From Rhodanobacter sp. PCA2 (lineage in GTDB: Bacteria > Pseudomonadota > Gammaproteobacteria > Xanthomonadales > Rhodanobacteraceae), in NCBI RefSeq assembly GCF_013620825.1, contig NZ_NJIC01000009.1, positions 743 through 64,742 on the forward strand: a stretch of 64,000 nucleotides of DNA, written 5' to 3'. Shown here piece after piece: positions 1 to 64,000 of this stretch. Position 1 is the stretch's first letter. Each line of letters starts with the position of its first letter. The position numbers were made by a program, and so were the translations under genes. The notes below the pieces were generated by a model. The model saw nothing but the letters and a program-made list of their open reading frames with translations, was not told where the DNA came from and did no database searches.

Positions 1-9
1 TTGTTTTTT

Positions 10-48
10 CCCCCCCCTTTTTGGGGGGGGGGGGGGGGGGGGGGGGGG
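10..48. repeat. C8-T5-G26 homopolymer stretch
   Basis: The window opens with eight C (10-17), five T (18-22) and 26 consecutive G (23-48). No coding function is visible. It lies about 110 bases beyond the stop of the E1 beta gene. A run this long at the very edge may be a contig-end or sequencing artefact, or an unstable tract. Confidence 0.8.
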
Positions 49-132
49 AGCGGGGCTTGCCTTGAACTTTATCGAACCTTTTTCGATGAGTCTTGCCGCA
101 AGCCTTGTCCCCTCATCCGCCCCTTCGGGGCA

Positions 133-155
133 CCTTCTCCCCGGCGGGGAGAAGG
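133..155 (-). terminator. Strong hairpin downstream of the E1 operon
   Basis: A perfect 10-base-pair stem (CCTTCTCCCC, loop GGC, GGGGAGAAGG) begins just past the beta-subunit stop. A smaller GCCCC/GGGGC hairpin lies next to it at 119-131. There is no clear T run after the stem on the minus strand, so it may be a REP-like or mRNA-stabilising hairpin rather than a true intrinsic terminator. Confidence 0.5.
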
Positions 156-158
156 GGG

Positions 159-1139
159 TCAGCTGGCAGCCAGCGCGCGCTCTGCCGCTTCGACGATGCG
201 TTCGGTGCTGGGCAGGTACTTCATTTCCAGGCGGAACAGCGGGATGTGGGTGTCGGGGCCGGTGACGCGCTCGACCGGGGCGAGCAGGTCGTACAGGCAT
301 TCCTCGGCCACGCGGGCGGCGATCTCGGCGCCGAAGCCGGCGGTCTTCGGGGCTTCGTGCACGATCACGCAGCGGCCGGTCTTCTGCACCGATTCGGCGA
401 TGGTGTCGAAGTCCAGCGGGGTGAGCGTGGCGACGTCGATGACTTCGGCGCTGACGCCTTGCTTGGCGAGTTCGTCGGCGGCTTCCAGCGTCTCCTTCAC
501 CTGCGCGCCCCAGGTCACCAGGGTCACGTCGGTGCCGTCGCGCAGCACGAAGCACACATCCAGCGGCAGCGCCTCGCCGTCGTCGGGCACTTCTTCCTTG
601 TACTGGCGGTAGATGCGCTTGGGTTCGAGGAAGATCACCGGATCGGGATCGCGGATCGCCGCCAGCAGCAGGCCGTAGGCGCGCGCGGGCGAGGAGGGCA
701 GCACCACGCGCAGGCCGGGGATGTTGGTGAACAGGTGCTCGTTCGCCTCGGAGTGGTGCTCCGGCGCGCGGATGCCGCCGCCCCACGGCGCGCGCCACAC
801 GGCCGGCACGGTGAGGCGGCCGCGGGTGCGGTTGCGCATGCGCGCGGCGTGGCAGGCGATCTGCTCCATCATCGGGTAGATGAAGCCTTCGAACTGCGCC
901 TCGGCCACCGGCTTCATGCCCTGCACGGCGAGGCCCACGGTGACGCCGGCGATGGTGGTTTCGTCCAGCGGCGTGTCGAGCACGCGCAGTTCGCCGAACT
1001 TTTCCTGCAGGCCCTGGGTGGCGCGGAACACGCCGCCGTTGACGCCCACGTCCTCGCCCAGCACCACGACGCTGTCGTCGTGCTTCATCTCGTAGGCGAG
1101 CGCCTGGGTGACGGCTTCGATGAGGGTGATCTGTGCCAT
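159..1139 (-). CDS. pdhB: 2-oxoacid dehydrogenase E1 component, beta subunit
   Basis: This is the beta subunit of an alpha2-beta2 thiamine-diphosphate E1, which decarboxylates a 2-oxoacid (pyruvate or branched-chain) and passes the acyl group to lipoyl-E2. At 326 aa it has the usual length. The VVVLGEDVG segment near residue 24 belongs to the pyrimidine-binding fold, and a transketolase C-terminal domain follows from about residue 195. It starts 3 bases after the alpha-subunit stop, so both are on one transcript. No E2 or E3 gene is in view; they would lie beyond the left edge or elsewhere. The sequence alone does not settle pyruvate versus branched-chain substrate, so the symbol is tentative. 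Confidence 0.9.
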   Translation of the reverse strand: MAQITLIEAVTQALAYEMKHDDSVVVLGEDVGVNGGVFRATQGLQEKFGELRVLDTPLDETTIAGVTVGLAVQGMKPVAEAQFEGFIYPMMEQIACHAARMRNRTRGRLTVPAVWRAPWGGGIRAPEHHSEANEHLFTNIPGLRVVLPSSPARAYGLLLAAIRDPDPVIFLEPKRIYRQYKEEVPDDGEALPLDVCFVLRDGTDVTLVTWGAQVKETLEAADELAKQGVSAEVIDVATLTPLDFDTIAESVQKTGRCVIVHEAPKTAGFGAEIAARVAEECLYDLLAPVERVTGPDTHIPLFRLEMKYLPSTERIVEAAERALAAS

Positions 1140-1142
1140 GGC

Positions 1143-2228
1143 TCAGTGACCTTTCTTTTCGAGCGAGAGGACGTACTCGCGCTGCTTCGCGAGATCGGCG
1201 GGGACTTCGGCGAAGATGTAGTCGAACATCGCCGTCACCGGCTGCGTCTTGGTTTCGAGGTAGGCGTTCACCTCGTTGTCCATCCACTCGTCGCACTCGG
1301 CCTTCCAGGCCTCTTCCTTGGCGTCGTCCCACACGCCCTTGTCGACCAGCCACGCGCGCAGGCGCTTCATCGGCTCCTTCGCCCAGGCGTCCTTCACTTC
1401 CTGCTCGCCGCGGTAGCGGCGGGCGTCGTCGGCCGTGGTGTGGTCGCCGAGGCGGTAGGTCACCGCCTCGATCACGCTGCCGCCCTCGCCGTTGCGGGCG
1501 CGCTCCAGCGCGTCCTCCATCGCCTTGCGCACGGCGATGATGTCGTTGCCGTCCACCTGGATGCAGTGCAGGCCCGCGGCGATGCCCTTCTGCGCCAGCG
1601 TGGGCGCGCCGGACTGGATCTTGCGCGGCACCGAGATCGCCCACTGGTTGTTCACGATCACCGCCACCATCGGCAGGTTCTGCGCGCCGGCGATGTTGAT
1701 GGCGCCGTAGAAGTCGCCCTTGGACGAGCCGCCGTCGCCTATCGTGCACACGGCCACGCGCTTCTCGCCGCGGATCTTGAACGCCAGCGCGGAGCCGGCG
1801 GCGTGCAGGCACTGCGTGGCGATCGGCACGCTCCAGGCGAAGTCGTGGCGGGCGGGCTCGTTCTGGTAGTCGTTGCCGCGCTCGTCGCCGCCCCAGTACA
1901 TGTACACCTCGCGCGGCTGCACGCCGCGGTACAGCTGGGCGCCGTATTCGCGGTAGCTGACCGCCAGCACGTCTTCCGGCTTCATCGCGCTGCCGATGCC
2001 GACGTGGGCGGCCTCGTGGCCCAGGCAGCTGGCGTAGGTGCCCAGCTTGCCGGTGCGCTGCAGCGCCACCGACTTCGCGTCGAACACGCGGGTGGACATC
2101 ATCAGCTTGTACAGCTCGACCATGTGGTCGAGGTCCTTGGCGAAGGCGGGGAGATCCTTGCGGACCTGCTTGCCTTCGGCATCGAGGTATTGCAGGTACT
2201 CGATTTCGAACTTGGCGGCGATGGACAC
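1143..2228 (-). CDS. pdhA: 2-oxoacid dehydrogenase E1 component, alpha subunit
   Basis: This 361-aa catalytic partner of the beta subunit binds Mg-ThDP. The ThDP signature is visible as GDGGSSKGD at residues 164-172, closed by NNQW at 193-196. The phosphorylation-loop region near residues 262-272 contains GDHTTADD. The GTG at 2228 is chosen as start because a GGGAGC ribosome-binding site precedes it and the family N terminus begins there; the frame is open further upstream but without homology. It is the first gene of the E1 operon, divergent from tryptophan 2,3-dioxygenase. LQRTGKLGTYASCLGHE resembles pyruvate-type E1 alpha, but a branched-chain role cannot be excluded. Confidence 0.9.
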   Translation of the reverse strand: MSIAAKFEIEYLQYLDAEGKQVRKDLPAFAKDLDHMVELYKLMMSTRVFDAKSVALQRTGKLGTYASCLGHEAAHVGIGSAMKPEDVLAVSYREYGAQLYRGVQPREVYMYWGGDERGNDYQNEPARHDFAWSVPIATQCLHAAGSALAFKIRGEKRVAVCTIGDGGSSKGDFYGAINIAGAQNLPMVAVIVNNQWAISVPRKIQSGAPTLAQKGIAAGLHCIQVDGNDIIAVRKAMEDALERARNGEGGSVIEAVTYRLGDHTTADDARRYRGEQEVKDAWAKEPMKRLRAWLVDKGVWDDAKEEAWKAECDEWMDNEVNAYLETKTQPVTAMFDYIFAEVPADLAKQREYVLSLEKKGH

Positions 2229-2495
2229 GACTCGCTCCCGTTTGGACGAATGGGTGGGGGCGGCGGCCCATCCAGTGGGGCCTGACGCGCTGGGGATTCC
2301 CCGCCGGCGACCGCCGGGGCGGTCAAAACGGCCGGGGAAAGCCGTACATAAATAACAGGCGGGCATGTTGCGTCGCAAGGCACGCCGCAGCATGCGGGCG
2401 GGTACGGGAGGCCGCAAAAAATGGCGGTGCGCCTGCGGCTTCGGTGCGCCGCGCGGAGCGGGTACCATGCGTCCTTTCGGCCACCGCGGCAGACC

Positions 2496-3344
2496 ATGAC
2501 GGACAACCAGCGCGAGCTCGAGGCGGGCATCGAGCGCGACCTCTCGGGGCGCATGACCTACGCCGGCTACCTGCACCTGGATACCTTGCTGTCCGCGCAG
2601 CGGCCGGTGTCCGACCCGCCGTACCACGACGAGATGCTGTTCATCGTGCAGCACCACGTGGCCGAGCTGTGGCTGAAGCTGCTGGTGCACGAGCTGCACG
2701 CGGCGCTGGAATCCATCCGCGGCGACCGCATCGACCCCTGCCTCAAGGTGCTGGCGCGGGTGAAGCAGATCCAGCGCCAGCTGTTCGAGCAGTGGGCGGT
2801 GCTGGAGACGATGACGCCGCACGAATACCTGGCGTTCCGCGACGCGCTGGGGCCGTCGTCCGGCTTCCAGTCGGCGCAGTACCGCACGGTGGAGTTCCTG
2901 CTCGGCAACAAGAACGCCGGCATGCTCGCGGTGTTCGCGCACGATCCCGCGATCCAGGCCGGCCTGCGCGCCACGCTGGAGGCGCCCAGCCTGTACGACG
3001 AGGTGCTGCGCTGGCTGGCCCGGCGCGGCCACGCGGTGCCGGCGGCGCTGCTGGAGCGCGACGTGACCCGGCCGTGGCAGCACAGCGAGGCGCTGCTGCC
3101 GGTGTTCCGGCGCATCTACGAGGCGCCGGAGCGGTTCTGGGCCGAGTTCCACCTGTGCGAGACCCTGGTGGACATCGAGGAGAGCTTCCAGCTCTGGCGC
3201 TTCCGCCACATGAAGGCGGTGGAGCGCATCATCGGCCATCGCCGCGGCACCGGCGGCTCCTCCGGCGTGGGCTTCCTGCGGAAGGCGCTGGACCTCAGCT
3301 TCTTCCCGGAACTGCTGGACGTGCGCACGGTGCTGGGCACCTGA
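2496..3344 (+). CDS. kynA: Tryptophan 2,3-dioxygenase
   Basis: This is a cytoplasmic haem enzyme that opens the indole ring of L-tryptophan to N-formylkynurenine, the first step of the kynurenine route. At 282 aa it has the bacterial TDO length. It has the typical [12 protein letters not shown] start, the [13 protein letters not shown] helix and the C-terminal [18 protein letters not shown] segment, where GTGGS-type residues close over the substrate. The ATG at 2496 is chosen because homology begins at MTDNQ; no strong ribosome-binding site is seen and the frame stays open upstream. No kynurenine formamidase or kynureninase is adjacent, so the rest of the pathway must be elsewhere. Confidence 0.95.
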
Positions 3345-3451
3345 TGGCCCGGTCTTTGCGATCTTCCTGATCGCGAGGGTCAAACCGGCGGCCGTGCATG
3401 GCCGCACTCTTCACGACATCCACCCACGCGCCAGGAACCACCGGGGAACCC

Positions 3452-4951
3452 ATGAGCCAGACCATCGAGGCCGGCGCCGCGCCGGACTACCCGCAACTGT
3501 TCGGCCATCCGCGCCCGCTGTGGATGCTGTTCATGACCGAGTTCTGGGAACGTTTCGCGTTCTACAGCGTGAGCTGGGCGGTGGCGTTGTACGTGGTGGC
3601 GCAGTTCTACCACGGCGACCCCGCGGGCCAGGGCTGGGCCGGCACGATCTTCGGCACCTACACCGCGCTGATCTTCGGCACCGGCATCTTCGGCGGCTAC
3701 GTGGCCGACAAGGTGATCGGCTACCAGCGCGCGATCCTGGTCGGCGCGCTGGTGATGGCGGTGGGGTTGTTCGCCCTGATGGTGCCGACCAAGCCGGTGT
3801 TCCTGCTGGGCCTGTCGCTGGTCATCGTGGGCGACGGCCTGTTCAAGCCGAACATCTCCTCGATGGTGGGCCAGCTCTACGGCCGCGACGACCCGCGCCG
3901 CGACCGCGGCTTCACCCTGTTCTACATGGGCATCAACGCCGGCGCCTTTGTCGCGCCGTTGCTTACCGGCTGGATGGCCGGCCATTTCACCGGCACGCCC
4001 GCGCAGCAGAACTACCGCGTGGTGTTCCTCGCCGCAGGCGTGGGCATGCTGCTGAGCCTGGTGTGGTTCTGGTTCGGCCGGCGCCAGTTGGGCGCCGTGG
4101 GCCGGCCGCTGCCCGGCATGGAAGGCCGCGGCCGCGTGTTGCTGGTGCTGGCGGGCTCGTTGCTGGCGGCGCCCGTGGTGTACCTGCTGCTGTCCCGCAT
4201 GGGCACCATCGGCCTGCAGTGGGTGATCGGCCTGCTGGCGGTGGGCGTCTCGGCGCTGCTGATCGGCGAGGCGCTGCGCCACGACCGCATCCAGTTGGAC
4301 CGCGTGTGGGCGATGCTGATCATCTTCGGCTTCAACGTTCTGTTCTGGATGTTCTATTACCAGCTCGGCAGCTCGTTCAACTTCCTCGCTGAGAACCTGG
4401 TCGACCGCAAGATGTTCGGCTGGGTGTTTCCCACCAGCTGGTTCCAGTCGGTGAGCCCGCTCACCATCATCCTGCTGGCGCCGGTGGTCAGCCTGGTCTG
4501 GGCCGGGTTGCAGCGGCGGCGCGCGGAGCCGTCGATCCCGCGCAAGTTCGGTTTCGGCCTGATCTTCAACGGGCTGGGCTTCCTGGTGCTGATGTATGCG
4601 CTCAGCCGCCTGATCGACACGCAGGGGCAGATCCCGTTCTGGCCGCTGGCGGCGTGTTACGTGCTGCAGACCGTGGGCGAGCTGTGCCTGTCGCCGATCG
4701 GCCTGTCGATGGTGACCAAGCTGGCGCCGCCGCGGCTGGTGGGCCTGGCGATGGGCGGCTGGTTCCTGTCCACCGCGGCCGGCGGCAACCTGTCCGGCCT
4801 GCTCGCCAGCCGCATCGCCGGCGAGAGCGGCATGACCGCCGCCTCGGCGCTGTCGGGCTTCACGTTCGGATTCTGGCTGCTGCTGGGCGCGGGCGTGCTG
4901 CTGCTGCTGATCGCGCCGCTGGTGAACCGGCTGATGCACGGGGTGAAATAA
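3452..4951 (+). CDS. POT/PTR-family proton-coupled peptide transporter
   Basis: This is a 499-aa inner-membrane permease that imports di- and tripeptides with protons. The ExxERF motif of the first helix (TEFWERFAFYS) and the PTR2 signature FTLFYMGINAGAF are both present. Twelve or more hydrophobic helices can be followed through the chain. The ATG at 3452 is preceded by GGGGAA. It follows kynA by about 100 bases, in which only a weak 6-bp hairpin (3358-3374) is seen, so co-transcription with the tryptophan gene is possible. Peptide uptake would feed amino-acid catabolism, but that link is inferred from position only. Confidence 0.92.
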   Translation: MSQTIEAGAAPDYPQLFGHPRPLWMLFMTEFWERFAFYSVSWAVALYVVAQFYHGDPAGQGWAGTIFGTYTALIFGTGIFGGYVADKVIGYQRAILVGALVMAVGLFALMVPTKPVFLLGLSLVIVGDGLFKPNISSMVGQLYGRDDPRRDRGFTLFYMGINAGAFVAPLLTGWMAGHFTGTPAQQNYRVVFLAAGVGMLLSLVWFWFGRRQLGAVGRPLPGMEGRGRVLLVLAGSLLAAPVVYLLLSRMGTIGLQWVIGLLAVGVSALLIGEALRHDRIQLDRVWAMLIIFGFNVLFWMFYYQLGSSFNFLAENLVDRKMFGWVFPTSWFQSVSPLTIILLAPVVSLVWAGLQRRRAEPSIPRKFGFGLIFNGLGFLVLMYALSRLIDTQGQIPFWPLAACYVLQTVGELCLSPIGLSMVTKLAPPRLVGLAMGGWFLSTAAGGNLSGLLASRIAGESGMTAASALSGFTFGFWLLLGAGVLLLLIAPLVNRLMHGVK

Positions 4952-4970
4952 GCGACGGGGCGTCCGGCGG

Positions 4971-5810
4971 TCAGCGACAGGAGGCGCCGCGCACGAACGC
5001 GACGGCCAGCCGCAGCGCTTCCGCGCCGCCGGCATCGCCGCGCAACGCGCGCACCAGCCGGGCCGGCGTGGTGCCGGTCCAGCGTTGCAGGTCGCGGGTG
5101 GCGTGCGCCTGGTCGCTGTAGCCGTGGCGCGCGGCGGCATCGGCAATCGCGCTGCGTTCGGCGTCCAGCGTGCGCAGCAGCGCCTGCAGGCGGCGCACGC
5201 GGGCGTACTCCTTCGGCGTCATGCCGACGCATTCGAGGAAGCGTGCCTGCAGCGTGCGCAAGGCGACGCCGAGGCGTTTCGCGAGGTCGGCGATGCGCAG
5301 GTCGCCATCCGCGGCGTCCAGCATGCCGGCCGCGTCTTCCACCAGCGGGTCCGGCGCAAAACCGCTGCAACGCTTGCGCAGCAGCGCCCACAGGGGTTCC
5401 GGCGACGCGCTGTCGATGCTGGCCCGTGCGGCCGCGTGGAAGGCGCGGGCGAACGCCGTGTCCAGCGTGTGCAGGTCGGGTGCCTGGTCGCGCAGTTCCG
5501 GCAGCCGCGCGCCCGCGACCAGTCCGCCGCAGGCCGCCTGCAGGCGGATGCCGATGCAATGCACCGGCCCCACCGCCTGCAGGCGGATCGGGCCCAGCTG
5601 CTGGCCCGCGAAGCACAGCGCCTTGTCGGCACGGACCGCACCGTCGGCGCCCCGGAAGTGCAGCGGCACGCCCAGTTCGGCCAGCAGTTCGCAGCGGCCG
5701 TCGGGGTAGATCGTCTGGACCGCTTCGTCCGGCGCGTCGTCGCGCAGCATCCACAGGCACTGCACGTACCTGCGCAGATCGTCCGGGGGTGCGTGCTCGA
5801 CGTAGTCCAT
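4971..5810 (-). CDS. AraC-family transcriptional regulator
   Basis: This 279-aa DNA-binding regulator has an N-terminal ligand/dimer domain of the DUF6597 type (YPDGRCELLAELG near residue 30) and a C-terminal double helix-turn-helix. The first HTH includes IADLAKRLGVALRTLQ, and the second region holds the AraC hallmark GYSDQAHATRDLQRWTG. The start at MDYVEH is the first ATG matching the family. It is divergent from the small exported DUF6265 protein with only 91 bases between, so that gene is a candidate target. No effector can be inferred. Confidence 0.85.
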   Translation of the reverse strand: MDYVEHAPPDDLRRYVQCLWMLRDDAPDEAVQTIYPDGRCELLAELGVPLHFRGADGAVRADKALCFAGQQLGPIRLQAVGPVHCIGIRLQAACGGLVAGARLPELRDQAPDLHTLDTAFARAFHAAARASIDSASPEPLWALLRKRCSGFAPDPLVEDAAGMLDAADGDLRIADLAKRLGVALRTLQARFLECVGMTPKEYARVRRLQALLRTLDAERSAIADAAARHGYSDQAHATRDLQRWTGTTPARLVRALRGDAGGAEALRLAVAFVRGASCR

Positions 5811-5901
5811 CGCGGTATGGAACCTCGCGTTGCGTGTTTTTACAAGCGGTCCCGGACGAGGCGATGCTAGCTTGCGCCCGACCATCGAAGGGGAGGCGGA
5901 T

Positions 5902-6360
5902 ATGCGATGCATGAAGAGGATGCTGGCCGCGGGGCTGGCGCTGGGCGCGGGTACGGCGGCTGCCGCGGCGCCGGAACTGGACTGGCTGGCCGGCCACTGG
6001 TGCGGCGGCACCGCCAACCGCCAGATCGAGGAGGTGTGGCTGCCCGAGGGCGGCGGCATGTTGCTGGGCATGTCGCGCACGCTGCGCGATGGCCGCACCG
6101 AGTCGTTCGAGTTCATGCGCATCGTGGCGGCCGGCAAGCAGGCGGGTTTCCACGTCCAGCCGAACGGCGTGCCGCCGACGCGGTTCGCGATCGCCGAGCG
6201 CGGGGAGCAGCGCGTCCGCTTCGAGAATGCCGCGCATGATTTCCCGAACCGCATCGAATACCGGCGCGAGGGCGATGTGCTGCACGCCTGGATCGCCGGG
6301 CCGGGCCGCGACGGCAAGGAGATGAGGATCCCGTTCGAGTACCGCCGCTGCGGCGGGTGA
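5902..6360 (+). CDS. Exported DUF6265-family protein
   Basis: This 152-aa protein has an N-terminal signal peptide (basic MRCMKR, hydrophobic LAAGLALGAGTAAA, cleavage probably after AAA near residue 22), so it is predicted periplasmic. The mature part begins with LDWLAGHWCGG and continues with the EEVWLPEGGGMLLGMSRT block, the diagnostic opening of DUF6265, a small lipocalin-like beta barrel of unknown function. A GGGAGG ribosome-binding site precedes the ATG. It is divergent from the AraC regulator, which may control it. No catalytic role can be assigned. Confidence 0.8.
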   Translation: MRCMKRMLAAGLALGAGTAAAAAPELDWLAGHWCGGTANRQIEEVWLPEGGGMLLGMSRTLRDGRTESFEFMRIVAAGKQAGFHVQPNGVPPTRFAIAERGEQRVRFENAAHDFPNRIEYRREGDVLHAWIAGPGRDGKEMRIPFEYRRCGG

Positions 6361-6437
6361 GCGGCGCGGCCGCGTTCCGGGCGTGGCGAGGGCCGGGAGG
6401 CCAGGAAGCCCGCCCGGGACATTGACGAAGGCGCCAG

Positions 6438-6902
6438 TCAGCCTCTGGCCTGGTCCCCGGGCATCAGCTTGTCCAGTATCCGCGCCAGCCACGCCTGCTC
6501 GTCGCTGTCCAGCCGCGCCAGCAATTCCCGTTCCCGCTGCCGTGCCATCGGCGCCACTTCGTCGTGGATCGCCCAGCCCTTGGCGGTGAGCCCCAGCACC
6601 GAGCGGCGCTTGTCGTTCGCGTGGGTGTGGCGGCGCACGCGGCCGGCCGCCACCAGGCGCGCCAGCGCCCGGCTCACCGCCACCTTGTCCATCGCGGTGC
6701 GCTCGGCCACCTCGCGCGCCGATAGGCCGTCGAAACGCGCCAGCACCGCCATCACCCGCCACTCGGTGACGCTGAGGTCGTGGCGCACCTGGTAGTCGTC
6801 GGCGATGGTCTGGCTGACCGTGTTCGACACGATGGAAAGCTGGTAGGGGACGAAGCGCTCCAGCTCCAGCGGCGCGTGGTCGGGGTGGCGTCCGGGGGAC
6901 AT
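6438..6902 (-). CDS. MarR-family regulator, likely repressor of the tyrosine catabolic operon
   Basis: This 154-aa winged-helix protein has the typical MarR layout: recognition helix region AREVAERTAMDKVAVSRALARLV, then the wing HTHANDKRRSVLGLT. The ATG at 6902 has AAGGA upstream. It is divergent from hpd, and the gap holds a perfect 14-base palindrome (6925-6938) inside the probable hpd promoter. By analogy with MarR regulators beside aromatic-acid degradation genes, it probably represses hpd-hmgA-fahA and its own gene until an aromatic ligand binds. The ligand and target are inferred. Confidence 0.85.
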   Translation of the reverse strand: MSPGRHPDHAPLELERFVPYQLSIVSNTVSQTIADDYQVRHDLSVTEWRVMAVLARFDGLSAREVAERTAMDKVAVSRALARLVAAGRVRRHTHANDKRRSVLGLTAKGWAIHDEVAPMARQRERELLARLDSDEQAWLARILDKLMPGDQARG

Positions 6903-6915
6903 GCTGCGGTGTTCC

Positions 6916-6944
6916 TTGCAAATGGTTTCAATTGAAACTACAAA
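6916..6944 (+). promoter_or_regulatory. Probable hpd promoter with MarR operator in the spacer
   Basis: TTGCAA (6916-6921) and TACAAA (6939-6944) are separated by exactly 17 bases, a good sigma-70 arrangement. The last 14 spacer bases (6925-6938) form the perfect palindrome GTTTCAATTGAAAC. A dimeric repressor there would block RNA polymerase. The site lies just outside the divergent MarR gene, so the same operator could give autoregulation. The leader to the hpd ATG would be about 160 bases. Confidence 0.7.
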
Positions 6945-7106
6945 GGGCGCTGGCTCGCGCGGCCCGTGGTGGCCGCGGAGGGCAGGGAAGCGGCCAGCCA
7001 TGGCGGCACTGCTCACGAAAAGCACGCATCACTTTAGCGCCCGCCGTGCCAAAAGCATTCCAGCGGCGTGGCCCGTTTTTCCATCGTAGCCCGGCGGAGA
7101 TCATCC

Positions 7107-8204
7107 ATGAACGCCCAGCCCAACCTCGGCATGCACGTCACCACCTTCGAAAACCCTATGGGGATCAATGGCTTCGAGTTCGTCGAATTTGCCGCCCCGG
7201 CCGGCCGCGCGGGCGAGTTGCACGCGCTGTTCGGGAGCATGGGCTTCACCGCCGTGCTCAGGCACAAGACCCGTCCGATCACCGTATACCGCCAGGGCGA
7301 CGTGAACCTGCTGGTGAACGAGGACCCGGATTCCCACGCCGCCGAATTCGCCAAGGCCCACGGCCCCTGCGCCGCCGGCTTCGCCATCCGCTTCCGCAAG
7401 CCGGCCGCGGAAGTGCGCGCCACCGTGCTGCGCAACGGCGGCGAGGCGGTGGACGCGAAGGCCGAGGCCAGCAAGGCGGTGAACGCGCCCGCGGTGAAGG
7501 GCATCGGCGACTGCATGCTGTACCTGGTCGACCGCTACGGCGACAACGGCAGCATCTACGGCGACGACTACGCGCCGATCCCGGGCGCCGACCAGCACCC
7601 GAAGGGCTTCGGCCTCACCTTCATCGACCACCTCACGCACAACCTCTACTTCGGCAACATGCAGAAGTGGTCGGACTACTACGAGCGCCTGTTCAACTTC
7701 CGCGAGATCCGCTACTTCGACATCAAGGGCGCGAAGACCGGCCTGGTGTCCAAGGCGATGACCGCGCCGGACGGCATCGTGCGCATCCCGCTCAACGAGT
7801 CGAACGACCCGAAGTCGCAGATCAACGAATACCTCGACGCCTACCACGGCGAAGGCATCCAGCACATCGCGATGTTCACCGACAACATCTACGACACGGT
7901 GGAGGCGATGCGCGCGCAGGGCGTGGAATTCCTCGACACGCCGGATACGTACTTCGAGGTGGTCGACCTGCGCATCCCCGACCACGGCGAGGACGTGCCG
8001 CGGCTGGCGAAGAACAAGATCCTGATCGACGCCGATGCGGAAACCGGAAAGCGCCTGCTGCTGCAGATCTTCACGCAGAACAACATCGGCCCGATCTTCT
8101 TCGAGATCATCCAGCGCAAGGGCAACGAAGGTTTCGGCGAAGGCAACTTCCAGGCGCTGTTCGAATCGATCGAGCGCGACCAGATGAAGCGCGGGGTGCT
8201 TTGA
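7107..8204 (+). CDS. hpd: 4-hydroxyphenylpyruvate dioxygenase
   Basis: This 365-aa non-haem Fe(II) enzyme converts 4-hydroxyphenylpyruvate to homogentisate, the second step of tyrosine breakdown. It is a two-domain VOC fold. The three iron ligands are visible: His175 in FIDHLTHNLY, His253 in EGIQHIAMF and Glu333 in PIFFEIIQRKG, followed by the C-terminal GFGEGNFQALFESIE helix that gates the active site. The ATG at 7107 has GGAGATC upstream and matches the usual N terminus. It is the first gene of the operon that continues with a GIY-YIG gene and hmgA. Confidence 0.96.
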   Translation: MNAQPNLGMHVTTFENPMGINGFEFVEFAAPAGRAGELHALFGSMGFTAVLRHKTRPITVYRQGDVNLLVNEDPDSHAAEFAKAHGPCAAGFAIRFRKPAAEVRATVLRNGGEAVDAKAEASKAVNAPAVKGIGDCMLYLVDRYGDNGSIYGDDYAPIPGADQHPKGFGLTFIDHLTHNLYFGNMQKWSDYYERLFNFREIRYFDIKGAKTGLVSKAMTAPDGIVRIPLNESNDPKSQINEYLDAYHGEGIQHIAMFTDNIYDTVEAMRAQGVEFLDTPDTYFEVVDLRIPDHGEDVPRLAKNKILIDADAETGKRLLLQIFTQNNIGPIFFEIIQRKGNEGFGEGNFQALFESIERDQMKRGVL

Positions 8205-8214
8205 GGTTCTTGAG

Positions 8215-8310
8215 CCCTTCGACTTCGCCGCTGTGCGGCTACGCTCGGGGTGATCGATCAACGCAAGCCGTTCGTCCTGAGCGTAGGCCCGCAGGGCCGA
8301 AGTCGAAGGA
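8215..8310. repeat. Inverted pair of REP-like palindromic elements
   Basis: Two about 42-base elements face each other: 8215-8256 on the plus strand and 8268-8310 on the minus strand. Each has the conserved ends CTTCGACTTCG and CTACGCTC around a variable stem (GCCGC/GCGGC in one, GGCC/GGCC in the other). Stem bases differ between copies but pairing is kept. This layout is typical of REP doublets in Xanthomonadales and Pseudomonas. The pair lies between hpd and the nuclease gene. Confidence 0.75.
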
Positions 8311-8328
8311 CCCGGTCAGGAGGCGGAA

Positions 8329-8721
8329 ATGGAGTTCGTCCTCTACATCCTCGAGTGCGCGGACGGCAGTTTCTACATCGGCCATACGGACAATCTGGAC
8401 AAGCGGATGGAGCAGCACAAGCAGGGCAGTAGCTGTGCGTACACCGCCAGCCGCCGCCCGGTGAAACTGATCCATGCGGAAGGATTTGAAACGCGCTTCG
8501 AAGCCCTGACCATGGAGCGGAAGCTCAAAGGCTGGAGCCGCGCGAAGAAGTTGGCGTACATCGCCGGAGACTGGGGCGCGGTAAGTGCCCTGGCCAAGGG
8601 CAGACACAGGCACGAGCTGGCGCGCGAGGGCGCTTCGACTCCGCTCGCTGCGCGAGCTACGCTCAGCGCGAACGGTGATGTCGCCGGCGCGCGTCAACCC
8701 GATCAGGACAGCGACGCATGA
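8329..8721 (+). CDS. GIY-YIG nuclease superfamily protein (UPF0213-like)
   Basis: This 130-aa protein has the GIY-YIG core at the N terminus: [16 protein letters not shown] gives the two signature strands, [13 protein letters not shown] the helix with the conserved Arg, and [13 protein letters not shown] the metal-binding Glu helix. A CAGGAGG ribosome-binding site (8317-8323) supports the start. The family domain ends near residue 95; the remaining tail is translated from a REP-like element (8633-8675) and runs into the hmgA start (ATGA overlap at 8718). REP elements flank the gene on both sides, so it looks inserted in the tyrosine operon. Its role is unknown; DNA cleavage is inferred from the fold. 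Confidence 0.85.
8633..8675 (+). repeat. Third REP-like element, inside the 3' end of the GIY-YIG gene
   Basis: It has the same conserved flanks as the upstream pair (CTTCGACTCCG at the left, CTACGCTCAG then CGAACGG at the right) around a different stem, GCTCGC/GCGAGC. It is in the same orientation as the element at 8215. It is read in frame by the nuclease gene and supplies residues [18 protein letters not shown]. Confidence 0.75.
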
Positions 8722-10019
8722 ACTACCAATCCGGCTTCGCCAACGAATTTGCCACCGAAGCGATCCCCGGCGCGTTGCCGGACGGGCAGAACTCGCCGCA
8801 GAGCGCGCCGCTGGGCCTGTATGCCGAGCAGCTGTCGGGCACCGCGTTCACCGCGCCGCGCCACAGCAACCGGCGCAGCTGGCTGTACCGCATCCGCCCG
8901 GCGGCGATGCACCAGCCGTTCGAGGCGATGGCGCCGAGTGCGTTCCACAACCGTTTCGGCGAAGTGCCGACCAGCCCCGACCAGTTGCGCTGGGATCCGC
9001 TGCCGCTGCCGGCCGCGCCCACCGACTTCGTCGACGGCATCGTCACCATGGCCGGCAATGGCGGCGCGGGGGAGCAGTCGGGCATCGGCATCCACGTGTA
9101 TGCGGCGAACCGGTCGATGCAGGGCCGCTACTTCTACGACGCCGACGGCGAGCTGCTGATACTGCCGCAGCAGGGCCGCCTGCGCATCGCCACCGAGCTT
9201 GGCGTGATCGGGCTGGAGCCGCAGGAGATCGCGGTGATCCCGCGCGGCGTGCGCTTCCGCGTGGAGTTGCTGGACGGGACCGCGCGCGGCTACATCGCGG
9301 AGAACTTCGGCGCGCTGCTGCGCCTGCCGGACCTCGGTCCGATCGGCAGCAACGGCCTGGCCAATCCGCGCGACTTCCTCACCCCGGTGGCGGCGTACGA
9401 GGACATCGAGGGCGAGTTCGAGCTGGTGGCGAAGTTCCAGGGTGCGCTGTGGCGCGCGAAGATCGGCCATTCGCCGCTGGACGTGGTGGCATGGCACGGC
9501 AACTACGCGCCGTACAAGTACGACCTGCGCCGCTTCAACACCATAGGCTCGATCAGCTACGACCACCCGGACCCCAGCATCTTCCTGGTGCTGCATTCGC
9601 CCAGCGACACCGCGGGTGTGAGCAACATGGATTTCGCGATCTTCCCGCCGCGCTGGCTGGTGGCGCAGCATACGTTCCGGCCGCCGTGGTTCCACCGCAA
9701 CATCGCCAGCGAGTTCATGGGCCTGATCACCGGCGCCTACGACGCCAAGGCCGAAGGCTTCGTGCCGGGCGGCGCCTCGCTGCACAACTGCATGACCGGC
9801 CACGGCCCGGACGCGGCGACCTACGAGAAGGCCTCCACCCGCGACCTGTCGCAGCCGGACGTGATCGCCGACACCATGGCCTTCATGTTCGAGGCGCGCC
9901 GCGTGCTCCATCCGACCCGGCAGGCGCTGGAGTCGAAGGAGCTGCAGCGCAACTACCACGAATGCTGGCAGGGGCTGCAGAAGCATTTCACCGGCAACAA
10001 GGAGCCTGCCGGACTTTGA
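8718..10019 (+). CDS. hmgA: Homogentisate 1,2-dioxygenase
   Basis: This 433-aa iron enzyme opens the homogentisate ring to maleylacetoacetate and has the normal bacterial length. It starts with the family-typical [14 protein letters not shown]. The C-terminal cupin holds the metal-ligand region around [16 protein letters not shown] and the [12 protein letters not shown] motif. The ATG overlaps the stop of the nuclease gene by four bases, so its translation may be coupled to that gene. It acts directly on the hpd product. Confidence 0.96.
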
Positions 10020-10069
10020 TTGGCCGGTCTGCGAATCCGGCTGTGTGGTCCATATTTCCGCCATTTCTT

Positions 10070-10092
10070 GCCCCATAGAACCACTATGGGGC
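10070..10092 (+). terminator. Intercistronic hairpin between hmgA and fahA
   Basis: A perfect 9-bp stem GCCCCATAG / CTATGGGGC encloses the loop AACCA, 50 bases after hmgA. The sequence after it (GGCGAATTG) lacks a T run, so it is more likely a partial terminator or RNA-stabilising element than a complete one. It could lower fahA expression relative to hmgA. Confidence 0.5.
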
Positions 10093-10231
10093 GGCGAATT
10101 GTCGAAAATCTGTCCTCACACAGCCTGATCCTCGCCTCGACCATCAAAGCCCGACAGGCTCCTGGGCACCGGGCACCACATCAACCGAGAATGAAGGGAT
10201 ACGCGCCATCGCGCGGTCCGTGGAGCGATCG

Positions 10232-11218
10232 ATGAAACTGGGTTCCCTGAAGGAAGGCGGCCGCGACGGCACGCTGGTCGTGGTCAGCCGAGACCTGAAG
10301 CACGCGGTGAAGGCCACCGGCATCGCCGCCACCCTGCAGGCCGCGCTGGACGACTGGGCGAACGTGGCGCCGCGCCTCAATGCGCTGTCCGCCGACCTCG
10401 ACGCAGGCCACGCGGCGGGCGCGTTCGCGCTGGACATGACTGCGCTGGCCTCGCCGTTGCCGCGCGCCTACGAGTTCGTGGACGGCAGCGCTTACCTGCC
10501 GCACGTGGAGCGCGTGCGCAAGGCGCGCGGCGCCGAGGTGCCGGCCTCGTTCTACACCGACCCGCTGATGTACCAGGCCACCAGCGCCGGCTTCCTGGGT
10601 CCGCGCGATCCGGTGGTGGTGCCCAGCGAGGATTACGGCATCGACCTGGAAGCCGAGGTCGTGGTGGTCACCGACGACGTGCCGATGGCGGCCACGCCGG
10701 CCGAAGCGGCGGAACACATCCAGCTCGTCGGCCTGGTCAACGACGTCTCGCTGCGCGGGCTGATTCCCGGCGAACTGGCCAAGGGCTTCGGCTTCCTGCA
10801 GTCCAAGCCGCGCTCGGCGCTGTCGCCGGTGCTGGTGACGCCGGACGAGCTGGGCGACGCCTGGCAGGGCGACAAGCTGCACCTGCCGATGCGCACCTGG
10901 CTCAACGGCCAGTGGTTCGGCGCGGCCGAATGCGGCGTGGACATGCAGTTCAGCTTCGCCGAACTGGTGGCGCACGCGGCGAAGACGCGGCCGCTCACCG
11001 CCGGCACCATCGTCGGCTCCGGCACCATCGCCAACGAGGACACCGGCAAGGGTGCTTCGTGCCTTGCCGAGCAGCGCACGGTGGAGACGCTGCGCGACGG
11101 CAAGCCCGGCACGCCGTTCCTGAAGTACGGCGACACGCTGCGCATCGAGGTCACCGACGCGCACGGCGCGTCGATCTTCGGCGCGATCGAGCAGCGCATC
11201 GCGCCGCTGGTGCGCTGA
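10232..11218 (+). CDS. fahA: Fumarylacetoacetate hydrolase family protein
   Basis: This 328-aa enzyme is expected to cleave fumarylacetoacetate to fumarate and acetoacetate at the end of the tyrosine route. The metal-site acidic residues are in GIDLEAEVVVV (residues about 138-148), followed by DVSLRGLIPGELAKGFGFLQSK and the GTIANEDTGKGAS loop. The ATG at 10232 has GGAG seven bases upstream. It is of the shorter bacterial FAH type, not the roughly 420-aa eukaryotic form. No maleylacetoacetate isomerase gene is in the window, so that step is encoded elsewhere or is glutathione-independent. Confidence 0.9.
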   Translation: MKLGSLKEGGRDGTLVVVSRDLKHAVKATGIAATLQAALDDWANVAPRLNALSADLDAGHAAGAFALDMTALASPLPRAYEFVDGSAYLPHVERVRKARGAEVPASFYTDPLMYQATSAGFLGPRDPVVVPSEDYGIDLEAEVVVVTDDVPMAATPAEAAEHIQLVGLVNDVSLRGLIPGELAKGFGFLQSKPRSALSPVLVTPDELGDAWQGDKLHLPMRTWLNGQWFGAAECGVDMQFSFAELVAHAAKTRPLTAGTIVGSGTIANEDTGKGASCLAEQRTVETLRDGKPGTPFLKYGDTLRIEVTDAHGASIFGAIEQRIAPLVR

Positions 11219-11289
11219 ACGTCATCGGCGGTCAGGGAAGGTCTGTCGATCGACTGCCTGCTCGTCCTTCCTGCGCAGGCAGGAGGCGC

Positions 11290-11440
11290 TTCACGACAGC
11301 GAGGCCGGTCATCCGGCGCCGTCGTGTTCCGTGGCTGCAGGCACTGGATGACTCGCTGCGCTCGCTCCTTCGGGGCCGCCCTGCGGGCATCCTGCGCGCT
11401 TTGCGCTGGTCCGGCCTTCGCCGGGATGACGAGCAGGATC
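11290..11440. repeat. Decayed palindromic intergenic repeat
   Basis: The stretch between fahA and the globin gene carries several short inverted repeats (CTCGCTGCGCTCGC, GGGGCCGCCCTGCGGGC, CCGGCCTTCGCCGG followed by GATGACGAG). It resembles dispersed noncoding repeats common in GC-rich proteobacteria. No open frame with family similarity is seen. Confidence 0.45.
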
Positions 11441-11449
11441 AGGCCGTGC

Positions 11450-11854
11450 TCAGTAGTGGCCGGCGAAGAACGTCGTGGTGGCGTTCATCGCCTGGCGCCA
11501 GCGCGCGCCCAGCGCGGGCGTGTATTGCGGGTCGTGTTCGGCCACCGCGGTCAGCAGGCTTTCCACCCAGTACGGATAGAGTTCCGGCGGTACCGGCGCA
11601 TGGCCGGCGTGCGAATGCACCTTCGCCATGTCGACCATGGTGTGCTCGGCCAGCCGGCTGCCTGCGGCATGCGAGATGGCCGAGCTGATGCCGCGCCGCA
11701 GTGCCAGGTGCTGCTTGCCGAAATCCGTCCTGGCGAACATCGGCGCGATGTCCGGATGGCTCGCCATGAAGATGTCGTAGAAGTGCGCGATGAATTGCCC
11801 GTTGCGCAGGCAGCGGCCGAAACTGGCTTGCAGGTCGTCGTAGTTCTCGGCCAT
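11450..11854 (-). CDS. Single-domain globin
   Basis: This 134-aa haem protein is predicted cytoplasmic. The globin fold is recognisable from IAHFYDIFMASHPDIAPMF (helices B-C) through LALRRGISSAI to the proximal-histidine region KVHSHAGHAPVPPELYPYWVESLL and the C-terminal helix with FFAGHY. It is of the bacterial single-domain type related to the globin part of flavohaemoglobins, with no reductase domain. The ATG has AGGGA upstream. It is transcribed alone, convergent with fahA and divergent from the VOC gene. Roles in oxygen, NO or redox sensing are possible but not shown. Confidence 0.82.
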   Translation of the reverse strand: MAENYDDLQASFGRCLRNGQFIAHFYDIFMASHPDIAPMFARTDFGKQHLALRRGISSAISHAAGSRLAEHTMVDMAKVHSHAGHAPVPPELYPYWVESLLTAVAEHDPQYTPALGARWRQAMNATTTFFAGHY

Positions 11855-12106
11855 GGGTCCCTGTTCCCTGGTGCGAATTGCGGCTCGCAGTCTAGTCGGC
11901 GCTCCAGCAGCGAACGATGGGGCGCGACGTCGCAGCGTCGGCGGCCGTGCTGATCGAACGGCGCGTATCCCAGGGGCCGCATCGCGGCAAGCGCCAGGCG
12001 TGGATCGTGCTGCCTGCTGTTTGCCGGCTCGCTCATCGCGGCACGAGGGATGCGCCGGCTTGCCTGCCGGCGCACACTGGCTTCCCCGTTTGCCGCGAGG
12101 TGTCCC

Positions 12107-12490
12107 ATGCATCACAGCCGCTTGTGCGCCTTGGTACTGGACTGCAAGGTCGACGACCTGGGCGATGCCGCGAGATTCTGGAGCGCGGCGCTGGGCAAGC
12201 CGATTGCCGCGCTCGACCAGGATGGCGACGGCCGCTACGCCGAATTGCGCACCGCCACCGACGAGCCGCTGATCCTGCTGCAGAAGGTCGACCACGAGAG
12301 CCGCGTGCACCTGGACGTCGAGACCGACGACATCGAAGCCGAGGCCGCACGGCTGGAGCAGCTGGGTGCGAAGCGCATCGCCTTCGTGCGCCAGCGCTGG
12401 TGGGTGATGGAGGCGCCCAGCGGGCAGCGTTTCTGTGTCGTGCGCAAACAGCGCGACGAATTCGGCCCGCACCTCAATCGCTGGGATTGA
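12107..12490 (+). CDS. VOC (glyoxalase/bleomycin-resistance fold) family protein
   Basis: This 127-aa protein has a beta-alpha-beta-beta-beta module at each end: LCALVLDCKVDDLGDAARFWSAALG first, then SRVHLDVETDDIEAEAARLEQLGA and WWVMEAPSGQRFCVV. This is the layout of the DUF of glyoxalase-like 6 type proteins, which bind a metal or small ligand. A GAGG ribosome-binding site precedes the ATG. It is divergent from the globin gene by about 250 bases in which no gene is seen. No substrate can be proposed. Confidence 0.82.
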   Translation: MHHSRLCALVLDCKVDDLGDAARFWSAALGKPIAALDQDGDGRYAELRTATDEPLILLQKVDHESRVHLDVETDDIEAEAARLEQLGAKRIAFVRQRWWVMEAPSGQRFCVVRKQRDEFGPHLNRWD

Positions 12491-12508
12491 TGCCGCGGCG
12501 TCCGCGAT

Positions 12509-12835
12509 TCAGCCGCGGCGCCGCCACAGCCGCGCGCGCAGCGGCAAGGCCAGCACCAGCACGGCGGCGAACGCGCCGTAGCCGCACAGCGCCGGCAATA
12601 CCTGTTGCCAGATCGCGCCGCTCGCGCGCCGGCCGGTTTCGTCGGGCACGGGCAGTTGCACTGCATCGAAGCCGAGCAGGCCGGCCCAGATCGCTGCGCC
12701 GAAGGCCAGCAGCAGCGCCAGCGCATCGAACAGGCGTCGCGCCGGCGTGCGCGTCAGCGACTTCGGATAGTTCGCATAGGCCCAGCCGAGGATCAGCAGC
12801 CAGGGCGCGAGCAGCAGCAGGGCGAGATAGCGCAT
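12509..12835 (-). CDS. Small membrane protein downstream of trpS
   Basis: This 108-aa protein has three hydrophobic segments: residues about 2-22 (RYLALLLLAPWLLILGWAY), 40-58 (FDALALLLAFGAAIWAGLL) and 82-102 (PALCGYGAFAAVLVLALPL). It ends in a basic tail (RARLWRRRG), which fits an inner-membrane protein. It lies 25 bases after trpS on the same strand and is probably co-transcribed. The sequence matches no family that I can name; small Xanthomonadaceae membrane proteins occupy this position in relatives. Confidence 0.7.
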   Translation of the reverse strand: MRYLALLLLAPWLLILGWAYANYPKSLTRTPARRLFDALALLLAFGAAIWAGLLGFDAVQLPVPDETGRRASGAIWQQVLPALCGYGAFAAVLVLALPLRARLWRRRG

Positions 12836-12860
12836 CGGTAGCGGCTCCGGCGGAGTGGCC

Positions 12861-14207
12861 TCAGTCCTGCGCGGCCAGCTGTTCCAGCGCTTCGCGCAGG
12901 CGGCCCAGCAGTTCGTCGCCGGCCTGCGGGGTGCGCGCCACGGCCTCGCCGTCCAGTTCCAGCAGCAGCGCATCGCCGTCCTCGCGCAGCACCGCGGCCT
13001 GGCCCAACTGGCGCACGCGCTGCTGCAGCGCGCCCGCCGCCTTGGGATCGGCGAACGGCATCGACAGCAGCAGTTCCTCGCCGTCGGCGGACAGCAGGCG
13101 GAAGCGGAAGCCGGCGTCGCCGTCGCGGAAGCTGGCGAAGCGCGGCCCCTTGCCGGCCTTCGCGGCAGTCGGTTTCGTCGCCTTGGCGGCGGCCGTCGCG
13201 CCCATCGCGCGCAGGCCGATCGCGTCGCGGATCGCCGCGAGCTTGGGCGTGGCGATGGCACGCGCCTTGGCCGCACCTTCGCGCAGGGTTTCCTCGATCT
13301 CGCCGGGCTTGGCGATCAGCGTCTCGTAGCGTTCGCGCATCGGCGCCACGTCGGCCTCGATGCGCTCGAACAGGCGCTGCTTGGCCTCGCCCCAGCCGAT
13401 GCCGTCGACCAGCGACTGGCGGAACGCCGCGCTTTCCGTCGCGTCGGCGAAGGCGCGGAAGATCGTGTACAGCGAGGAGCTGTCCGGGTCCTTGGGCTCG
13501 CCCGGCGCGCGCGAGTCGGTGACGATGCGCATGATCGCCTCGCGCAGCGCCTTCGCGCCGCCGGCGAACAGCGGGATGGTGTTGTCGTAGCTCTTGGACA
13601 TCTTGCGGCCGTCCAGGCCCGGCAGCGTGGCCACCTGTTCCTCGATCACCACCTCGGGCAGTACGAAGAAGTCGCGGCCATGGATGTGGTTGAAGCGCTG
13701 CGCGATGTCGCGCGCCATCTCCAGGTGCTGGATCTGGTCGCGGCCCACCGGCACCTGGTGCGCGTCGAAGGCGAGGATGTCGGCGGCCATCAGCACCGGG
13801 TACATGTACAGGCCGGCGGTGATGCCGGCGTCCGGGTCCTCGCCGCCTTCGGCGTTCTTGTCCACCGCGGCCTTGTAGGCGTGCGCGCGGTTGAGCAGGC
13901 CCTTGGCGGTGACGCAGGTGAGGAACCAGGTGAGCTCGGGAATCTCGGGGATGTCCGACTGCCGGTAGAACGTGACGCGCGCCGGATCGAGGCCCGCGGC
14001 CAGCCAGGTCGCCGCGATCTCCAGCCGCGAACGCTCGATGCGCGCGGCGTCGTCGCTCTTGATCAGCGCGTGGTAGTCGGCGAGGAAGAAGAACGCATCC
14101 ACGTCCGCACGACGGCTGGCGGCGATGGCGGGGCGGATCGCGCCCACGTAGTTGCCAAGGTGCGGGGTGCCGGTGGTGGTGATGCCGGTGAGGACTCGGG
14201 TCTGCAT
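12861..14207 (-). CDS. trpS: Tryptophanyl-tRNA synthetase with C-terminal extension
   Basis: This class I synthetase charges tRNA-Trp. The HIGH-type motif is GTPHLGNY near residue 13 and the KMSKS loop is [10 protein letters not shown] near residue 205. It has 448 aa where most bacterial enzymes have about 330. After the catalytic and anticodon domains a linker rich in Ala, Lys and Thr (about 335-352) leads to an extra domain of about 95 residues, whose [19 protein letters not shown] resembles DUF1508/YegP modules. Such extended forms occur in Xanthomonadales. It lies 28 bases from the arginase stop. Confidence 0.95.
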
Positions 14208-14235
14208 GTCGTGAGCTTGTGTGATGGTGCGCGGA

Positions 14236-15150
14236 TCAGCGCAGCAGGGTGGATTTGCCGAACAGGCTTTCGACCAGGTCCACCGCCAGCTTCGCGGTCT
14301 GGTTGCGCTTGTCGAACGCGGGGTTCAGCTCGACGATGTCGAGCGAGCCCAGCTTGCCGCTGTCGGCGATCATTTCCATGCACAGCTGCGCCTCGCGGTA
14401 GTTCGGGCCGCCGCGCACCGTGGTGCCCACGCCGGGGGCGATGGCCGGGTCGAGGAAGTCCACGTCGAAGCTCACGTGCAGGTGGGTGTCGCCGTCCATG
14501 CCGGCCAGCGCCGCCTCCATCGCTCCCCGCATGCCGCCCTCGTCGATGCGGCGCATGTCGTACACCGCCATCTGCGCCTCGCGCAGCAGCCGCTTCTCGC
14601 CCGCGTCCACCGAGCGTATGCCGATCTGGCGGAACACCTCGGGCGGGGTCGCCGGCACCTGGCCGCCGATCTCCACCAGCTCGGCCGGTCCGTTGCCGCA
14701 CAGGCAGGCCACCGGCATGCCGTGGATGTTGCCCGAGGGCGTGATGCCGGCAGTGTTGAAATCGGCGTGCGCGTCCAGCCACAGCACGCGCAGCTTCCGG
14801 TTCTGTTCGCGGCAATGGCGCGCCACCGCGCTGATCGAGCCGATCGCCAGGCAGTGGTCGCCGCCCAGCATCAGCGGCAGGTTGCCCTGCGCCAGTTCGT
14901 CGTGGATCGCCGCATGCACCGCCTGGTTCCACGCCGTCACTTCGGCGAGGTGGCGATAGCCGTTCACCGGCGGCAGCCACGGATTGTGCGGACCGTGCAG
15001 GTTGCCGCGGTCGACCACGTCGAGCCCGCGCGCACGCAGCTTCTCGGCGATCTGCGCCACGCGCAGCGCCTCCGGCCCCATCGAGGCGCCGCGATGCCCT
15101 GCGCCGATGTCGGTGGGCGCCCCCACCAGTGCGATCGTCTGCTTGCTCAT
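14236..15150 (-). CDS. rocF: Arginase
   Basis: This 304-aa binuclear manganese hydrolase converts L-arginine to ornithine and urea. All metal motifs are present: [10 protein letters not shown] (about residue 100), LDAHADFNT (about 127) and [17 protein letters not shown] (about 230), with the substrate loop GNIHGMPVA between the second and third. The ATG at 15150 fits the family start ([11 protein letters not shown]), with AGGCAAG upstream. It is followed closely by trpS on the same strand and may share its transcript. The close ureohydrolase agmatinase is less likely given the loop pattern. Confidence 0.93.
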
Positions 15151-15350
15151 CTTGCCTGTGTCCACGTGGTTGTCCTGCAGCAGCCAAGTGTAGCGGGTGT
15201 CGTCGTGGTCACGGCCGGGGACAGAGGGTAGGAGGCCGCACGCAGGCACGGTCGCGCCTTGCCAGGGATCATGGGATTCCGTTGATTCGGTCCAGCCGCC
15301 CGGCAACCTGACGCCAGCCGGGAACCATCGGCAGGCCGCCGCGGTTCCGC
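15151..15350. other. Intergenic region upstream of arginase
   Basis: Between the arginase start and the tandem repeats I see no gene with family similarity or convincing ribosome-binding site. It must hold the promoter for rocF-trpS, but no clear -35/-10 pair stands out. Confidence 0.5.
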
Positions 15351-15428
15351 TTTTGAAGTGTCTGCCTGGAGGGAAGTTTTGAAGTGTCCGCCTGGAGGGG
15401 AGTTTTGAAGCGTCCGCCTGGTGGGAGG
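15351..15428. repeat. Three tandem copies of a 26-base unit
   Basis: Units at 15351-15376, 15377-15402 and 15403-15428 each begin TTTTGAAG and contain GTCYGCCTGG followed by a G-rich end. Copies 1 and 2 differ at two positions; copies 2 and 3 differ at four. The unit length is not a multiple of three, so a peptide repeat is unlikely. The block lies between arginase and the tRNA-Phe terminator. Confidence 0.9.
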
Positions 15429-15439
15429 GCTTGCGGCAC

Positions 15440-15473
15440 AAAAAAACATGGCTCGCCACGATGGCGAGCCATG
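15440..15473 (-). terminator. Intrinsic terminator of tRNA-Phe
   Basis: An 11-bp perfect stem (CATGGCTCGCC, 15447-15457, paired with 15463-15473, loop of five) is followed on the minus strand by seven T (15446-15440). It starts 14 bases beyond the tRNA 3' end. This is a textbook rho-independent terminator. Confidence 0.9.
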
Positions 15474-15486
15474 TTCTTGAATTGCG

Positions 15487-15562
15487 TGGTGGCCGGGGAC
15501 GGAATCGAACCGCCGACACGGGGATTTTCAATCCCCTGCTCTACCAACTGAGCTACCCGGCC
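15487..15562 (-). tRNA. tRNA-Phe (anticodon GAA)
   Basis: The 76-base gene folds as a cloverleaf on the minus strand. It starts GGCCGGGTAGCTCAG, has the anticodon stem GGGGATTGAAAATCCCC with GAA in the loop, the T arm GGTTCGATTCC, and an encoded 3' CCA. Its own promoter and terminator flank it. Confidence 0.97.
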
Positions 15563-15584
15563 GGATGAAGCGGTTGAGCCGGGC

Positions 15585-15613
15585 ATTTAAGCGGATGAAG
15601 GCTTGGGCGTCAA
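15585..15613 (-). promoter_or_regulatory. Sigma-70 promoter of tRNA-Phe
   Basis: On the minus strand TTGACG (15613-15608) and TTAAAT (15590-15585) are 17 bases apart. The -10 ends 22 bases before the mature tRNA 5' end, and the discriminator is GC-rich, as expected for a stable-RNA promoter. Confidence 0.8.
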
Positions 15614-15768
15614 GCCCGGGGCGTGTTCGGGAACCGGCATTGGCGTCGCGGCGGCGTGCAGCGGAATCGCTGCGTGAGGCTATCCGCCTGCTGCATGCGA
15701 CCCGGGCAGCCGGCGATGAAAAGGCGCGCGCCGCGCCTGTCGGTGCCGCGGTCTGTTTCGGGCGGGGT

Positions 15769-17355
15769 TCAACCGCGGGCTTGCCTGGCCTGTTTGCCGA
15801 GCACGGCGTTGATCGCCTGGACGAGGTCGTCGCGTCCGTAGGGTTTGGCCAGCCGCACCACGCCGTCGGGGAGGTTGTCGTGGATGTCCGCGAACGCGCT
15901 GGCGAGCACGATGGGCATCCCGGGCCAGCGGCTTTTGACCAGGTTCGTCAGTTGGGCGCCGGTCATGCCCGCCATCACGTGGTCGGTGAGGAGGATGTCC
16001 ACCGCTCCGTCGCGTTCGATGGTGGCAAGCGCCTCTTCCGCCGAAGCCGCCTCCAGGGTGCTGTGCCCCATGCTCTCCAGCGCCGCGCTGGTGGTGGAGC
16101 GCACCAGCGGGTTGTCGTCCACCACCAGGATGCGCTGCGAGCCTGCGCCCGGGGACGGCGCAGGCCGCCTGGCGGGCGCCGGCGACGTAGCGGCGTCCGC
16201 CTGGGCGGAGGCGGTGGGCAGCCACAGTTCGATGCGGGTGCCCGCCCCCTGCGTGCTCCTGATCACCATGCGGCCGCCGGATTGCTCCATCAGGCCGTGC
16301 ACCATCGACAAGCCCAGGCCCGTGCCCCGGTCGACTCCCTTGGTGGTGAAAAACGGATCCGCCGCCTTGGCGAGGGTGTCCGCATCCATGCCGGTGCCGT
16401 CGTCGACCACCGACAGGCACACGTAGTCGCCGGGGGGCAGTTCGGTGGGATGGGCCTGGGCGACCCTCACGTTGCGCGCGGAAAACGTCACGGTGCCGGT
16501 CATCGGCATCGCATCGCGCGCATTCACCGTCAGGTTCATCAAGGCCAGCTCGAGCTGGTTCGCGTCGATCAGGACTTTGTCGGTTTCCTTCGACAGCGTC
16601 ATGATGAGGTGGATGCGCTGGCCCAGCACCCACTGCAGCATGTCGCCCATGCCGTTGACCAGGTCGTAGACGTCGATGACCTCGGTGTGCAGTTCCTGTT
16701 TGCGCGCAAACGCCAGCATGCGCTGGGTCAGCGTCGCGCCGCGCTTGACCGCCGCCTGGGCAAGGCCCACCAGGTTCACCACCTGGTCCGGATCGGCGCT
16801 CTTGAGCCGGATCATGTCCAGCGTGCTTTGCATGACCATCAGCAGGTTGTTGAAATCGTGCGCCACGCCGCCGGTGAGCTGGCCGATCGCTTCGAGCTTC
16901 TGCGCCTGGGACAGCTCCCGGCGCGCCTGTTCCAGCTGCTCGCTGGCGATGCGTTGCGAGGTGACGTCGCGGGTGATCTTGGCGTAGCCGATCACCGTGC
17001 CTTCCTCGTCGGTGATGCAGTCCATGATCACGTGCGCCCAGAAGCGCTGTCCGTCCTTGCGCAGGCGCCAGCCTTCGCCTTCGAAGCGCCCCTCGTTGCG
17101 GGCGATGGACAAGGTCCGGTCCGGCATGCCCGCCGCGCGGTCGTCATCGGTGTAGAACATCCCGAAGTGCTTGCCCAGCACTTCCTCCCTGGCGTGGCCC
17201 TTGAAGCGTTCGGCGCCCGCGTTCCAGCTGATGATGTAGCCGTCGGGGTCCAGCATGTAGATCGCGATGTCCGCGATCGCCTCCACCAGCGAACGGAATT
17301 TCTGCGCGGAAAGGGCATCCAGGGTGTGGGTTTCCATCGTCGAATCGCTGTCCAT
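15769..17355 (-). CDS. PAS-domain hybrid histidine kinase with C-terminal receiver
   Basis: This 528-aa predicted soluble sensor kinase has a PAS domain at about residues 16-140 (YMLDPDGYIISWNAGAERFKG), a phosphoacceptor helix with His166 in GGVAHDFNNLL, an ATP-binding domain with NARDAMP (N box), DDGTGMD and GTGLGLSMVHG, and a receiver at about 407-525 with DD near 413 and phosphoacceptor Asp458 in LLTDHVMAG. There is no membrane segment. AAAGGTG precedes the ATG; an in-frame ATG six codons on is possible. It is a single gene with no adjacent output regulator, so its partner is elsewhere or it works through its own receiver. Confidence 0.92.
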   Translation of the reverse strand: MDSDSTMETHTLDALSAQKFRSLVEAIADIAIYMLDPDGYIISWNAGAERFKGHAREEVLGKHFGMFYTDDDRAAGMPDRTLSIARNEGRFEGEGWRLRKDGQRFWAHVIMDCITDEEGTVIGYAKITRDVTSQRIASEQLEQARRELSQAQKLEAIGQLTGGVAHDFNNLLMVMQSTLDMIRLKSADPDQVVNLVGLAQAAVKRGATLTQRMLAFARKQELHTEVIDVYDLVNGMGDMLQWVLGQRIHLIMTLSKETDKVLIDANQLELALMNLTVNARDAMPMTGTVTFSARNVRVAQAHPTELPPGDYVCLSVVDDGTGMDADTLAKAADPFFTTKGVDRGTGLGLSMVHGLMEQSGGRMVIRSTQGAGTRIELWLPTASAQADAATSPAPARRPAPSPGAGSQRILVVDDNPLVRSTTSAALESMGHSTLEAASAEEALATIERDGAVDILLTDHVMAGMTGAQLTNLVKSRWPGMPIVLASAFADIHDNLPDGVVRLAKPYGRDDLVQAINAVLGKQARQARG

Positions 17356-17569
17356 GGGTACACCTTTTCGATCATTGACGGAATCTCGCGAGTGTCGAAG
17401 ACCGTGTGTTGTATGGACGTGACGAAGGCGGCTCCCGACGGCATGGGAGCGCGTGAAATTCCGACACGGCGGCGCTCACCGACTTCGCGTCGCCGCGAGG
17501 TCTTCGGCGTTCATGTCTGCGCTGCGCGAACGGGGCGGCGGCAAATCACGCCCGATGCCTGGCCTGCGG

Positions 17570-17848
17570 TCAGGATTCCCGTTCGGGCGGGGTGAAGCCG
17601 ACGGCCTCGTCGACCTCGCCGCCGAACAGGAATTTCTCCATCTGTCCGGCGAGGTACTGGCGCGCCTTGGGGTCCAGCGGATTGAGCCGGTTCTCGTTGA
17701 TCAGCATGGTCTGGTGGGCCAGCCATTGCTGCCACGCGGCCTTGGAGACATGGGCGTAGATGCGTTGGCCCAGCGGGCCGGGCCATGGCGCGAAGTCCAG
17801 GCCTTCGGCGTCTGTGCCCAGCTTGGCGCAGTGGACGATGCGGCTCAT
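17570..17848 (-). CDS. yggX: Fe(2+)-trafficking / oxidative damage protection protein YggX
   Basis: This 92-aa cytoplasmic protein matches YggX along its length: [23 protein letters not shown] with the conserved Cys7, then [29 protein letters not shown] and the C-terminal FLFGGEVD. YggX protects iron-sulfur clusters and helps iron handling under oxidative stress. Its ATG overlaps the mutY stop (ATGA), and mutY carries a 4Fe-4S cluster, so the linkage makes functional sense. It is the last gene of ftsY-AsmA-mutY-yggX. Confidence 0.95.
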
Positions 17849-18906
17849 GCGGTGGGTTCCTCGAGTTGCTGCAACAGCTTGCGCACGGGCGCGGGCAGGC
17901 CCAGCCGGGCCAGTTCGCCGGCGACGCACCAGCGCAGGTCGGGATTATCGGCGATGCCGCGCCGCGCTGTCGCGCCTTCGAACAGCAGCGGCGCGATGCG
18001 CAGCCGGTAGTGGCTGAACACGTGGGTGAACGGGGCGAGCGACCGCGCGTCGTCGATGTCCGCGTGCCGGCGCGCGCTGCGCCAGGCCGCGTCGTGGTCG
18101 GCGGCTTCGGGCAGGCTCCACAGGCCGGACCACACGCCTTGCGGGCCGCGCCGTTCGAGCAGCACGCGGCCGCTGGCGTCGCGCAGCACCAGCATCACGG
18201 TTTCGCGTTCGGGCAATGCCTTGGCGGGTCGGGGCGAGGGCAGCGCGGCGGTGAGGTCGTCGCGCCGCGCGGCGCAATCCGGGGCGAGCGGACAGGCGTC
18301 GCAGCGCGGCCGTGCGCGCGTGCACACGGTGGCGCCAAGATCCATGATGGCCTGCGTGTAGTCGGCGGTGCGCGTGGCCGGCGTGTGCGCTTCCGCGTGG
18401 CGCCAGAGCTGCTTCTCCACCGCGCTTTCGCCAGGGTATCCGTGGATGCCGTGGTAGCGCGCGAGCACGCGTTTCACGTTGCCGTCGAGGATGGGGAAGC
18501 GCAGGCCGTGCGCCTGGGCGAGGATGGCGCCCGCGGTGGAACGGCCGATGCCGGGCAGCGCGGCCAGCGCGTCGAAGTCGCGCGGCAGTTCGCCGTCGTG
18601 GCGTTCCACGCAGAGCCGGGCAGCGCGTTGCAGGAAGCGCGCGCGGCGGTAGTAGCCCAGGCCCGACCACAGCGCGAGCACCTGGTCCTCGCTGGCGTCG
18701 GCCAGCGCGGGCAGGCTGGGCAGCGCGGCGACGAAGCGCTCGAAGTAGCCAACCACGGTGACCACCTGGGTCTGCTGCAGCATGATTTCCGACAGCCACA
18801 CGCGGTAGGCGTCGCGCTGGCCGTGGTCCTGCGCGCGCTGCCACGGCAGGTCGTGGCGGCCATGGCGGTCGAACCAGGCCAGCAGGGCGGCGGCGAACGG
18901 ATTCAC
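17845..18906 (-). CDS. mutY: A/G-specific adenine glycosylase
   Basis: This 353-aa base-excision enzyme removes adenine mispaired with 8-oxoguanine. The N-terminal half is the HhH-GPD glycosylase ([30 protein letters not shown] with the catalytic Asp in [14 protein letters not shown]). The 4Fe-4S loop is C-x6-C-x2-C-x5-C in [17 protein letters not shown]. The C-terminal half is the NUDIX-like domain that recognises 8-oxoG. The start is GTG at 18906, overlapping the AsmA stop (GTGA); no ATG exists in this frame before the catalytic motif. Translational coupling is likely. Confidence 0.94.
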
Positions 18907-19994
18907 TTCGACTTGCCGGCGCGCGGCTTGGCCGGGGCGGCAGCGGGCTTTGCGGTGGTCGCGGCGGCGGCGGGTGCGGCGTCGCCGGCCTGCACGCTCA
19001 GGCCTTCGATGCTGAGGCTGCCCAGCTGCAGCTTCGCCAGCTGCAGCGTGCCGCTGCCGGGCGGCAGGTCGGGCTGGGGACCGGCATGCGGGGCGACCGG
19101 GGAATTCAGCGTATTCCACCAGGCCGCCAGCGCCAGCGGCGGCAGGCGCAGGTCGGCCTCGTTGTCGGGGCCGGTGAGCTGGATGCGCATCAGCAGGGGG
19201 TCGGTCTGGTTCGCGGGGGTGAGCGTCAGCGCGATGTCGTAGTTGCCGGCGTTCGCCTGGTCCAGCTTGCCGCCGAGTTGCGCGGATGCGTCCGCCGCGC
19301 CGTGCCAGCGGGCGTTGCCGGTCAGCGTGAGCGTGGTGCCCGGGCCTTGCGACAGGTGCAGCTGGATGGCGTTGAGCTGCAGCGCATCGCCCTGCATGTG
19401 CGGCGTGGCGGCGAAGCGCAGTTGCAGCGGCGCGCCCGCGGGCGCGGTGGCCGACATGCTGAGCGGGAACACCTGGTCGGCGGCGAGCGAGCCCGTGGTC
19501 AGCATCACGTTGTTGAGCAGCAACTGGTCGCCGCGCACCACGCTGCCGTGCTCGATGATGACGCCGGCGTCGATGCGCGGAATGGTGGGGGTGGCGTCAG
19601 GGGACTGCGCCGGTCGGGCCGCGATCCAGCTTTGCAGCGCGTCCAGGTCGACCCGCGGCGAATCGACTTCCATCTGGGTGATCGCGGTGGGGCCGCCGAG
19701 CAAGGTGCTCCATGGCAGCACCAGCCGGCCGCTGGTGGCGAACAGGATGGGGCTGTCGTCGCCCTCGGCATTCAGCGTGATGCCGCTGAGGCCCAGCGCG
19801 GGGCGCGGAAACAGCGTGGGGCTGGCGGGGCTGGCCAGGTTCAGTTCGAGGCCGGCGCCGTGCGCCTGCTCCTGCAGCATTGCGGTGAAACGGTCGGGCT
19901 GCAGCAGCAGGTAGACCGAGACCACCGCCGCCGCCAGTGCGCCCAGCGCCAGCGCGCCCGCGCCTATCAGCAGCCGCCGCCATCCGCGTGTCAT
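18903..19994 (-). CDS. AsmA-family envelope protein
   Basis: This 363-aa protein has one N-terminal membrane anchor (about residues 8-31, LLIGAGALALGALAAAVVSVYLLL) and a large periplasmic beta-rich part. The segment just after the anchor (LQEQAHGAGLELNLASPASPTLFPRPALGLSGITL) is the AsmA N-terminal signature. The C terminus is a low-complexity Ala/Pro/Lys tail. AsmA-like proteins are linked to lipid transport and outer-membrane assembly. It lies 23 bases after ftsY and overlaps mutY, so it is in the same operon. It is shorter than E. coli AsmA (617 aa). Confidence 0.8.
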   Translation of the reverse strand: MTRGWRRLLIGAGALALGALAAAVVSVYLLLQPDRFTAMLQEQAHGAGLELNLASPASPTLFPRPALGLSGITLNAEGDDSPILFATSGRLVLPWSTLLGGPTAITQMEVDSPRVDLDALQSWIAARPAQSPDATPTIPRIDAGVIIEHGSVVRGDQLLLNNVMLTTGSLAADQVFPLSMSATAPAGAPLQLRFAATPHMQGDALQLNAIQLHLSQGPGTTLTLTGNARWHGAADASAQLGGKLDQANAGNYDIALTLTPANQTDPLLMRIQLTGPDNEADLRLPPLALAAWWNTLNSPVAPHAGPQPDLPPGSGTLQLAKLQLGSLSIEGLSVQAGDAAPAAAATTAKPAAAPAKPRAGKSK

Positions 19995-20017
19995 GTCAGC
20001 TTCGCACCGGGCGGCGC

Positions 20018-21130
20018 TCAGCCATGGCCGGTCGCCGGAAGCACGCCGTCGACGAACGCCGCGGCATCGAACGCGCGCAGGTCGGTGGCGGTTTCGCCCA
20101 GGCCCACGAAGCGGATCGGCAGGCCGAACTCGCGCGCCAGCGCGAACACCACGCCGCCCTTGGCAGTGCCGTCCAGCTTGGTGACCACCAGGCCGGTGAC
20201 GCCCGCGACCTGGCGGAACTGGCGCACCTGGTTCACCGCGTTCTGGCCGGTGGTGCCGTCGATCACCATCAGCACTTCGTGCGGCGCGTCCGGGTCGAGC
20301 TTCTTCAGCACGCGGGCGATCTTGCCCAGCTCGTCCATCAGGCCGCCCTGGGTGTGCAGGCGGCCGGCGGTGTCGGCCACCAGCACGTCGGCGCCGCGCG
20401 AACGGGCGGCCTGCAGCGCGTCGAAGATCACGCTGGCGGCGTCGGCGTCCTGGCCCTGCGAGATCACCGGCACGCCGTTGCGGTCGCCCCAGGTCTTGAG
20501 CTGTTCCACCGCGGCGGCGCGGAACGTGTCGCCGGCGGCCAGCAGCACGCTGCGGCCCTCGTCGCGCCAGCGGCGGGCCAGTTTGCCTATCGTGGTGGTC
20601 TTGCCCACGCCGTTGATGCCCACGGTGAGCACCACGAACGGCTTGCGGCCGGCGATGTCCAGCGGCCGTTCCACCGGCTTGAGCAGGGCGACCAGCGCCT
20701 CGCGCAAGGCCTTGCGCAGTGCGGCGGCGTCGGCGAACTCGCGCTTGTGCATGCGCTTGCGCAGGTCTTCCACCAGCGCGGTGCTGGCCTCCACGCCCAC
20801 GTCGGCGCTGATCAAGGTGGTTTCCAGCTCGTCCAGCAGATCGTCGTCGAGCTTGGGGTTGCGTTGGAACAACGCGCCCAGGCCACGCCCCAGCGAGCTG
20901 CCGGCCAGGCGTTCGCGCCAGCCGCGTTTGGCCGGGAGAGCCTCGGTTTCGGCGGCAGCGGCTCCGGTTTCGTCGGCCCCGGGGGATTCAATCTCCGGCG
21001 CGGGCGCCGGCGCATCCATCGTCGTGGCCGCGGGCGCGGGCGGCAGCGGCGGCGGCACGTCCGCGGACGGCGCCTCGGCGGGCGGCGCGGGCGCGGGTTC
21101 GGCGGGCTTCTTCTTCCAGAACTTGAGCAT
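20018..21130 (-). CDS. ftsY: Signal recognition particle receptor FtsY
   Basis: This 370-aa GTPase docks SRP-ribosome complexes at the inner membrane. An acidic, Pro/Ala-rich A region (residues 1-70) is followed by the helical N domain and the G domain with GINGVGKTTTIGKLA (G1), DTFRAAAVEQL, DTAGRLH (G3), TKLDGTAKGG (G4) and GLGETATDLRAF. All GTP-binding motifs are intact. It is divergent from rsmD, as in many proteobacteria, and leads the operon with AsmA, mutY and yggX. Confidence 0.97.
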   Translation of the reverse strand: MLKFWKKKPAEPAPAPPAEAPSADVPPPLPPAPAATTMDAPAPAPEIESPGADETGAAAAETEALPAKRGWRERLAGSSLGRGLGALFQRNPKLDDDLLDELETTLISADVGVEASTALVEDLRKRMHKREFADAAALRKALREALVALLKPVERPLDIAGRKPFVVLTVGINGVGKTTTIGKLARRWRDEGRSVLLAAGDTFRAAAVEQLKTWGDRNGVPVISQGQDADAASVIFDALQAARSRGADVLVADTAGRLHTQGGLMDELGKIARVLKKLDPDAPHEVLMVIDGTTGQNAVNQVRQFRQVAGVTGLVVTKLDGTAKGGVVFALAREFGLPIRFVGLGETATDLRAFDAAAFVDGVLPATGHG

Positions 21131-21195
21131 TGCGGGGGCGATTCAAAGACAATGGGCGGCATGCTAACACCCCCACCCGTACCGGCCGCTGAGCC

Positions 21196-24953
<3,758 letters not shown>

Positions 24954-24960
24954 TGAGGTT

Positions 24961-24988
24961 CGCCATTCCGGCCTGTGCCGGAATGGCG
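24961..24988 (+). terminator. Hairpin downstream of ggt
   Basis: A perfect 12-bp stem CGCCATTCCGGC / GCCGGAATGGCG with loop CTGT starts eight bases after the ggt stop. No T run follows, so it may be a REP-like element or a rho-dependent or processing signal. The ATTCCGGC-type palindrome resembles dispersed repeats of this group. Confidence 0.55.
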
Positions 24989-25066
24989 GGCAAGAACGGG
25001 TGACCGGGGCGTGGATGCGGCGCCCGGGGTCGCGTACGGTGGGCGCGCGGCAATGAGGTGTTTTGC

Positions 25067-25222
25067 ATGGGACTCTTTTCGCTGATCGGCAATTCGCAGC
25101 AGCTCGACGGCGGCGCCATGTTGGCTCGGCCCATCCATGGGCCTCGCCCCGCGCGTCGCGCGGGGCCGCCGATGGCGTCCGGATTCGCTCCCGGCGAATC
25201 CGTGGCAACGCGAGGTGACTGA
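25067..25222 (+). pseudogene. Duplicated 5' fragment of the downstream MBL-fold gene
   Basis: The ATG at 25067 opens a frame whose first 18 residues ([18 protein letters not shown]) match the first 18 of the real gene at 25224 ([18 protein letters not shown]), with mostly silent differences. Similarity stops at about 25120; the rest runs through two hairpins (25146-25166 and 25181-25201) and ends at TGA 25220-25222, one base before the real start. The upstream bases (GAGGTG before each ATG) are also similar. It is most simply the remnant of a deleted tandem paralogue, but could act as a coupled leader. Confidence 0.75.
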
Positions 25223-25223
25223 C

Positions 25224-26090
25224 ATGGAACTCTTCTCGCTTGCCGGAAATTCCCAGCAGTTGGATGGCGGCGCGATGTTCGGCAACGCTCCCAAAGCGGT
25301 GTGGTCGCGCTGGATCGCGCCGGACGAACAGAACCGCATCCCGCTGGCCTGCCGCTGCCTGCTGGCGAAGGGCGTGACGGTGAACGGCGTGCCGGGCCGC
25401 AACGTGCTGTTCGAGACCGGCATAGGCGCGTTCTTCGAACCCTCGCTGCGCGAGCGCTACGGCGTGGTGGAGGATCGCCACGTGCTGCTGGACTCGCTCG
25501 CCGCGATCGGCCTGCTGCACGAGGACATCCACGCGGTGGTGCTGTCGCACCTGCACTTCGACCACGCCGGCGGCCTGCTGGCGACGTGGCGCGAAGGCCA
25601 TCCGCCGCGCCTGCTGTTCCCCAACGCCACCTACATCGTGGGCGCCGCGCACTGGCGGCGTGCGCTGCAGCCGCATCCGCGCGACCGCGCCTCGTTCATC
25701 CCCGAGCTGCCGCAACTGCTCACGGACAGCGGGCGGCTGGAACTGGTCGAGGGCGAGCATGCGCAGGCGCTGGGCGATGCGGTGCGCTTCAGCTATTCGG
25801 ACGGCCATACGCCGGGGCTGATGCTGGCCGAGGTGGGCGACGTGGTGTTCTGCGCCGACCTGATTCCGGGCCGCGCCTGGGTGCACCTGCCGATCACGAT
25901 GGGCTACGACCGCTACCCCGAGAAACTGATCGACGAGAAGCGCGCGTTCCTCGACGACAAGCTGGCGCGCGGCGTGCGGCTGTTCTTCACCCACGACCAC
26001 GCCTGCGCCGCGGCGCGCGTGCAGCGCGACGAGCGCGGCCGCTACGGCTGCGCGGACGAACAGGCCGAACTGCGCGGGAGCCTGGCCTGA
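25224..26090 (+). CDS. MBL-fold metallohydrolase
   Basis: This 288-aa predicted cytoplasmic metallo-beta-lactamase-fold enzyme has the metal motif HLHFDHAGG in the middle (about residues 110-118). [11 protein letters not shown] supplies a further His near 192, FCADLIPG the bridging Asp near 212, and FFTHDHAC a late His. It resembles lactonase/quinone-hydrolase-like MBL proteins; the substrate is unknown. The start at MELFSL is fixed by GAGGTG upstream. A fragment of a near-identical 5' end precedes it. It overlaps the next gene by one base (TGATG). Confidence 0.88.
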
Positions 26091-27130
26091 TGCCCGCCCG
26101 CCGCATCGCGGCGTTGCGCGGCGCGCCGGCCGTGGCAGCCGGCCTGCTCCTGCTCGTGCTGGGCATCGCGCTGGCGGTGTGGACCGAGCGCAGCCTGGCG
26201 AATTACCGGGCTGCGCTGCAGCAGCACGGCGGCGCGGTGACCGACCTGGGCGCCGACGCGGAACCGCAGCCCGAGCTGCAGGGGAAACTGGTGCGCATCA
26301 GCGGCACGCCGCGCGTGGTGGTGCCCCCGCTGGATGCGGATTTCGGCCAGCACGCGGACACGCCGCTGCTGGCGCGCCACGTCGAGATGTTCCAGTGGCG
26401 CGAACTGCGCCTGGGCAACAGCGTGACCTACGAGCTGGACTGGGCGGACAAGCCGCAGGATTCCAGCCGCTTCGCGCAGCCGAACGGCCACGCCAACCCG
26501 GGGCCGTTCGCCATCGCCGGCAAGCGTTTCGAGGCAGGCCAGGTGCAACTGGGCGGCTACATGCTGGACGCTGCGCTGGTGCGCTCGCTGCCGGGCAGCG
26601 AAGCCGTGGCGCCCGACATGAAGGCGCTGCCGGCCAACCTGGCCGCGAGTTTCTCGCTGCACGACAAGGCGCTGGTGACCAGCGCGAAGCCGGGCTCCCC
26701 GCGCCTGGGCGACCTGCGGGTGAGCTGGCGCGCGGTGCCGCTGCAGGAAGTGACAATGATCGCCCGCGTGGCCGGCGACCGCCTGGTGGCGGCGCCGAAC
26801 GCGGCCGATGGCGGCGACTACGGCGTCAACGTCGGCGACAGCGCGCTGCTGGACATGCGCCCCGACATGGCGGCGCAGCCGGGCATGGCGTGGCTGCGGC
26901 GCATCCTCGCCGTGCTGCTGGCCGCGGCGGGCGCTGGCTTGTTGCTGCAGTGGCGCGGCACGCCGCGCATCGATCCGACGGCGGCGCTGGGTGGCGGCCT
27001 GCTGGTGGTGGGCGTGTTCGCCGCGCTGCCGTGGCTGGGCAGCAGCACGCTGGCGGCCGTGCTGTGGCTGGTCGCCGCGCTGGCCGGCGTGGGGCTGCTG
27101 GTGTGGCGCCGTCGTGCGCCCGTGCGCTGA
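26090..27130 (+). CDS. TMEM43-family membrane protein
   Basis: This 346-aa protein has one N-terminal membrane helix (residues about 14-33, AVAAGLLLLVLGIALAVWTE), a long soluble region (about 35-260) with the TMEM43 pattern of VTYELDWADKP and MFQWRE, and a C-terminal cluster of three or four helices (about 268-340) ending in a basic tail. The family is shared with eukaryotic TMEM43/LUMA but has no defined bacterial role. It is translationally coupled to the MBL hydrolase (TGATG), so the two probably act together. Confidence 0.85.
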   Translation: MPARRIAALRGAPAVAAGLLLLVLGIALAVWTERSLANYRAALQQHGGAVTDLGADAEPQPELQGKLVRISGTPRVVVPPLDADFGQHADTPLLARHVEMFQWRELRLGNSVTYELDWADKPQDSSRFAQPNGHANPGPFAIAGKRFEAGQVQLGGYMLDAALVRSLPGSEAVAPDMKALPANLAASFSLHDKALVTSAKPGSPRLGDLRVSWRAVPLQEVTMIARVAGDRLVAAPNAADGGDYGVNVGDSALLDMRPDMAAQPGMAWLRRILAVLLAAAGAGLLLQWRGTPRIDPTAALGGGLLVVGVFAALPWLGSSTLAAVLWLVAALAGVGLLVWRRRAPVR

Positions 27131-27215
27131 ATCCGTCGGAAAAATGTCAGGATCGCGCCAGCGGCCAGCCTGTCGTGGCGGCGATGCTGCACAGCCGCCA
27201 CCACGGAGTCCCTCC

Positions 27216-28103
27216 ATGCATCTGCGTCTTCTTGCCGGCGCCATCCTGGCGCTGGGCCTGATCCTGCCCGGAGCCCGCGCGGCACAGGCCGTACGCGACA
27301 TCCCCCACAGCGAGTGGAACGCGCCGCAAAAGCCGTTCCGCATCTACGGCAACACCTGGTACGTGGGGCCGTACGGCCTCTCCTCGGTCCTGGTGGATAC
27401 CGGGCAGGGGCTGGCCTTGTTCGACGGCGGCTTGCCCGAATCCGCGACGCAGATCGAGGCGCACATCCGCGCACTCGGTTTCCGGGTGCGCGACGTGAAA
27501 TGGATACTCAATTCGCACGCGCACAGCGACCATGCCGGCGGCATCGCCGCGTTGCGGGCCGCCAGCGGCGCACAGGTGCTCGCAAGCGCGGCCGGCGCGC
27601 ATGAACTGGAACTGGGCGGCGCCGATCCCGGCGATCCCCAATACGGTTCGGCGCCGCAGTACAAGCCCGTGAAGCAGGTGCGCGTGGTGCGCGACGGGGA
27701 AGTCCTGCAACTCGGGCGGGTGGCGATCACCGCGCACTACACCCCCGGCCACACGCCGGGCAGCACCTCGTGGACCTGGGACGCCTGCGAGGGCGGGCGC
27801 TGCCTGCACATGGCCTATGCCGACAGCCTCAGCGCCATCGCCGCGCCGGGCTACCGCTTCATCGACCATCCCGCCTACGTGGCCGCCTTCCGCAAGGGGC
27901 TTGCCACCGTGGCCGCGCTGCCCTGCGACATCCTCGTGACCCCGCATCCGGACGCCAGCGGCTTCTGGGAAAAGGTGGCGCAACGCAAGTCGCCGACGGA
28001 CGTGGCTCCGCTGGTCGACTCGCAGGCCTGTCGCAACTACGCGGCCGGTGCGGCGAAGAACCTGGACGCGCAGCTGGCGAAGGAGCGTGCCGGCGCGAAG
28101 TGA
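27216..28103 (+). CDS. Probable subclass B3 metallo-beta-lactamase
   Basis: This 295-aa exported zinc hydrolase has signal peptide MHLRLLAGAILALGLILPGARA. The zinc ligands are complete in B3 fashion: His101, His103, Asp105 and His106 in NSHAHSDHAGG, His179 in TPGHTPGS and His244 in TPHPDASG. YADSLSA carries the Ser that replaces the B1/B2 cysteine. VLVDTGQGLALFDGGLPESA is also typical of B3 enzymes such as L1 and its environmental relatives. The natural role may be beta-lactam hydrolysis in the periplasm; activity is inferred. GGAG precedes the ATG. No ampR-like regulator is adjacent. Confidence 0.87.
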   Translation: MHLRLLAGAILALGLILPGARAAQAVRDIPHSEWNAPQKPFRIYGNTWYVGPYGLSSVLVDTGQGLALFDGGLPESATQIEAHIRALGFRVRDVKWILNSHAHSDHAGGIAALRAASGAQVLASAAGAHELELGGADPGDPQYGSAPQYKPVKQVRVVRDGEVLQLGRVAITAHYTPGHTPGSTSWTWDACEGGRCLHMAYADSLSAIAAPGYRFIDHPAYVAAFRKGLATVAALPCDILVTPHPDASGFWEKVAQRKSPTDVAPLVDSQACRNYAAGAAKNLDAQLAKERAGAK

Positions 28104-28131
28104 GCCGGGCGAGGCCGCGTCTCCGCGACCA

Positions 28132-28704
28132 TCAATCCGTGGCGGCGTGCTCCAGCAGCCACAGGCCCGCGAACAGCTTCGGGTCGATGGAATAACCCTC
28201 GGCGGCGCGCGCGAACAGCCAGCCGCCCGCCTCGCGGCGCGGCACCTCGTGCACCACGATGTCCTCGCTGGCGTCGCCGCCGCCCGCGCCCACCTTCACC
28301 AGGTCGTGGGCGCGCACATAGGCGATCATCTCGGTGCTCATGCCGGCGGAGGACGGGCCCTGGTGCAGGAACGTCACGCGCCCGCAGCGCCAGCCGGTTT
28401 CCTCCTCCAGTTCGCGCTGCGCGGCCAGCAGGATGCCCTCGTCCTCCTGTCCCGCGAGGTCGCCCACCAGGCCGGCCGGCATCTCGATGGTGCGCGCCCT
28501 TATCGCCACGCGGTACTGCTCCACGAACAGCACGCGGTCGTCCGGCGTCACCGCGATCACGATCGCCGCGCCGCCGGGGTTGTTGCGCTCGACATACTCC
28601 CAGCGCCCGCGCTTGCGCAGGCTGAGCCAGCGGCCCTGGTACAGGGTTTCCTCCGGCGCGTCGGCATCGGCGGGCAGGGAGTGGTCGAGTGGGTTCATCG
28701 GCAT
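28132..28704 (-). CDS. Nudix hydrolase, ADP-ribose pyrophosphatase type
   Basis: This 190-aa protein has the Nudix box in EGILLAAQRELEEETGW (REL-EEETGW core) near residues 97-113, preceded by TIEMPAGLVGD, the arrangement of NudF/ADP-ribose pyrophosphatases. The N-terminal part includes KRGRWEYVERNNPGGAAIVIAV. It probably hydrolyses ADP-ribose or another nucleoside diphosphate sugar. Two in-frame ATGs (28704, 28698) are possible and neither has a strong ribosome-binding site. It lies about 65 bases downstream of ispB on the same strand. Confidence 0.88.
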   Translation of the reverse strand: MPMNPLDHSLPADADAPEETLYQGRWLSLRKRGRWEYVERNNPGGAAIVIAVTPDDRVLFVEQYRVAIRARTIEMPAGLVGDLAGQEDEGILLAAQRELEEETGWRCGRVTFLHQGPSSAGMSTEMIAYVRAHDLVKVGAGGGDASEDIVVHEVPRREAGGWLFARAAEGYSIDPKLFAGLWLLEHAATD

Positions 28705-28768
28705 CGCGTCGCTGGAGTGGTCGCGGCATGGTGCCGCGGCGACGGATCGTCCACAAGCGCGGCGAGGT

Positions 28769-29773
28769 TCAGAACGTGCGCTGCACCGAGTAGTCCGCCA
28801 GCGTCGCCAGCGCGTCGCGATACGGCGAGGCGGGCAGCGCGGCCAGCGCCTCGTGCGCGGCGTCGGCATGCGCCACGGCGCGCTCGCGGGTGCGCTCCAG
28901 CGCGCCGGAGTCGCGGATCGCGGCGACGATGCGGTCCAGCGAATCCAGCCCGCCGTGCTCGATCGCGTGGCGCAGCGACGCGACCTGTTCCGGCGTGGCC
29001 TTCTGCAGCGCGTAGATCAGCGGCAGCGTGGGCTTGCCCTCGGCGAGGTCGTCGCCGATGTTCTTGCCCAGGGTATCGGCGTCGCTGGTGTAGTCCAGCA
29101 GGTCGTCGGCGATCTGGAACGCGTAGCCAAGCTCCATGCCGTAGCGGCGCAGCGCGGCCACCTGTTCCGCGGGCAGGCCGCCCAGCAGGCCGCCGAGTTC
29201 GGTGGCGGCGGCGAACAGCACCGCGGTCTTGCGCTCGATCACCGCGAGGTAGGCGGCCTCGTCCACGTCGGCGTTGCCGATGTTGAGCAGTTGCAGCACC
29301 TCGCCCTCGGCGATGGTGTTGGTGGTGTCGGCGAGTATGCGCATCACGCGCATGTCGTCCAGCTCCACCATCAGCTGGAACGAGCGCGAGTAGAGGAAGT
29401 CGCCCACCAGCACGCTGGCGGCGTTGCCCCACAGCGCGTTGGCGGTCTGGCGGCCGCGGCGCAGGCCGGACTCGTCCACCACGTCGTCGTGCAGCAGGGT
29501 GGAGGTGTGGATGAATTCGATCACCGCGGCCAGCTTGACGTGCTGCTCGCCGTGGTAGCCCGCGGCGCGCGCGGCCAGCGCGTGCAGCATCGGGCGCAGC
29601 CGTTTGCCGCCGCCGGCGATGATGTGGTCGGCGATCTGGTTGATCAGCACCACGTCCGAGGCCAGCCGCGCCCGTATCAGCATGTCGATGCGCCGCATGT
29701 CGGCATCGGCGAGCGCGCGCACGGCGGCGAAGTCGGCGGGGCGGTTGGCGTCGGCGGCGGGGATCGAGTTCAT
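28769..29773 (-). CDS. ispB: Octaprenyl/polyprenyl diphosphate synthase
   Basis: This 334-aa all-helical trans-prenyltransferase makes the long isoprenoid chain of ubiquinone. The first Asp-rich motif is LLHDDVVDES (about residue 91) and the second is IADDLLDYTSD (about 218), both complete. GGGKRLRPML and the GDFLYSRSFQ helix also match. The exact chain length cannot be read from sequence. A perfect TATAAT box lies 26 bases before the start on the minus strand. The kdp locus is divergent from it. Confidence 0.95.
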   Translation of the reverse strand: MNSIPAADANRPADFAAVRALADADMRRIDMLIRARLASDVVLINQIADHIIAGGGKRLRPMLHALAARAAGYHGEQHVKLAAVIEFIHTSTLLHDDVVDESGLRRGRQTANALWGNAASVLVGDFLYSRSFQLMVELDDMRVMRILADTTNTIAEGEVLQLLNIGNADVDEAAYLAVIERKTAVLFAAATELGGLLGGLPAEQVAALRRYGMELGYAFQIADDLLDYTSDADTLGKNIGDDLAEGKPTLPLIYALQKATPEQVASLRHAIEHGGLDSLDRIVAAIRDSGALERTRERAVAHADAAHEALAALPASPYRDALATLADYSVQRTF

Positions 29774-29798
29774 GGGCGCTCACGGTCCGGGTCGCATG

Positions 29799-29804
29799 AT
29801 TATA
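29799..29804 (-). promoter_or_regulatory. -10 box (TATAAT) of ispB
   Basis: A consensus TATAAT is read on the minus strand, 26 bases upstream of the ispB ATG. No good -35 is seen at 16-18 bases, so the promoter is probably activator-assisted or driven mainly by the -10. Confidence 0.6.
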
Positions 29805-30005
29805 GGGGCAGCGGACGCGGACCACCGCACGGGAATGTGCGTCCGTTCCCGCTCGACCCGGGGCGCGGGGTCGCACCTGGCCCGGGTGCAGGGTCCCGCC
29901 GGACTGAAAATTTACGCGTTCTATATGCGCCGGCCCCGGATCGCTACCCCTTTCATATACGGCACTTCCTACAGTGCGCGCCGTCGTTTCCACGAGTCGG
30001 CGCCC

Positions 30006-30098
30006 ATGGACCTGGTCTACCTGCTGTTCCTGTTCGTGCTGAGCGCGGCGGTGCTCGGTTTCCTGCTGGTCTGCGACCGGCTGGGGCCGCGCAAGTGA
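30006..30098 (+). CDS. Short membrane peptide upstream of kdpF
   Basis: This 30-aa ORF (MDLVYLLFLFVLSAAVLGFL then LVCDRLGPRK) is a single transmembrane helix followed by a short basic tail. Similar tiny ORFs with a C-terminal CDRL or CERL ending are found just ahead of kdpF in several bacteria. It starts 144 bases before kdpF on the same strand. It has no strong ribosome-binding site, but its position and composition argue for a real peptide, perhaps an accessory subunit or leader of the Kdp transporter. Confidence 0.6.
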   Translation: MDLVYLLFLFVLSAAVLGFLLVCDRLGPRK

Positions 30099-30149
30099 GT
30101 CGCGCCCGCCGTCCCGACCTTGTCCGCATCGCCTGACGGGAGTGTCCGC

Positions 30150-30242
30150 ATGCATTTCGCCTACGCCATCGCCGCGGTGATCGCGGTGCTGCTGATCGCC
30201 TACCTGTGCGTGGCCCTGCTCAAGCCGGAGTGGTTCGAATGA
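30150..30242 (+). CDS. kdpF: KdpF, small subunit of the K+-transporting ATPase
   Basis: This 30-aa single-helix peptide ([20 protein letters not shown] then [10 protein letters not shown]) has the KdpF length and the C-terminal xLLKPEWF pattern. KdpF stabilises the KdpABC complex in the inner membrane. A GGGAG motif lies eight bases upstream. Its stop overlaps the kdpA ATG (ATGA), which supports the assignment. Such a short gene is easily missed. Confidence 0.88.
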
Positions 30243-32059
30243 CCGCCAACGACTTCATCCAGATCGGCGTGTTCCTGGCCGTGCTGTTGCTGCTGCTCAA
30301 GCCGATGGGCAGCTACATGAGCCTGGTGTTCGCCGAAACACCGAACCGCGTGACGCGCCTCGGCGGCGGCATCGAGCGCCTCTTGTACCGCCTCGGCGGA
30401 GTCCGCAGCGACGAGGACATGGGCTGGAAGCGCTATGCGCTGGCCATGCTGCTGTTCAATCTGTTCGGCCTGCTGCTGGTGTACCTGCTGCAGCGCGTGC
30501 AGCAGTGGCTGCCGCTGAACCCGCAGCACTTCGGCAACGTGTCGCCGGACTCGGCGATGAACACCGCGATCAGCTTCGCCACCAACACCAACTGGCAGGG
30601 CTACAGCGGCGAAACCACGATGAGCTACCTGACCCAGATGCTGGGGCTGGCGGTGCAGAACTTCCTCTCCGCGGCGACCGGCATCGCGGTGCTGGTGGCG
30701 GTGGTGCGCGGCTTCGTGCGGCGCGGCGCGGGCGCGCTCGGCAATTTCTGGGTCGACCTGACCCGTGCCACGCTCTACGTGCTGCTGCCGATCTCGCTGG
30801 TGATCGCGTTGCTGCTGGTTTCGCAGGGCGTGGTGCAGAACTTCAAGCCCTACGTCGACGTGCCGGTGGTGCAGACCACCACCTACGCCAACCCGGTGAC
30901 CGATGCGGCCGGCAATCCCGTCAAGGATGCTTCCGGCAATCCCGAGACCAGGCCGGCGCAGCTCACCACGCAGACCCTGCCGATGGGGCCGGCGGCCTCG
31001 CAGGTGGCGATCAAGATGCTCGGCACCAACGGCGGCGGTTTCTTCAACGCGAACTCGGCGCATCCCTACGAGAACCCGACGCCGTTTTCCAACTTCATCG
31101 AGATGCTGGCGATCTTCCTGATTCCCGGCGGCCTGTGCGTGATGTTCGGCCAGATGGTCGGCGACCGCCGCCAGGGCTGGGCGATCCTCGCCACGATGCT
31201 GGTGATCTTCGTCCCGCTGACGGTGGGGTTGGTCGCCGCCGAGCAGGCCGGCAACCCGGCGCTGCACAGCCTGGTGGCGCAGCAGGCGGTGGACCAGCAT
31301 GCCTCCGCGTTGCAGGCCGGCGGCAACATGGAAGGCAAGGAAACGCGCTTCGGCGTCGCCGCCAGCGGCCTGTTCGCCGCGATCACCACGGCCGCCTCCT
31401 GCGGCGCGGTGAACGCGATGCACGATTCGCTGACGCCGCTGGGCGGCCTGATCCCGATGTGGCTGATGCAGCTGGGCGAGGTGATCTTCGGCGGCGTCGG
31501 TTCGGGCCTGTACGGCATGCTGGCCTTCGCCGTGGTGGCGGTGTTCATCGCCGGCCTGATGGTGGGCCGCACGCCGGAATACCTCGGCAAGAAGATCGAG
31601 GCCTTCGAGATGAAGATGGCCAGCCTCGCGGTGCTGCTGCCCTGCGCGCTGGTGGTGATCTGCACGGCGATCGCGGTGCTGCTGCCGGCGGGCGTGGCGG
31701 GCATCGCCAACCCCGGCGCACACGGCTTCAGCGAGATCCTCTACGCGGTCAGCTCGGCCTCGAACAACAACGGCAGCGCGTTCGGCGGCCTCTCCGCGAA
31801 CACGCCGTTCTGGAACGTGCTGCTGGGCGTGTGCATGTTCCTCGCGCGCTTCCCGCTGGCGATCGCGATGCTGGCGATGGCCGGCGCGCTGGCGGCCAAG
31901 CGGCACGTGCCGGAATCCGCCGGCACGCTGCCCACGCACACGCCGCTGTTCGTCGCGCTGCTGGCCTGCGTGGTGATCGTGGTCGGCGCGCTGACCTTTC
32001 TTCCGGCGCTGGCGCTTGGCCCGATCGCCGAATACCTGATGTCCGCAACGGGGCACTGA
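30239..32059 (+). CDS. kdpA: KdpA, potassium channel-like subunit
   Basis: This 606-aa inner-membrane subunit binds and conducts K+ in the high-affinity Kdp pump. It has about ten hydrophobic helices. Selectivity-loop-like segments include [49 protein letters not shown] and [14 protein letters not shown], the four repeated P-loop regions of the family. A periplasmic loop near residues 205-245 is Thr/Pro/Asn-rich and longer than in E. coli KdpA (557 aa). It is followed three bases later by kdpB. Confidence 0.97.
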
Positions 32060-32062
32060 ACC

Positions 32063-34135
32063 ATGACTTCGACGACTCATGCAGTTCGCAGTTTCGACCG
32101 CGAACTGGTCCTCAACGCCGTCGCGGACTCGTTCCGCAAATTGTCGCCGCGGCTGCAGTTCAGGAACCCGGTGATGTTCGTGGTGTTCGTGTGCAGCGTG
32201 CTGACCACGCTGCTGTGGGTGCAGGCGCTGGCCGGGCACGGCGAGGCGCCCACCGGCTTCATCTTCTGGGTCGCCGCGTGGCTGTGGTTCACCCTGCTGT
32301 TCGCGAACTTCGCCGAGGCGCTGGCGGAAGGGCGCGGCAAGGCGCAGGCCGCCGCGCTGCGCGGTTCGCGCAAGGACGTGATCGCGAAGAAGCTGGCCGG
32401 CCCCGCGCGCGATGCGGCGATCACCTTCGTGCCGTCCAGCGAGCTGCGCAACGGGCACCACGTGCTGGTGGAGGCGGGCGAGCAGGTTCCCGGCGACGGC
32501 GAGGTGGTGGTCGGCGCGGCCAGCGTGGACGAGAGCGCGATCACCGGCGAATCCGCGCCGGTGATCCGCGAATCCGGCGGCGACCGCAGCGCGGTCACCG
32601 GCGGCACCCGCGTGCTGTCGGACTGGCTGGTGGTGCGCATCACCAGCAATCCGGGCGAGAGCTTCCTGGACCGCATGATCGCGATGGTGGAAGGCGCCGC
32701 GCGTCGCAAGACGCCGAACGAGATCGCGCTGACCATCCTGCTGGCGAAGTTCACCCTGATCTTCCTGCTCGCCTGCGCCACCCTGCTGCCGTATTCGATC
32801 TACAGCGTGCAGGCCGCGGGCGCCGGCCACCCGATCACGCTGACCGTGCTGGTGGCCCTGCTGGTCTGCCTGATCCCCACCACCATCGGCGCGCTGCTGT
32901 CGGCCATCGGCATCGCCGGCATGGACCGGATGATCCGCGCCAACGTGATCGCCACTTCCGGCCGCGCGGTGGAGGCGGCGGGCGACGTCGACGTGCTGCT
33001 GCTCGACAAGACCGGCACGATCACGCTCGGCAACCGCCAGGCGGTGGCCTTCCATTCGGCGCCGTGCGTGGAGGAAAAGGCGCTCGCCGATGCCGCCCAG
33101 CTCGCCTCGCTGGCCGACGAAACGCCCGAGGGCCGCAGCGTGGTGGTGCTGGCCAAGGAGCGCTTCGGCCTGCGCGAGCGCCAGCTGGCGGAGGGACATG
33201 CGGCGTTCGTGCCGTTCACCGCGCAGACCCGCATGAGCGGTGTGGACGTGGACGGCCGCTCGATCCGCAAGGGCGCGCTCGACGCGGTGGAGAAGCACCT
33301 GGCATCGATCGGCGGCCAGCTGCCGCCGCGCGTGAAGCAGATGGCCGAGGAGGTCGCGCGCCGCGGCGCCACGCCGCTGATCGTGGCCGAAGGTTTCGCC
33401 GCGCTGGGCGTGATCGAGCTGAAGGACATCGTCAAGGGCGGCATCAAGGAGCGTTTCGCCGAGATGCGCCGGATGGGCATCAAGACCATCATGATCACCG
33501 GCGACAATCCGCTCACGGCCGCGGCCATCGCCGCCGAGGCCGGCGTCGACGACTTCCTCGCCGAGGCCACGCCCGAAGCCAAGCTCAAGCTGATCCGCAG
33601 CATCCAGGCCGAGAACCGCCTGGTGGCGATGTGCGGCGACGGCACCAACGACGCGCCGGCGCTGGCGCAGGCCGACGTGGCGGTGGCGATGAACACCGGC
33701 ACCCAGGCGGCCAAGGAAGCCGGCAACATGGTCGACCTGGATTCCAATCCGACCAAGCTGATCGAGGTGGTGGAGATCGGCAAGCAGATGCTGATCACGC
33801 GCGGTTCGCTGACCACCTTCTCGATCGCCAACGACATCGCCAAGTACTTCGCGATCATCCCGGCCGCGTTCGCCACCACCTATCCCGCGCTGAACGCGCT
33901 CAACGTGATGCAGCTGGCCACGCCGCAGAGCGCGATCCTGTCGGCGGTGATCTTCAACGCGCTGATCATCGTCTTCCTGATTCCGCTGGCGCTGAAAGGC
34001 GTGAAGTACCGCGCGCTGGGCGCCGGCGCGCTGCTGCGGCGCAACCTGCTGGTGTACGGCCTCGGCGGCATCGTCGTGCCGTTCGTCGGCATCAAGCTCA
34101 TCGACATGCTGCTGGTCCTGTGCGGACTGGCCTGA
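32063..34135 (+). CDS. kdpB: KdpB, P-type ATPase catalytic subunit
   Basis: This 690-aa P-type ATPase energises K+ uptake. The phosphorylated Asp315 is in [13 protein letters not shown]. The actuator motif TGES is in [10 protein letters not shown], the hinge in [14 protein letters not shown], and [17 protein letters not shown] closes the P domain. Membrane helices cluster at about 35-85, 220-280 and 580-685. All key residues are present. A porin-like gene follows instead of kdpC. Confidence 0.98.
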
Positions 34136-34155
34136 GCGGGGTTTCCAACGTGCGG

Positions 34156-34344
34156 ATGCTCAAGCCCTCGCTTTCGCTACCCGACGACGCGCATCCGGAC
34201 ACGGAACTGCGCGTGTCGACCGACGACACCGGATGCGACGTGGCGATCGCGATGCCGCCGGCGCGTGCTGGCATGCCCCGTGCAACGCCGGAAGAGCCAA
34301 CGGGCGCCGAAGCCTGTGTTCTCGGCGGTTACGCGGGCATCTGA
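34156..34344 (+). other. Uncertain 62-codon open frame between kdpB and the porin gene
   Basis: The 235-base gap between kdpB and the porin gene contains an ATG-initiated frame (34156-34344) with no recognisable domain, an acidic start and no strong ribosome-binding site. It may be noncoding leader for the porin gene. I see no terminator hairpin with a T run here, so transcription probably continues from kdpB. Confidence 0.3.
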
Positions 34345-34370
34345 CCACCACGAACTCACCAGAGGGCACC

Positions 34371-35195
34371 ATGCTCAACCTACGAATGCACCATTTCGTT
34401 GCAACGCTGGGGCTGGTCGCGATATTCGGTGCGACGCCGGCACGCGCAGACGACGCACCGGCCACCACGGTCACCGGCAACCTGGAACTCACCTCCGACT
34501 ACGTGTTCCGCGGGCTCACCCAGAGCTGGGGCAAACCCGCGGTGCAGGGCGGCGTGGACCTCGCCACCGCCAGCGGCTTTGCCGTCGGCACCTGGATGTC
34601 CAGCATCAGCGACCGCAGCTTTCCGGGCGGTTCGGTGGAGTGGGATGTCTACGCCAGCTACGGAAAGCAGATCAACGACGACTGGTCGTGGCGTGCGGGC
34701 CTCTACGGCTATATCTATCCCGGCGCCAATCTCGACCATGCCGGCCTGCCGTCGCGCTCGCTCAACACCGGCGAGGCGAACGTGGCGCTGAGCTGGAAGC
34801 TGTGGACGCTGAAATACAACTACGCGCTCACCGATTACTTCGGGGCGGATCGCGAGCAGGGCTACCAGGGCAACTCAAAGGGCACCAGCTACCTGATGCT
34901 GGAAGGCGCGTGGCCGCTGGATCCGCAGTGGAGCCTCACCCTGCACCTGGGCTACACGCACTACAGCACCCGATTGACCGTGCCGAACGCCGATGGCGCG
35001 CGCAATCCCGACTACGCCGATATCGGCGTGGGCGCCAAGTACACGATCAATCCGCACTGGACCGTGCTGGGCGTCGTCACCCGCGCCACCAACGGCCGTT
35101 TCTACCGCCACACCGCCAGCTTCCAGAACGCCGCCGACACGCTGGACGTGGGCGGCACGCGCGGCTTCGTGATGTTGCAAGGGAGTTTCCAGTGA
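34371..35195 (+). CDS. TorF-family putative porin inside the kdp operon
   Basis: This 274-aa outer-membrane protein has a signal peptide ([20 protein letters not shown], cleavage after ARA near residue 26) and then the family opening [31 protein letters not shown]. Alternating aromatic beta strands run to a C-terminal Phe-Gln (LQGSFQ). TorF (conserved hypothetical 2001) proteins are about this length. AGAGGG precedes the ATG. Its stop overlaps the kdpC ATG (TGATG), so it is firmly inside the operon. A role as outer-membrane path for K+ is inferred from position only. Confidence 0.88.
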
Positions 35196-35779
35196 TGCGC
35201 ACGTTCGCACTTGTCCGTCCTGCACTGAGCCTGTTGATCCTGCTGACCGTGGTGACCGGGGTGGCCTATCCGCTCGCGGTCACCGGGCTGGCCCAGGCCC
35301 TGTTCCCCCGCCAGGCGAACGGCAGTCTGGTGGAGCGTGCCGGCAAGCCGGTCGGTTCCAGCCTGATCGGGCAGGACTTCAGCGACGCGAAATACTTCTG
35401 GGCGCGACCCTCGGCTACCGCGCCGATGCCCGACAACGGAACCGCCTCCGGCGGTTCCAACCTTGGTCCTTCCAATCCCGCGCTGACGGATGCGGCGCGA
35501 CAGCGCATCGCCGCCTTGCACGCCGCCGATCCGGGCAACACGCAGCCGGTGCCGGTGGATCTGGTCAGCGCTTCCGGCAGCGGGCTCGATCCGGAAATTT
35601 CGCCCGCCGCGGCGGACTACCAGCTCGATCGCGTGGCGCGCAGCCGCGGGCTGTCGCCGCAGCGCGTGCGCGAACTGATCGCGGCGAACACCACGGGCCG
35701 CCAGTTCGGCCTGCTGGGCGAGCCCAGGGTCAACGTGCTGCTGCTGAACCTGGCGCTGGACCGGATAGTCGCGCATTGA
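35195..35779 (+). CDS. kdpC: KdpC, K+-transporting ATPase subunit C
   Basis: This 194-aa subunit has one N-terminal membrane helix ([26 protein letters not shown]) and a periplasmic domain with [41 protein letters not shown] and [12 protein letters not shown], all standard KdpC blocks. It links KdpA and KdpB and raises K+ affinity. It is coupled to the upstream porin gene by a one-base TGATG overlap. kdpD follows after 87 bases. Confidence 0.97.
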
Positions 35780-35866
35780 ACCGGTTGCGCGCCCTCGTGC
35801 GACGCGTTCCCCCGGCCAGGCGAAACGGCGATGATGCGCCCATGAAAACCCCGGCCACTCCCTGAC

Positions 35867-38527
35867 ATGGATTCCCGTCAGGCCCGCGCGAACGCCTTGC
35901 TGGAGACGGCCACGGACGAGCGCCGCCTGAAGGTCTTCCTCGGCGCCGCGCCGGGCGTGGGCAAGACCTGCGCCATGCTCTCCGCCGCCCGCGAACTGCG
36001 TCGGCAGGGCGTCGATGTGGTGGTAGGCCTGGTGGAAACCCACGGCCGCGCGGAAACCGAGGCTCTGCTGGAAGGCCTGGAACTGCTGCCGCGGCGGCGG
36101 GTGAACCTGCACGGTCGTGAGTTCGGGGAGTTCGATCTCGACGCCGCGCTGGCGCGCAAGCCGGCGGTGCTGCTGGTGGACGAGCTGGCGCACACCAATC
36201 TCCCCGGCGGCCGCCACGAGCGGCGCTGGCAGGATATCGCCGAGCTGCTCGACGCCGGCATCGAGGTCTACACCACGCTCAACGTGCAGCACCTGGAAAG
36301 CCTCAACGACCAGGTGCGCCGCATCACCGGCGTCACCGTGCGCGAACGCGTGCCCGACGCCTTCCTCGACCGCGCGCGCGACATCGTGCTGGTGGACCTG
36401 CCGCCGCGCGAGCTGATCCAGCGGCTGCGGCAGGGCAAGGTCTACGTGCCGGAAACCGCGGCGGCGGCGCTGGATGCGTTCTTCTCGCCCACCAACCTCG
36501 CCGCGTTGCGCGAGCTGTCGGTGGACACCGTGGCCGCCCACGTGGAGAGCGACCTGCGCGGCAGCATGCTGGCGCGCGGCGTGGCGATGCCGGTGCGCCG
36601 CCGCGTGCTCGCGGCGATCGACGGCCACGCGCAGAGCGAATACCTGGTGCGCGTGGCGCGGCGCATCGCCGAACGCCGAGGCGTGCCCTGGAGCGTGGCC
36701 TTCGTGGACACCGGCGCGGGCATGGACGACGCGCGACGCGAACGGGTGGACGCCGCGATGCGGCTGGCGCGGCGCCTCGGCGGCGACGCGGTGATGCTGC
36801 GCGGCCACGCCGTGGCCGACGAGTTGCTGGCGTACACCGAGCGCGAAGGGGCCGGGCAGATCATCCTCGGCCGCACCCGCGAGCGCCTGTTCGCCCGCAT
36901 GGTGGGTCGTTCGCTCACCCAGCAGCTGCTGCGCCGCGGCGCGCACCTGGAACTCACCATCGTCGCCACGCCGGCCGAGCGCGCAGCCTCGCGCCGGCGC
37001 CTGCGGCTGAGGCCGCCGGGCGGCTTCGGGCGGCGCGGCGAATACATCTATGCCAGCCTGGCCACACTGGTCGCGCTGGCGCTCGCCTTCGTCGGGCAGC
37101 GCTACCTGTCGGTGGCCAGTCTCTCGCTGATCTTCCTCACCGCCGTGCTGGTGGTGGCGGTGCGCACGCGGATGGCGGTGGCCGTCTATACGGCCATACT
37201 CAGTTTCGTCGCCTACAACTTCTTCTTCGCGCCGCCGGTGTACTCGCTGGAAATCTCCAGCCCCGACGACGTGCTGGCCGTCTGCCTGTTCCTGCTTGCC
37301 GCCCTGGTGTGCAGCCGGCTCGCCACGCGGCTGGCGCAGCAGGTGGAGTCGTTGCGCGCCACGCACGTGCAGGCGCGCGCGCTGCTGCTGCTGGGCCAGC
37401 GCCTGGCCGCGAGCACCGATGCCGCCGGCATCCGCACGGTGGGCGCCGCGGCGCTCGCTCAGGCGTTGCCGTGCGAGGCGGCGCTGCTGGCGCGCGATGC
37501 GGCTGGCGTCCTGCAGCCGATGGCGTCGTCGCCGCACGACCTGCATCTTCAGCCGCAGGACCTGGCCGCCGCCGACTGGTGCGAACGCCATGCCACGCCG
37601 GCGGGCCGCTACACCGACACCTTGAACGCCGCGCCCTGCTGGCTGCTGCCGCTGGGCGGCGAGGAGCAGCGGCTCGGCGTGGCCGCACTGCGCTTTCCGG
37701 GCGAGGCGGGCGAGCCCGATCCGGATCGCCGCAGCCTCGCGCTCGCGATGGTGCAGGACATCGGCCAGGCGCTGGCCCGCGCCCGCCTCGCCGAGGAACT
37801 GGAAGGTGCGCGCGTGCAGGGCGAAACCGAACGCCTGCGCAGCGCCTTGCTTTCCTCGGTATCGCACGACCTGCGCTCGCCGCTGTCCTCGATGATCGGC
37901 GCCGCCGGCACCCTGATCGACTACGAGGACAAGCTGCCGCCGGCCGAGCGCCGCGAACTGCTGGAGGCGATCCTCGGCGAAGGCCAGCGGCTGGACCGCT
38001 ACATCCAGAACCTGCTGGACATGACGCGGCTCGGCCACGGCACGCTCAAGCTCAACCGCGACTGGGTGGACGTGGCCGAGATCGTGGCCGCCGCGGTCAC
38101 GCGCCTGCGCAAGCTGTTTCCCGCCATGCGCGTGGACACCGACCTGCCGCGCGACACCGTGCTGCTCTATGTGCATCCCGCGCTGATCGAGCAGGCGCTG
38201 TTCAACATCCTGGAGAACGCCGCGCGCTTCTCGCCGCCGGAACAGCCGGTGACGGTCGCCGCCCGCGTCGAGGGCGAACGCCTGCTGCTGGAAGTGGGCG
38301 ACCGCGGCCCCGGCATACCCGAGGAGGAGCGTGCGCGCATCTTCGACATGTTCTATTCGGTGTCGCGCGGCGATCGCGCTGCGCAGGGCACGGGGCTGGG
38401 GCTGGCGATCTGCCGCGGCATGATCGGCGCGCACGGCGGCAGCGTGGAGGCCTTGCCGCGCGAAGGCGGCGGCACCACCATCCGCATCACCCTGTCCCTG
38501 CCCGAAGCGCCCGCCAGCCCCGCATGA
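35867..38527 (+). CDS. kdpD: KdpD, potassium/osmotic sensor histidine kinase
   Basis: This 886-aa membrane sensor has an N-terminal KdpD domain with Walker [10 protein letters not shown] (residues about 26-34) and [10 protein letters not shown], a USP domain (about 245-365), four clustered transmembrane helices (about 395-485), a GAF-like region, the phosphoacceptor [16 protein letters not shown] (His at about 667) and an ATPase domain ending with [18 protein letters not shown]. It controls KdpE by K+ and ionic strength. The stop overlaps kdpE (ATGA). Confidence 0.97.
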
Positions 38528-39216
38528 ACACTTCTCCCCGCGTGCTGGTGATCGACGACGAGGCGCAGATCCGCCGCTTCCTCGACATCGGCCTGCGCGC
38601 CGAGGGCTACCGGGTGCTGCTCGCGGCCACCGCCGCCGAAGGCCTCGCGCAGGCCGCCACCGGCAACCCGGACCTGGTGATCCTCGACCTCGGCCTGCCC
38701 GACCGCGACGGCCACGAGGTGCTGGCCGAACTCCGCCAGTGGAGTCGCGTGCCGGTGCTGATGCTGTCGGTGCGCGACGCCGAGACCGAGAAGGTGCGCG
38801 CGCTGGACGCCGGCGCCAACGACTACGTGACCAAGCCCTTCGGCATCCAGGAACTGATGGCGCGCCTGCGCGCGCTGCTGCGCCAGCGCCCGGCCGGCGA
38901 ACCCGCGGCGCCGCCGCGCTGGGACGATGGCCGGCTCAGCGTGGATCTCGGCCGCCGCGAAGTGCGGCTGGACGGTGCCGAACTCGCGCTGACCCGCAAG
39001 GAATACGCCGTGCTCGCGATGCTGCTGCGCCACGCCGGCCGCGTGGTCACCCAGCCGCAACTGTTGCGCGAGATCTGGGGCCCGAGCCACGTGGCCGACA
39101 GCCAGTACCTGCGCATCGTGGTCGGCAAGCTGCGCCAGAAGCTGGGCGACGACCCGGCCCAGCCGCGCTGGCTGAAGACCGAGCCGGGCGTGGGCTACCG
39201 CTTTCTCGTGGAATGA
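38524..39216 (+). CDS. kdpE: KdpE, response regulator
   Basis: This 230-aa OmpR-type regulator has a receiver domain with DDE at 11-13, phosphoacceptor Asp55 in [13 protein letters not shown] and the Lys of TKPF. The winged-helix DNA-binding domain includes [26 protein letters not shown] and ends with [12 protein letters not shown]. Once phosphorylated by KdpD it activates kdpFABC. It is the last gene of the locus. The kdp promoter region upstream of 30006 has no obvious direct repeat that I can name as its site. Confidence 0.96.
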
Positions 39217-39383
39217 ACCCCGCTGTCGCTGAACGCGTACGGCGACCCATGGCCGGGACCCGCGGCCCGCCGGGTTGCCGGTGCCTGTACAGGGACGGGG
39301 GCGCGGGTATGATAACCAGCCCGAAACACCACTCCAGCCGTAACCACTCCCGAACGTACGGCTGGCTCAACGAGGACATTCCC

Positions 39384-39884
39384 ATGGCACGTGGCGTCAA
39401 CAAGGTCATCCTGGTCGGCAACCTGGGCAACGATCCGGAGGTGCGCTACACCACCAGCGGTTCCGCGATCGCGACGCTGAGCGTGGCCACGTCGGAGAGC
39501 TGGACCGACAAGCAGAGCGGCGAGCGCCAGGAACGCACCGAGTGGCACCGCGTGAAGATGTTCGGCAAGCTGGCGGAGATCGCCGGCGAATACCTGAAGA
39601 AGGGCCGGCAGGTCTACATCGAAGGTTCGCTGCGCACCGACAAGTACACCGACAAGAACGGCGTGGAGAAGTACTCCACCGACATCGTCGCCAGCGACAT
39701 GCAGATGCTGGGCGGCCCCGGCGGCGAGGGCGGCGGTTCGGGCGGCGGCTTCCAGCGCGAGCGCCCGCAGGGCGGCCAGCGCTCCCAGGGCGGCGGCTAC
39801 GGCAACCAGTCCCGCGGCGGCGCGCCTGCGCCGGCTGCACCCGCCAGCAGCGGCGGTTTCGAGGACGACGACATCCCGTTCTAG
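39384..39884 (+). CDS. ssb: Single-stranded DNA-binding protein
   Basis: This 166-aa tetrameric SSB protects single-stranded DNA in replication and repair. The OB fold spans residues 1-110 ([22 protein letters not shown] at the start, [21 protein letters not shown] in the middle). A Gly/Gln/Ala-rich linker follows, with the acidic tip DDDIPF that recruits partner proteins. A TATGAT -10-like box lies at 39308-39313. A strong terminator follows. Confidence 0.97.
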
Positions 39885-39920
39885 GACATGCCTTGGAGCG
39901 CTGTTGTACGGTTTTGATCC

Positions 39921-39955
39921 AAAACCCCCGAGGTGTCGGGGGTTTTGGTTTTTGG
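39921..39955 (+). terminator. Intrinsic terminator of ssb
   Basis: A 10-bp stem AAAACCCCCG (39921-39930) / CGGGGGTTTT (39937-39946) with a six-base loop is followed by GGTTTTT. The A and T tracts on both sides suggest possible bidirectional function. Confidence 0.9.
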
Positions 39956-40264
39956 GTCAGGCATTTCCGGGGCCGTCCCGTTGCCATCTGAACATGGTTG
40001 TCGCCGCACGGGTGCGGAATCGATGGCTGTCGGCAGCTAGCACGGATGCCGCCTCTGGACAGTGCCGTGCTGCAGCATTTATAACTCCCGCAAGAAGTTT
40101 CGAGTGAAGAGCTCCAGGGGCGGCGTCCGCAAGGGCGCCGGAAGCCATTCAGGTGGTGACTCAGGGTTGCGTGCGCCACGGGCCGGCAAATCGTGCCAGC
40201 CCTGCGCGTCGACCATCGGGTTCCGCCGACAAGGATGGCGTGTGGCTCGACGGGGGTTCCAGCC
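39956..40264. other. Intergenic region before the TonB-receptor operon
   Basis: About 300 bases without a recognisable gene. It should hold the promoter of the following four-gene operon. A short AT-rich patch lies at 40076-40105 (TTTATAACTCCC and AAGAAGTTTCG). I see no riboswitch-like structure or clear operator. Confidence 0.5.
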
Positions 40265-42262
40265 ATGCATGTGCCGGCCAGTCCGGATGACAGGGTTCTT
40301 GGCATTCGTCGACATCCGTTGCGGCAGGCCCTGTGCGCTGCCGTGATGCTGGGCTTGCCGGCGTTGTCGGCACAGGCCTCCATTCCCCAGCTGTCCGGGC
40401 AGCCCACTGACCTGACCTCGCTGTCGCTGGAGGAACTGGGCAACATCCAGATCACCTCGGTTTCCAAGAAGCCCGAGCGCCTGGCGGACGCCGCCGCGTC
40501 GGTGTTCGTCATTACCGCGGAGGACATCCGCCGCTCCGGCGCGCGCAGCCTGCCCGAGGCGCTGCGCCTGGCGCCCAATCTGCAGGTGGCCGAGGCCAGC
40601 GCCACGGGTCATGCCATCTCGGCGCGCGGCATGAATGGAAGCAACAGCAGCGCGCCGAACAAGCTGCTGGTCCTGATCGACGGACGCTCGGTCTACTCGC
40701 CGCTGTTTTCCGGCGTGTTCTGGGACGCACAGGAGGTGATGCTGGAGGACGTCGAACGCATCGAGGTGATCAGCGGTCCAGGGGGCACCCTGTGGGGCGT
40801 CAACGCGGTCAATGGCGTGATCAACATCATCACCCGATCGGCCGCAGATACCCGCGGTGCGCTGCTGACCACCGCGGTGGGCAACGACGGTTCCGACATC
40901 GGCTTCCGCTACGGCGGATCGCTCGGCGCGGGTGGCAACTACCGGGTGTATGCCAGGCATACGCGCTGGGATCGGGGCGAAACCGCGGACGGGACCACGG
41001 TCGATGACGCCGGCCATCGGACCCAGGTGGGTTTTCGCACCGATTGGCAGCGTGGCAACGACGGCCTCACGGTGGAGGGCAATGTCTACGACGGCTCCGA
41101 ACAGCAACCGGCGCCCGGTGCGCTGGCGATCAGCGGCGTCGACCTGATACTGGGCGACGTCTCCAACTCGGGCGCCAACCTGACCGCACGCTGGAATCGC
41201 GCGCTCGCCGAAGGCGGCAGCCTCGACCTGCAGGCCTACTACGACCATACCCGGCGCACCGTACCGCCGCTGTTCGGCGAGCGGCTGGATATCCTCGACT
41301 TCCAGCTGCAGCATTCGCTGCGGCCGCTGGGCGTGCATTCGCTGGTGTGGGGAATGAACGCCAGGCAAAGCCGGGACAAGGTGGAGAACACCAGCCCCTA
41401 TTTCGCCTTTCTTCCGGCGCGGGTGCGCCAGCACTGGACCAGCCTGTTTGCGCAGGACGAGTTGGCGCTGACCCCCCGGCTGCGCCTGACGCTGGGCGCA
41501 CGGCTGGAGCGCAACGACTACACCGGCACCGAATTCCTGCCCAATGCACGCCTGGCCTGGAAGGCGACGCCGAACCATCTGTTCTGGATGGCCGCGTCGC
41601 GCACCGTGCGGGCCCCGTCGCGGCTGGATCGCGATGCCCATGTTCCGGCCGCACCGCCTTATCTGCTCGACGGTGGCGATCAGGTGCGCTCGGAAGTGGC
41701 AAAGGTCTACGAACTTGGATACCGCGGGCAGCCGACGCCGCGGCTTTCATGGTCCGCGACGATATTCCACAACGACTATGACCACCTGCGCACCCAGGAA
41801 ATCGCGCCCAGCTTCACCTACCTCTTTTTCGGCAGCCTGATGGAAGGGCACGCCGATGGCATCGAGGGCTGGGGAAGCTTCCAGGCCGCCGAAAACTGGC
41901 GCCTGAGCGGCGGCTTCACGGTGCTGAACGAGCGTTTCAGGTTGAAGCCAGGCAGCAACGACGCGGCCGCACCCGGCAGGAAGGGCTTCGATCCTACCCA
42001 CACCTGGCAACTGCGATCGAGCTGGAACCTGGGCGGCAACGCTGAACTCGATGTCGGCTTGCGCCACGTCGGCAAACTGGCCAGGGACGATGTGCCGGCG
42101 TACCTGGCCGTCGATGCGCGGCTTGGGTGGAAATTGGCGCCCGGCACCGAGATCTCGCTGACCGGACGCAACTTGTCCGGTGGTCATGGCGAGTACCGGA
42201 CACGCGCACTGCGACGCGAAATCGGCCGCACCGTGATATTTGCGCTGGCGTGGACGATGTGA
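40265..42262 (+). CDS. TonB-dependent receptor of the YfiR/kinase operon
   Basis: This 665-aa outer-membrane receptor has a signal peptide (cleavage after LSAQA near residue 39) and the N-terminal motif LTSLSLEELGNIQITSVSKKP, characteristic of receptors in sensory operons. The plug domain (about 60-165) includes VFVITAEDIRRSGARSLPEAL and GGTLWGVNAVNGVINIIT. A 22-strand barrel ends in FALAWTM. The ATG at 40265 gives an intact signal peptide. Its stop overlaps the GTG of the YfiR gene. The substrate is unknown; a signal-sensing or ligand-import role is suggested by the downstream genes. Confidence 0.93.
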   Translation: MHVPASPDDRVLGIRRHPLRQALCAAVMLGLPALSAQASIPQLSGQPTDLTSLSLEELGNIQITSVSKKPERLADAAASVFVITAEDIRRSGARSLPEALRLAPNLQVAEASATGHAISARGMNGSNSSAPNKLLVLIDGRSVYSPLFSGVFWDAQEVMLEDVERIEVISGPGGTLWGVNAVNGVINIITRSAADTRGALLTTAVGNDGSDIGFRYGGSLGAGGNYRVYARHTRWDRGETADGTTVDDAGHRTQVGFRTDWQRGNDGLTVEGNVYDGSEQQPAPGALAISGVDLILGDVSNSGANLTARWNRALAEGGSLDLQAYYDHTRRTVPPLFGERLDILDFQLQHSLRPLGVHSLVWGMNARQSRDKVENTSPYFAFLPARVRQHWTSLFAQDELALTPRLRLTLGARLERNDYTGTEFLPNARLAWKATPNHLFWMAASRTVRAPSRLDRDAHVPAAPPYLLDGGDQVRSEVAKVYELGYRGQPTPRLSWSATIFHNDYDHLRTQEIAPSFTYLFFGSLMEGHADGIEGWGSFQAAENWRLSGGFTVLNERFRLKPGSNDAAAPGRKGFDPTHTWQLRSSWNLGGNAELDVGLRHVGKLARDDVPAYLAVDARLGWKLAPGTEISLTGRNLSGGHGEYRTRALRREIGRTVIFALAWTM

Positions 42263-42861
42263 CCGCCGCTCCCGCGATCGCCTTCGCGGTGCGCCGGGCC
42301 AGCTGCCTGCTGGCGTGCGCGATCCTGGCCATGCCCGCGACCGTTGCCGTAGGGGCCAACGCCGCGCAGCCGTCGGCGGTTGAAGCCAGCGACCCCGCGC
42401 TGCAGGTCAAGGCGGCCTACCTGTACAAGTTCGCCGGTTACGTGGAATGGCCGTCAGGGGTCTTTGCCAGCGAAGACAGCCCCATCGTCATCGGCGTGAT
42501 CGGAAACGACGAGCTCGAGGCGATTCTCTCCCGCATGGTCGTCGGCAAGACGGCCGGCCGCCGTCCCCTGGTGACGCGGCGGATGGAGGCCCAGGACCCG
42601 CTGCAAGGCGTGCACATGTTGTTTGTGGGCGCCATGGACACGCGCACACTGCAAGCGATCGGCGATGCCGTCAGGGGCAAGCCCGTGCTGGTGGTTTCCG
42701 ATGCGGGGCAGGAGCGGACGCTGGACAGCATGATCAGCTTCGACCTGATCGACCGGCACCTGCGCTTCGACGTGGCGCTCAAACCCGTCGCAAGCAGTGG
42801 CCTCGAACTGCGGGCTCTGATGCTCACCGCTGCCCGGCGCGTGGTACGCGGCGCGCCATGA
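42259..42861 (+). CDS. YfiR-family (DUF4154) periplasmic protein
   Basis: This 200-aa exported protein starts with GTG inside the receptor stop (GTGA) and carries a hydrophobic segment (SCLLACAILAMPATVAVGANAA). The mature part has the YfiR family opening VKAAYLYKFAGYVEWP, then IVIGVIGND, KPVLVVSDA and the terminal FDVALKPVASSGLELRALMLTAAR. In Pseudomonas, YfiR binds the periplasmic CHASE8 domain of YfiN and represses it. The next gene has such a domain, so the same contact is likely here. It overlaps the kinase gene by four bases. Confidence 0.9.
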   Translation: MTAAPAIAFAVRRASCLLACAILAMPATVAVGANAAQPSAVEASDPALQVKAAYLYKFAGYVEWPSGVFASEDSPIVIGVIGNDELEAILSRMVVGKTAGRRPLVTRRMEAQDPLQGVHMLFVGAMDTRTLQAIGDAVRGKPVLVVSDAGQERTLDSMISFDLIDRHLRFDVALKPVASSGLELRALMLTAARRVVRGAP

Positions 42862-45677
42862 AAAGCACCTTCGGCTCGATCCGCGAAAAGCTGCAGGCCA
42901 TCGTGGTCATCGCCACGGTGGCTGCGCTGGTCTGCGCCACCCTCGGCAACATCGTCGGCAACGTGGTTGCGTACCACTACCGCCATGTGAACGATGTAGG
43001 CACCACGGCGGAACTGCTGGGCCGCATGACCGCGCCCGCGCTCCAGTTCGACGACCGGCAACTGGCCCACGGCAACCTCGCCCTGCTGGCTGCGCGGCCA
43101 AGCGTCCGCTCGGCGGCGATCTACACCGATGACGACAAGCTCTTCGCCAGCTACGTCGCCGAGGGCCAGCACGACACCATTCCCGCGAAAGTCAAGCGCG
43201 ACAGCACCCGCATCGACGGCGGCGCCCTGGTGGTTACCCGGCAGATCGTCCACGATGGCACGCCGCTCGGCACGGTCTACCTGAAGGTCGGCTACAACCT
43301 CGTCGGCATCGTCGCGCGAGCCATCGGCGTGGCGGTGCTGGTGGGTCTGCTTTCCATCGGGATCGCATTGGTCCTGATCCGGCGCATGGAGCGGCTGGTC
43401 ACCGCGCCCATCGCGGCGGTGGTGTTCACCGCGCGCGAGGTGGTCGGGCAGCAGGACTACTCGCGGCGCGTTGCCAAGACCACCCAGGACGAGGTCGGCG
43501 AGTTGGTCGACTCGTTCAACGACATGCTCGCCGAGGTGGAGCGTCGCACGGAAGCGCTGCAGGCATCCTACCTGGACGTGCGTCGCGAGGCCGAGGAGCG
43601 TCAGTTCGCCCGGCAGGAGATCATGCGGCTCAATGCCACCCTCGAACATCGCGTGCACGCGCGTACCTCGGACCTGCAGCAGGCAAACCGCGAGTTGACG
43701 GCGGCGAAGGCCGCGGCCGACGAAGCCAGCCGCGCGAAGTCGAGTTTCCTGGCCACCATGAGCCACGAGATCCGCACTCCGATGAACGGCGTGATCGGCA
43801 TGATCGACGTCCTGCAGCAGACCGACCTCAAAGGCCATCAGGTCGAGATGCTCGACCTGATCCGCGAATCGGCGTTCTCGCTGCTGACCGTGATCGACGA
43901 CATTCTGGATTTCTCCAAGATCGAATCCGGTCGGCTGGAACTCGAGCAGGCGCCGTTCTCGTTGCGCGAGATGACCGAGAACGCCTGCGGGATGCTCGCC
44001 AACCTTGCCGTGAAGAAAGACGTCCGTCTCACGGTCTTCGTCGAGCCGGCGATTCCCGCCGCGGTCGTCGGCGACGCCCTGCGCCTGCGCCAGGTGCTGA
44101 TCAACCTGGCAAGCAACGCGATCAAGTTTTCCAGCGGCGGCGAACGACCGGGTCGGGTCGCCGTACGCGTCCGGTTGGACCATCGCTGTACGGACGGCCG
44201 CGCCGCCGTGGTGCTGGAAGTCATCGACAACGGCATCGGCATCGATGAACCCACGCGCGCGCGACTGTTCGCCGCGTTCAGCCAGGCAGACACCTCCACC
44301 ACGCGGCGTTTCGGGGGAACGGGTCTCGGCCTGGCCATCTCGCGTCGATTGGTGGACTTGATGGAGGGCACGCTGGAGCTGGAAAGCGAAGTGGGGCAGG
44401 GCTCGACCTTCAGCGTGCGCGTGTCGCTGCCTTCGGCGCGGCAGGAGGCGTCCGCCGGGTCGGCGCCGGAACTGGCCGGAGTTCGCTGCATCGTTCTCGG
44501 TGGCGTGGACGGGCTCGCCGCCGATCTGGCCGCTTATCTCGCCGCAGAGGGTGCGCAGACGGAGCAAGCCGCCGACATGGCGCAGGCGTGCCTGCTCATG
44601 GAAGCGTCGCCTCCGGGGCCATGGATCGGCGTGATCGGCGCGAGCGATCCCGACATCGACGGTGCCTCCCTGCGGGCGCTCGGGCAGCGCGCTGCGGAAC
44701 ATGGCTGGCGGCTCGTCGCCATCGGCCGCGGTTCAAGCCCCGAGGGCCTGGCGCTGGATCAGGACGCCGTCTGGGTGGACGGCAATGTCCTCACTCGTCG
44801 CCGTCTCTGCCGTGCCGTCAACCTGGCTGCCGGTCGCGCCGCGGCGCCGGCGCCGGCGGCCAGATACCCGGGAAAGCTCGACGTGCCCTCGCGCGAGGAG
44901 GCCCGCCAGGCCGGTCGGCTCGTCCTCGTGGCCGAGGACGACGAAACCAACCAGAAAGTGATACTGCGCCAGCTCGCGCTGCTCGGCGTTGCCGCCGAGA
45001 TGGCATCCAACGGAAAGCAGGCCCTGGAACTTTGGCGCAGCGGCGATTACGGGCTGCTGCTGACCGATCTGCACATGCCGTCGATGGACGGCTACGAACT
45101 CGCCAGGGCAATTCGCGCGCAGGAGCGGGGCAAGCGGCGCATACCCATCGCTGCGCTCACGGCCACGGCGCTCAAGGGCGAATCGGAACGCTGTCGCGCC
45201 GCCGGCATGGACAAGTATCTGACCAAGCCCCTGCAGTTGGCCGACCTGCGCGCAGCGTTGACCGAGCTGCTTCCATCCCTTCCGTGGCCGTTCGGGCCGC
45301 GAAGGGGTATGGCGCCCGATGGATCGAACGCCGCCGCTGTGAACCTTGGCGTGCTCGAGGATCTGGTCGGCAGCGACCCCATGGTCATCGCCGATCTGTT
45401 GCAGAGTTTTCGCGACAGTGCGGGCAGCACCATCGAACTGCTGAAGGCTGCGTGCGGCATCGGCGACATGGCCACCGTCGTCGGCCAGGCGCACCGGCTG
45501 AAGTCCTCCGCGCGCACGGTGGGCGCCCTGGGGCTGGGCGAACTCTGCGAGCAGATCGAGAGCGCCGGCAAGGCGGGGGCGGCCGACATGCTGGCCCGAT
45601 TGCTGCCGGAACTCGAGCGCGAATCGGATGCCGTCAAGGCCTTTCTGGCGAGCTATCTGGAAGCCAGGCCACCATGA
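42858..45677 (+). CDS. Membrane hybrid histidine kinase with CHASE8-like sensor, receiver and HPt
   Basis: This is a 939-aa inner-membrane kinase. Helix 1 (about 13-36) and helix 2 (about 152-176) enclose a periplasmic CHASE8-like domain (TAELLGRMTAPALQFDDRQLA, RPSVRSAAIYTDDDKLFASY, GTPLGTVYLKVGYN). Next come HAMP (about 177-235), a coiled coil, HisKA with His303 in MSHEIRTPMNG, the ATPase domain ([18 protein letters not shown]), a degenerate receiver-like region (about 535-650), a true receiver with Asp737 in LLTDLHMPSMDG, and HPt with His879 in QAHRLKSSARTVG. Phosphate probably flows His-Asp-His to the EAL response regulator encoded next. Confidence 0.93.
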   Translation: MKSTFGSIREKLQAIVVIATVAALVCATLGNIVGNVVAYHYRHVNDVGTTAELLGRMTAPALQFDDRQLAHGNLALLAARPSVRSAAIYTDDDKLFASYVAEGQHDTIPAKVKRDSTRIDGGALVVTRQIVHDGTPLGTVYLKVGYNLVGIVARAIGVAVLVGLLSIGIALVLIRRMERLVTAPIAAVVFTAREVVGQQDYSRRVAKTTQDEVGELVDSFNDMLAEVERRTEALQASYLDVRREAEERQFARQEIMRLNATLEHRVHARTSDLQQANRELTAAKAAADEASRAKSSFLATMSHEIRTPMNGVIGMIDVLQQTDLKGHQVEMLDLIRESAFSLLTVIDDILDFSKIESGRLELEQAPFSLREMTENACGMLANLAVKKDVRLTVFVEPAIPAAVVGDALRLRQVLINLASNAIKFSSGGERPGRVAVRVRLDHRCTDGRAAVVLEVIDNGIGIDEPTRARLFAAFSQADTSTTRRFGGTGLGLAISRRLVDLMEGTLELESEVGQGSTFSVRVSLPSARQEASAGSAPELAGVRCIVLGGVDGLAADLAAYLAAEGAQTEQAADMAQACLLMEASPPGPWIGVIGASDPDIDGASLRALGQRAAEHGWRLVAIGRGSSPEGLALDQDAVWVDGNVLTRRRLCRAVNLAAGRAAAPAPAARYPGKLDVPSREEARQAGRLVLVAEDDETNQKVILRQLALLGVAAEMASNGKQALELWRSGDYGLLLTDLHMPSMDGYELARAIRAQERGKRRIPIAALTATALKGESERCRAAGMDKYLTKPLQLADLRAALTELLPSLPWPFGPRRGMAPDGSNAAAVNLGVLEDLVGSDPMVIADLLQSFRDSAGSTIELLKAACGIGDMATVVGQAHRLKSSARTVGALGLGELCEQIESAGKAGAADMLARLLPELERESDAVKAFLASYLEARPP

Positions 45678-45764
45678 CTGCCCGCGACGGGCCAAGAGGC
45701 CCGAAAGTGGTCGATCGAGGTCCTGCGTTTGGAAGCGGACTCCAACGTATCGGAAGGGGGAACG

Positions 45765-46988
45765 ATGAAAATCCTGTTGCTGGACGATGACCCTGTCGCC
45801 CTGAAGGTGCTTTCCATCCAGTTGCGCAACCTGGGGTCGGGGCAGGTCGAGGTGGTTTGCCATACCGACGGCCAGGCTGCCCTGAATGTGCTGGAGCAGG
45901 ACCAGGACATCAGGCTGGTCTTCTGCGACCTGCAGATGCCCGGGATGGACGGGGTGGAGTTCGTCCGCCATCTCGTACGCCTGAGGTACGCGGGCGGCCT
46001 GGTGCTGGTCAGTGGCGAATCATCCCGGACGCGGCAGGCGGTCAAGCAACTGGCGCACGCGCACGGCCTGCAGATAGTGGGCACGTTGGGCAAGCCGGTA
46101 GCCATCGAGTCGTTGCGCCGTGTACTCGACGAGGCGGTTACCGCGCACCGGCCGCCAGCCCCGGTCCCGTCGGCCGCAAGCTATGCGCCGGATGACCTGG
46201 AACTGGCCATCTGGCAAGGCCAGTTGTGCAACCACTACCAGCCGAAGGTGGATCTGGCGACGGGCAAGGTGGTGGGGCTGGAGGCGCTGGTGCGCTGGCA
46301 GCATCCGCAGGATGGCCTGGTCATGCCCGACCATTTCGTGCCGATGTCCGAGGAACACGGGCTGGTCGGCGCCCTGGGCGTGGAAGTGGTGAGCGAAGCC
46401 CTGCACGACCTGCGCCGTTGGCTGGACGCCGGGCACGAGATCGACCTGGCCGTGAACGTCCCGCTGGGCGACGTTTCCTCGCTTGATTATCCCGACGTTC
46501 TGGTCGAGCAGGCGCGGGTGGCCGGCGTGCCGCTGCGCCACCTCGTACTGGAGATCACCGAAAGCCGCCTGATGGACAATCCACAGGTGCAACTGGACGT
46601 CCTTGCCAGGTTGCGGCTCAAGCAGGTGAAGCTTTCCATCGACGACTTCGGTACCGGCTACTCGTCCCTTGCGCAGTTGCGCGACCTGCCGTTCGACGAG
46701 CTGAAGATCGACCGCAGTTTCGTCCACCGCGCGAGCCGCACGCCGTCCCTGCGCGTGATCCTCGAATCCAGCATCGGGATGGCTCGCGAGCTGGGCTTGC
46801 GCACGGTCGCCGAAGGCGTGGAGGAGCGCGAGGATTGGGATCTCCTGCGCCTGGCCGGCTGCGACATGGTCCAAGGCTACTTTGTCGCGAGGCCGATGCC
46901 CGGCCCCGAGGTCGATGGTTGGCTGGCCGAATGGGGAGCCCGCCAGGAAGCCCTGCTTGCGGGCGCTCTCAATGCGGGTGGCGGTTGA
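45765..46988 (+). CDS. Receiver-EAL response regulator, c-di-GMP phosphodiesterase
   Basis: This 407-aa cytoplasmic regulator has a receiver domain with DDD at 7-9, phosphoacceptor Asp55 in FCDLQMPGMDG and Lys in LGKPV. After a linker comes an EAL domain (about 145-390) with Glu173 in LEALVRW, NVPLGD, EITESR, DDFGTGYSSL, LKIDRSF and VAEGVE, so the metal and catalytic residues are present. It should degrade cyclic di-GMP. A strong GGAAGGGGG ribosome-binding site precedes the ATG. It is the last gene of the receptor-YfiR-kinase operon, and its receiver is the natural target of the kinase HPt. Confidence 0.93.
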   Translation: MKILLLDDDPVALKVLSIQLRNLGSGQVEVVCHTDGQAALNVLEQDQDIRLVFCDLQMPGMDGVEFVRHLVRLRYAGGLVLVSGESSRTRQAVKQLAHAHGLQIVGTLGKPVAIESLRRVLDEAVTAHRPPAPVPSAASYAPDDLELAIWQGQLCNHYQPKVDLATGKVVGLEALVRWQHPQDGLVMPDHFVPMSEEHGLVGALGVEVVSEALHDLRRWLDAGHEIDLAVNVPLGDVSSLDYPDVLVEQARVAGVPLRHLVLEITESRLMDNPQVQLDVLARLRLKQVKLSIDDFGTGYSSLAQLRDLPFDELKIDRSFVHRASRTPSLRVILESSIGMARELGLRTVAEGVEEREDWDLLRLAGCDMVQGYFVARPMPGPEVDGWLAEWGARQEALLAGALNAGGG

Positions 46989-47117
46989 GTCGCACGGGGG
47001 GCATGGGTAGGGTCCCGCTTCCGACATGCACGACGCACTTGCTGCCAAAAGCACTCGCAACGCCCGGTGCAAGCGTGGAGATGCAAGCCGGATGGCGGAG
47101 GCGGGTGCAGTTGTCTT

Positions 47118-48074
47118 TCAACGCCGATAGTTTCTGTGCGGCATCGCGTCTTGCGCGGGACTCTGGAACCATGGAGCTGCCGCGAGCTTTTCGCCCAGGA
47201 AGTCCATCAGCATCGTCACTCGCGCGGGCCTTGTTCGACCCAGGGGGGTCACGAGGTTCAGATCGATCCGGGCGATGTGCCATCGAGGAAACACCTCCAC
47301 CAGCTCGCCGCGGCACAGCGCATCCCAGACGAGGAATTCCGGCTGCAGCGCCAGGCCATGGCCGGACAGGAGCGCCGGGACGATCACGCCCGCGTTGTTG
47401 CTCTTGATGGGCCCCCGAACCTGCACGATGCATTCTTCCTTTGTGTCGTCGTGATGGAAAACCCACACCTCCGGCGACGCAACGTTCGTGTACATCAGGC
47501 ATGCGTGATGCACCAGTTCCTGCGGGTGCCGAGGACGTCCATGGCGGGCCAGGTAGCCTGGCGAAGCCACCAGCGGCCGCCGTACCGTGCATAACATGCG
47601 TGAACGCAGGGAGGAATCGGGGAGCTCCGCTATGCGGATTGCCAGGTCGAAGCCGCCGGCCAGCAGATCGACGACCTGGTCGCCCAGGGAAAGATCGACC
47701 TGGATCTCCGGATAGCGGTCGAGGAATTCCGGAAGCAGCGGCGCCAGGTATTTCTCGCCGAACGACATCGGTGCGGTGACCCGAATGGCCCCGCGTGCCG
47801 TGGTTACTTGCGCGGATAGCTCCGCTTCCATGGTCTCGCCTTCAATGAGCAGGCGCATGGCCGACTCAAAAGCGACCTGGCCGGTTGGCGTAAGCGAGAG
47901 TCGTCGCGATGTGCGGTAAAGCAGCACGGTGCCGAGACGCTGCTCCAGGCGCGCCACGACCTTGGACACGGTGGGCTGGGACATGCCGAGCGCGTTGGCT
48001 GCCTTGGCAAAGGATCCGGTTTCCACGACCCGTGCGAAGACGGCCCAGGCTTCAAAGTCGGGCAGTGTATTCAT
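47118..48074 (-). CDS. LysR-family transcriptional regulator of the accessory cluster
   Basis: This 318-aa regulator has an N-terminal winged HTH (FEAWAVFARVVETGSFAKAANALGMSQPTVSKVVARLEQRLG) and a C-terminal periplasmic-binding-like effector domain (IRVTAPMSFGEKYLAPLLPEF, GFDLAIRIAELPDSSL, GHGLALQPEFLVW). The pattern is that of the CrgA/PA0477 type. It is divergent from the hydrolase-XapX-amidohydrolase cluster and is its probable regulator. An inverted repeat overlaps its own start codon, suggesting autoregulation. Confidence 0.93.
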   Translation of the reverse strand: MNTLPDFEAWAVFARVVETGSFAKAANALGMSQPTVSKVVARLEQRLGTVLLYRTSRRLSLTPTGQVAFESAMRLLIEGETMEAELSAQVTTARGAIRVTAPMSFGEKYLAPLLPEFLDRYPEIQVDLSLGDQVVDLLAGGFDLAIRIAELPDSSLRSRMLCTVRRPLVASPGYLARHGRPRHPQELVHHACLMYTNVASPEVWVFHHDDTKEECIVQVRGPIKSNNAGVIVPALLSGHGLALQPEFLVWDALCRGELVEVFPRWHIARIDLNLVTPLGRTRPARVTMLMDFLGEKLAAAPWFQSPAQDAMPHRNYRR

Positions 48075-48088
48075 GAAAAATATGAATA
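48068..48088. promoter_or_regulatory. LysR-type inverted repeat overlapping the regulator start
   Basis: TATTCAT (48068-48074) and ATGAATA (48082-48088) are perfect 7-base arms separated by seven bases, with the T-N11-A character of LysR sites. The site includes the ATG of the regulator and lies in a short AT-rich patch that contrasts with the GC-rich surroundings. Confidence 0.65.
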
Positions 48089-48425
48089 GATAACATTCGA
48101 TTTATTCTATTCCTTGGTTCTTCCTGCGTCACTACGATTCCGCCCACGCCATCACGGATGCGGGATGTGGCCATGTCGCTGGAATCTTCCTTCGCTGCTC
48201 GCCTCAAGACGTGGTCCCGGGTGGGCGCCGGAAACGGAACGGGGAAGGACATTCCCCGGACGCCGCCCCACAAAGGCTCCCGGCATGCGGCTGCGCCCAT
48301 GCAACCGGCGCCCTCTCGCCGTGCCACGGCTCTTGCCGCCGCCTTCGAGCCACCCCGATAGCCGACCGCCAGCCCGATGGGCGCCGTCGGCGTCCATCGC
48401 CTTTCCCACCAAGCGAGAAACGACG
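48089..48425. other. Divergent intergenic region, LysR gene to hydrolase
   Basis: About 340 bases without a recognisable protein. The AT-rich part (48089-48115) probably holds the promoters for both directions. The remainder is GC-rich leader. An upstream extension of the hydrolase frame is open, but its sequence has no family similarity. Confidence 0.5.
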
Positions 48426-49079
48426 ATGCCTCAAGCACAAGCCAAACCCGGGAAGCTGCTGCTTTCGCCCGCCGACCACACGCTGGTTCTCATCGACCAC
48501 CAGTCGCAGATGGCCTTCGCCACCAAGTCGATCGACCCGGTGCTGCTGCGGAACAACACCGCGCTGGTCGCCAAGGCCGCCAGGGAATTCAACGTTTCCA
48601 CCATCCTCACCACGGTGGCGTCCAAGACGTTCTCCGGCCCGATCTTCGACGAGATCAAATCGGTGTTCCCCGACGACGAGATCATCGACCGCACCACGAT
48701 GAACACGTGGGAAGACGCGCGCATCGCCGATCGCGTGAACGGGATCGGCAAGGGCCGCCTCGTGTTCGCCGGGCTGTGGACCAGCGTGTGCATCGTCGGG
48801 CCGACCCTCTCGGCGCTCGATCAGGGCTTCGAGGTGTACGTGATCGCCGATGCCTGCGGCGACGTTACCGACGAAGCCCACGAGCGCGCGATGGAACGCA
48901 TGATCCAGGCCGGCGTGCGCCCGATGACCTCGCTGCAGTACCTGCTGGAACTGCAGCGCGACTGGGCCCGCGGCGAAACCTACAGCCAGACCGTCGCGAC
49001 CTCCGTCGAGCATGGCGGCGGCTATGGCCTGGGCCTGGTCTATGCCAAGACCATGTTCGGCGGCGCCGAAGGGCACTGA
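48426..49079 (+). CDS. Isochorismatase-superfamily cysteine hydrolase (YcaC-like)
   Basis: This 217-aa cytoplasmic hydrolase has the catalytic Asp in LVLIDHQSQMAF, a conserved region FSGPIFDEIKSVFPDDEIIDRTTMNTWED and the nucleophilic Cys in FAGLWTSVCIVGPTLSALDQG. It matches the YcaC-like branch, for which no firm substrate is known. The ATG at 48426 matches the family N terminus; the frame is open upstream without similarity. It is the first gene of the cluster opposite the LysR gene. A broken paralogue lies at about 55 kb. Confidence 0.9.
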   Translation: MPQAQAKPGKLLLSPADHTLVLIDHQSQMAFATKSIDPVLLRNNTALVAKAAREFNVSTILTTVASKTFSGPIFDEIKSVFPDDEIIDRTTMNTWEDARIADRVNGIGKGRLVFAGLWTSVCIVGPTLSALDQGFEVYVIADACGDVTDEAHERAMERMIQAGVRPMTSLQYLLELQRDWARGETYSQTVATSVEHGGGYGLGLVYAKTMFGGAEGH

Positions 49080-49163
49080 CCGGCGCAGGACGGACCACGC
49101 GACCGGAGCGGGACAAGGTTCCGGTCGCCTTCCTGCCGTCACCACCAAGCGAGGCCAATACGC

Positions 49164-49454
49164 ATGAAATTCTATCTGTTGTCGTTGGGGGCGGGCATGC
49201 TCGTCGGCGTCGTCTACAGCCTGCTCAACGTGCGTTCGCCGGCGCCGCCGCTGGTGGCGCTGGTGGGCCTGCTGGGCATCTTGATCGGCGAACAGATGAT
49301 CCCGGTCGCCAAGCAGATGCTTTCCGGCACGGCGGTGGCGACGGCATGGCAACGCGCCCATTGCAACAAGCACATCTTCGGCGAATTGCCGGGACGCCTC
49401 ACGGTGGACCAGCCGTCCAGCGACAAAACCGATCGCGAGGAGGGTCGATCATGA
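49164..49454 (+). CDS. XapX (DUF1427) domain protein
   Basis: This 96-aa protein has two hydrophobic helices in the XapX pattern (YLLSLGAGMLVGVVYSLLNV with PAPP, then LVALVGLLGILIGEQMIP), followed by a polar tail with QRAHCNKHIFGELPG. XapX proteins are small membrane proteins found next to cysteine hydrolases and amidohydrolases, with no proven function. The stop overlaps the amidohydrolase ATG (ATGA). The tail beyond residue 50 is longer than the minimal domain. Confidence 0.88.
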   Translation: MKFYLLSLGAGMLVGVVYSLLNVRSPAPPLVALVGLLGILIGEQMIPVAKQMLSGTAVATAWQRAHCNKHIFGELPGRLTVDQPSSDKTDREEGRS

Positions 49455-51340
49455 CCGCCGCGTCCCGAGCCCCCGACCTCATCCTGCATGGCGGCCGCAT
49501 CACCACCCTGGACCGGTCGAACCCGACCGCGACCGCCGTCGCCATCAAGGACGGCAAGTTCGTCGCCGTCGGAAGCGATGCCGACGTCATGGGCCTGGCG
49601 GCGGCGACCACGAAGCTGATCGATTTGAAGGGGCGTGCGGTCCTGCCCGGTCTCGTCGACAACCACACCCACGTCATCCGCGGCGGCCTGAACTACAACA
49701 TGGAGCTGCGCTGGGACGGCGTGCCTTCGCTGGCGGACGCGATGGACATGCTCAGGCGGCAGGTCGCCATCACGCCGCCACCGCAATGGGTGCGCGTCGT
49801 CGGCGGCTTTACCGACCAGCAGTTCGCCGAGAAGCGGCTGCCCACCATCGAAGAGCTGAATGCCGCGGCGCCGGATACGCCGGTGTTCATCCTGCACCTG
49901 TATGACCGGGCCCTGCTCAACGCCGCCGCATTGCGCGTCGTCGGCTACACGAAGGACACGCCGAATCCGCCGGGCGGCGAGATCACCCGCGACGCGCAAG
50001 GCAATCCGACGGGCCTGCTGCTCGCCAAGCCCAACGCGACGATCCTCTACGCGACCCTGGCCAAGGGGCCGAAGCTTCCCTTCGACTACCAGGTCAACTC
50101 GACGCGCCACTTCATGCGCGAGTTGAACCGGCTCGGCGTGACCGGGGTCATCGATGCAGGTGGCGGCTCGCAGAACTACCCGGAGGACTATCAGGTCGTG
50201 CAGAAGCTGGCCGACGAGGGCCAGTTGACGGTACGCCTTGCCTACAACCTCTTCACCCAGAAGCCGAAGGCGGAGAAGGACGACTTCCTCAACTGGACCA
50301 GGACGGTCAAATACAAGCAGGGCGACGACTACTTCCGCCACAACGGCGCCGGCGAGATGCTGGTCTATTCGGCCGCCGACTTCGAGGACTTCCGCCAACC
50401 GCGTCCCGACATGCCGCCCCAGATGGAAGGCGAACTCGAAGAGGTCGTGCGCATCCTCGCCGAGAACCGCTGGCCCTGGCGATTGCATGCGACCTATGAC
50501 GAGACCATCAGCCGCGCGCTGGGCGTCTTCGAGAAAGTGAATCGCGACATTCCCCTCGACGGCATCCACTGGTTCTTCGATCACGCGGAGACCATCTCCG
50601 AGCGTTCGATGGATCGCATCGCCGCCCTGGGCGGCGGCGTCGCCGTGCAGCATCGCATGGCCTACCAGGGCGAATACTTCGTCGACCGGTATGGCGCCGC
50701 GGCCGCCGAGGCGACGCCTCCCATCGCCAGGATGCTGGGCAAGGGCATCCACGTTTCCGCCGGCACCGATGCGACGCGGGTGGCGTCCTACAACCCGTGG
50801 GTGTCGCTTGCGTGGCTCATCAACGGCAAGACCGTGGCCGGTCTGCGCATCTATCCGCAGCGCAACTGCCTCGATCGCGAAACCGCGCTGCGCATGTGGA
50901 CCGAAAAGGTCGCGTGGTTTTCCAACGAGGAAGGAAAGCGCGGCCACATCGCTGCAGGTCAGCTTGCCGACCTGATCGTCCCTGACCGCGATTTCTTCGC
51001 CTGCCCGAGCGACGAGATCGCCCACACCACATCCGACCTGACTGTCGTGGGCGGCCGCGTGGTCTACGGCGCCGGGGAGTTTAGCCGCCACGACGACCAC
51101 GAGCCGCCCGCGGCCATGCCGGACTGGTCGCCGGTACGGCAGTTCGGTGGTTTCGGCGCGTGGAAGGACAGCCGCCATGCGTCGTCGCCCCAGCATCGTG
51201 TCGCGGGCTCCGCCTGTGGTTGCGCGTCGGCCTGCGCGGTACATGGCCATGACCACGCGCAGGCGTGGGCAAGCGATGCGCCGGTCGCCGATCTGCGCTC
51301 CTTCTGGGGCGCGCTCGGTTGCGCCTGCTGGATGGTGTGA
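49451..51340 (+). CDS. YtcJ-like metal-dependent amidohydrolase
   Basis: This 629-aa amidohydrolase has the N-terminal composite domain LILHGGRITTLDRSNP and ATAVAIKDGKFVAVGSD, metal ligands in LPGLVDNHTHVIRGG, and later WRLHATYDE, WFFDHAE and HVSAGTDATR. The C-terminal part closes with GQLADLIVPDRDFFACP. A distinctive tail after residue 590 is rich in Cys and His (GSACGCASACAVHGHDHAQ and CACWMV), which may bind metal. YtcJ-family substrates are mostly unknown. It is coupled to XapX upstream and ends one base before the DoxX ATG. Confidence 0.9.
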   Translation: MTAASRAPDLILHGGRITTLDRSNPTATAVAIKDGKFVAVGSDADVMGLAAATTKLIDLKGRAVLPGLVDNHTHVIRGGLNYNMELRWDGVPSLADAMDMLRRQVAITPPPQWVRVVGGFTDQQFAEKRLPTIEELNAAAPDTPVFILHLYDRALLNAAALRVVGYTKDTPNPPGGEITRDAQGNPTGLLLAKPNATILYATLAKGPKLPFDYQVNSTRHFMRELNRLGVTGVIDAGGGSQNYPEDYQVVQKLADEGQLTVRLAYNLFTQKPKAEKDDFLNWTRTVKYKQGDDYFRHNGAGEMLVYSAADFEDFRQPRPDMPPQMEGELEEVVRILAENRWPWRLHATYDETISRALGVFEKVNRDIPLDGIHWFFDHAETISERSMDRIAALGGGVAVQHRMAYQGEYFVDRYGAAAAEATPPIARMLGKGIHVSAGTDATRVASYNPWVSLAWLINGKTVAGLRIYPQRNCLDRETALRMWTEKVAWFSNEEGKRGHIAAGQLADLIVPDRDFFACPSDEIAHTTSDLTVVGGRVVYGAGEFSRHDDHEPPAAMPDWSPVRQFGGFGAWKDSRHASSPQHRVAGSACGCASACAVHGHDHAQAWASDAPVADLRSFWGALGCACWMV

Positions 51341-51341
51341 C

Positions 51342-51788
51342 ATGGCAGCGACCCAGTCCGAAAACCCTGCCTGGATCGCCATGCTGCTTTCCCGTCCGTG
51401 GGTGGCGCCGGCGCTGCGGATCGCGCTGGTATCCGCCTATCTCGTCGGCGGCGTGGACAAGCTGGCGCATTTCCAGGACGCCATCGCGGAGCAGGAACAC
51501 TTCGGTCTCCATCCGGGGGCGCTGTGGGCTGCCGTCACCATCGTCGTGGAGCTGGCGGGCTCGCTCTGCGTCATCGTCAATCGTTGGGTATGGCTGGGTG
51601 CGGGCGGACTCGGCGTGCTGACGGCGGTGGCGATGGTCGTCGCCAACGACTTCTGGAACCTCACCGGCCAGGCCCGCTTCATGGCCTACAACAGCTTCTT
51701 CGAGCACCTGGGATTGATCGCCGCACTGGCGATGGCGACCCGGCTTGCCGACAAGAAAACAAGCAACGGCAACAAGACCTTCCCCTGA
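51342..51788 (+). CDS. DoxX-family membrane protein
   Basis: This 148-aa protein has four hydrophobic helices: APALRIALVSAYLVGGVDKL, LWAAVTIVVELAGSLCVIV, LGAGGLGVLTAVAMVVAND and FFEHLGLIAALAMATRL. GGVDKLAHF and the WNLTG segment before the last helix are typical of DoxX proteins, which are poorly characterised and often linked to quinone or thiol redox. It follows the amidohydrolase almost without gap, so it belongs to the same transcript. Confidence 0.85.
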   Translation: MAATQSENPAWIAMLLSRPWVAPALRIALVSAYLVGGVDKLAHFQDAIAEQEHFGLHPGALWAAVTIVVELAGSLCVIVNRWVWLGAGGLGVLTAVAMVVANDFWNLTGQARFMAYNSFFEHLGLIAALAMATRLADKKTSNGNKTFP

Positions 51789-51815
51789 TCGCTCATTGAT
51801 AGGAGCTTCGTCATC

Positions 51816-52721
51816 ATGCGCAACCCCGGTTCTGTGTTCCTGCTCGCGTTGCTGCTGGGTGGCGCGATCGCCGCTTCGGGCGCTTCGGCCAGGCAGACCG
51901 TCGCCTCGAGCCCCGACGTGGCCGTGGCGCCGCAGTACGACACAACCCATGTCTACGTGGCGCCCGAAGACTTCGACCGCTTCACCGACAGCTTCGTGGC
52001 GACGTTCGGGGGGCACAAGTCGAAGCAGGGCGTTTTCCAGGTGACGCCGACTCCCAGCCAGACGATGTCCCAGCTGGTCTTCACGCCGGTCGGCACGGTG
52101 TCGGTATTCGGCTTCAAGACGCCGGTTCCGTATCCCTTCGGCATCGAGCGCACGGGATACCTGGTCACCGACCTGGATGCAGCCGTGAAATCCGCCCGGG
52201 AGCACGGTGCCGACGTGACCGTGGCGCCTTTCCCCGATCCGATCGGTCGCGACGCCATCATCGAATGGCCGGGCGGCGTCCACATGCAGCTGTACTGGCA
52301 TACCCAGGCGCCGCATTACGATGCCCTGCAGACCGTGCCGGAGAACCGCGTCTACGTGTCGCCCGGTCGCGCCGATGCCCTGGTGCGCGACTTCACGGCC
52401 TTCGCCCACGGCAAGGTCGTTTCCGACGACCGCCATGCGCCCGGGCTGGAGATCGGCCGGCCGAACGAAACCTATCGCCGCATTCGCATCGAGTCGAAGT
52501 TCGGCAAGGTGACGGTGCTGGCGACGGATGGACACCTGCCATACCCGTTCGGCCGCGAGATGACCGGCTATGAGGTGGCGAGCCTCGCCGATACCCTGCA
52601 GAAGGCGAAGGCTGCCGGGGTGCAGGTACTGGTGCAGCCGTTCACCTCCGACCAGCGCGAAGCGGCGGTCGTGCAATTCCCCGGAGGCTACATCGCCGAG
52701 ATCCACGCCCGCGTCCGATGA
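51816..52721 (+). CDS. Exported VOC/glyoxalase-like protein
   Basis: This 301-aa protein has an N-terminal signal peptide (MRNPGSVFLLALLLGGAIAA, cleavage near ASA-RQ). It is built from two related halves of a VOC fold: first half DTTHVYVAPEDFDRFTDSFVATFGG to IIEWPGGVHMQLYWH, second half NRVYVSPGRADALVRDF to VVQFPGGYIAEIHARV. Each half ends in a (V/I)xxPGG motif. A periplasmic location is unusual for this fold. Metal ligands cannot be fixed by eye. It overlaps the next gene (ATGA). Confidence 0.85.
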   Translation: MRNPGSVFLLALLLGGAIAASGASARQTVASSPDVAVAPQYDTTHVYVAPEDFDRFTDSFVATFGGHKSKQGVFQVTPTPSQTMSQLVFTPVGTVSVFGFKTPVPYPFGIERTGYLVTDLDAAVKSAREHGADVTVAPFPDPIGRDAIIEWPGGVHMQLYWHTQAPHYDALQTVPENRVYVSPGRADALVRDFTAFAHGKVVSDDRHAPGLEIGRPNETYRRIRIESKFGKVTVLATDGHLPYPFGREMTGYEVASLADTLQKAKAAGVQVLVQPFTSDQREAAVVQFPGGYIAEIHARVR

Positions 52722-54211
52722 CCATGACACACTGGCGCGTGGCAGGACATGCCGATGTGCCGTCTGCCACGTGCCGGGCGAAACCGTGGGTTGCCGGGCC
52801 GCTTCTCCGGAAGATCGGGTTCGGCGCGGTTCTCGCGCTCGCATCCCTGGAAGGCGTGGCGCAAACCGCGGCCAATGCGGACGGCGATGCGGTGCCCGCG
52901 CGCCCCGCGATCATGTTCAACCGTTGGCAGGAGGACTGGTCCGTGCTCGCCGATCCGCGCGTACCGCGCCGACCCCTCGACAGCCTCAAGTACATCCCGT
53001 TGTCCCCGGACGATACCGATGCCTATCTGTCGCTGGGCGCCAATCTGCGCGAACGGTACGAATCCAACGACGCTGCGCTGTTCGGCACGGGCAGGAACGA
53101 ATCCCAAGGTTATGTGATCAGTCGGGCCGAGGTGCATGCGGATCTCCATGTCGGCCCGCGGCTGCAGATGTTCCTGCAGCTGCAAAGCGACTTCGCGCCG
53201 GGGAAGGCACGGCCGGGTCCGGCCGACCGCAACCGCCTGGACCTGGAGCAGGCCTTCGTCGCGCTGACCGAGCCGGTGGGCGGCGGCAGGTTGAAGGTCA
53301 GGCTGGGGCGCCAGCAGTTCGCGTTCGACATGCAGCGCTTCGTGTCGGTGCGCGACGGGCCGAACGTGCGCCAGTCGTACGACGCGATCTGGGCGAACTA
53401 CGAGAAAGGCGTGTGGCGTTTCATCACGTTCTACAGCCAGCCCGTGCAGACGAAGGACGAGCACGTTTTCGACGACGGCAGCAGCGGGAATCGCACGCTG
53501 AGCGGCTTTCGTGTCGAGCGCCAACTGACGGAGAAAACCAGTCTCGCGGCCTACTATGCGCGCTTCACCCAGGCGGATGCGCACTACCTCACCGTGGACG
53601 GGGACGAACGACGGAACGTCCTCGACACCCATTTCACCGGCACGGCGGGTTCCGTGGACTGGGATATCGAAGGGATGGCGCAGACCGGGCGTGTCGGCGG
53701 CAAGCACGTGAAGGCCTGGGGATTCGGCTCATTGGCCGGCTACACCTTCGCGGATGCGGCATGGACGCCGCGCATCGGCATCCAGTTCGACGCCGCCTCG
53801 GGAAACCGCCATCCGGACGGCCACACGCTCGGCACGTTCAACCCGTTGTTCCCCAACGGCGCATACCTCGCACTGGCCGGCTACACCGGCTACACGAACT
53901 TCATCCAGGTCAAGTCGTCGTTGACGGTGCGTCCGTCGGGGTCGCTCAAGATCATGTTCGGCATTGCCCCGCAGTGGCGGCAGACCACCCGCGACGCCGT
54001 CTATGCGCAGCCAGCGATACCCGTGGCGGATACGGCGGGCCGGCCCGGAAGATATACCGGGACCTACGAGCAACTGCGCATCGACTGGGCCTGGTCGCGC
54101 GCCGTCTCCTTCGCGCTCGAAGCGGTGCACTTCGACGCCTCGGACGTCATACGCCGGGCAGGCGGGCATGACAGCAACTACATCGGACTCCAGGTATCCC
54201 TGGGCTGGTAA
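52718..54211 (+). CDS. Alginate-export-family outer-membrane porin
   Basis: This 497-aa protein has a long N-terminal leader: the hydrophobic part FGAVLALASLEGVAQ ends near residue 49. A beta barrel follows. The family core is seen in YLSLGANLRERYESND, RLDLEQAFVALTEPVGGGRLKVRLGRQQFAFDMQR, DAIWANYEKGVWRFITFYSQPVQ and the terminal NYIGLQVSLGW. Alginate-export-type porins carry anionic solutes; in cluster contexts like this one they serve uptake or export of small acids. There is no alginate gene nearby, so alginate is unlikely as substrate. It overlaps the VOC gene by four bases. Confidence 0.9.
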   Translation: MTMTHWRVAGHADVPSATCRAKPWVAGPLLRKIGFGAVLALASLEGVAQTAANADGDAVPARPAIMFNRWQEDWSVLADPRVPRRPLDSLKYIPLSPDDTDAYLSLGANLRERYESNDAALFGTGRNESQGYVISRAEVHADLHVGPRLQMFLQLQSDFAPGKARPGPADRNRLDLEQAFVALTEPVGGGRLKVRLGRQQFAFDMQRFVSVRDGPNVRQSYDAIWANYEKGVWRFITFYSQPVQTKDEHVFDDGSSGNRTLSGFRVERQLTEKTSLAAYYARFTQADAHYLTVDGDERRNVLDTHFTGTAGSVDWDIEGMAQTGRVGGKHVKAWGFGSLAGYTFADAAWTPRIGIQFDAASGNRHPDGHTLGTFNPLFPNGAYLALAGYTGYTNFIQVKSSLTVRPSGSLKIMFGIAPQWRQTTRDAVYAQPAIPVADTAGRPGRYTGTYEQLRIDWAWSRAVSFALEAVHFDASDVIRRAGGHDSNYIGLQVSLGW

Positions 54212-54247
54212 GCGTTCCCGGATCGACCATCGAAGCAAGGAACCCGC

Positions 54248-54940
54248 ATGAAGATTTCCATCCCGAAAGTGCTGACGTTCAACGGCGGCTATGTCGATAC
54301 GGCAGGCTTCCTTGCCCTGCAGGGCCTCTTCACCGCCCACGTCACCGGCAACTTCGTCACCATCGGCGCCAGCCTCACGCATGGGACCTCCGGCATCGTG
54401 GCGAAGCTGTTGGCCTTGCCGATGTTCTGCATCGTGGTGGGGCTGGTGCGCTTGTCCAGCGACCGCCTTTCGCGGCTGGGCTCCACGTCCCTCAACGTGC
54501 TGGCGGCCATGAAGATCGGCCTCTTCATCGTGGCGGCGGTGCTGGCGATCCGATTCGGCCCGTTCCGCGACGGCGACAGCGCCATGGCCATCCTCACCGG
54601 CATGACGCTGGTGGCCGGCATGGCCATCCAGAACGCGATCCATCGCATCTTTTTCCCGAAGGATCCGCCCACCACGCTCATGACGGGAAGCACCACCCAG
54701 ATCATGCTGGACCTCGCGGACCTGCTCCGGCGCAACTTGCCCCCGGAAGCACGGCTCACGGCACGCAAACGATGCGCCACGCTTTTCACGAGCGTGTGCG
54801 TCTTCGCCGTCGGTTGCGGCGTGGCGGCGCTGGTCTACATGCGTTTCGGCACGGCGGTTTTCGTGCTGCCGCCGGTGGTGGCGATATTGATCTTCCTCCC
54901 CGACATCCAGGCCAGCAGTCCGCAGAGCGGCACGGCCTGA
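54248..54940 (+). CDS. YoaK (DUF1275) family membrane protein
   Basis: This 230-aa protein has about six hydrophobic helices. The family opening LTFNGGYVDTAGFLALQGLFTAHVTGNFVTIG is complete, and GMAIQNAIHRIFFPKDPPTTLMTGSTTQIMLDL is the second conserved block. YoaK proteins are uncharacterised inner-membrane proteins. An AAGGAA motif precedes the ATG. It follows the porin gene by 36 bases, probably in the same transcript. Confidence 0.9.
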   Translation: MKISIPKVLTFNGGYVDTAGFLALQGLFTAHVTGNFVTIGASLTHGTSGIVAKLLALPMFCIVVGLVRLSSDRLSRLGSTSLNVLAAMKIGLFIVAAVLAIRFGPFRDGDSAMAILTGMTLVAGMAIQNAIHRIFFPKDPPTTLMTGSTTQIMLDLADLLRRNLPPEARLTARKRCATLFTSVCVFAVGCGVAALVYMRFGTAVFVLPPVVAILIFLPDIQASSPQSGTA

Positions 54941-55000
54941 TGAAGCGCGGCAGGCCCTTCAAGTGGCCCGGCGCCATGTCGCTCCATCGGAGAATCCACC

Positions 55001-55345
55001 ATGAGCTTCCCGCTACCGGACCCCGCCAACTGGGCGCCTGCCCTCGTCGACCGGCAGCCCGGCCTTGCGTCTGGCGTCGGCTCGGAAGACCGCCAGCCCC
55101 GGTTGAACAACACCGTTGCGCTGGCTCGCGCCGCGCGGTCCTGTTCGTTGCCCATCGTGGCATCGACCTCGGCGAGCAAGGTGTACCGCGGACCGATGAT
55201 GCCCGCGCGGCGATCGCTGGCACGGGCCGCAGGAAGTTGCCGATTTCCGGGGTGCCGACCGAGGTCTGCGCCGGCGTGCATGGCATCGGGCTCGCCTGCG
55301 CACGTGACATGATCAAGCCCGGATGCAACGTGGAGCCTATCGATG
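55001..55345 (+). pseudogene. Broken isochorismatase-family cysteine hydrolase
   Basis: The first part, read from the ATG at 55001, is hydrolase-like (MSFPLPDPANWAPALVDRQP, LPIVASTSASKVYRGPMMPA). At about 55205-55215 the similarity moves to another frame (GTGRRKLPISGVPTEVCAGVHGIG), which still holds the nucleophile Cys. The middle of the protein expected between these blocks is missing, and the C-terminal third is lost. It is therefore a decayed copy with an internal deletion and frame change. The intact gene at 48426 could supply the function. Confidence 0.8.
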
Positions 55346-55954
55346 CGCAAGCAACAGACAATCGGGACATGGCGCGGAGTGTCCATCGAGGCCGTCGCCT
55401 GGGACAGTGTCATGGCCAATGTCGACCTGTCCTTCGCCTGCATGTTCACCCATGAGATGAACGCGGGTCTCACCGGCGGGCTGCGCCATCTCGACGAAGC
55501 GATGGCGGGCAAGCTGACACGCCTGCGTCGCGAAGGTTTTTTTCGCGGCGATCTGCTGGAAACGCTCCTGGTCGACCGGCCGCCCGCCGCGATTGCAGCT
55601 AGGGCCGTCATGGTGATCGGGATGGGGGAGCCGCTGGTCTGGACGACTGCCGTCAGCGCGAGAACAGCCGCTGCCGCGGTTCGTACCGCTGTCCAGAGAT
55701 GCGCGGCCAGCGCCGCTTTCGCGCCAAGCCTGCTCGATGCCGGCCTGACATCGAAAAGCACGGAGTGCGCAGCCTGCGGCATGATGATTGCCGTGATGGA
55801 CGCCATCGATGCGCACGTTCACGTTTCGTCGCTGGAACTCGCCCCGGAGCTCCCGTTGCGCCGATGGGTGTTCGACGTGGGCGAGGCCCACTTCGACGAA
55901 GTGGCCAGGCAGTTCGATGAGGCATTCGCATCGCACCAGGACGCAGCGCCGTAA
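55343..55954 (+). CDS. Free-standing M17 peptidase N-terminal domain protein
   Basis: This 203-aa protein resembles only the macro-like N-terminal domain of leucyl aminopeptidases: VDLSFACMFTHEM, GGLRHLDEAMAGKLTRLRREGFFRGDLLETLLVDRP and the AARAVMVIGMG strand-loop. The metal-binding catalytic domain is absent. A Cys pair (ECAAC) near residue 150 is notable. Such truncated forms occur beside OsmC and cysteine hydrolases in proteobacteria; the role is unknown. It starts at the end of the broken hydrolase. Confidence 0.75.
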   Translation: MRKQQTIGTWRGVSIEAVAWDSVMANVDLSFACMFTHEMNAGLTGGLRHLDEAMAGKLTRLRREGFFRGDLLETLLVDRPPAAIAARAVMVIGMGEPLVWTTAVSARTAAAAVRTAVQRCAASAAFAPSLLDAGLTSKSTECAACGMMIAVMDAIDAHVHVSSLELAPELPLRRWVFDVGEAHFDEVARQFDEAFASHQDAAP

Positions 55955-56026
55955 GAGCGAGGCGCCACTCCATCAGTCCACTCGCCTTCCTGTCCGACCG
56001 AAGGCATCCAACGCGGGAACACGTCC

Positions 56027-56436
56027 ATGACCGAACAGAAAATTTCCCATGTCAAAGTTTCCGGCAAGGTGAAGTACGCCCAGGACATCACCGTGCGCGG
56101 CCACCATCTCCGGGCCGACGAACCGGTTTCCGCAGGTGGTGAAGATACGGGGCCCGGCCCTTACGACTTCCTGCTTGCGGGCCTCGGCGCCTGTACCGCG
56201 ATCACGCTGCGGATGCTTGCCGAAAGAAGGGATGGGAGCTCGGCGAGATCGGCGTGGACCTCACGCTCTTCAAGGACGAGAACCGTGCGGACCGGATCGA
56301 GCGCCGGGTCGGATTCACCGCGCAACTCAGTCCCGAGCAACTGTCCAAGATTGCCGAAGTGTGCGAACGCACGCCAGTCACCCTGACGATCAAGCAAGGC
56401 GCTCCGATAACCACCCGACTGATCGCAGCGTCGTAG
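56027..56436 (+). pseudogene. OsmC-family protein gene with a one-base frameshift
   Basis: The first 65 codons read [20 protein letters not shown] and then [22 protein letters not shown], an OsmC start with the peroxidatic Cys in GACTAI. At 56222-56230 (GAAAGAAGGGATGG) one A appears to be missing. In the next frame the protein continues perfectly ([44 protein letters not shown]). The repaired length would be 136 aa, normal for the family, but the second OsmC Cys is not seen in CERTPV-type context with certainty. It is either a recent mutation or a sequencing error in a purine run. Confidence 0.85.
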
Positions 56437-56592
56437 CGGGCCGATCCGGCCACGCTTGGACGATGGCGCCGAAGCAAGGCGATCAGCAGGCTGTCGGGAA
56501 GCGTCGTCCGGCGGCGGGTTTTCTCGCCACACTTGAACCCGATGTCCGCGAAACCGGCAGCAGTCCGGCATTACCTGTCGAACAAAGGAAAA

Positions 56593-56614
56593 GGGCTCGC
56601 GTTTCCGCGAGCCC
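56593..56614 (-). terminator. Intrinsic terminator of tRNA-Thr
   Basis: A perfect 9-bp stem GGGCTCGCG / CGCGAGCCC with a four-base loop is followed on the minus strand by TTTTCCTTTG. It begins 11 bases past the tRNA 3' end. Confidence 0.8.
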
Positions 56615-56624
56615 TCGATTTTTC

Positions 56625-56700
56625 TGGTGCCGGCAGCAGGAATCGAACCCGCGACCTACTGATTACAAATCAGTTGCTCTACCAACTGAGCTATGCCGGC
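56625..56700 (-). tRNA. tRNA-Thr (anticodon TGT)
   Basis: This is a 76-base cloverleaf on the minus strand: GCCGGCATAGCTCAG start, anticodon stem-loop CTGATTTGTAATCAG with TGT, T arm GGTTCGATTCC and an encoded CCA. A TAGAAT -10 box lies 11 bases upstream (56716-56711, minus strand), inside the short gap before the SPOR gene. Confidence 0.97.
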
Positions 56701-56724
56701 GCGAGGCGGGATTCTAGCAGGCCG

Positions 56725-57432
56725 TCAGAAACAGCTGGTGCTGTGCGAGCCCACGCCGTCGGTGCGGACGCGGCTGCGCCAGTCGAAGCCGTTGCGCTCC
56801 GCGACCAGGTCCAGCCAGTACTGGGGAGTGTTTTCGCTGCGCTCGGTGATGCGGGCGGCGAAGCCGGCGGCGGCGACGTCGGCGCGGCGCTTGCGGGCGT
56901 TGTCCTGGTCCTTGAACAGGCCGAGCGAGATGGTGTTCGGCTGGTCGCCGCCGCTGACCACGAAGTAGTCCTGGATACCGCGTGCGGCGAGCTGGCGGGT
57001 CAGCGCGATCGCCTGCGGACGACTGGCGGGGGCGGGCAGGTAGACCCACCAGCTGCGCGACTGGGCGACCTGTTCCTGGCGCGAGCGCATGCGCCGGGTG
57101 ACCGGCGTGAGCGCGCTGCGGGCCTGCAGCAGGTCGTGCGGTGTGGCGAACGGGCCCAGCGTGAGGCAGCGCAGCTCGGCTGCGGGAGTCGGCTTGGCCG
57201 CGATCGTGGCGCTCCTGCCGGTCGTCGCGGGCGCCGGATCCGCCGGCGCGGAGGCGCCGGCTGCGGGTGCCGCGGTGGCGGCCTGGGCGGGCAGCTCGGA
57301 GAGCAGGCGCAGCTCGGGCACGCCGGGATCGGTGGCCGGCGGCACGTGCGCATACGGCTGGCCCAGCAGCAGCCAGGCACCAGCCACGATGTTGAGCATG
57401 ATCAACAGCACGAACAGCAATCGCAGGAACAT
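56725..57432 (-). CDS. SPOR-domain membrane protein
   Basis: This 235-aa inner-membrane protein has one N-terminal helix (MFLRLLFVLLIMLNIVAGAW), a Pro/Ala-rich periplasmic linker (about 30-85) and a C-terminal SPOR-like domain (about 92-190: RCLTLGPFATPHDLLQARSAL, WWVYLPA, YFVVSGGDQPNTISLGLFKD). SPOR domains bind denuded septal peptidoglycan. GGGGGGAT upstream favours the ATG at 57432 over one five codons earlier. It follows coaX on the same strand, an arrangement shared by Xanthomonadaceae. Confidence 0.85.
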   Translation of the reverse strand: MFLRLLFVLLIMLNIVAGAWLLLGQPYAHVPPATDPGVPELRLLSELPAQAATAAPAAGASAPADPAPATTGRSATIAAKPTPAAELRCLTLGPFATPHDLLQARSALTPVTRRMRSRQEQVAQSRSWWVYLPAPASRPQAIALTRQLAARGIQDYFVVSGGDQPNTISLGLFKDQDNARKRRADVAAAGFAARITERSENTPQYWLDLVAERNGFDWRSRVRTDGVGSHSTSCF

Positions 57433-57487
57433 CGATCCCCCCGTCATCCACGCCCGCGGCCGGCATCATGCCGTACCACGGTGACGC

Positions 57488-58225
57488 TCATTGTGCCGCG
57501 GCCCACACCGCCAGTCCGTGCAGCACGCTGTCGTGTGCAAGCTGCGCGGGGAGGGAGAGCAGGGGCAGCAGCGCGTCCGCGTCGCCGCCGCCCAGGCGCA
57601 GCGCCGGTGCGCCGCCCAAGGCGGGCGCCATGCGCGTGGCGAAACGCTCGATCAGCGCCGCCGCCGCCAGCCAGCAGCCGGAGGCCACCGCGTCGGTGGT
57701 GTTGTCGGCCGCCTCGACGATCGCGCCCTCGTGCGTGGGGCGTACCTGCACGGTGGCGCCCAGCAGGGACTGCTGCATCAGCCGCGGCCCGGGAGCGATC
57801 AGGCCGCCGAGGTGGCGGCCGTCCGCGTCGAGCGCGTCCAGCGTGAGCGCGGTGCCCACGCCGGCCAGCACGCAGGGTGCGCCGCCGTCGGCGCGGGCGG
57901 CGACCATGGCGAGGAAGCGGTCCACACCCAGTCGTTGCGGCTCGGCGTAGGCGTTGCGCACGCCGCAGGCCGCGGCGGGCGTGCGCAGCCAGGCCACGTC
58001 GCGCCGGTATGCCGTGGCGACGCTGCGGGCCACCAGTTGTTCGCGGGCGGCGTCGACCACCGAGGCGCCGAACACCGCCGCCGGCCGTGGCAGCGCCGAC
58101 CACGATTTGGGTAGCGCATCGGCCACGCTGTCGTCCCAGGCCACCGCGCCGCGGCAGCGCAGGTCGTCGCCGTCGTGCAGCGCCCATTTCAGGCGGGTGT
58201 TGCCGAGATCGAGCAGCAGCCTCAT
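57488..58225 (-). CDS. coaX: Type III pantothenate kinase
   Basis: This 245-aa ASKHA-fold kinase phosphorylates pantothenate, the first CoA step, and is not feedback-inhibited by CoA. Phosphate 1 motif LLLDLGNTRLKWAL is at residues 3-16, GVDRFLAMVAAR in the middle and the AGVGTALTLDAL loop after it. The start overlaps the birA stop by four bases (ATGA type), and birA-coaX fusion or linkage is common. With coaD at about 22 kb the window carries two CoA genes. Confidence 0.94.
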   Translation of the reverse strand: MRLLLDLGNTRLKWALHDGDDLRCRGAVAWDDSVADALPKSWSALPRPAAVFGASVVDAAREQLVARSVATAYRRDVAWLRTPAAACGVRNAYAEPQRLGVDRFLAMVAARADGGAPCVLAGVGTALTLDALDADGRHLGGLIAPGPRLMQQSLLGATVQVRPTHEGAIVEAADNTTDAVASGCWLAAAALIERFATRMAPALGGAPALRLGGGDADALLPLLSLPAQLAHDSVLHGLAVWAAAQ

Positions 58226-59211
58226 GTGCGGCGCACCGTGACGTCGGCGCTGTCCACGCGCTGCACTTCGCCGCCGGGCAGGCGCAGCAGCAGGGCGCCG
58301 CGGCCGTCCACGCCGGCGCCGATGCCGTCGCGCTCGCCGTCGGCGCCGCTGAGCCGCAGCGCGCGGTCGCGCAGCAGATCGTGGCGGGCGTACTCGTCCG
58401 CGAACGCGGCAAAGCCCTCGCGTTCGAACTGGCCCAGGCCCTCGGCCAGCGCGGCGATCAGCGCCGTGGCGGTACGGTTGCGGTCCGGCGGCGTGCCGCC
58501 GGCCAGGGTGGCGAGGTCGCAGGCCGGCTGGCCGGCCTGCGCGCGCAGCGCGTCGGTGAGCCGCAGGTTGAGGCCGATGCCGATCACCGCGGCGCACGGT
58601 CCCTGGTATTCGCCGCTGAGCTCGACCAGGATGCCGGCCAGCTTGCCCGGCGCCTGGCCGGGTGCGGCGGCCAGCACGTCGTTCGGCCATTTCAGGCCCG
58701 CCCCGGCGACGTCCAGCGCGGTCAGCGCACGCAGCACGATCACGCCGATTGCCAGCGACAGCCCGGACAGCGCGGCGAAGCCGGTGTCGAAGCGCTTCAC
58801 GCACGAGAGATACAGGTTCAGCCCCGGCGGCGACAGCCAGTGCCGCCCGCGCCGGCCCCGGCCGGCGCTCTGCGTCTCGGCCAACAGCATCGCGAGGTCG
58901 GGCGCCGCGGCACCCCGGCGCTGCAGCTCGCTGGAGGTGGAATCGAGTTCCCAGTGCACTTCCAGCGCGCCCAGCCGATTCGCGACGGCCGGCGGCAGGG
59001 CGGCGCGGATGCGTGCCGCGTCCAGCAACTGCAGCGGCCACGGCAGCCGGTAGCCGCGCGCGCCGCCGGCCTCGATCGGCACGCCGCGCGTGCGCAGCGC
59101 CTCGATCTGCTTCCACACCGCGGCGCGGGTCACGCCGGCGCGGGCGGCCAGTTCGACGCCGGAACGGGGGGCGCCCGCGGCCAGTTCGGCCAGCAAGTCG
59201 GCAGCCTGCAT
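58222..59211 (-). CDS. birA: BirA, biotin-protein ligase and biotin operon repressor
   Basis: This 329-aa bifunctional protein has an N-terminal winged helix (about 1-60, GVELAARAGVTRAAVWKQIEAL) that would bind the biotin operator. The ligase domain has STSSELQRR, the biotin-AMP loop GRGRRGRHW and KWPNDVL, and a C-terminal SH3-like domain. It activates biotin to biotinyl-AMP, attaches it to carboxylase carrier protein and represses when loaded. No bio genes are adjacent. It is the first gene of birA-coaX-SPOR. Confidence 0.95.
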   Translation of the reverse strand: MQAADLLAELAAGAPRSGVELAARAGVTRAAVWKQIEALRTRGVPIEAGGARGYRLPWPLQLLDAARIRAALPPAVANRLGALEVHWELDSTSSELQRRGAAAPDLAMLLAETQSAGRGRRGRHWLSPPGLNLYLSCVKRFDTGFAALSGLSLAIGVIVLRALTALDVAGAGLKWPNDVLAAAPGQAPGKLAGILVELSGEYQGPCAAVIGIGLNLRLTDALRAQAGQPACDLATLAGGTPPDRNRTATALIAALAEGLGQFEREGFAAFADEYARHDLLRDRALRLSGADGERDGIGAGVDGRGALLLRLPGGEVQRVDSADVTVRRT

Positions 59212-59409
59212 CAGCGTACCGCCCGGATGCGGGCCATCGCGATGGAGCGCCGCCGGGGCGTCATCGCGGCGCGTCGACGGAAGATGGGGTAACTGGGTGC
59301 GGACATCCGGCGGATTCTAGCCGGGCGGCGCCTGTCTGCGGCACTGGCGTCCGCCGGAGGTTTCTGCGAGGATCGACGGCCTCGCTTGTGGATCAACGGG
59401 TTGCATGCC

Positions 59410-59751
59410 ATGAGTGCCAGACACTGGATGTTCGGTTGCCTGATCGGCCTGGCCGGCGTGGGCAGCGCCATGGCAGCGGACATGGATGCCTGCGACGCCA
59501 CCACCACCGGTGGTCGCGGTGCGGTCGACAGCAGTGCGCGCGACGCCGGCACCGGCGGCGGCGACGCGGTGGGGCTGAGCCGCGACACGCCCGCCCCGCG
59601 GCGCAACGGCGACACGGCCGGCAACGACGCCGACAACCGCAGCGAAGGCACGGGCGGCGGCAACGAGCATCCTGGCCGCATCTCCGCCCCCGCCACGGCA
59701 CGCCCGGCCACCTTGGGCTGGCAGTCGCTGTTGCCCGGTTCCATCCAGTAA
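59410..59751 (+). CDS. Small exported protein of unknown function
   Basis: This 113-aa protein has a signal peptide (MSARHWMFGCLIGLAGVGSA, cleavage after AMA near residue 22). The mature part is hydrophilic, Gly/Asp/Ala/Arg-rich and probably disordered (TTTGGRGAVDSSARDAGTGG, GLSRDTPAPRRNGD). It ends with LGWQSLLPGSIQ, a C-terminal block that looks conserved rather than random. I do not recognise a named family. It lies alone between birA and the PhoQ-like kinase, convergent with the latter. Confidence 0.65.
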   Translation: MSARHWMFGCLIGLAGVGSAMAADMDACDATTTGGRGAVDSSARDAGTGGGDAVGLSRDTPAPRRNGDTAGNDADNRSEGTGGGNEHPGRISAPATARPATLGWQSLLPGSIQ

Positions 59752-59902
59752 GCCGCTTCCGGAGAGTCGCCCTCTCCGCCGCTGTTCGGCCGCTGCCCCA
59801 TCCCCGCCTGCCTGATCGCGCCCATGCGTGGATGTCCGCGTGCGGCCCTTACGCGCGCCGGCCTTGCATGGGACATCCGCGCCCGTGCCCGGCACGGCGG
59901 CT

Positions 59903-61330
59903 TCACTCCGGCGGCAGCTTCACGCTGAAGCGCGCGCCGCCCAGGTCCGGCGAACGGTCCACCACCAGCTCGCCGCGATAGGCGCGCACGATGTCCTGCA
60001 CGATGGACAGGCCGATGCCGTGGCCTTGCACGCGCTCGTCGCCGCGCACGCCGCGCTGCAGCACCTTCTCGATCTTGTCCTGGGCGATGCCGGGGCCGTC
60101 GTCCTCCACGCTGATCAGCAGGCCGGGCCGGCCGCGGCCGGGCTGGGGCTGCTTCTTCACCACCAGCAGCACCTGGTGGCGCGTCCACTTGAACGCGTTC
60201 TCCAGCAGGTTGCCCATCAGTTCCAGCAGGTCGTTCAGTTCGCCGTGGAAGGAGGCGCCGTCCGCGATGTCGAATTCGCACAGCACGTTCTTGGCGGCGT
60301 AGACCTTCTCCAGGCTCTGCACAAGGTCCTCGGCGTGGCTGGCGATGGGGACGGCGGCGGCGAAGGTCTGGCGGCCCGAGGTAGCCGCGCGGGCGAGCTG
60401 GTAGGCGACCAGTTCGTCCATGCGGCGCACCTGGTCCAGCACGCCGCGCCGCGTGGGTTCGTCGCTGGCCGATTCCAGCTGCGAGCGGATCACCGCCAGC
60501 GGCGTCTTCAGGCTGTGCGCGAGGTCGGCGAGGGTGTGGCGGTAGCGCGTGCGCTGCTCGCGCTCGCTCTCGATGAAGGCGTTGATGCGCTCGGTGAGGC
60601 CGGTCAGTTCCAGCGGGTACTGGCTGTCCAGGTGGTCGCTGTCGCCGTGCTCGACCCGACTCATGTCGCTGGCCACCTTGCGCAGCGGGGTGAGGCTCCA
60701 GCGCAGCAGCAGCAGCTGCAGCACGATCAGCATCACGCCCAGCACCGACAGCCACAGCGCCAGCGTGCGCCGGTACACCGCATTCTCGCCTTCGAGCTGC
60801 AGTTCGGTCTGCGCCACCATCACGGTGGCGGGTGTGGACTTGCGGCCCGGGTAGTCGAAGGTCACGCCGATCGCGTAGTAGTAGAGCCGGCCCATGCGGG
60901 TGTCGACCGGTCCGGCGAACTGGCGCACGCCCACGGGCAGCGGCTTGAGGAAGCGGAAGTCGTGGCCGATCGCCGAGGTCGACTCCCAGTGGTAGCCGTC
61001 CGGCCCCAGGATCACCGCGTACAGGCCGGAGCCGGGCTGGGAGAACTTCTGCGGCGGCGAGTCGGGCGGCAGCAGGCGGCCATCGCGGTTGGCGTCGGTG
61101 TGGGTGATGATGTCGGTGATGGCGGCGTCGTGCAGCCGGCCCTGCAGGCTGTTCAGCGCGCTCTGCTTCTTGGCGACGGACATGACCACGCCGACCAGGC
61201 CAAGGAAGGCGGCCAGCACGAAGCCGGTAGTGATGGCCGAGCGCGCCGCCAGCGACAGCGGGCGGCGCGGCTGGGGCTCACTCGTCGTCGCCGTCGGTGC
61301 GGGGGATGGCAAAGCGGTATCCGCGTCCAC
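59903..61330 (-). CDS. phoQ: PhoQ-like sensor histidine kinase
   Basis: This 475-aa inner-membrane kinase has two helices (about 32-52 and 190-210) enclosing a periplasmic sensor domain (about 55-188). A HAMP segment, His272 in LADLAHSLKTPLAVIRSQLE and an ATPase domain with NLLENAFKWT, DDGPGI and GHGIGLSIVQDIVRAY follow. It pairs with the adjacent PhoP-like regulator. The GTG at 61330 lies 53 bases inside phoP; no later ATG precedes helix 1, so a long overlap seems real. In Xanthomonas PhoPQ responds to Mg2+ and peptides; here that is inferred. Confidence 0.9.
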   Translation of the reverse strand: MDADTALPSPAPTATTSEPQPRRPLSLAARSAITTGFVLAAFLGLVGVVMSVAKKQSALNSLQGRLHDAAITDIITHTDANRDGRLLPPDSPPQKFSQPGSGLYAVILGPDGYHWESTSAIGHDFRFLKPLPVGVRQFAGPVDTRMGRLYYYAIGVTFDYPGRKSTPATVMVAQTELQLEGENAVYRRTLALWLSVLGVMLIVLQLLLLRWSLTPLRKVASDMSRVEHGDSDHLDSQYPLELTGLTERINAFIESEREQRTRYRHTLADLAHSLKTPLAVIRSQLESASDEPTRRGVLDQVRRMDELVAYQLARAATSGRQTFAAAVPIASHAEDLVQSLEKVYAAKNVLCEFDIADGASFHGELNDLLELMGNLLENAFKWTRHQVLLVVKKQPQPGRGRPGLLISVEDDGPGIAQDKIEKVLQRGVRGDERVQGHGIGLSIVQDIVRAYRGELVVDRSPDLGGARFSVKLPPE

Positions 61331-61970
61331 GCACGGTCTCGATGGGCTTGAGGGCGCCTTCCGGGTCGAGCTTGCGGCGGAGGCGGCCGATGAAGACTTC
61401 CAGCACGTTGGAGTCGCGGTCGAAGTCCTGCTGGTAGATGTGCTCGGTGAGGTCGGCCTTGGAGACCAGCTCGCCCGCGTGCAGCATCAGGTATTCCAGC
61501 ACCTTGTACTCGTAGCTGGTGAGGTCGACGATCTTTTCCTCCACCGTCACCGTCTGCGCGGTGGTGTCCAGCTTGATCGGGCCGCAGGCCAGCACCGGCT
61601 TGGACCAGCCGCTGGCGCGGCGCACCAGTGCGTTGATGCGGGCCAGCAGTTCCTCGACGTGGAACGGCTTGACCAGGTAGTCGTCGGCGCCCTGCTTGAG
61701 GCCTTCCACCTTGTCCTGCCAGCCGCCGCGCGCGGTGAGGATCAGCACCGGATAGCGCTGGCCGTGCTCGCGCAGCGCCTTGATCAGCTCCATGCCCGAC
61801 ATCTTGGGCAGGCCCAGGTCGATGATGGCGAGGTCGAACGGGACCTCGCGGCCGAGGTAGAGCGCTTCCTCGCCGTCCTGCGCCGCATCGACGGCGAAGC
61901 CGTCGCGTTTCAGTCGCGCCGCCAGCGTCTCGCGCAGCGGGGCCTCGTCTTCCACCAAGAGGATGCGCAT
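61278..61970 (-). CDS. phoP: PhoP-like response regulator
   Basis: This 230-aa OmpR-family regulator has a receiver with acidic pair at 7-9, phosphoacceptor Asp51 in LAIIDLGLPKMSG and Lys in LVKPFHVEEL. The DNA-binding domain has VDLTSYEYKVLEYLMLHAGELVSKADL and ends with ETVRGRGYRF. The sequence closely fits Xanthomonas/Pseudomonas PhoP. It is coupled to the upstream PepSY gene by TGATG and overlaps the kinase gene. Confidence 0.94.
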   Translation of the reverse strand: MRILLVEDEAPLRETLAARLKRDGFAVDAAQDGEEALYLGREVPFDLAIIDLGLPKMSGMELIKALREHGQRYPVLILTARGGWQDKVEGLKQGADDYLVKPFHVEELLARINALVRRASGWSKPVLACGPIKLDTTAQTVTVEEKIVDLTSYEYKVLEYLMLHAGELVSKADLTEHIYQQDFDRDSNVLEVFIGRLRRKLDPEGALKPIETVRGRGYRFAIPRTDGDDE

Positions 61971-62293
61971 CAGTGTTTCTCCTTGCCGCCGGCGCGGCGG
62001 CCGGGCGGGTTTCTGGGTGACGGGGAAGAGGGTCGCACGTCCTCGCCGGTGGCGGGTATGGACATCAGTCGCACGTGCCCCTCGGGCGTGAGCACCTTGA
62101 TGCGGTACTCGGTGCGGCGGTCCCGGCGCACCGATTCGGCCGACAGCACCTGGCCGTTGGTTTCCTGCTGCGCCCGGGTCACCGCCTCGCCCAGGCTGAG
62201 GTCGCCGGACCTGGCCTGCGCCAGCGCCGCGGGGCTGGCGCCCAGCATCAGCGCCAGGGGTACGAGCAACGGGAGGATTCGGTAGGCCTTCAT
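61970..62293 (-). CDS. Small exported PepSY-like protein
   Basis: This 107-aa protein has signal peptide MKAYRILPLLVPLALMLGAS (cleavage after ALA near residue 25) and a short domain with LSLGEAVTRAQQETNGQVLSAES and YRIKVLTPEGHVRLMSI, which matches the PepSY fold (one helix, then strands). A basic Pro-rich tail ends the protein. PepSY proteins beside PhoPQ-type pairs are thought to modulate the sensor. It is the first gene of the operon, overlapping phoP by one base. Confidence 0.85.
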   Translation of the reverse strand: MKAYRILPLLVPLALMLGASPAALAQARSGDLSLGEAVTRAQQETNGQVLSAESVRRDRRTEYRIKVLTPEGHVRLMSIPATGEDVRPSSPSPRNPPGRRAGGKEKH

Positions 62294-62386
62294 CGGGATG
62301 CTTCGACCACGGTCTGTCTCTGGCCGTTCAGTTTGGGCAAACAGGGCTGAATAGTGACCGGACGGGCGGCCGCTGTCACGCCGCGG

Positions 62387-63412
62387 CTAATGGGAGCATT
62401 CCAGCGGCGCCAGCGCCCGCTCGATCAGCGCCCAGCCCGCGCCGGGCAGGTGCGCGCCCTCGCTGAGCGCGCGGCGGAAACCGCGGGCGCCCGGTTCGCC
62501 CTGGTACAGGCCGAGCAGGTGCCGGGTGATGTGCTTGAGCGCGGTGCCGCGCGCCAGCTCGGCCTCCACGTAGGGGCGCAGGCGCAGCAGCACGTCCGCG
62601 CGGGCTGGCAGCGGCGTGCCGTACAGCGCGTGTTCGACGCGCGCCAGCACGTAGGGGTCGTGGTAGGCGGCACGGCCCAGCATCACGCCGTCCAGCTCGG
62701 CCAGTTGGGCCTGGACCTGTTCCACCGTGGCGATGCCGCCGTTGATCGCCACCACCAGCTGCGGGAATTCGCGCTTGAGCCGGTGCACGCGCGGATAGTC
62801 CAGCGGCGGTATCTCGCGGTTCTCCTTCGGCGACAGGCCCTTGAGCCAGGCCTTGCGCGCGTGCACCACCAGCACCTCGACGCCGGCTTCCAGCATGGTT
62901 TCGGTGAAGTGCTGGAGGTCGGCGTAGTCGTCCTGCTCGTCCACGCCGATACGGCATTTCACGGTGACCGGCACGCTCACCGCGTCGCGCATCGCCTTCA
63001 CGCACTCGGCCACCAGCGCCGGCTCGTACATCAGGCAGGCGCCGAAGCGGCCGGACTGCACGCGGTCGGAAGGGCAGCCCACGTTGAGGTTGATCTCGTC
63101 GTAGCCGGCGGCCGCGCCCAGTCGGGCCGCCTCCGCCAGCTCGGCCGCCTCGCTGCCGCCCAGCTGCAGGGCCACCGGGTGTTCCTCGTGGCTGTGCTCC
63201 AGCAGGCGCAACTGCCGCCCGCGCACCAGCGCCGCGCTGGTCACCATCTCGGTGTACAGCCGCGCGTGGGGCGAGAGCAGGCGATGGAAGAACCGGCAGT
63301 GCCGGTCCGTCCAGTCCATCATCGGGGCGACGCTGATGCGCCAGTCGCCCGGGTCCAGCGGTTTCTGGCCAGGCGGCTGGTGGACATTCAAGGCGGTCGG
63401 GTTTTCGGGCAT
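62387..63412 (-). CDS. dusA: tRNA-dihydrouridine(20/20a) synthase
   Basis: This 341-aa FMN enzyme reduces U20/U20a in the tRNA D loop. Motifs are ISVAPMMDWTDRHCRFFHRLL at the FMN site, YTEMVTSAALVRG, NLNVGCPSDRVQSGRFGACLM with the catalytic Cys, KCRIGVDEQDDY and VVAINGGIATVEQV. The DusA-specific VHARKAWLKGLSPKENREIPPLDY is intact. The ATG at 63412 gives a normal N terminus. It is transcribed alone on the minus strand. Confidence 0.95.
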   Translation of the reverse strand: MPENPTALNVHQPPGQKPLDPGDWRISVAPMMDWTDRHCRFFHRLLSPHARLYTEMVTSAALVRGRQLRLLEHSHEEHPVALQLGGSEAAELAEAARLGAAAGYDEINLNVGCPSDRVQSGRFGACLMYEPALVAECVKAMRDAVSVPVTVKCRIGVDEQDDYADLQHFTETMLEAGVEVLVVHARKAWLKGLSPKENREIPPLDYPRVHRLKREFPQLVVAINGGIATVEQVQAQLAELDGVMLGRAAYHDPYVLARVEHALYGTPLPARADVLLRLRPYVEAELARGTALKHITRHLLGLYQGEPGARGFRRALSEGAHLPGAGWALIERALAPLECSH

Positions 63413-63610
63413 TTCCGGCAATTTTCGGGGGTTGGGTGTTGCCGTGCTACGGCAAATGCCGCACGGCCAGCCACATGGCGCAGCGATGGGATGCCATCGC
63501 GGAGCGCTGCGGGAGCGACGGCCCAATAGGGTACACCGCGCAAATCAGGCCCAGGCGCGATGGCGCCGTGGTGCATGCCGAGGCACGGACCTTCGGAAAG
63601 TACGCGCGGC

Positions 63611-64000
63611 TTACCGGTCCGGATCGATGACGGCCTGCATCAGCGCAATCCCGCCCAGGGAAGCACCCAGCGCGCGCGCGCGTTGCTGCCAGTCACGCAC
63701 TGCCGCGCGTACCTGGCCGGCGATCGCGTCGGCGGCCTTCGCGGAGAGGCGATAGTAGTCGGCCGTGGCCAGCAGCAGGCGCGAATCGGGCGACGGATCG
63801 CGGTCGTCGATCGCGAGCACGTGATGGTCCTTGTCGGGATTCGGGTTCACATCGAATGCCGGCGACAGCTGCCAGCCGTCGCCCGCCCGCAGGAAGCCGT
63901 GATTGCGCAAGTGATCGTCGCGGTTGCCGATCAGGATGTTGAAGAGGACGCGTCGGAACAGCTGTTCAAGGTCGCGCGCAATCTGCGTGGAAGTGCCGCT
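63611..64000 (-). CDS. hipA: HipA-family toxin kinase, C-terminal part (cut by window edge)
   Basis: Only the last 129 codons are in the window; the frame is open to base 64000, so the 5' part lies beyond. RRVLFNILIGNRDDHLRNHGFL contains the catalytic-loop NRDDH/NHG residues, and LSPAFDVNP holds the metal-binding Asp, both typical of HipA Ser/Thr kinases. The end is helical (ADAIAGQVRAAVRDWQQRARAL). HipA proteins phosphorylate tRNA synthetases or other targets and are normally paired with HipB, which would be outside the window. Confidence 0.87.
   Translation of the reverse strand, partial: SGTSTQIARDLEQLFRRVLFNILIGNRDDHLRNHGFLRAGDGWQLSPAFDVNPNPDKDHHVLAIDDRDPSPDSRLLLATADYYRLSAKAADAIAGQVRAAVRDWQQRARALGASLGGIALMQAVIDPDR

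Follow-up and report, generated by a model that had tools for sequence, protein, structure and literature searches.

Why should a gene for an outer-membrane porin lie inside the operon of a high-affinity potassium pump? The question is raised by the 64,000-nucleotide stretch of Rhodanobacter DNA analysed here (the window), in which a TorF-type porin gene stands between kdpB and kdpC. The Kdp pump has a micromolar affinity for K+, and to our knowledge work on K+ starvation has centred on the inner membrane. An extra gene in the same slot is known from Anabaena, where kdpG lies between kdpB and kdpC. In the open-licence PMC literature, as represented by titles and the openings of abstracts, we found no porin in a kdp operon, and in one description of the kdp genes of acid-soil methanotrophs the word 'porin' is absent (PMC6119699).

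The kdp operon of the window

As in known kdpFABC-kdpDE systems, kdpF, A, B, C, D and E are neighbours on one strand. The structural genes and kdpD follow the canonical order, and curated models identify them (KdpF, KdpA, KdpB and KdpC by Pfam and/or NCBIfam, KdpD by Pfam). Unlike those systems, the window has a small gene and the porin gene between kdpB and kdpC. The features are as follows.

29911..29927, + strand: KdpE-like tandem box TTTACG-N5-TATATG (11-bp direct repeat), putative operon operator (motif match)
30006..30098, + strand: small hydrophobic ORF of 30 aa (MDLVYLLFLF...), 5' of kdpF (conserved in the alignment of 35 upstream regions)
30150..30242, + strand: kdpF (Pfam PF09604, NCBIfam TIGR02115)
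30239..32059, + strand: kdpA (Pfam PF03814, E 4e-245; start codon picked by eye from the ORF)
32063..34135, + strand: kdpB (NCBIfam TIGR01497, 1066 bits)
34150..34344, + strand: small gene of 64 aa with a GTG start and a C-terminal LGGYAGI (frame conservation in relatives)
34371..35195, + strand: TorF/Gcw_chp outer-membrane porin (predicted), 274 aa (Pfam, NCBIfam, AlphaFold model)
35195..35779, + strand: kdpC, its start overlapping the porin stop as TGATG (Pfam PF02669, E 1.2e-76)
35867..38527, + strand: kdpD sensor kinase (Pfam KdpD PF02702, E 5e-92)
38524..39216, + strand: kdpE response regulator (ORF, start by eye; position and similarity)

Used as a tblastn query, the window's kdpE gave matches beside kdpD in most of the order's loci. 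For the 30-aa ORF at 30006-30098, neither Pfam nor NCBIfam gave a match at E 1.

The original prediction had placed a TorF-type porin gene between kdpB and kdpC, and the ORF, Pfam and NCBIfam confirm both its coordinates and its family. By curated score the protein is a member of the TorF/Gcw_chp family, matching Pfam Gcw_chp (PF09694) at E 1.9e-38 (133.2 bits, cut-off 24) and NCBIfam TIGR02001, 'TorF family putative porin', at E 1.2e-35 (123.3 bits, cut-off 47.15). These scores, with the AlphaFold barrel, exclude a misread family or frame for 34371-35195. The family profiles and the predicted barrel also bear out the view that a gene for a predicted outer-membrane barrel lies within the operon; the protein, with a hydrophobic N-terminus and F one residue before the C-terminus, probably resides in that membrane. 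A second TorF gene occurs in the same genome on another contig.

At the junction, which reads ...CAGTGATGCGC, the porin TGA and the kdpC ATG have one base in common, as originally noted. From this overlap it had been argued that neither transcription nor translation of the porin can be independent of the pump. The argument is not supported, because a TGATG overlap can make translation of kdpC depend on the porin, not that of the porin on the pump, and because the porin and the kdpC start, estimated elsewhere from alignment to the window, do not overlap in 15 of the 16 other loci with TorF in this slot. There, the estimated distance from porin end to kdpC start is 4-9 bases in 11 and 58-118 in four, with an overlap in one (L050). 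A single transcript is better argued from two other observations: the kdpB-porin spacer of 235 bp is not empty, holding the conserved 64-aa gene at 34150-34344, and the only KdpE-like box in the genome lies 5' of kdpF.

Scans for other signals gave little. Rfam recognised no known RNA element in 29500-39500 (three matches fell under their gathering scores, best E 0.013), and the kdpB-porin spacer contains no strong RNA fold (z -1.2). A consensus scan of 29700-35900 returned two terminator-like sites, both outside the spacer, and no promoter-like sites, a result of little weight since the promoter expected before kdpF was missed too.

Two unrelated barrels alternate at kdp loci of the order

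The original prediction proposed a survey of kdp loci in Xanthomonadales, which we ran on 250 genomes of the order. Of these, 79 gave a KdpC match, the window's genome included, and the 78 other loci were retrieved. Counting barrels on the kdp strand, TorF or a BBP2 porin occurs at the kdp locus in 53 of these 79 genomes, a TorF remnant in one and neither in 25. This recurrence across the order rules out an insertion unique to the strain.

On a quick KdpB tree (79 rows, SH-aLRT support, 29 of 75 inner branches weak), the window's operon falls in a kdp clade of 39 rows with support 97. The kdpB-kdpC slot of these 39 operons holds TorF in 17, the window among them, BBP2 in 21 and a TorF remnant in one. 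The remnant (L069/L224, genome G230) is a TorF C-terminus matching at E 2.6e-7, and BBP2 is present on another contig of that genome. In the other clade, also of 39 rows, kdpB adjoins kdpC, and the barrel gene lies elsewhere: TorF directly 5' of kdpA in 10, BBP2 5' of kdpA in three (L091, L094, L096), and BBP2 in the order kdpC-BBP2-kdpD in one (L086). L304, from the window's own genus, reads kdpA-kdpC-kdpB-BBP2-kdpD.

BBP2 proteins thus occupy the same kdp slots as TorF and differ in belonging to another Pfam family. Those of the slot are ≈460-570 aa long, and all 25 of the set examined (the 21 slot proteins, the three 5' of kdpA and that of L304) match Pfam BBP2 (PF07642), as all 17 slot TorF proteins match Gcw_chp. 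Cross-family matches at E 0.001 are absent, with none of the 25 BBP2 proteins matching PF09694 and none of the 17 TorF proteins matching PF07642.

TorF and BBP2 slot holders are interleaved on the KdpB tree. The TorF label requires nine changes and the BBP2 label eight, with at least four changes of each forced by branches with support 95 or more. Because of these forced changes, we conclude that, measured against KdpB, the two families have repeatedly taken each other's place in one slot. The interchange extends to other positions: within a clade of five, the gene 5' of kdpA is TorF in two (L098, L099) and BBP2 in three (L091, L094, L096), and in kdpA-kdpC-kdpB operons the gene after kdpB is TorF (L214, L287) or BBP2 (L304). 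Exchange of genes between operons could be one route. What evolution keeps is a barrel at this place, not one family.

Some barrels lie outside these counts. L083 (genome G054) carries at 8418-9284 (- strand), 146 bp 5' of kdpA, a barrel of a third family, PF13557, possibly another replacement; porins other than TorF and BBP2 were covered by a rough screen for proteins with a signal and a C-terminal aromatic residue or H. In 11 genomes of genus g31, TorF and kdpC share a contig but are 14-23 kb apart and on opposite strands, with TorF outside the operon (for example, 300037-300600 versus kdpC at 314565-315104 on contig 1 of G131).

A KdpE-like box upstream of the operon

Alignment of upstream regions brought out an 11-bp direct repeat, TTTACG-N5-TATACG. 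With at most two mismatches, it occurs 193-275 bases 5' of kdpF in 33 of the 34 related loci where kdpF matches over its full length; the exception is L055. Searched at up to one mismatch, TTTACGNNNNNTATAYG has a single match in the 3.9-Mb genome, 5' of kdpF. KdpE of E. coli binds a direct-repeat site, and the spacing of the repeat is usual for OmpR-type regulators; the window box presumably resembles the E. coli site. Position, spacing and this resemblance suggest that the box is a KdpE site.

With a weight matrix built from 34 sites, a single site of the 64-kb window reaches a score of 10. As background, 487,754 bp of loci without kdpABC (L151-L191) contain two sites of 14 or more, one of which (L183) lies beside kdpDE. 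In the 10 operons of the order that begin with TorF, the box precedes the porin start in nine (the exception is L038; in L092, the furthest of three possible porin starts would precede the box), and none of the ten has a box of score 10 or more between porin and kdpA. Two further TorF-first operons are divided, L302 of the phylum sample agreeing (score 15.2) and L263 not. Three BBP2-first operons have a box of 14.0 ≈460 bases before BBP2 and another, of 21.2, between BBP2 and kdpA. Further boxes stand 5' of the first kdp gene in L296 (31.2), L304 (25.0), L214 (19.6), L195 (18.0) and L264 (17.0).

The box does not cover every porin-bearing lineage, since L287, L227, L243, L245 and L266 have no site of score 3 or more 5' of the first kdp gene; the last four share the arrangement kdpC-TorF-kdpD. 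It is likewise missing or weak in the porin-bearing L038 and L263 (TorF-first) and L055 (BBP2 slot).

One genome separates the barrel from the pump. G120 has a kdp locus without TorF or BBP2, and its BBP2 gene lies unlinked to kdp on contig 6 (L309, 71-1444, - strand), preceded by a match to the small LGGYAGI gene described below (C-terminal part only, E 6.4e-5). A box of score 23.0 stands at 1745-1767, 5' of this pair in their orientation. Set against the background of the L151-L191 loci, with only two sites of 14 or more, we count it in favour of common regulation; it sits between divergent genes and could instead serve the other one, a pirin-like gene.

A probable porin of the potassium-starvation regulon

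The reading that we consider probable is that the window gene encodes a 12-stranded porin of the K+-starvation (KdpDE) regulon that would supply K+ across the outer membrane. It draws on the recurrence of the arrangement, the swapping of barrels and the placement of the box, and on the 12-strand fold and the acidic charge of kdp-linked TorF proteins described below. Low K+ is established to activate KdpD and KdpE, and scarcity of K+ would do so here. KdpE would then bind the box 5' of kdpF and drive transcription, as its sequence suggests; pump, small protein and porin would be made together from one transcript, as the structure of the operon suggests; and the porin would raise the K+ permeability of the outer membrane, so that diffusion would no longer limit the micromolar-affinity pump. 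Because one barrel replaces another to which it is unrelated, a generic gain in permeability is favoured over a specific contact or ligand. Co-transcription and co-induction of porin and pump are thus predicted from the sequence, and K+ is the presumed solute.

A parallel exists in the phosphate regulon, whose porins PhoE and OprP are switched on together with the high-affinity phosphate importer by the starvation regulator. The kdp case would be alike in that one starvation regulator serves a porin and an inner-membrane importer, the presumed common site being the KdpE-like box, recognised by sequence. It is unlike in that the kdp porin lies inside the pump operon, the families are others and the presumed solute is K+. 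The original prediction, an outer-membrane route matched to the pump, is partly supported overall: wide conservation, in-place replacement of the barrel and the KdpE-like box favour it, and the argument from the overlap falls away.

Porin fold and charge

AlphaFold, given the window TorF protein and 62 relatives, predicted a 12-stranded barrel (pLDDT 91.7). In a second look by structural alignment, the best matches were KdgM (Z 16.6; 2.2 Å over 165 residues) and NanC (Z 16.5; 3.0 Å over 193 residues), followed by other barrels at Z 11-15.8, with VhGalP among the nearest folds; in Foldseek the top ranks went to OmpG and NanC, and query TM-scores were 0.41-0.53. The window porin thus shares the 12-stranded barrel fold of KdgM and NanC but not their sequence family, being 9-17% identical to them and without a KdgM-family Pfam match. 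Its only Pfam matches at E up to 0.01 are Gcw_chp, OMP_b-brl and Porin_OmpG_1_2, and a profile search of solved structures gave no match at E 10. The modelled fold would indicate a barrel of such a size, not its cargo.

KdgM and NanC carry acidic sugars, as does VhGalP. The strand residues of the window model are balanced in charge, with seven acidic and six basic side chains, and given this balance and these nearest folds, selectivity for cations is not evident. Over the barrel region, net charge has a median of -7 in slot TorF proteins, -6 at other linked positions, -4 in named slot loci and -1 in unlinked ones (77 kdp-linked TorF rows versus 24 of 42 unlinked named loci), a difference confounded by kinship and including some slot and named-slot rows from the same species. 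Net charge is negative in 71 of the 77 kdp-linked TorF rows and zero or positive in six; it is negative in all 29 kdp-linked BBP2 proteins examined, a set without unlinked BBP2 for comparison.

The nearest folds and the balanced strands agree with the main rival reading, in which a porin of the same regulon lets in something other than K+ (a counter-anion, an organic acid or an osmolyte, for example) or remodels the envelope at low ionic strength or pH. So do two published points: a Shewanella torF is given as an outer membrane porin of the trimethylamine N-oxide (TMAO) reductase system (PMC5955497), and Kdp is treated as part of acid tolerance in acidophiles (PMC9062700). Searches of open-licence PMC articles yielded no tie between TorF and K+. 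Against another cargo stand the two unrelated barrels in one slot, which favour generic permeability over a specific ligand, and the prevailing negative charge of kdp-linked TorF and BBP2 proteins. We judge this rival unlikely, if the most serious, and retain K+ entry as the preferred role.

A small conserved gene beside the porin

The spacer between kdpB and the porin aligns as a reading frame among Rhodanobacteraceae loci. In its product, 64 aa in the window and 60-83 in relatives, the start is conserved, the middle varies and the C-terminus is nearly invariant: all 37 sequences have LGGYA-x-I, and 36 have LGGYAGI, with D replacing G in L048. In each of the five pairs compared, differences are most frequent at third codon positions; the excess is clear in four pairs and slight for the window versus L112 (12, 10, 13). 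Protein change is fast, as 14-26 codons carry a residue change and 8-19 a silent one in these pairs. The 64-aa protein has no Pfam match at E 1 and one NCBIfam match, at E 0.08 and far under its cut-off; its AlphaFold model is of low confidence (pLDDT 56).

The gene is present in nine of 17 TorF slots (the window and eight of the other 16) and in 20 of 21 BBP2 slots, 18 of them recognised by profile and the other two, L060 and L065, from the reading frame. It also stands 5' of BBP2 in L304 and in the kdpC-kdpD interval of L048. Across the order, it was found in 32 of 250 genomes, and 31 of its 33 matches lie at kdp loci. Besides the G120 match, a second copy lies away from kdp in L310 (contig 3 of G130), a 3.2-kb locus with no box of score 5 or more. 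This is a previously undescribed gene that travels with kdp-linked porins in the window's family.

A small conserved companion would suit a barrel that acts as a structural partner, scaffolding or sensing, for example by touching the sensor or the part of KdpC in the periplasm, and serving not mainly as a pore. So would the junction: in 12 of the 16 other TorF-slot loci, the porin either ends at most 10 bases from the start estimated for kdpC or overlaps that start. This is quite improbable in our view, given that two unrelated folds fill the role from several positions (before kdpA, between kdpB and kdpC, after kdpC and after kdpB) and that many Kdp loci have neither barrel. A pore for K+ is still the better account.

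Distribution beyond the order

Named genomes were scanned with a TorF alignment, and the best 80 of 147 confirmed loci were read. Among these 80, TorF lies directly before kdpC in 36 (two of them cut, with kdpB outside), after kdpC in one (L149) and before kdpDE in one (L183), and in 42 there is no kdpA, B or C within up to 6 kb on each side. Two loci, L138 and L143, have TorF proteins more than 50% identical and no kdp genes in the flanking DNA examined. The kdp-linked loci come from Rhodanobacter, Dyella, Frateuria, Luteibacter, Rudaea, Fulvimonas, Dokdonella and metagenome-assembled genomes with broader names.

The class sample comprised 303 genomes, with KdpC in 36, of which 33 were new and 32 had their loci read; in the remaining one, G491, KdpC falls below the cut-off, and the genome was searched for both families. 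Either barrel occurs at kdp in four of the 33: TorF in G471 (kdpA-kdpC-kdpB-TorF-kdpD) and BBP2 in G288 and G481 (kdpC-BBP2-kdpD) and G526 (kdpC-BBP2). The other 29 have neither. The phylum sample comprised 329 genomes, with KdpC in 104, of which 94 were new; 80 were searched for TorF and BBP2, and 79 loci were retrieved. TorF was found at kdp in 10 of the 80, BBP2 in none and neither in 70. TorF follows kdpC in G704, G627 (twice), G715, G585, G616, G691 and G661, lies 5' of kdpA in G824 and 5' of a kdpB-kdpA-kdpC operon in G773, and follows kdpB in G730. An uncounted TorF gene in G755 is on the opposite strand, 1.25 kb past kdpE.

In the class and phylum loci, kdpB and kdpC are mostly adjacent, with exceptions in operons of other gene order (L214, L219, L287, L302), in L207, where the kdpB match is broken, and in a few gaps of 200-300 bases. 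These four operons and L304 have the orders A-C-B or B-A-C. The closest plasmid BBP2 matches, in two Bacteroidota records, have no kdp genes in their 8-kb flanks; TorF matches on plasmids were also found.

The kdp-porin arrangement is thus standard within the kdp clade of the window, and outside that clade only a minority of loci show it. Since both barrels are missing from 25 of 79 kdp loci in the order, 29 of 33 in the class and 70 of 80 in the phylum, the porin is not needed for Kdp generally.

Phylum-wide, 43 genomes with both KdpC and TorF hold 77 TorF copies, 12 of them within 6 kb of kdpC, one of these 12 being the uncounted opposite-strand gene of G755. Eleven of the 77 lie on the kdp strand beside the operon versus 0.21 expected by random placement (Poisson P for 11 or more ≈7e-16, a value made too small by ignoring kinship). 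By hand count these 11 represent six families, for which P for six or more is ≈1e-7. That porins entered kdp operons by chance or gene transfer, with no functional tie, might seem to suit the many kdp loci without a porin and the mere remnant in the L069/L224 slot of G230, but it is disfavoured by these counts, by the repeated in-place swaps on the KdpB tree and by the box 5' of the unlinked BBP2 copy of G120, and we regard it as very improbable.

Significance

The reading as a K+-starvation porin may extend beyond the window. We suggest tentatively, and at somewhat less than an even chance, that high-affinity K+ uptake in many Gram-negative bacteria has a third layer, a K+ entry porin in the KdpDE regulon whose function is kept as the barrel is swapped between the unrelated TorF and BBP2 families, joined in the window's family by the LGGYAGI protein. 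If so, the outer membrane can limit the supply of K+ at micromolar levels, and bacteria would have answered this limit repeatedly by letting KdpDE control a porin. The two barrel families, labelled in Pfam only as of unknown function or as putative porins, would gain a testable role, and the presence of two unrelated barrels in one slot would offer a natural experiment on what a starvation porin requires; the 64-aa LGGYAGI gene is a separate, testable puzzle. Together, our findings suggest that in the soil bacterium of the window and in many of its relatives, potassium starvation opens a dedicated door in the outer membrane.
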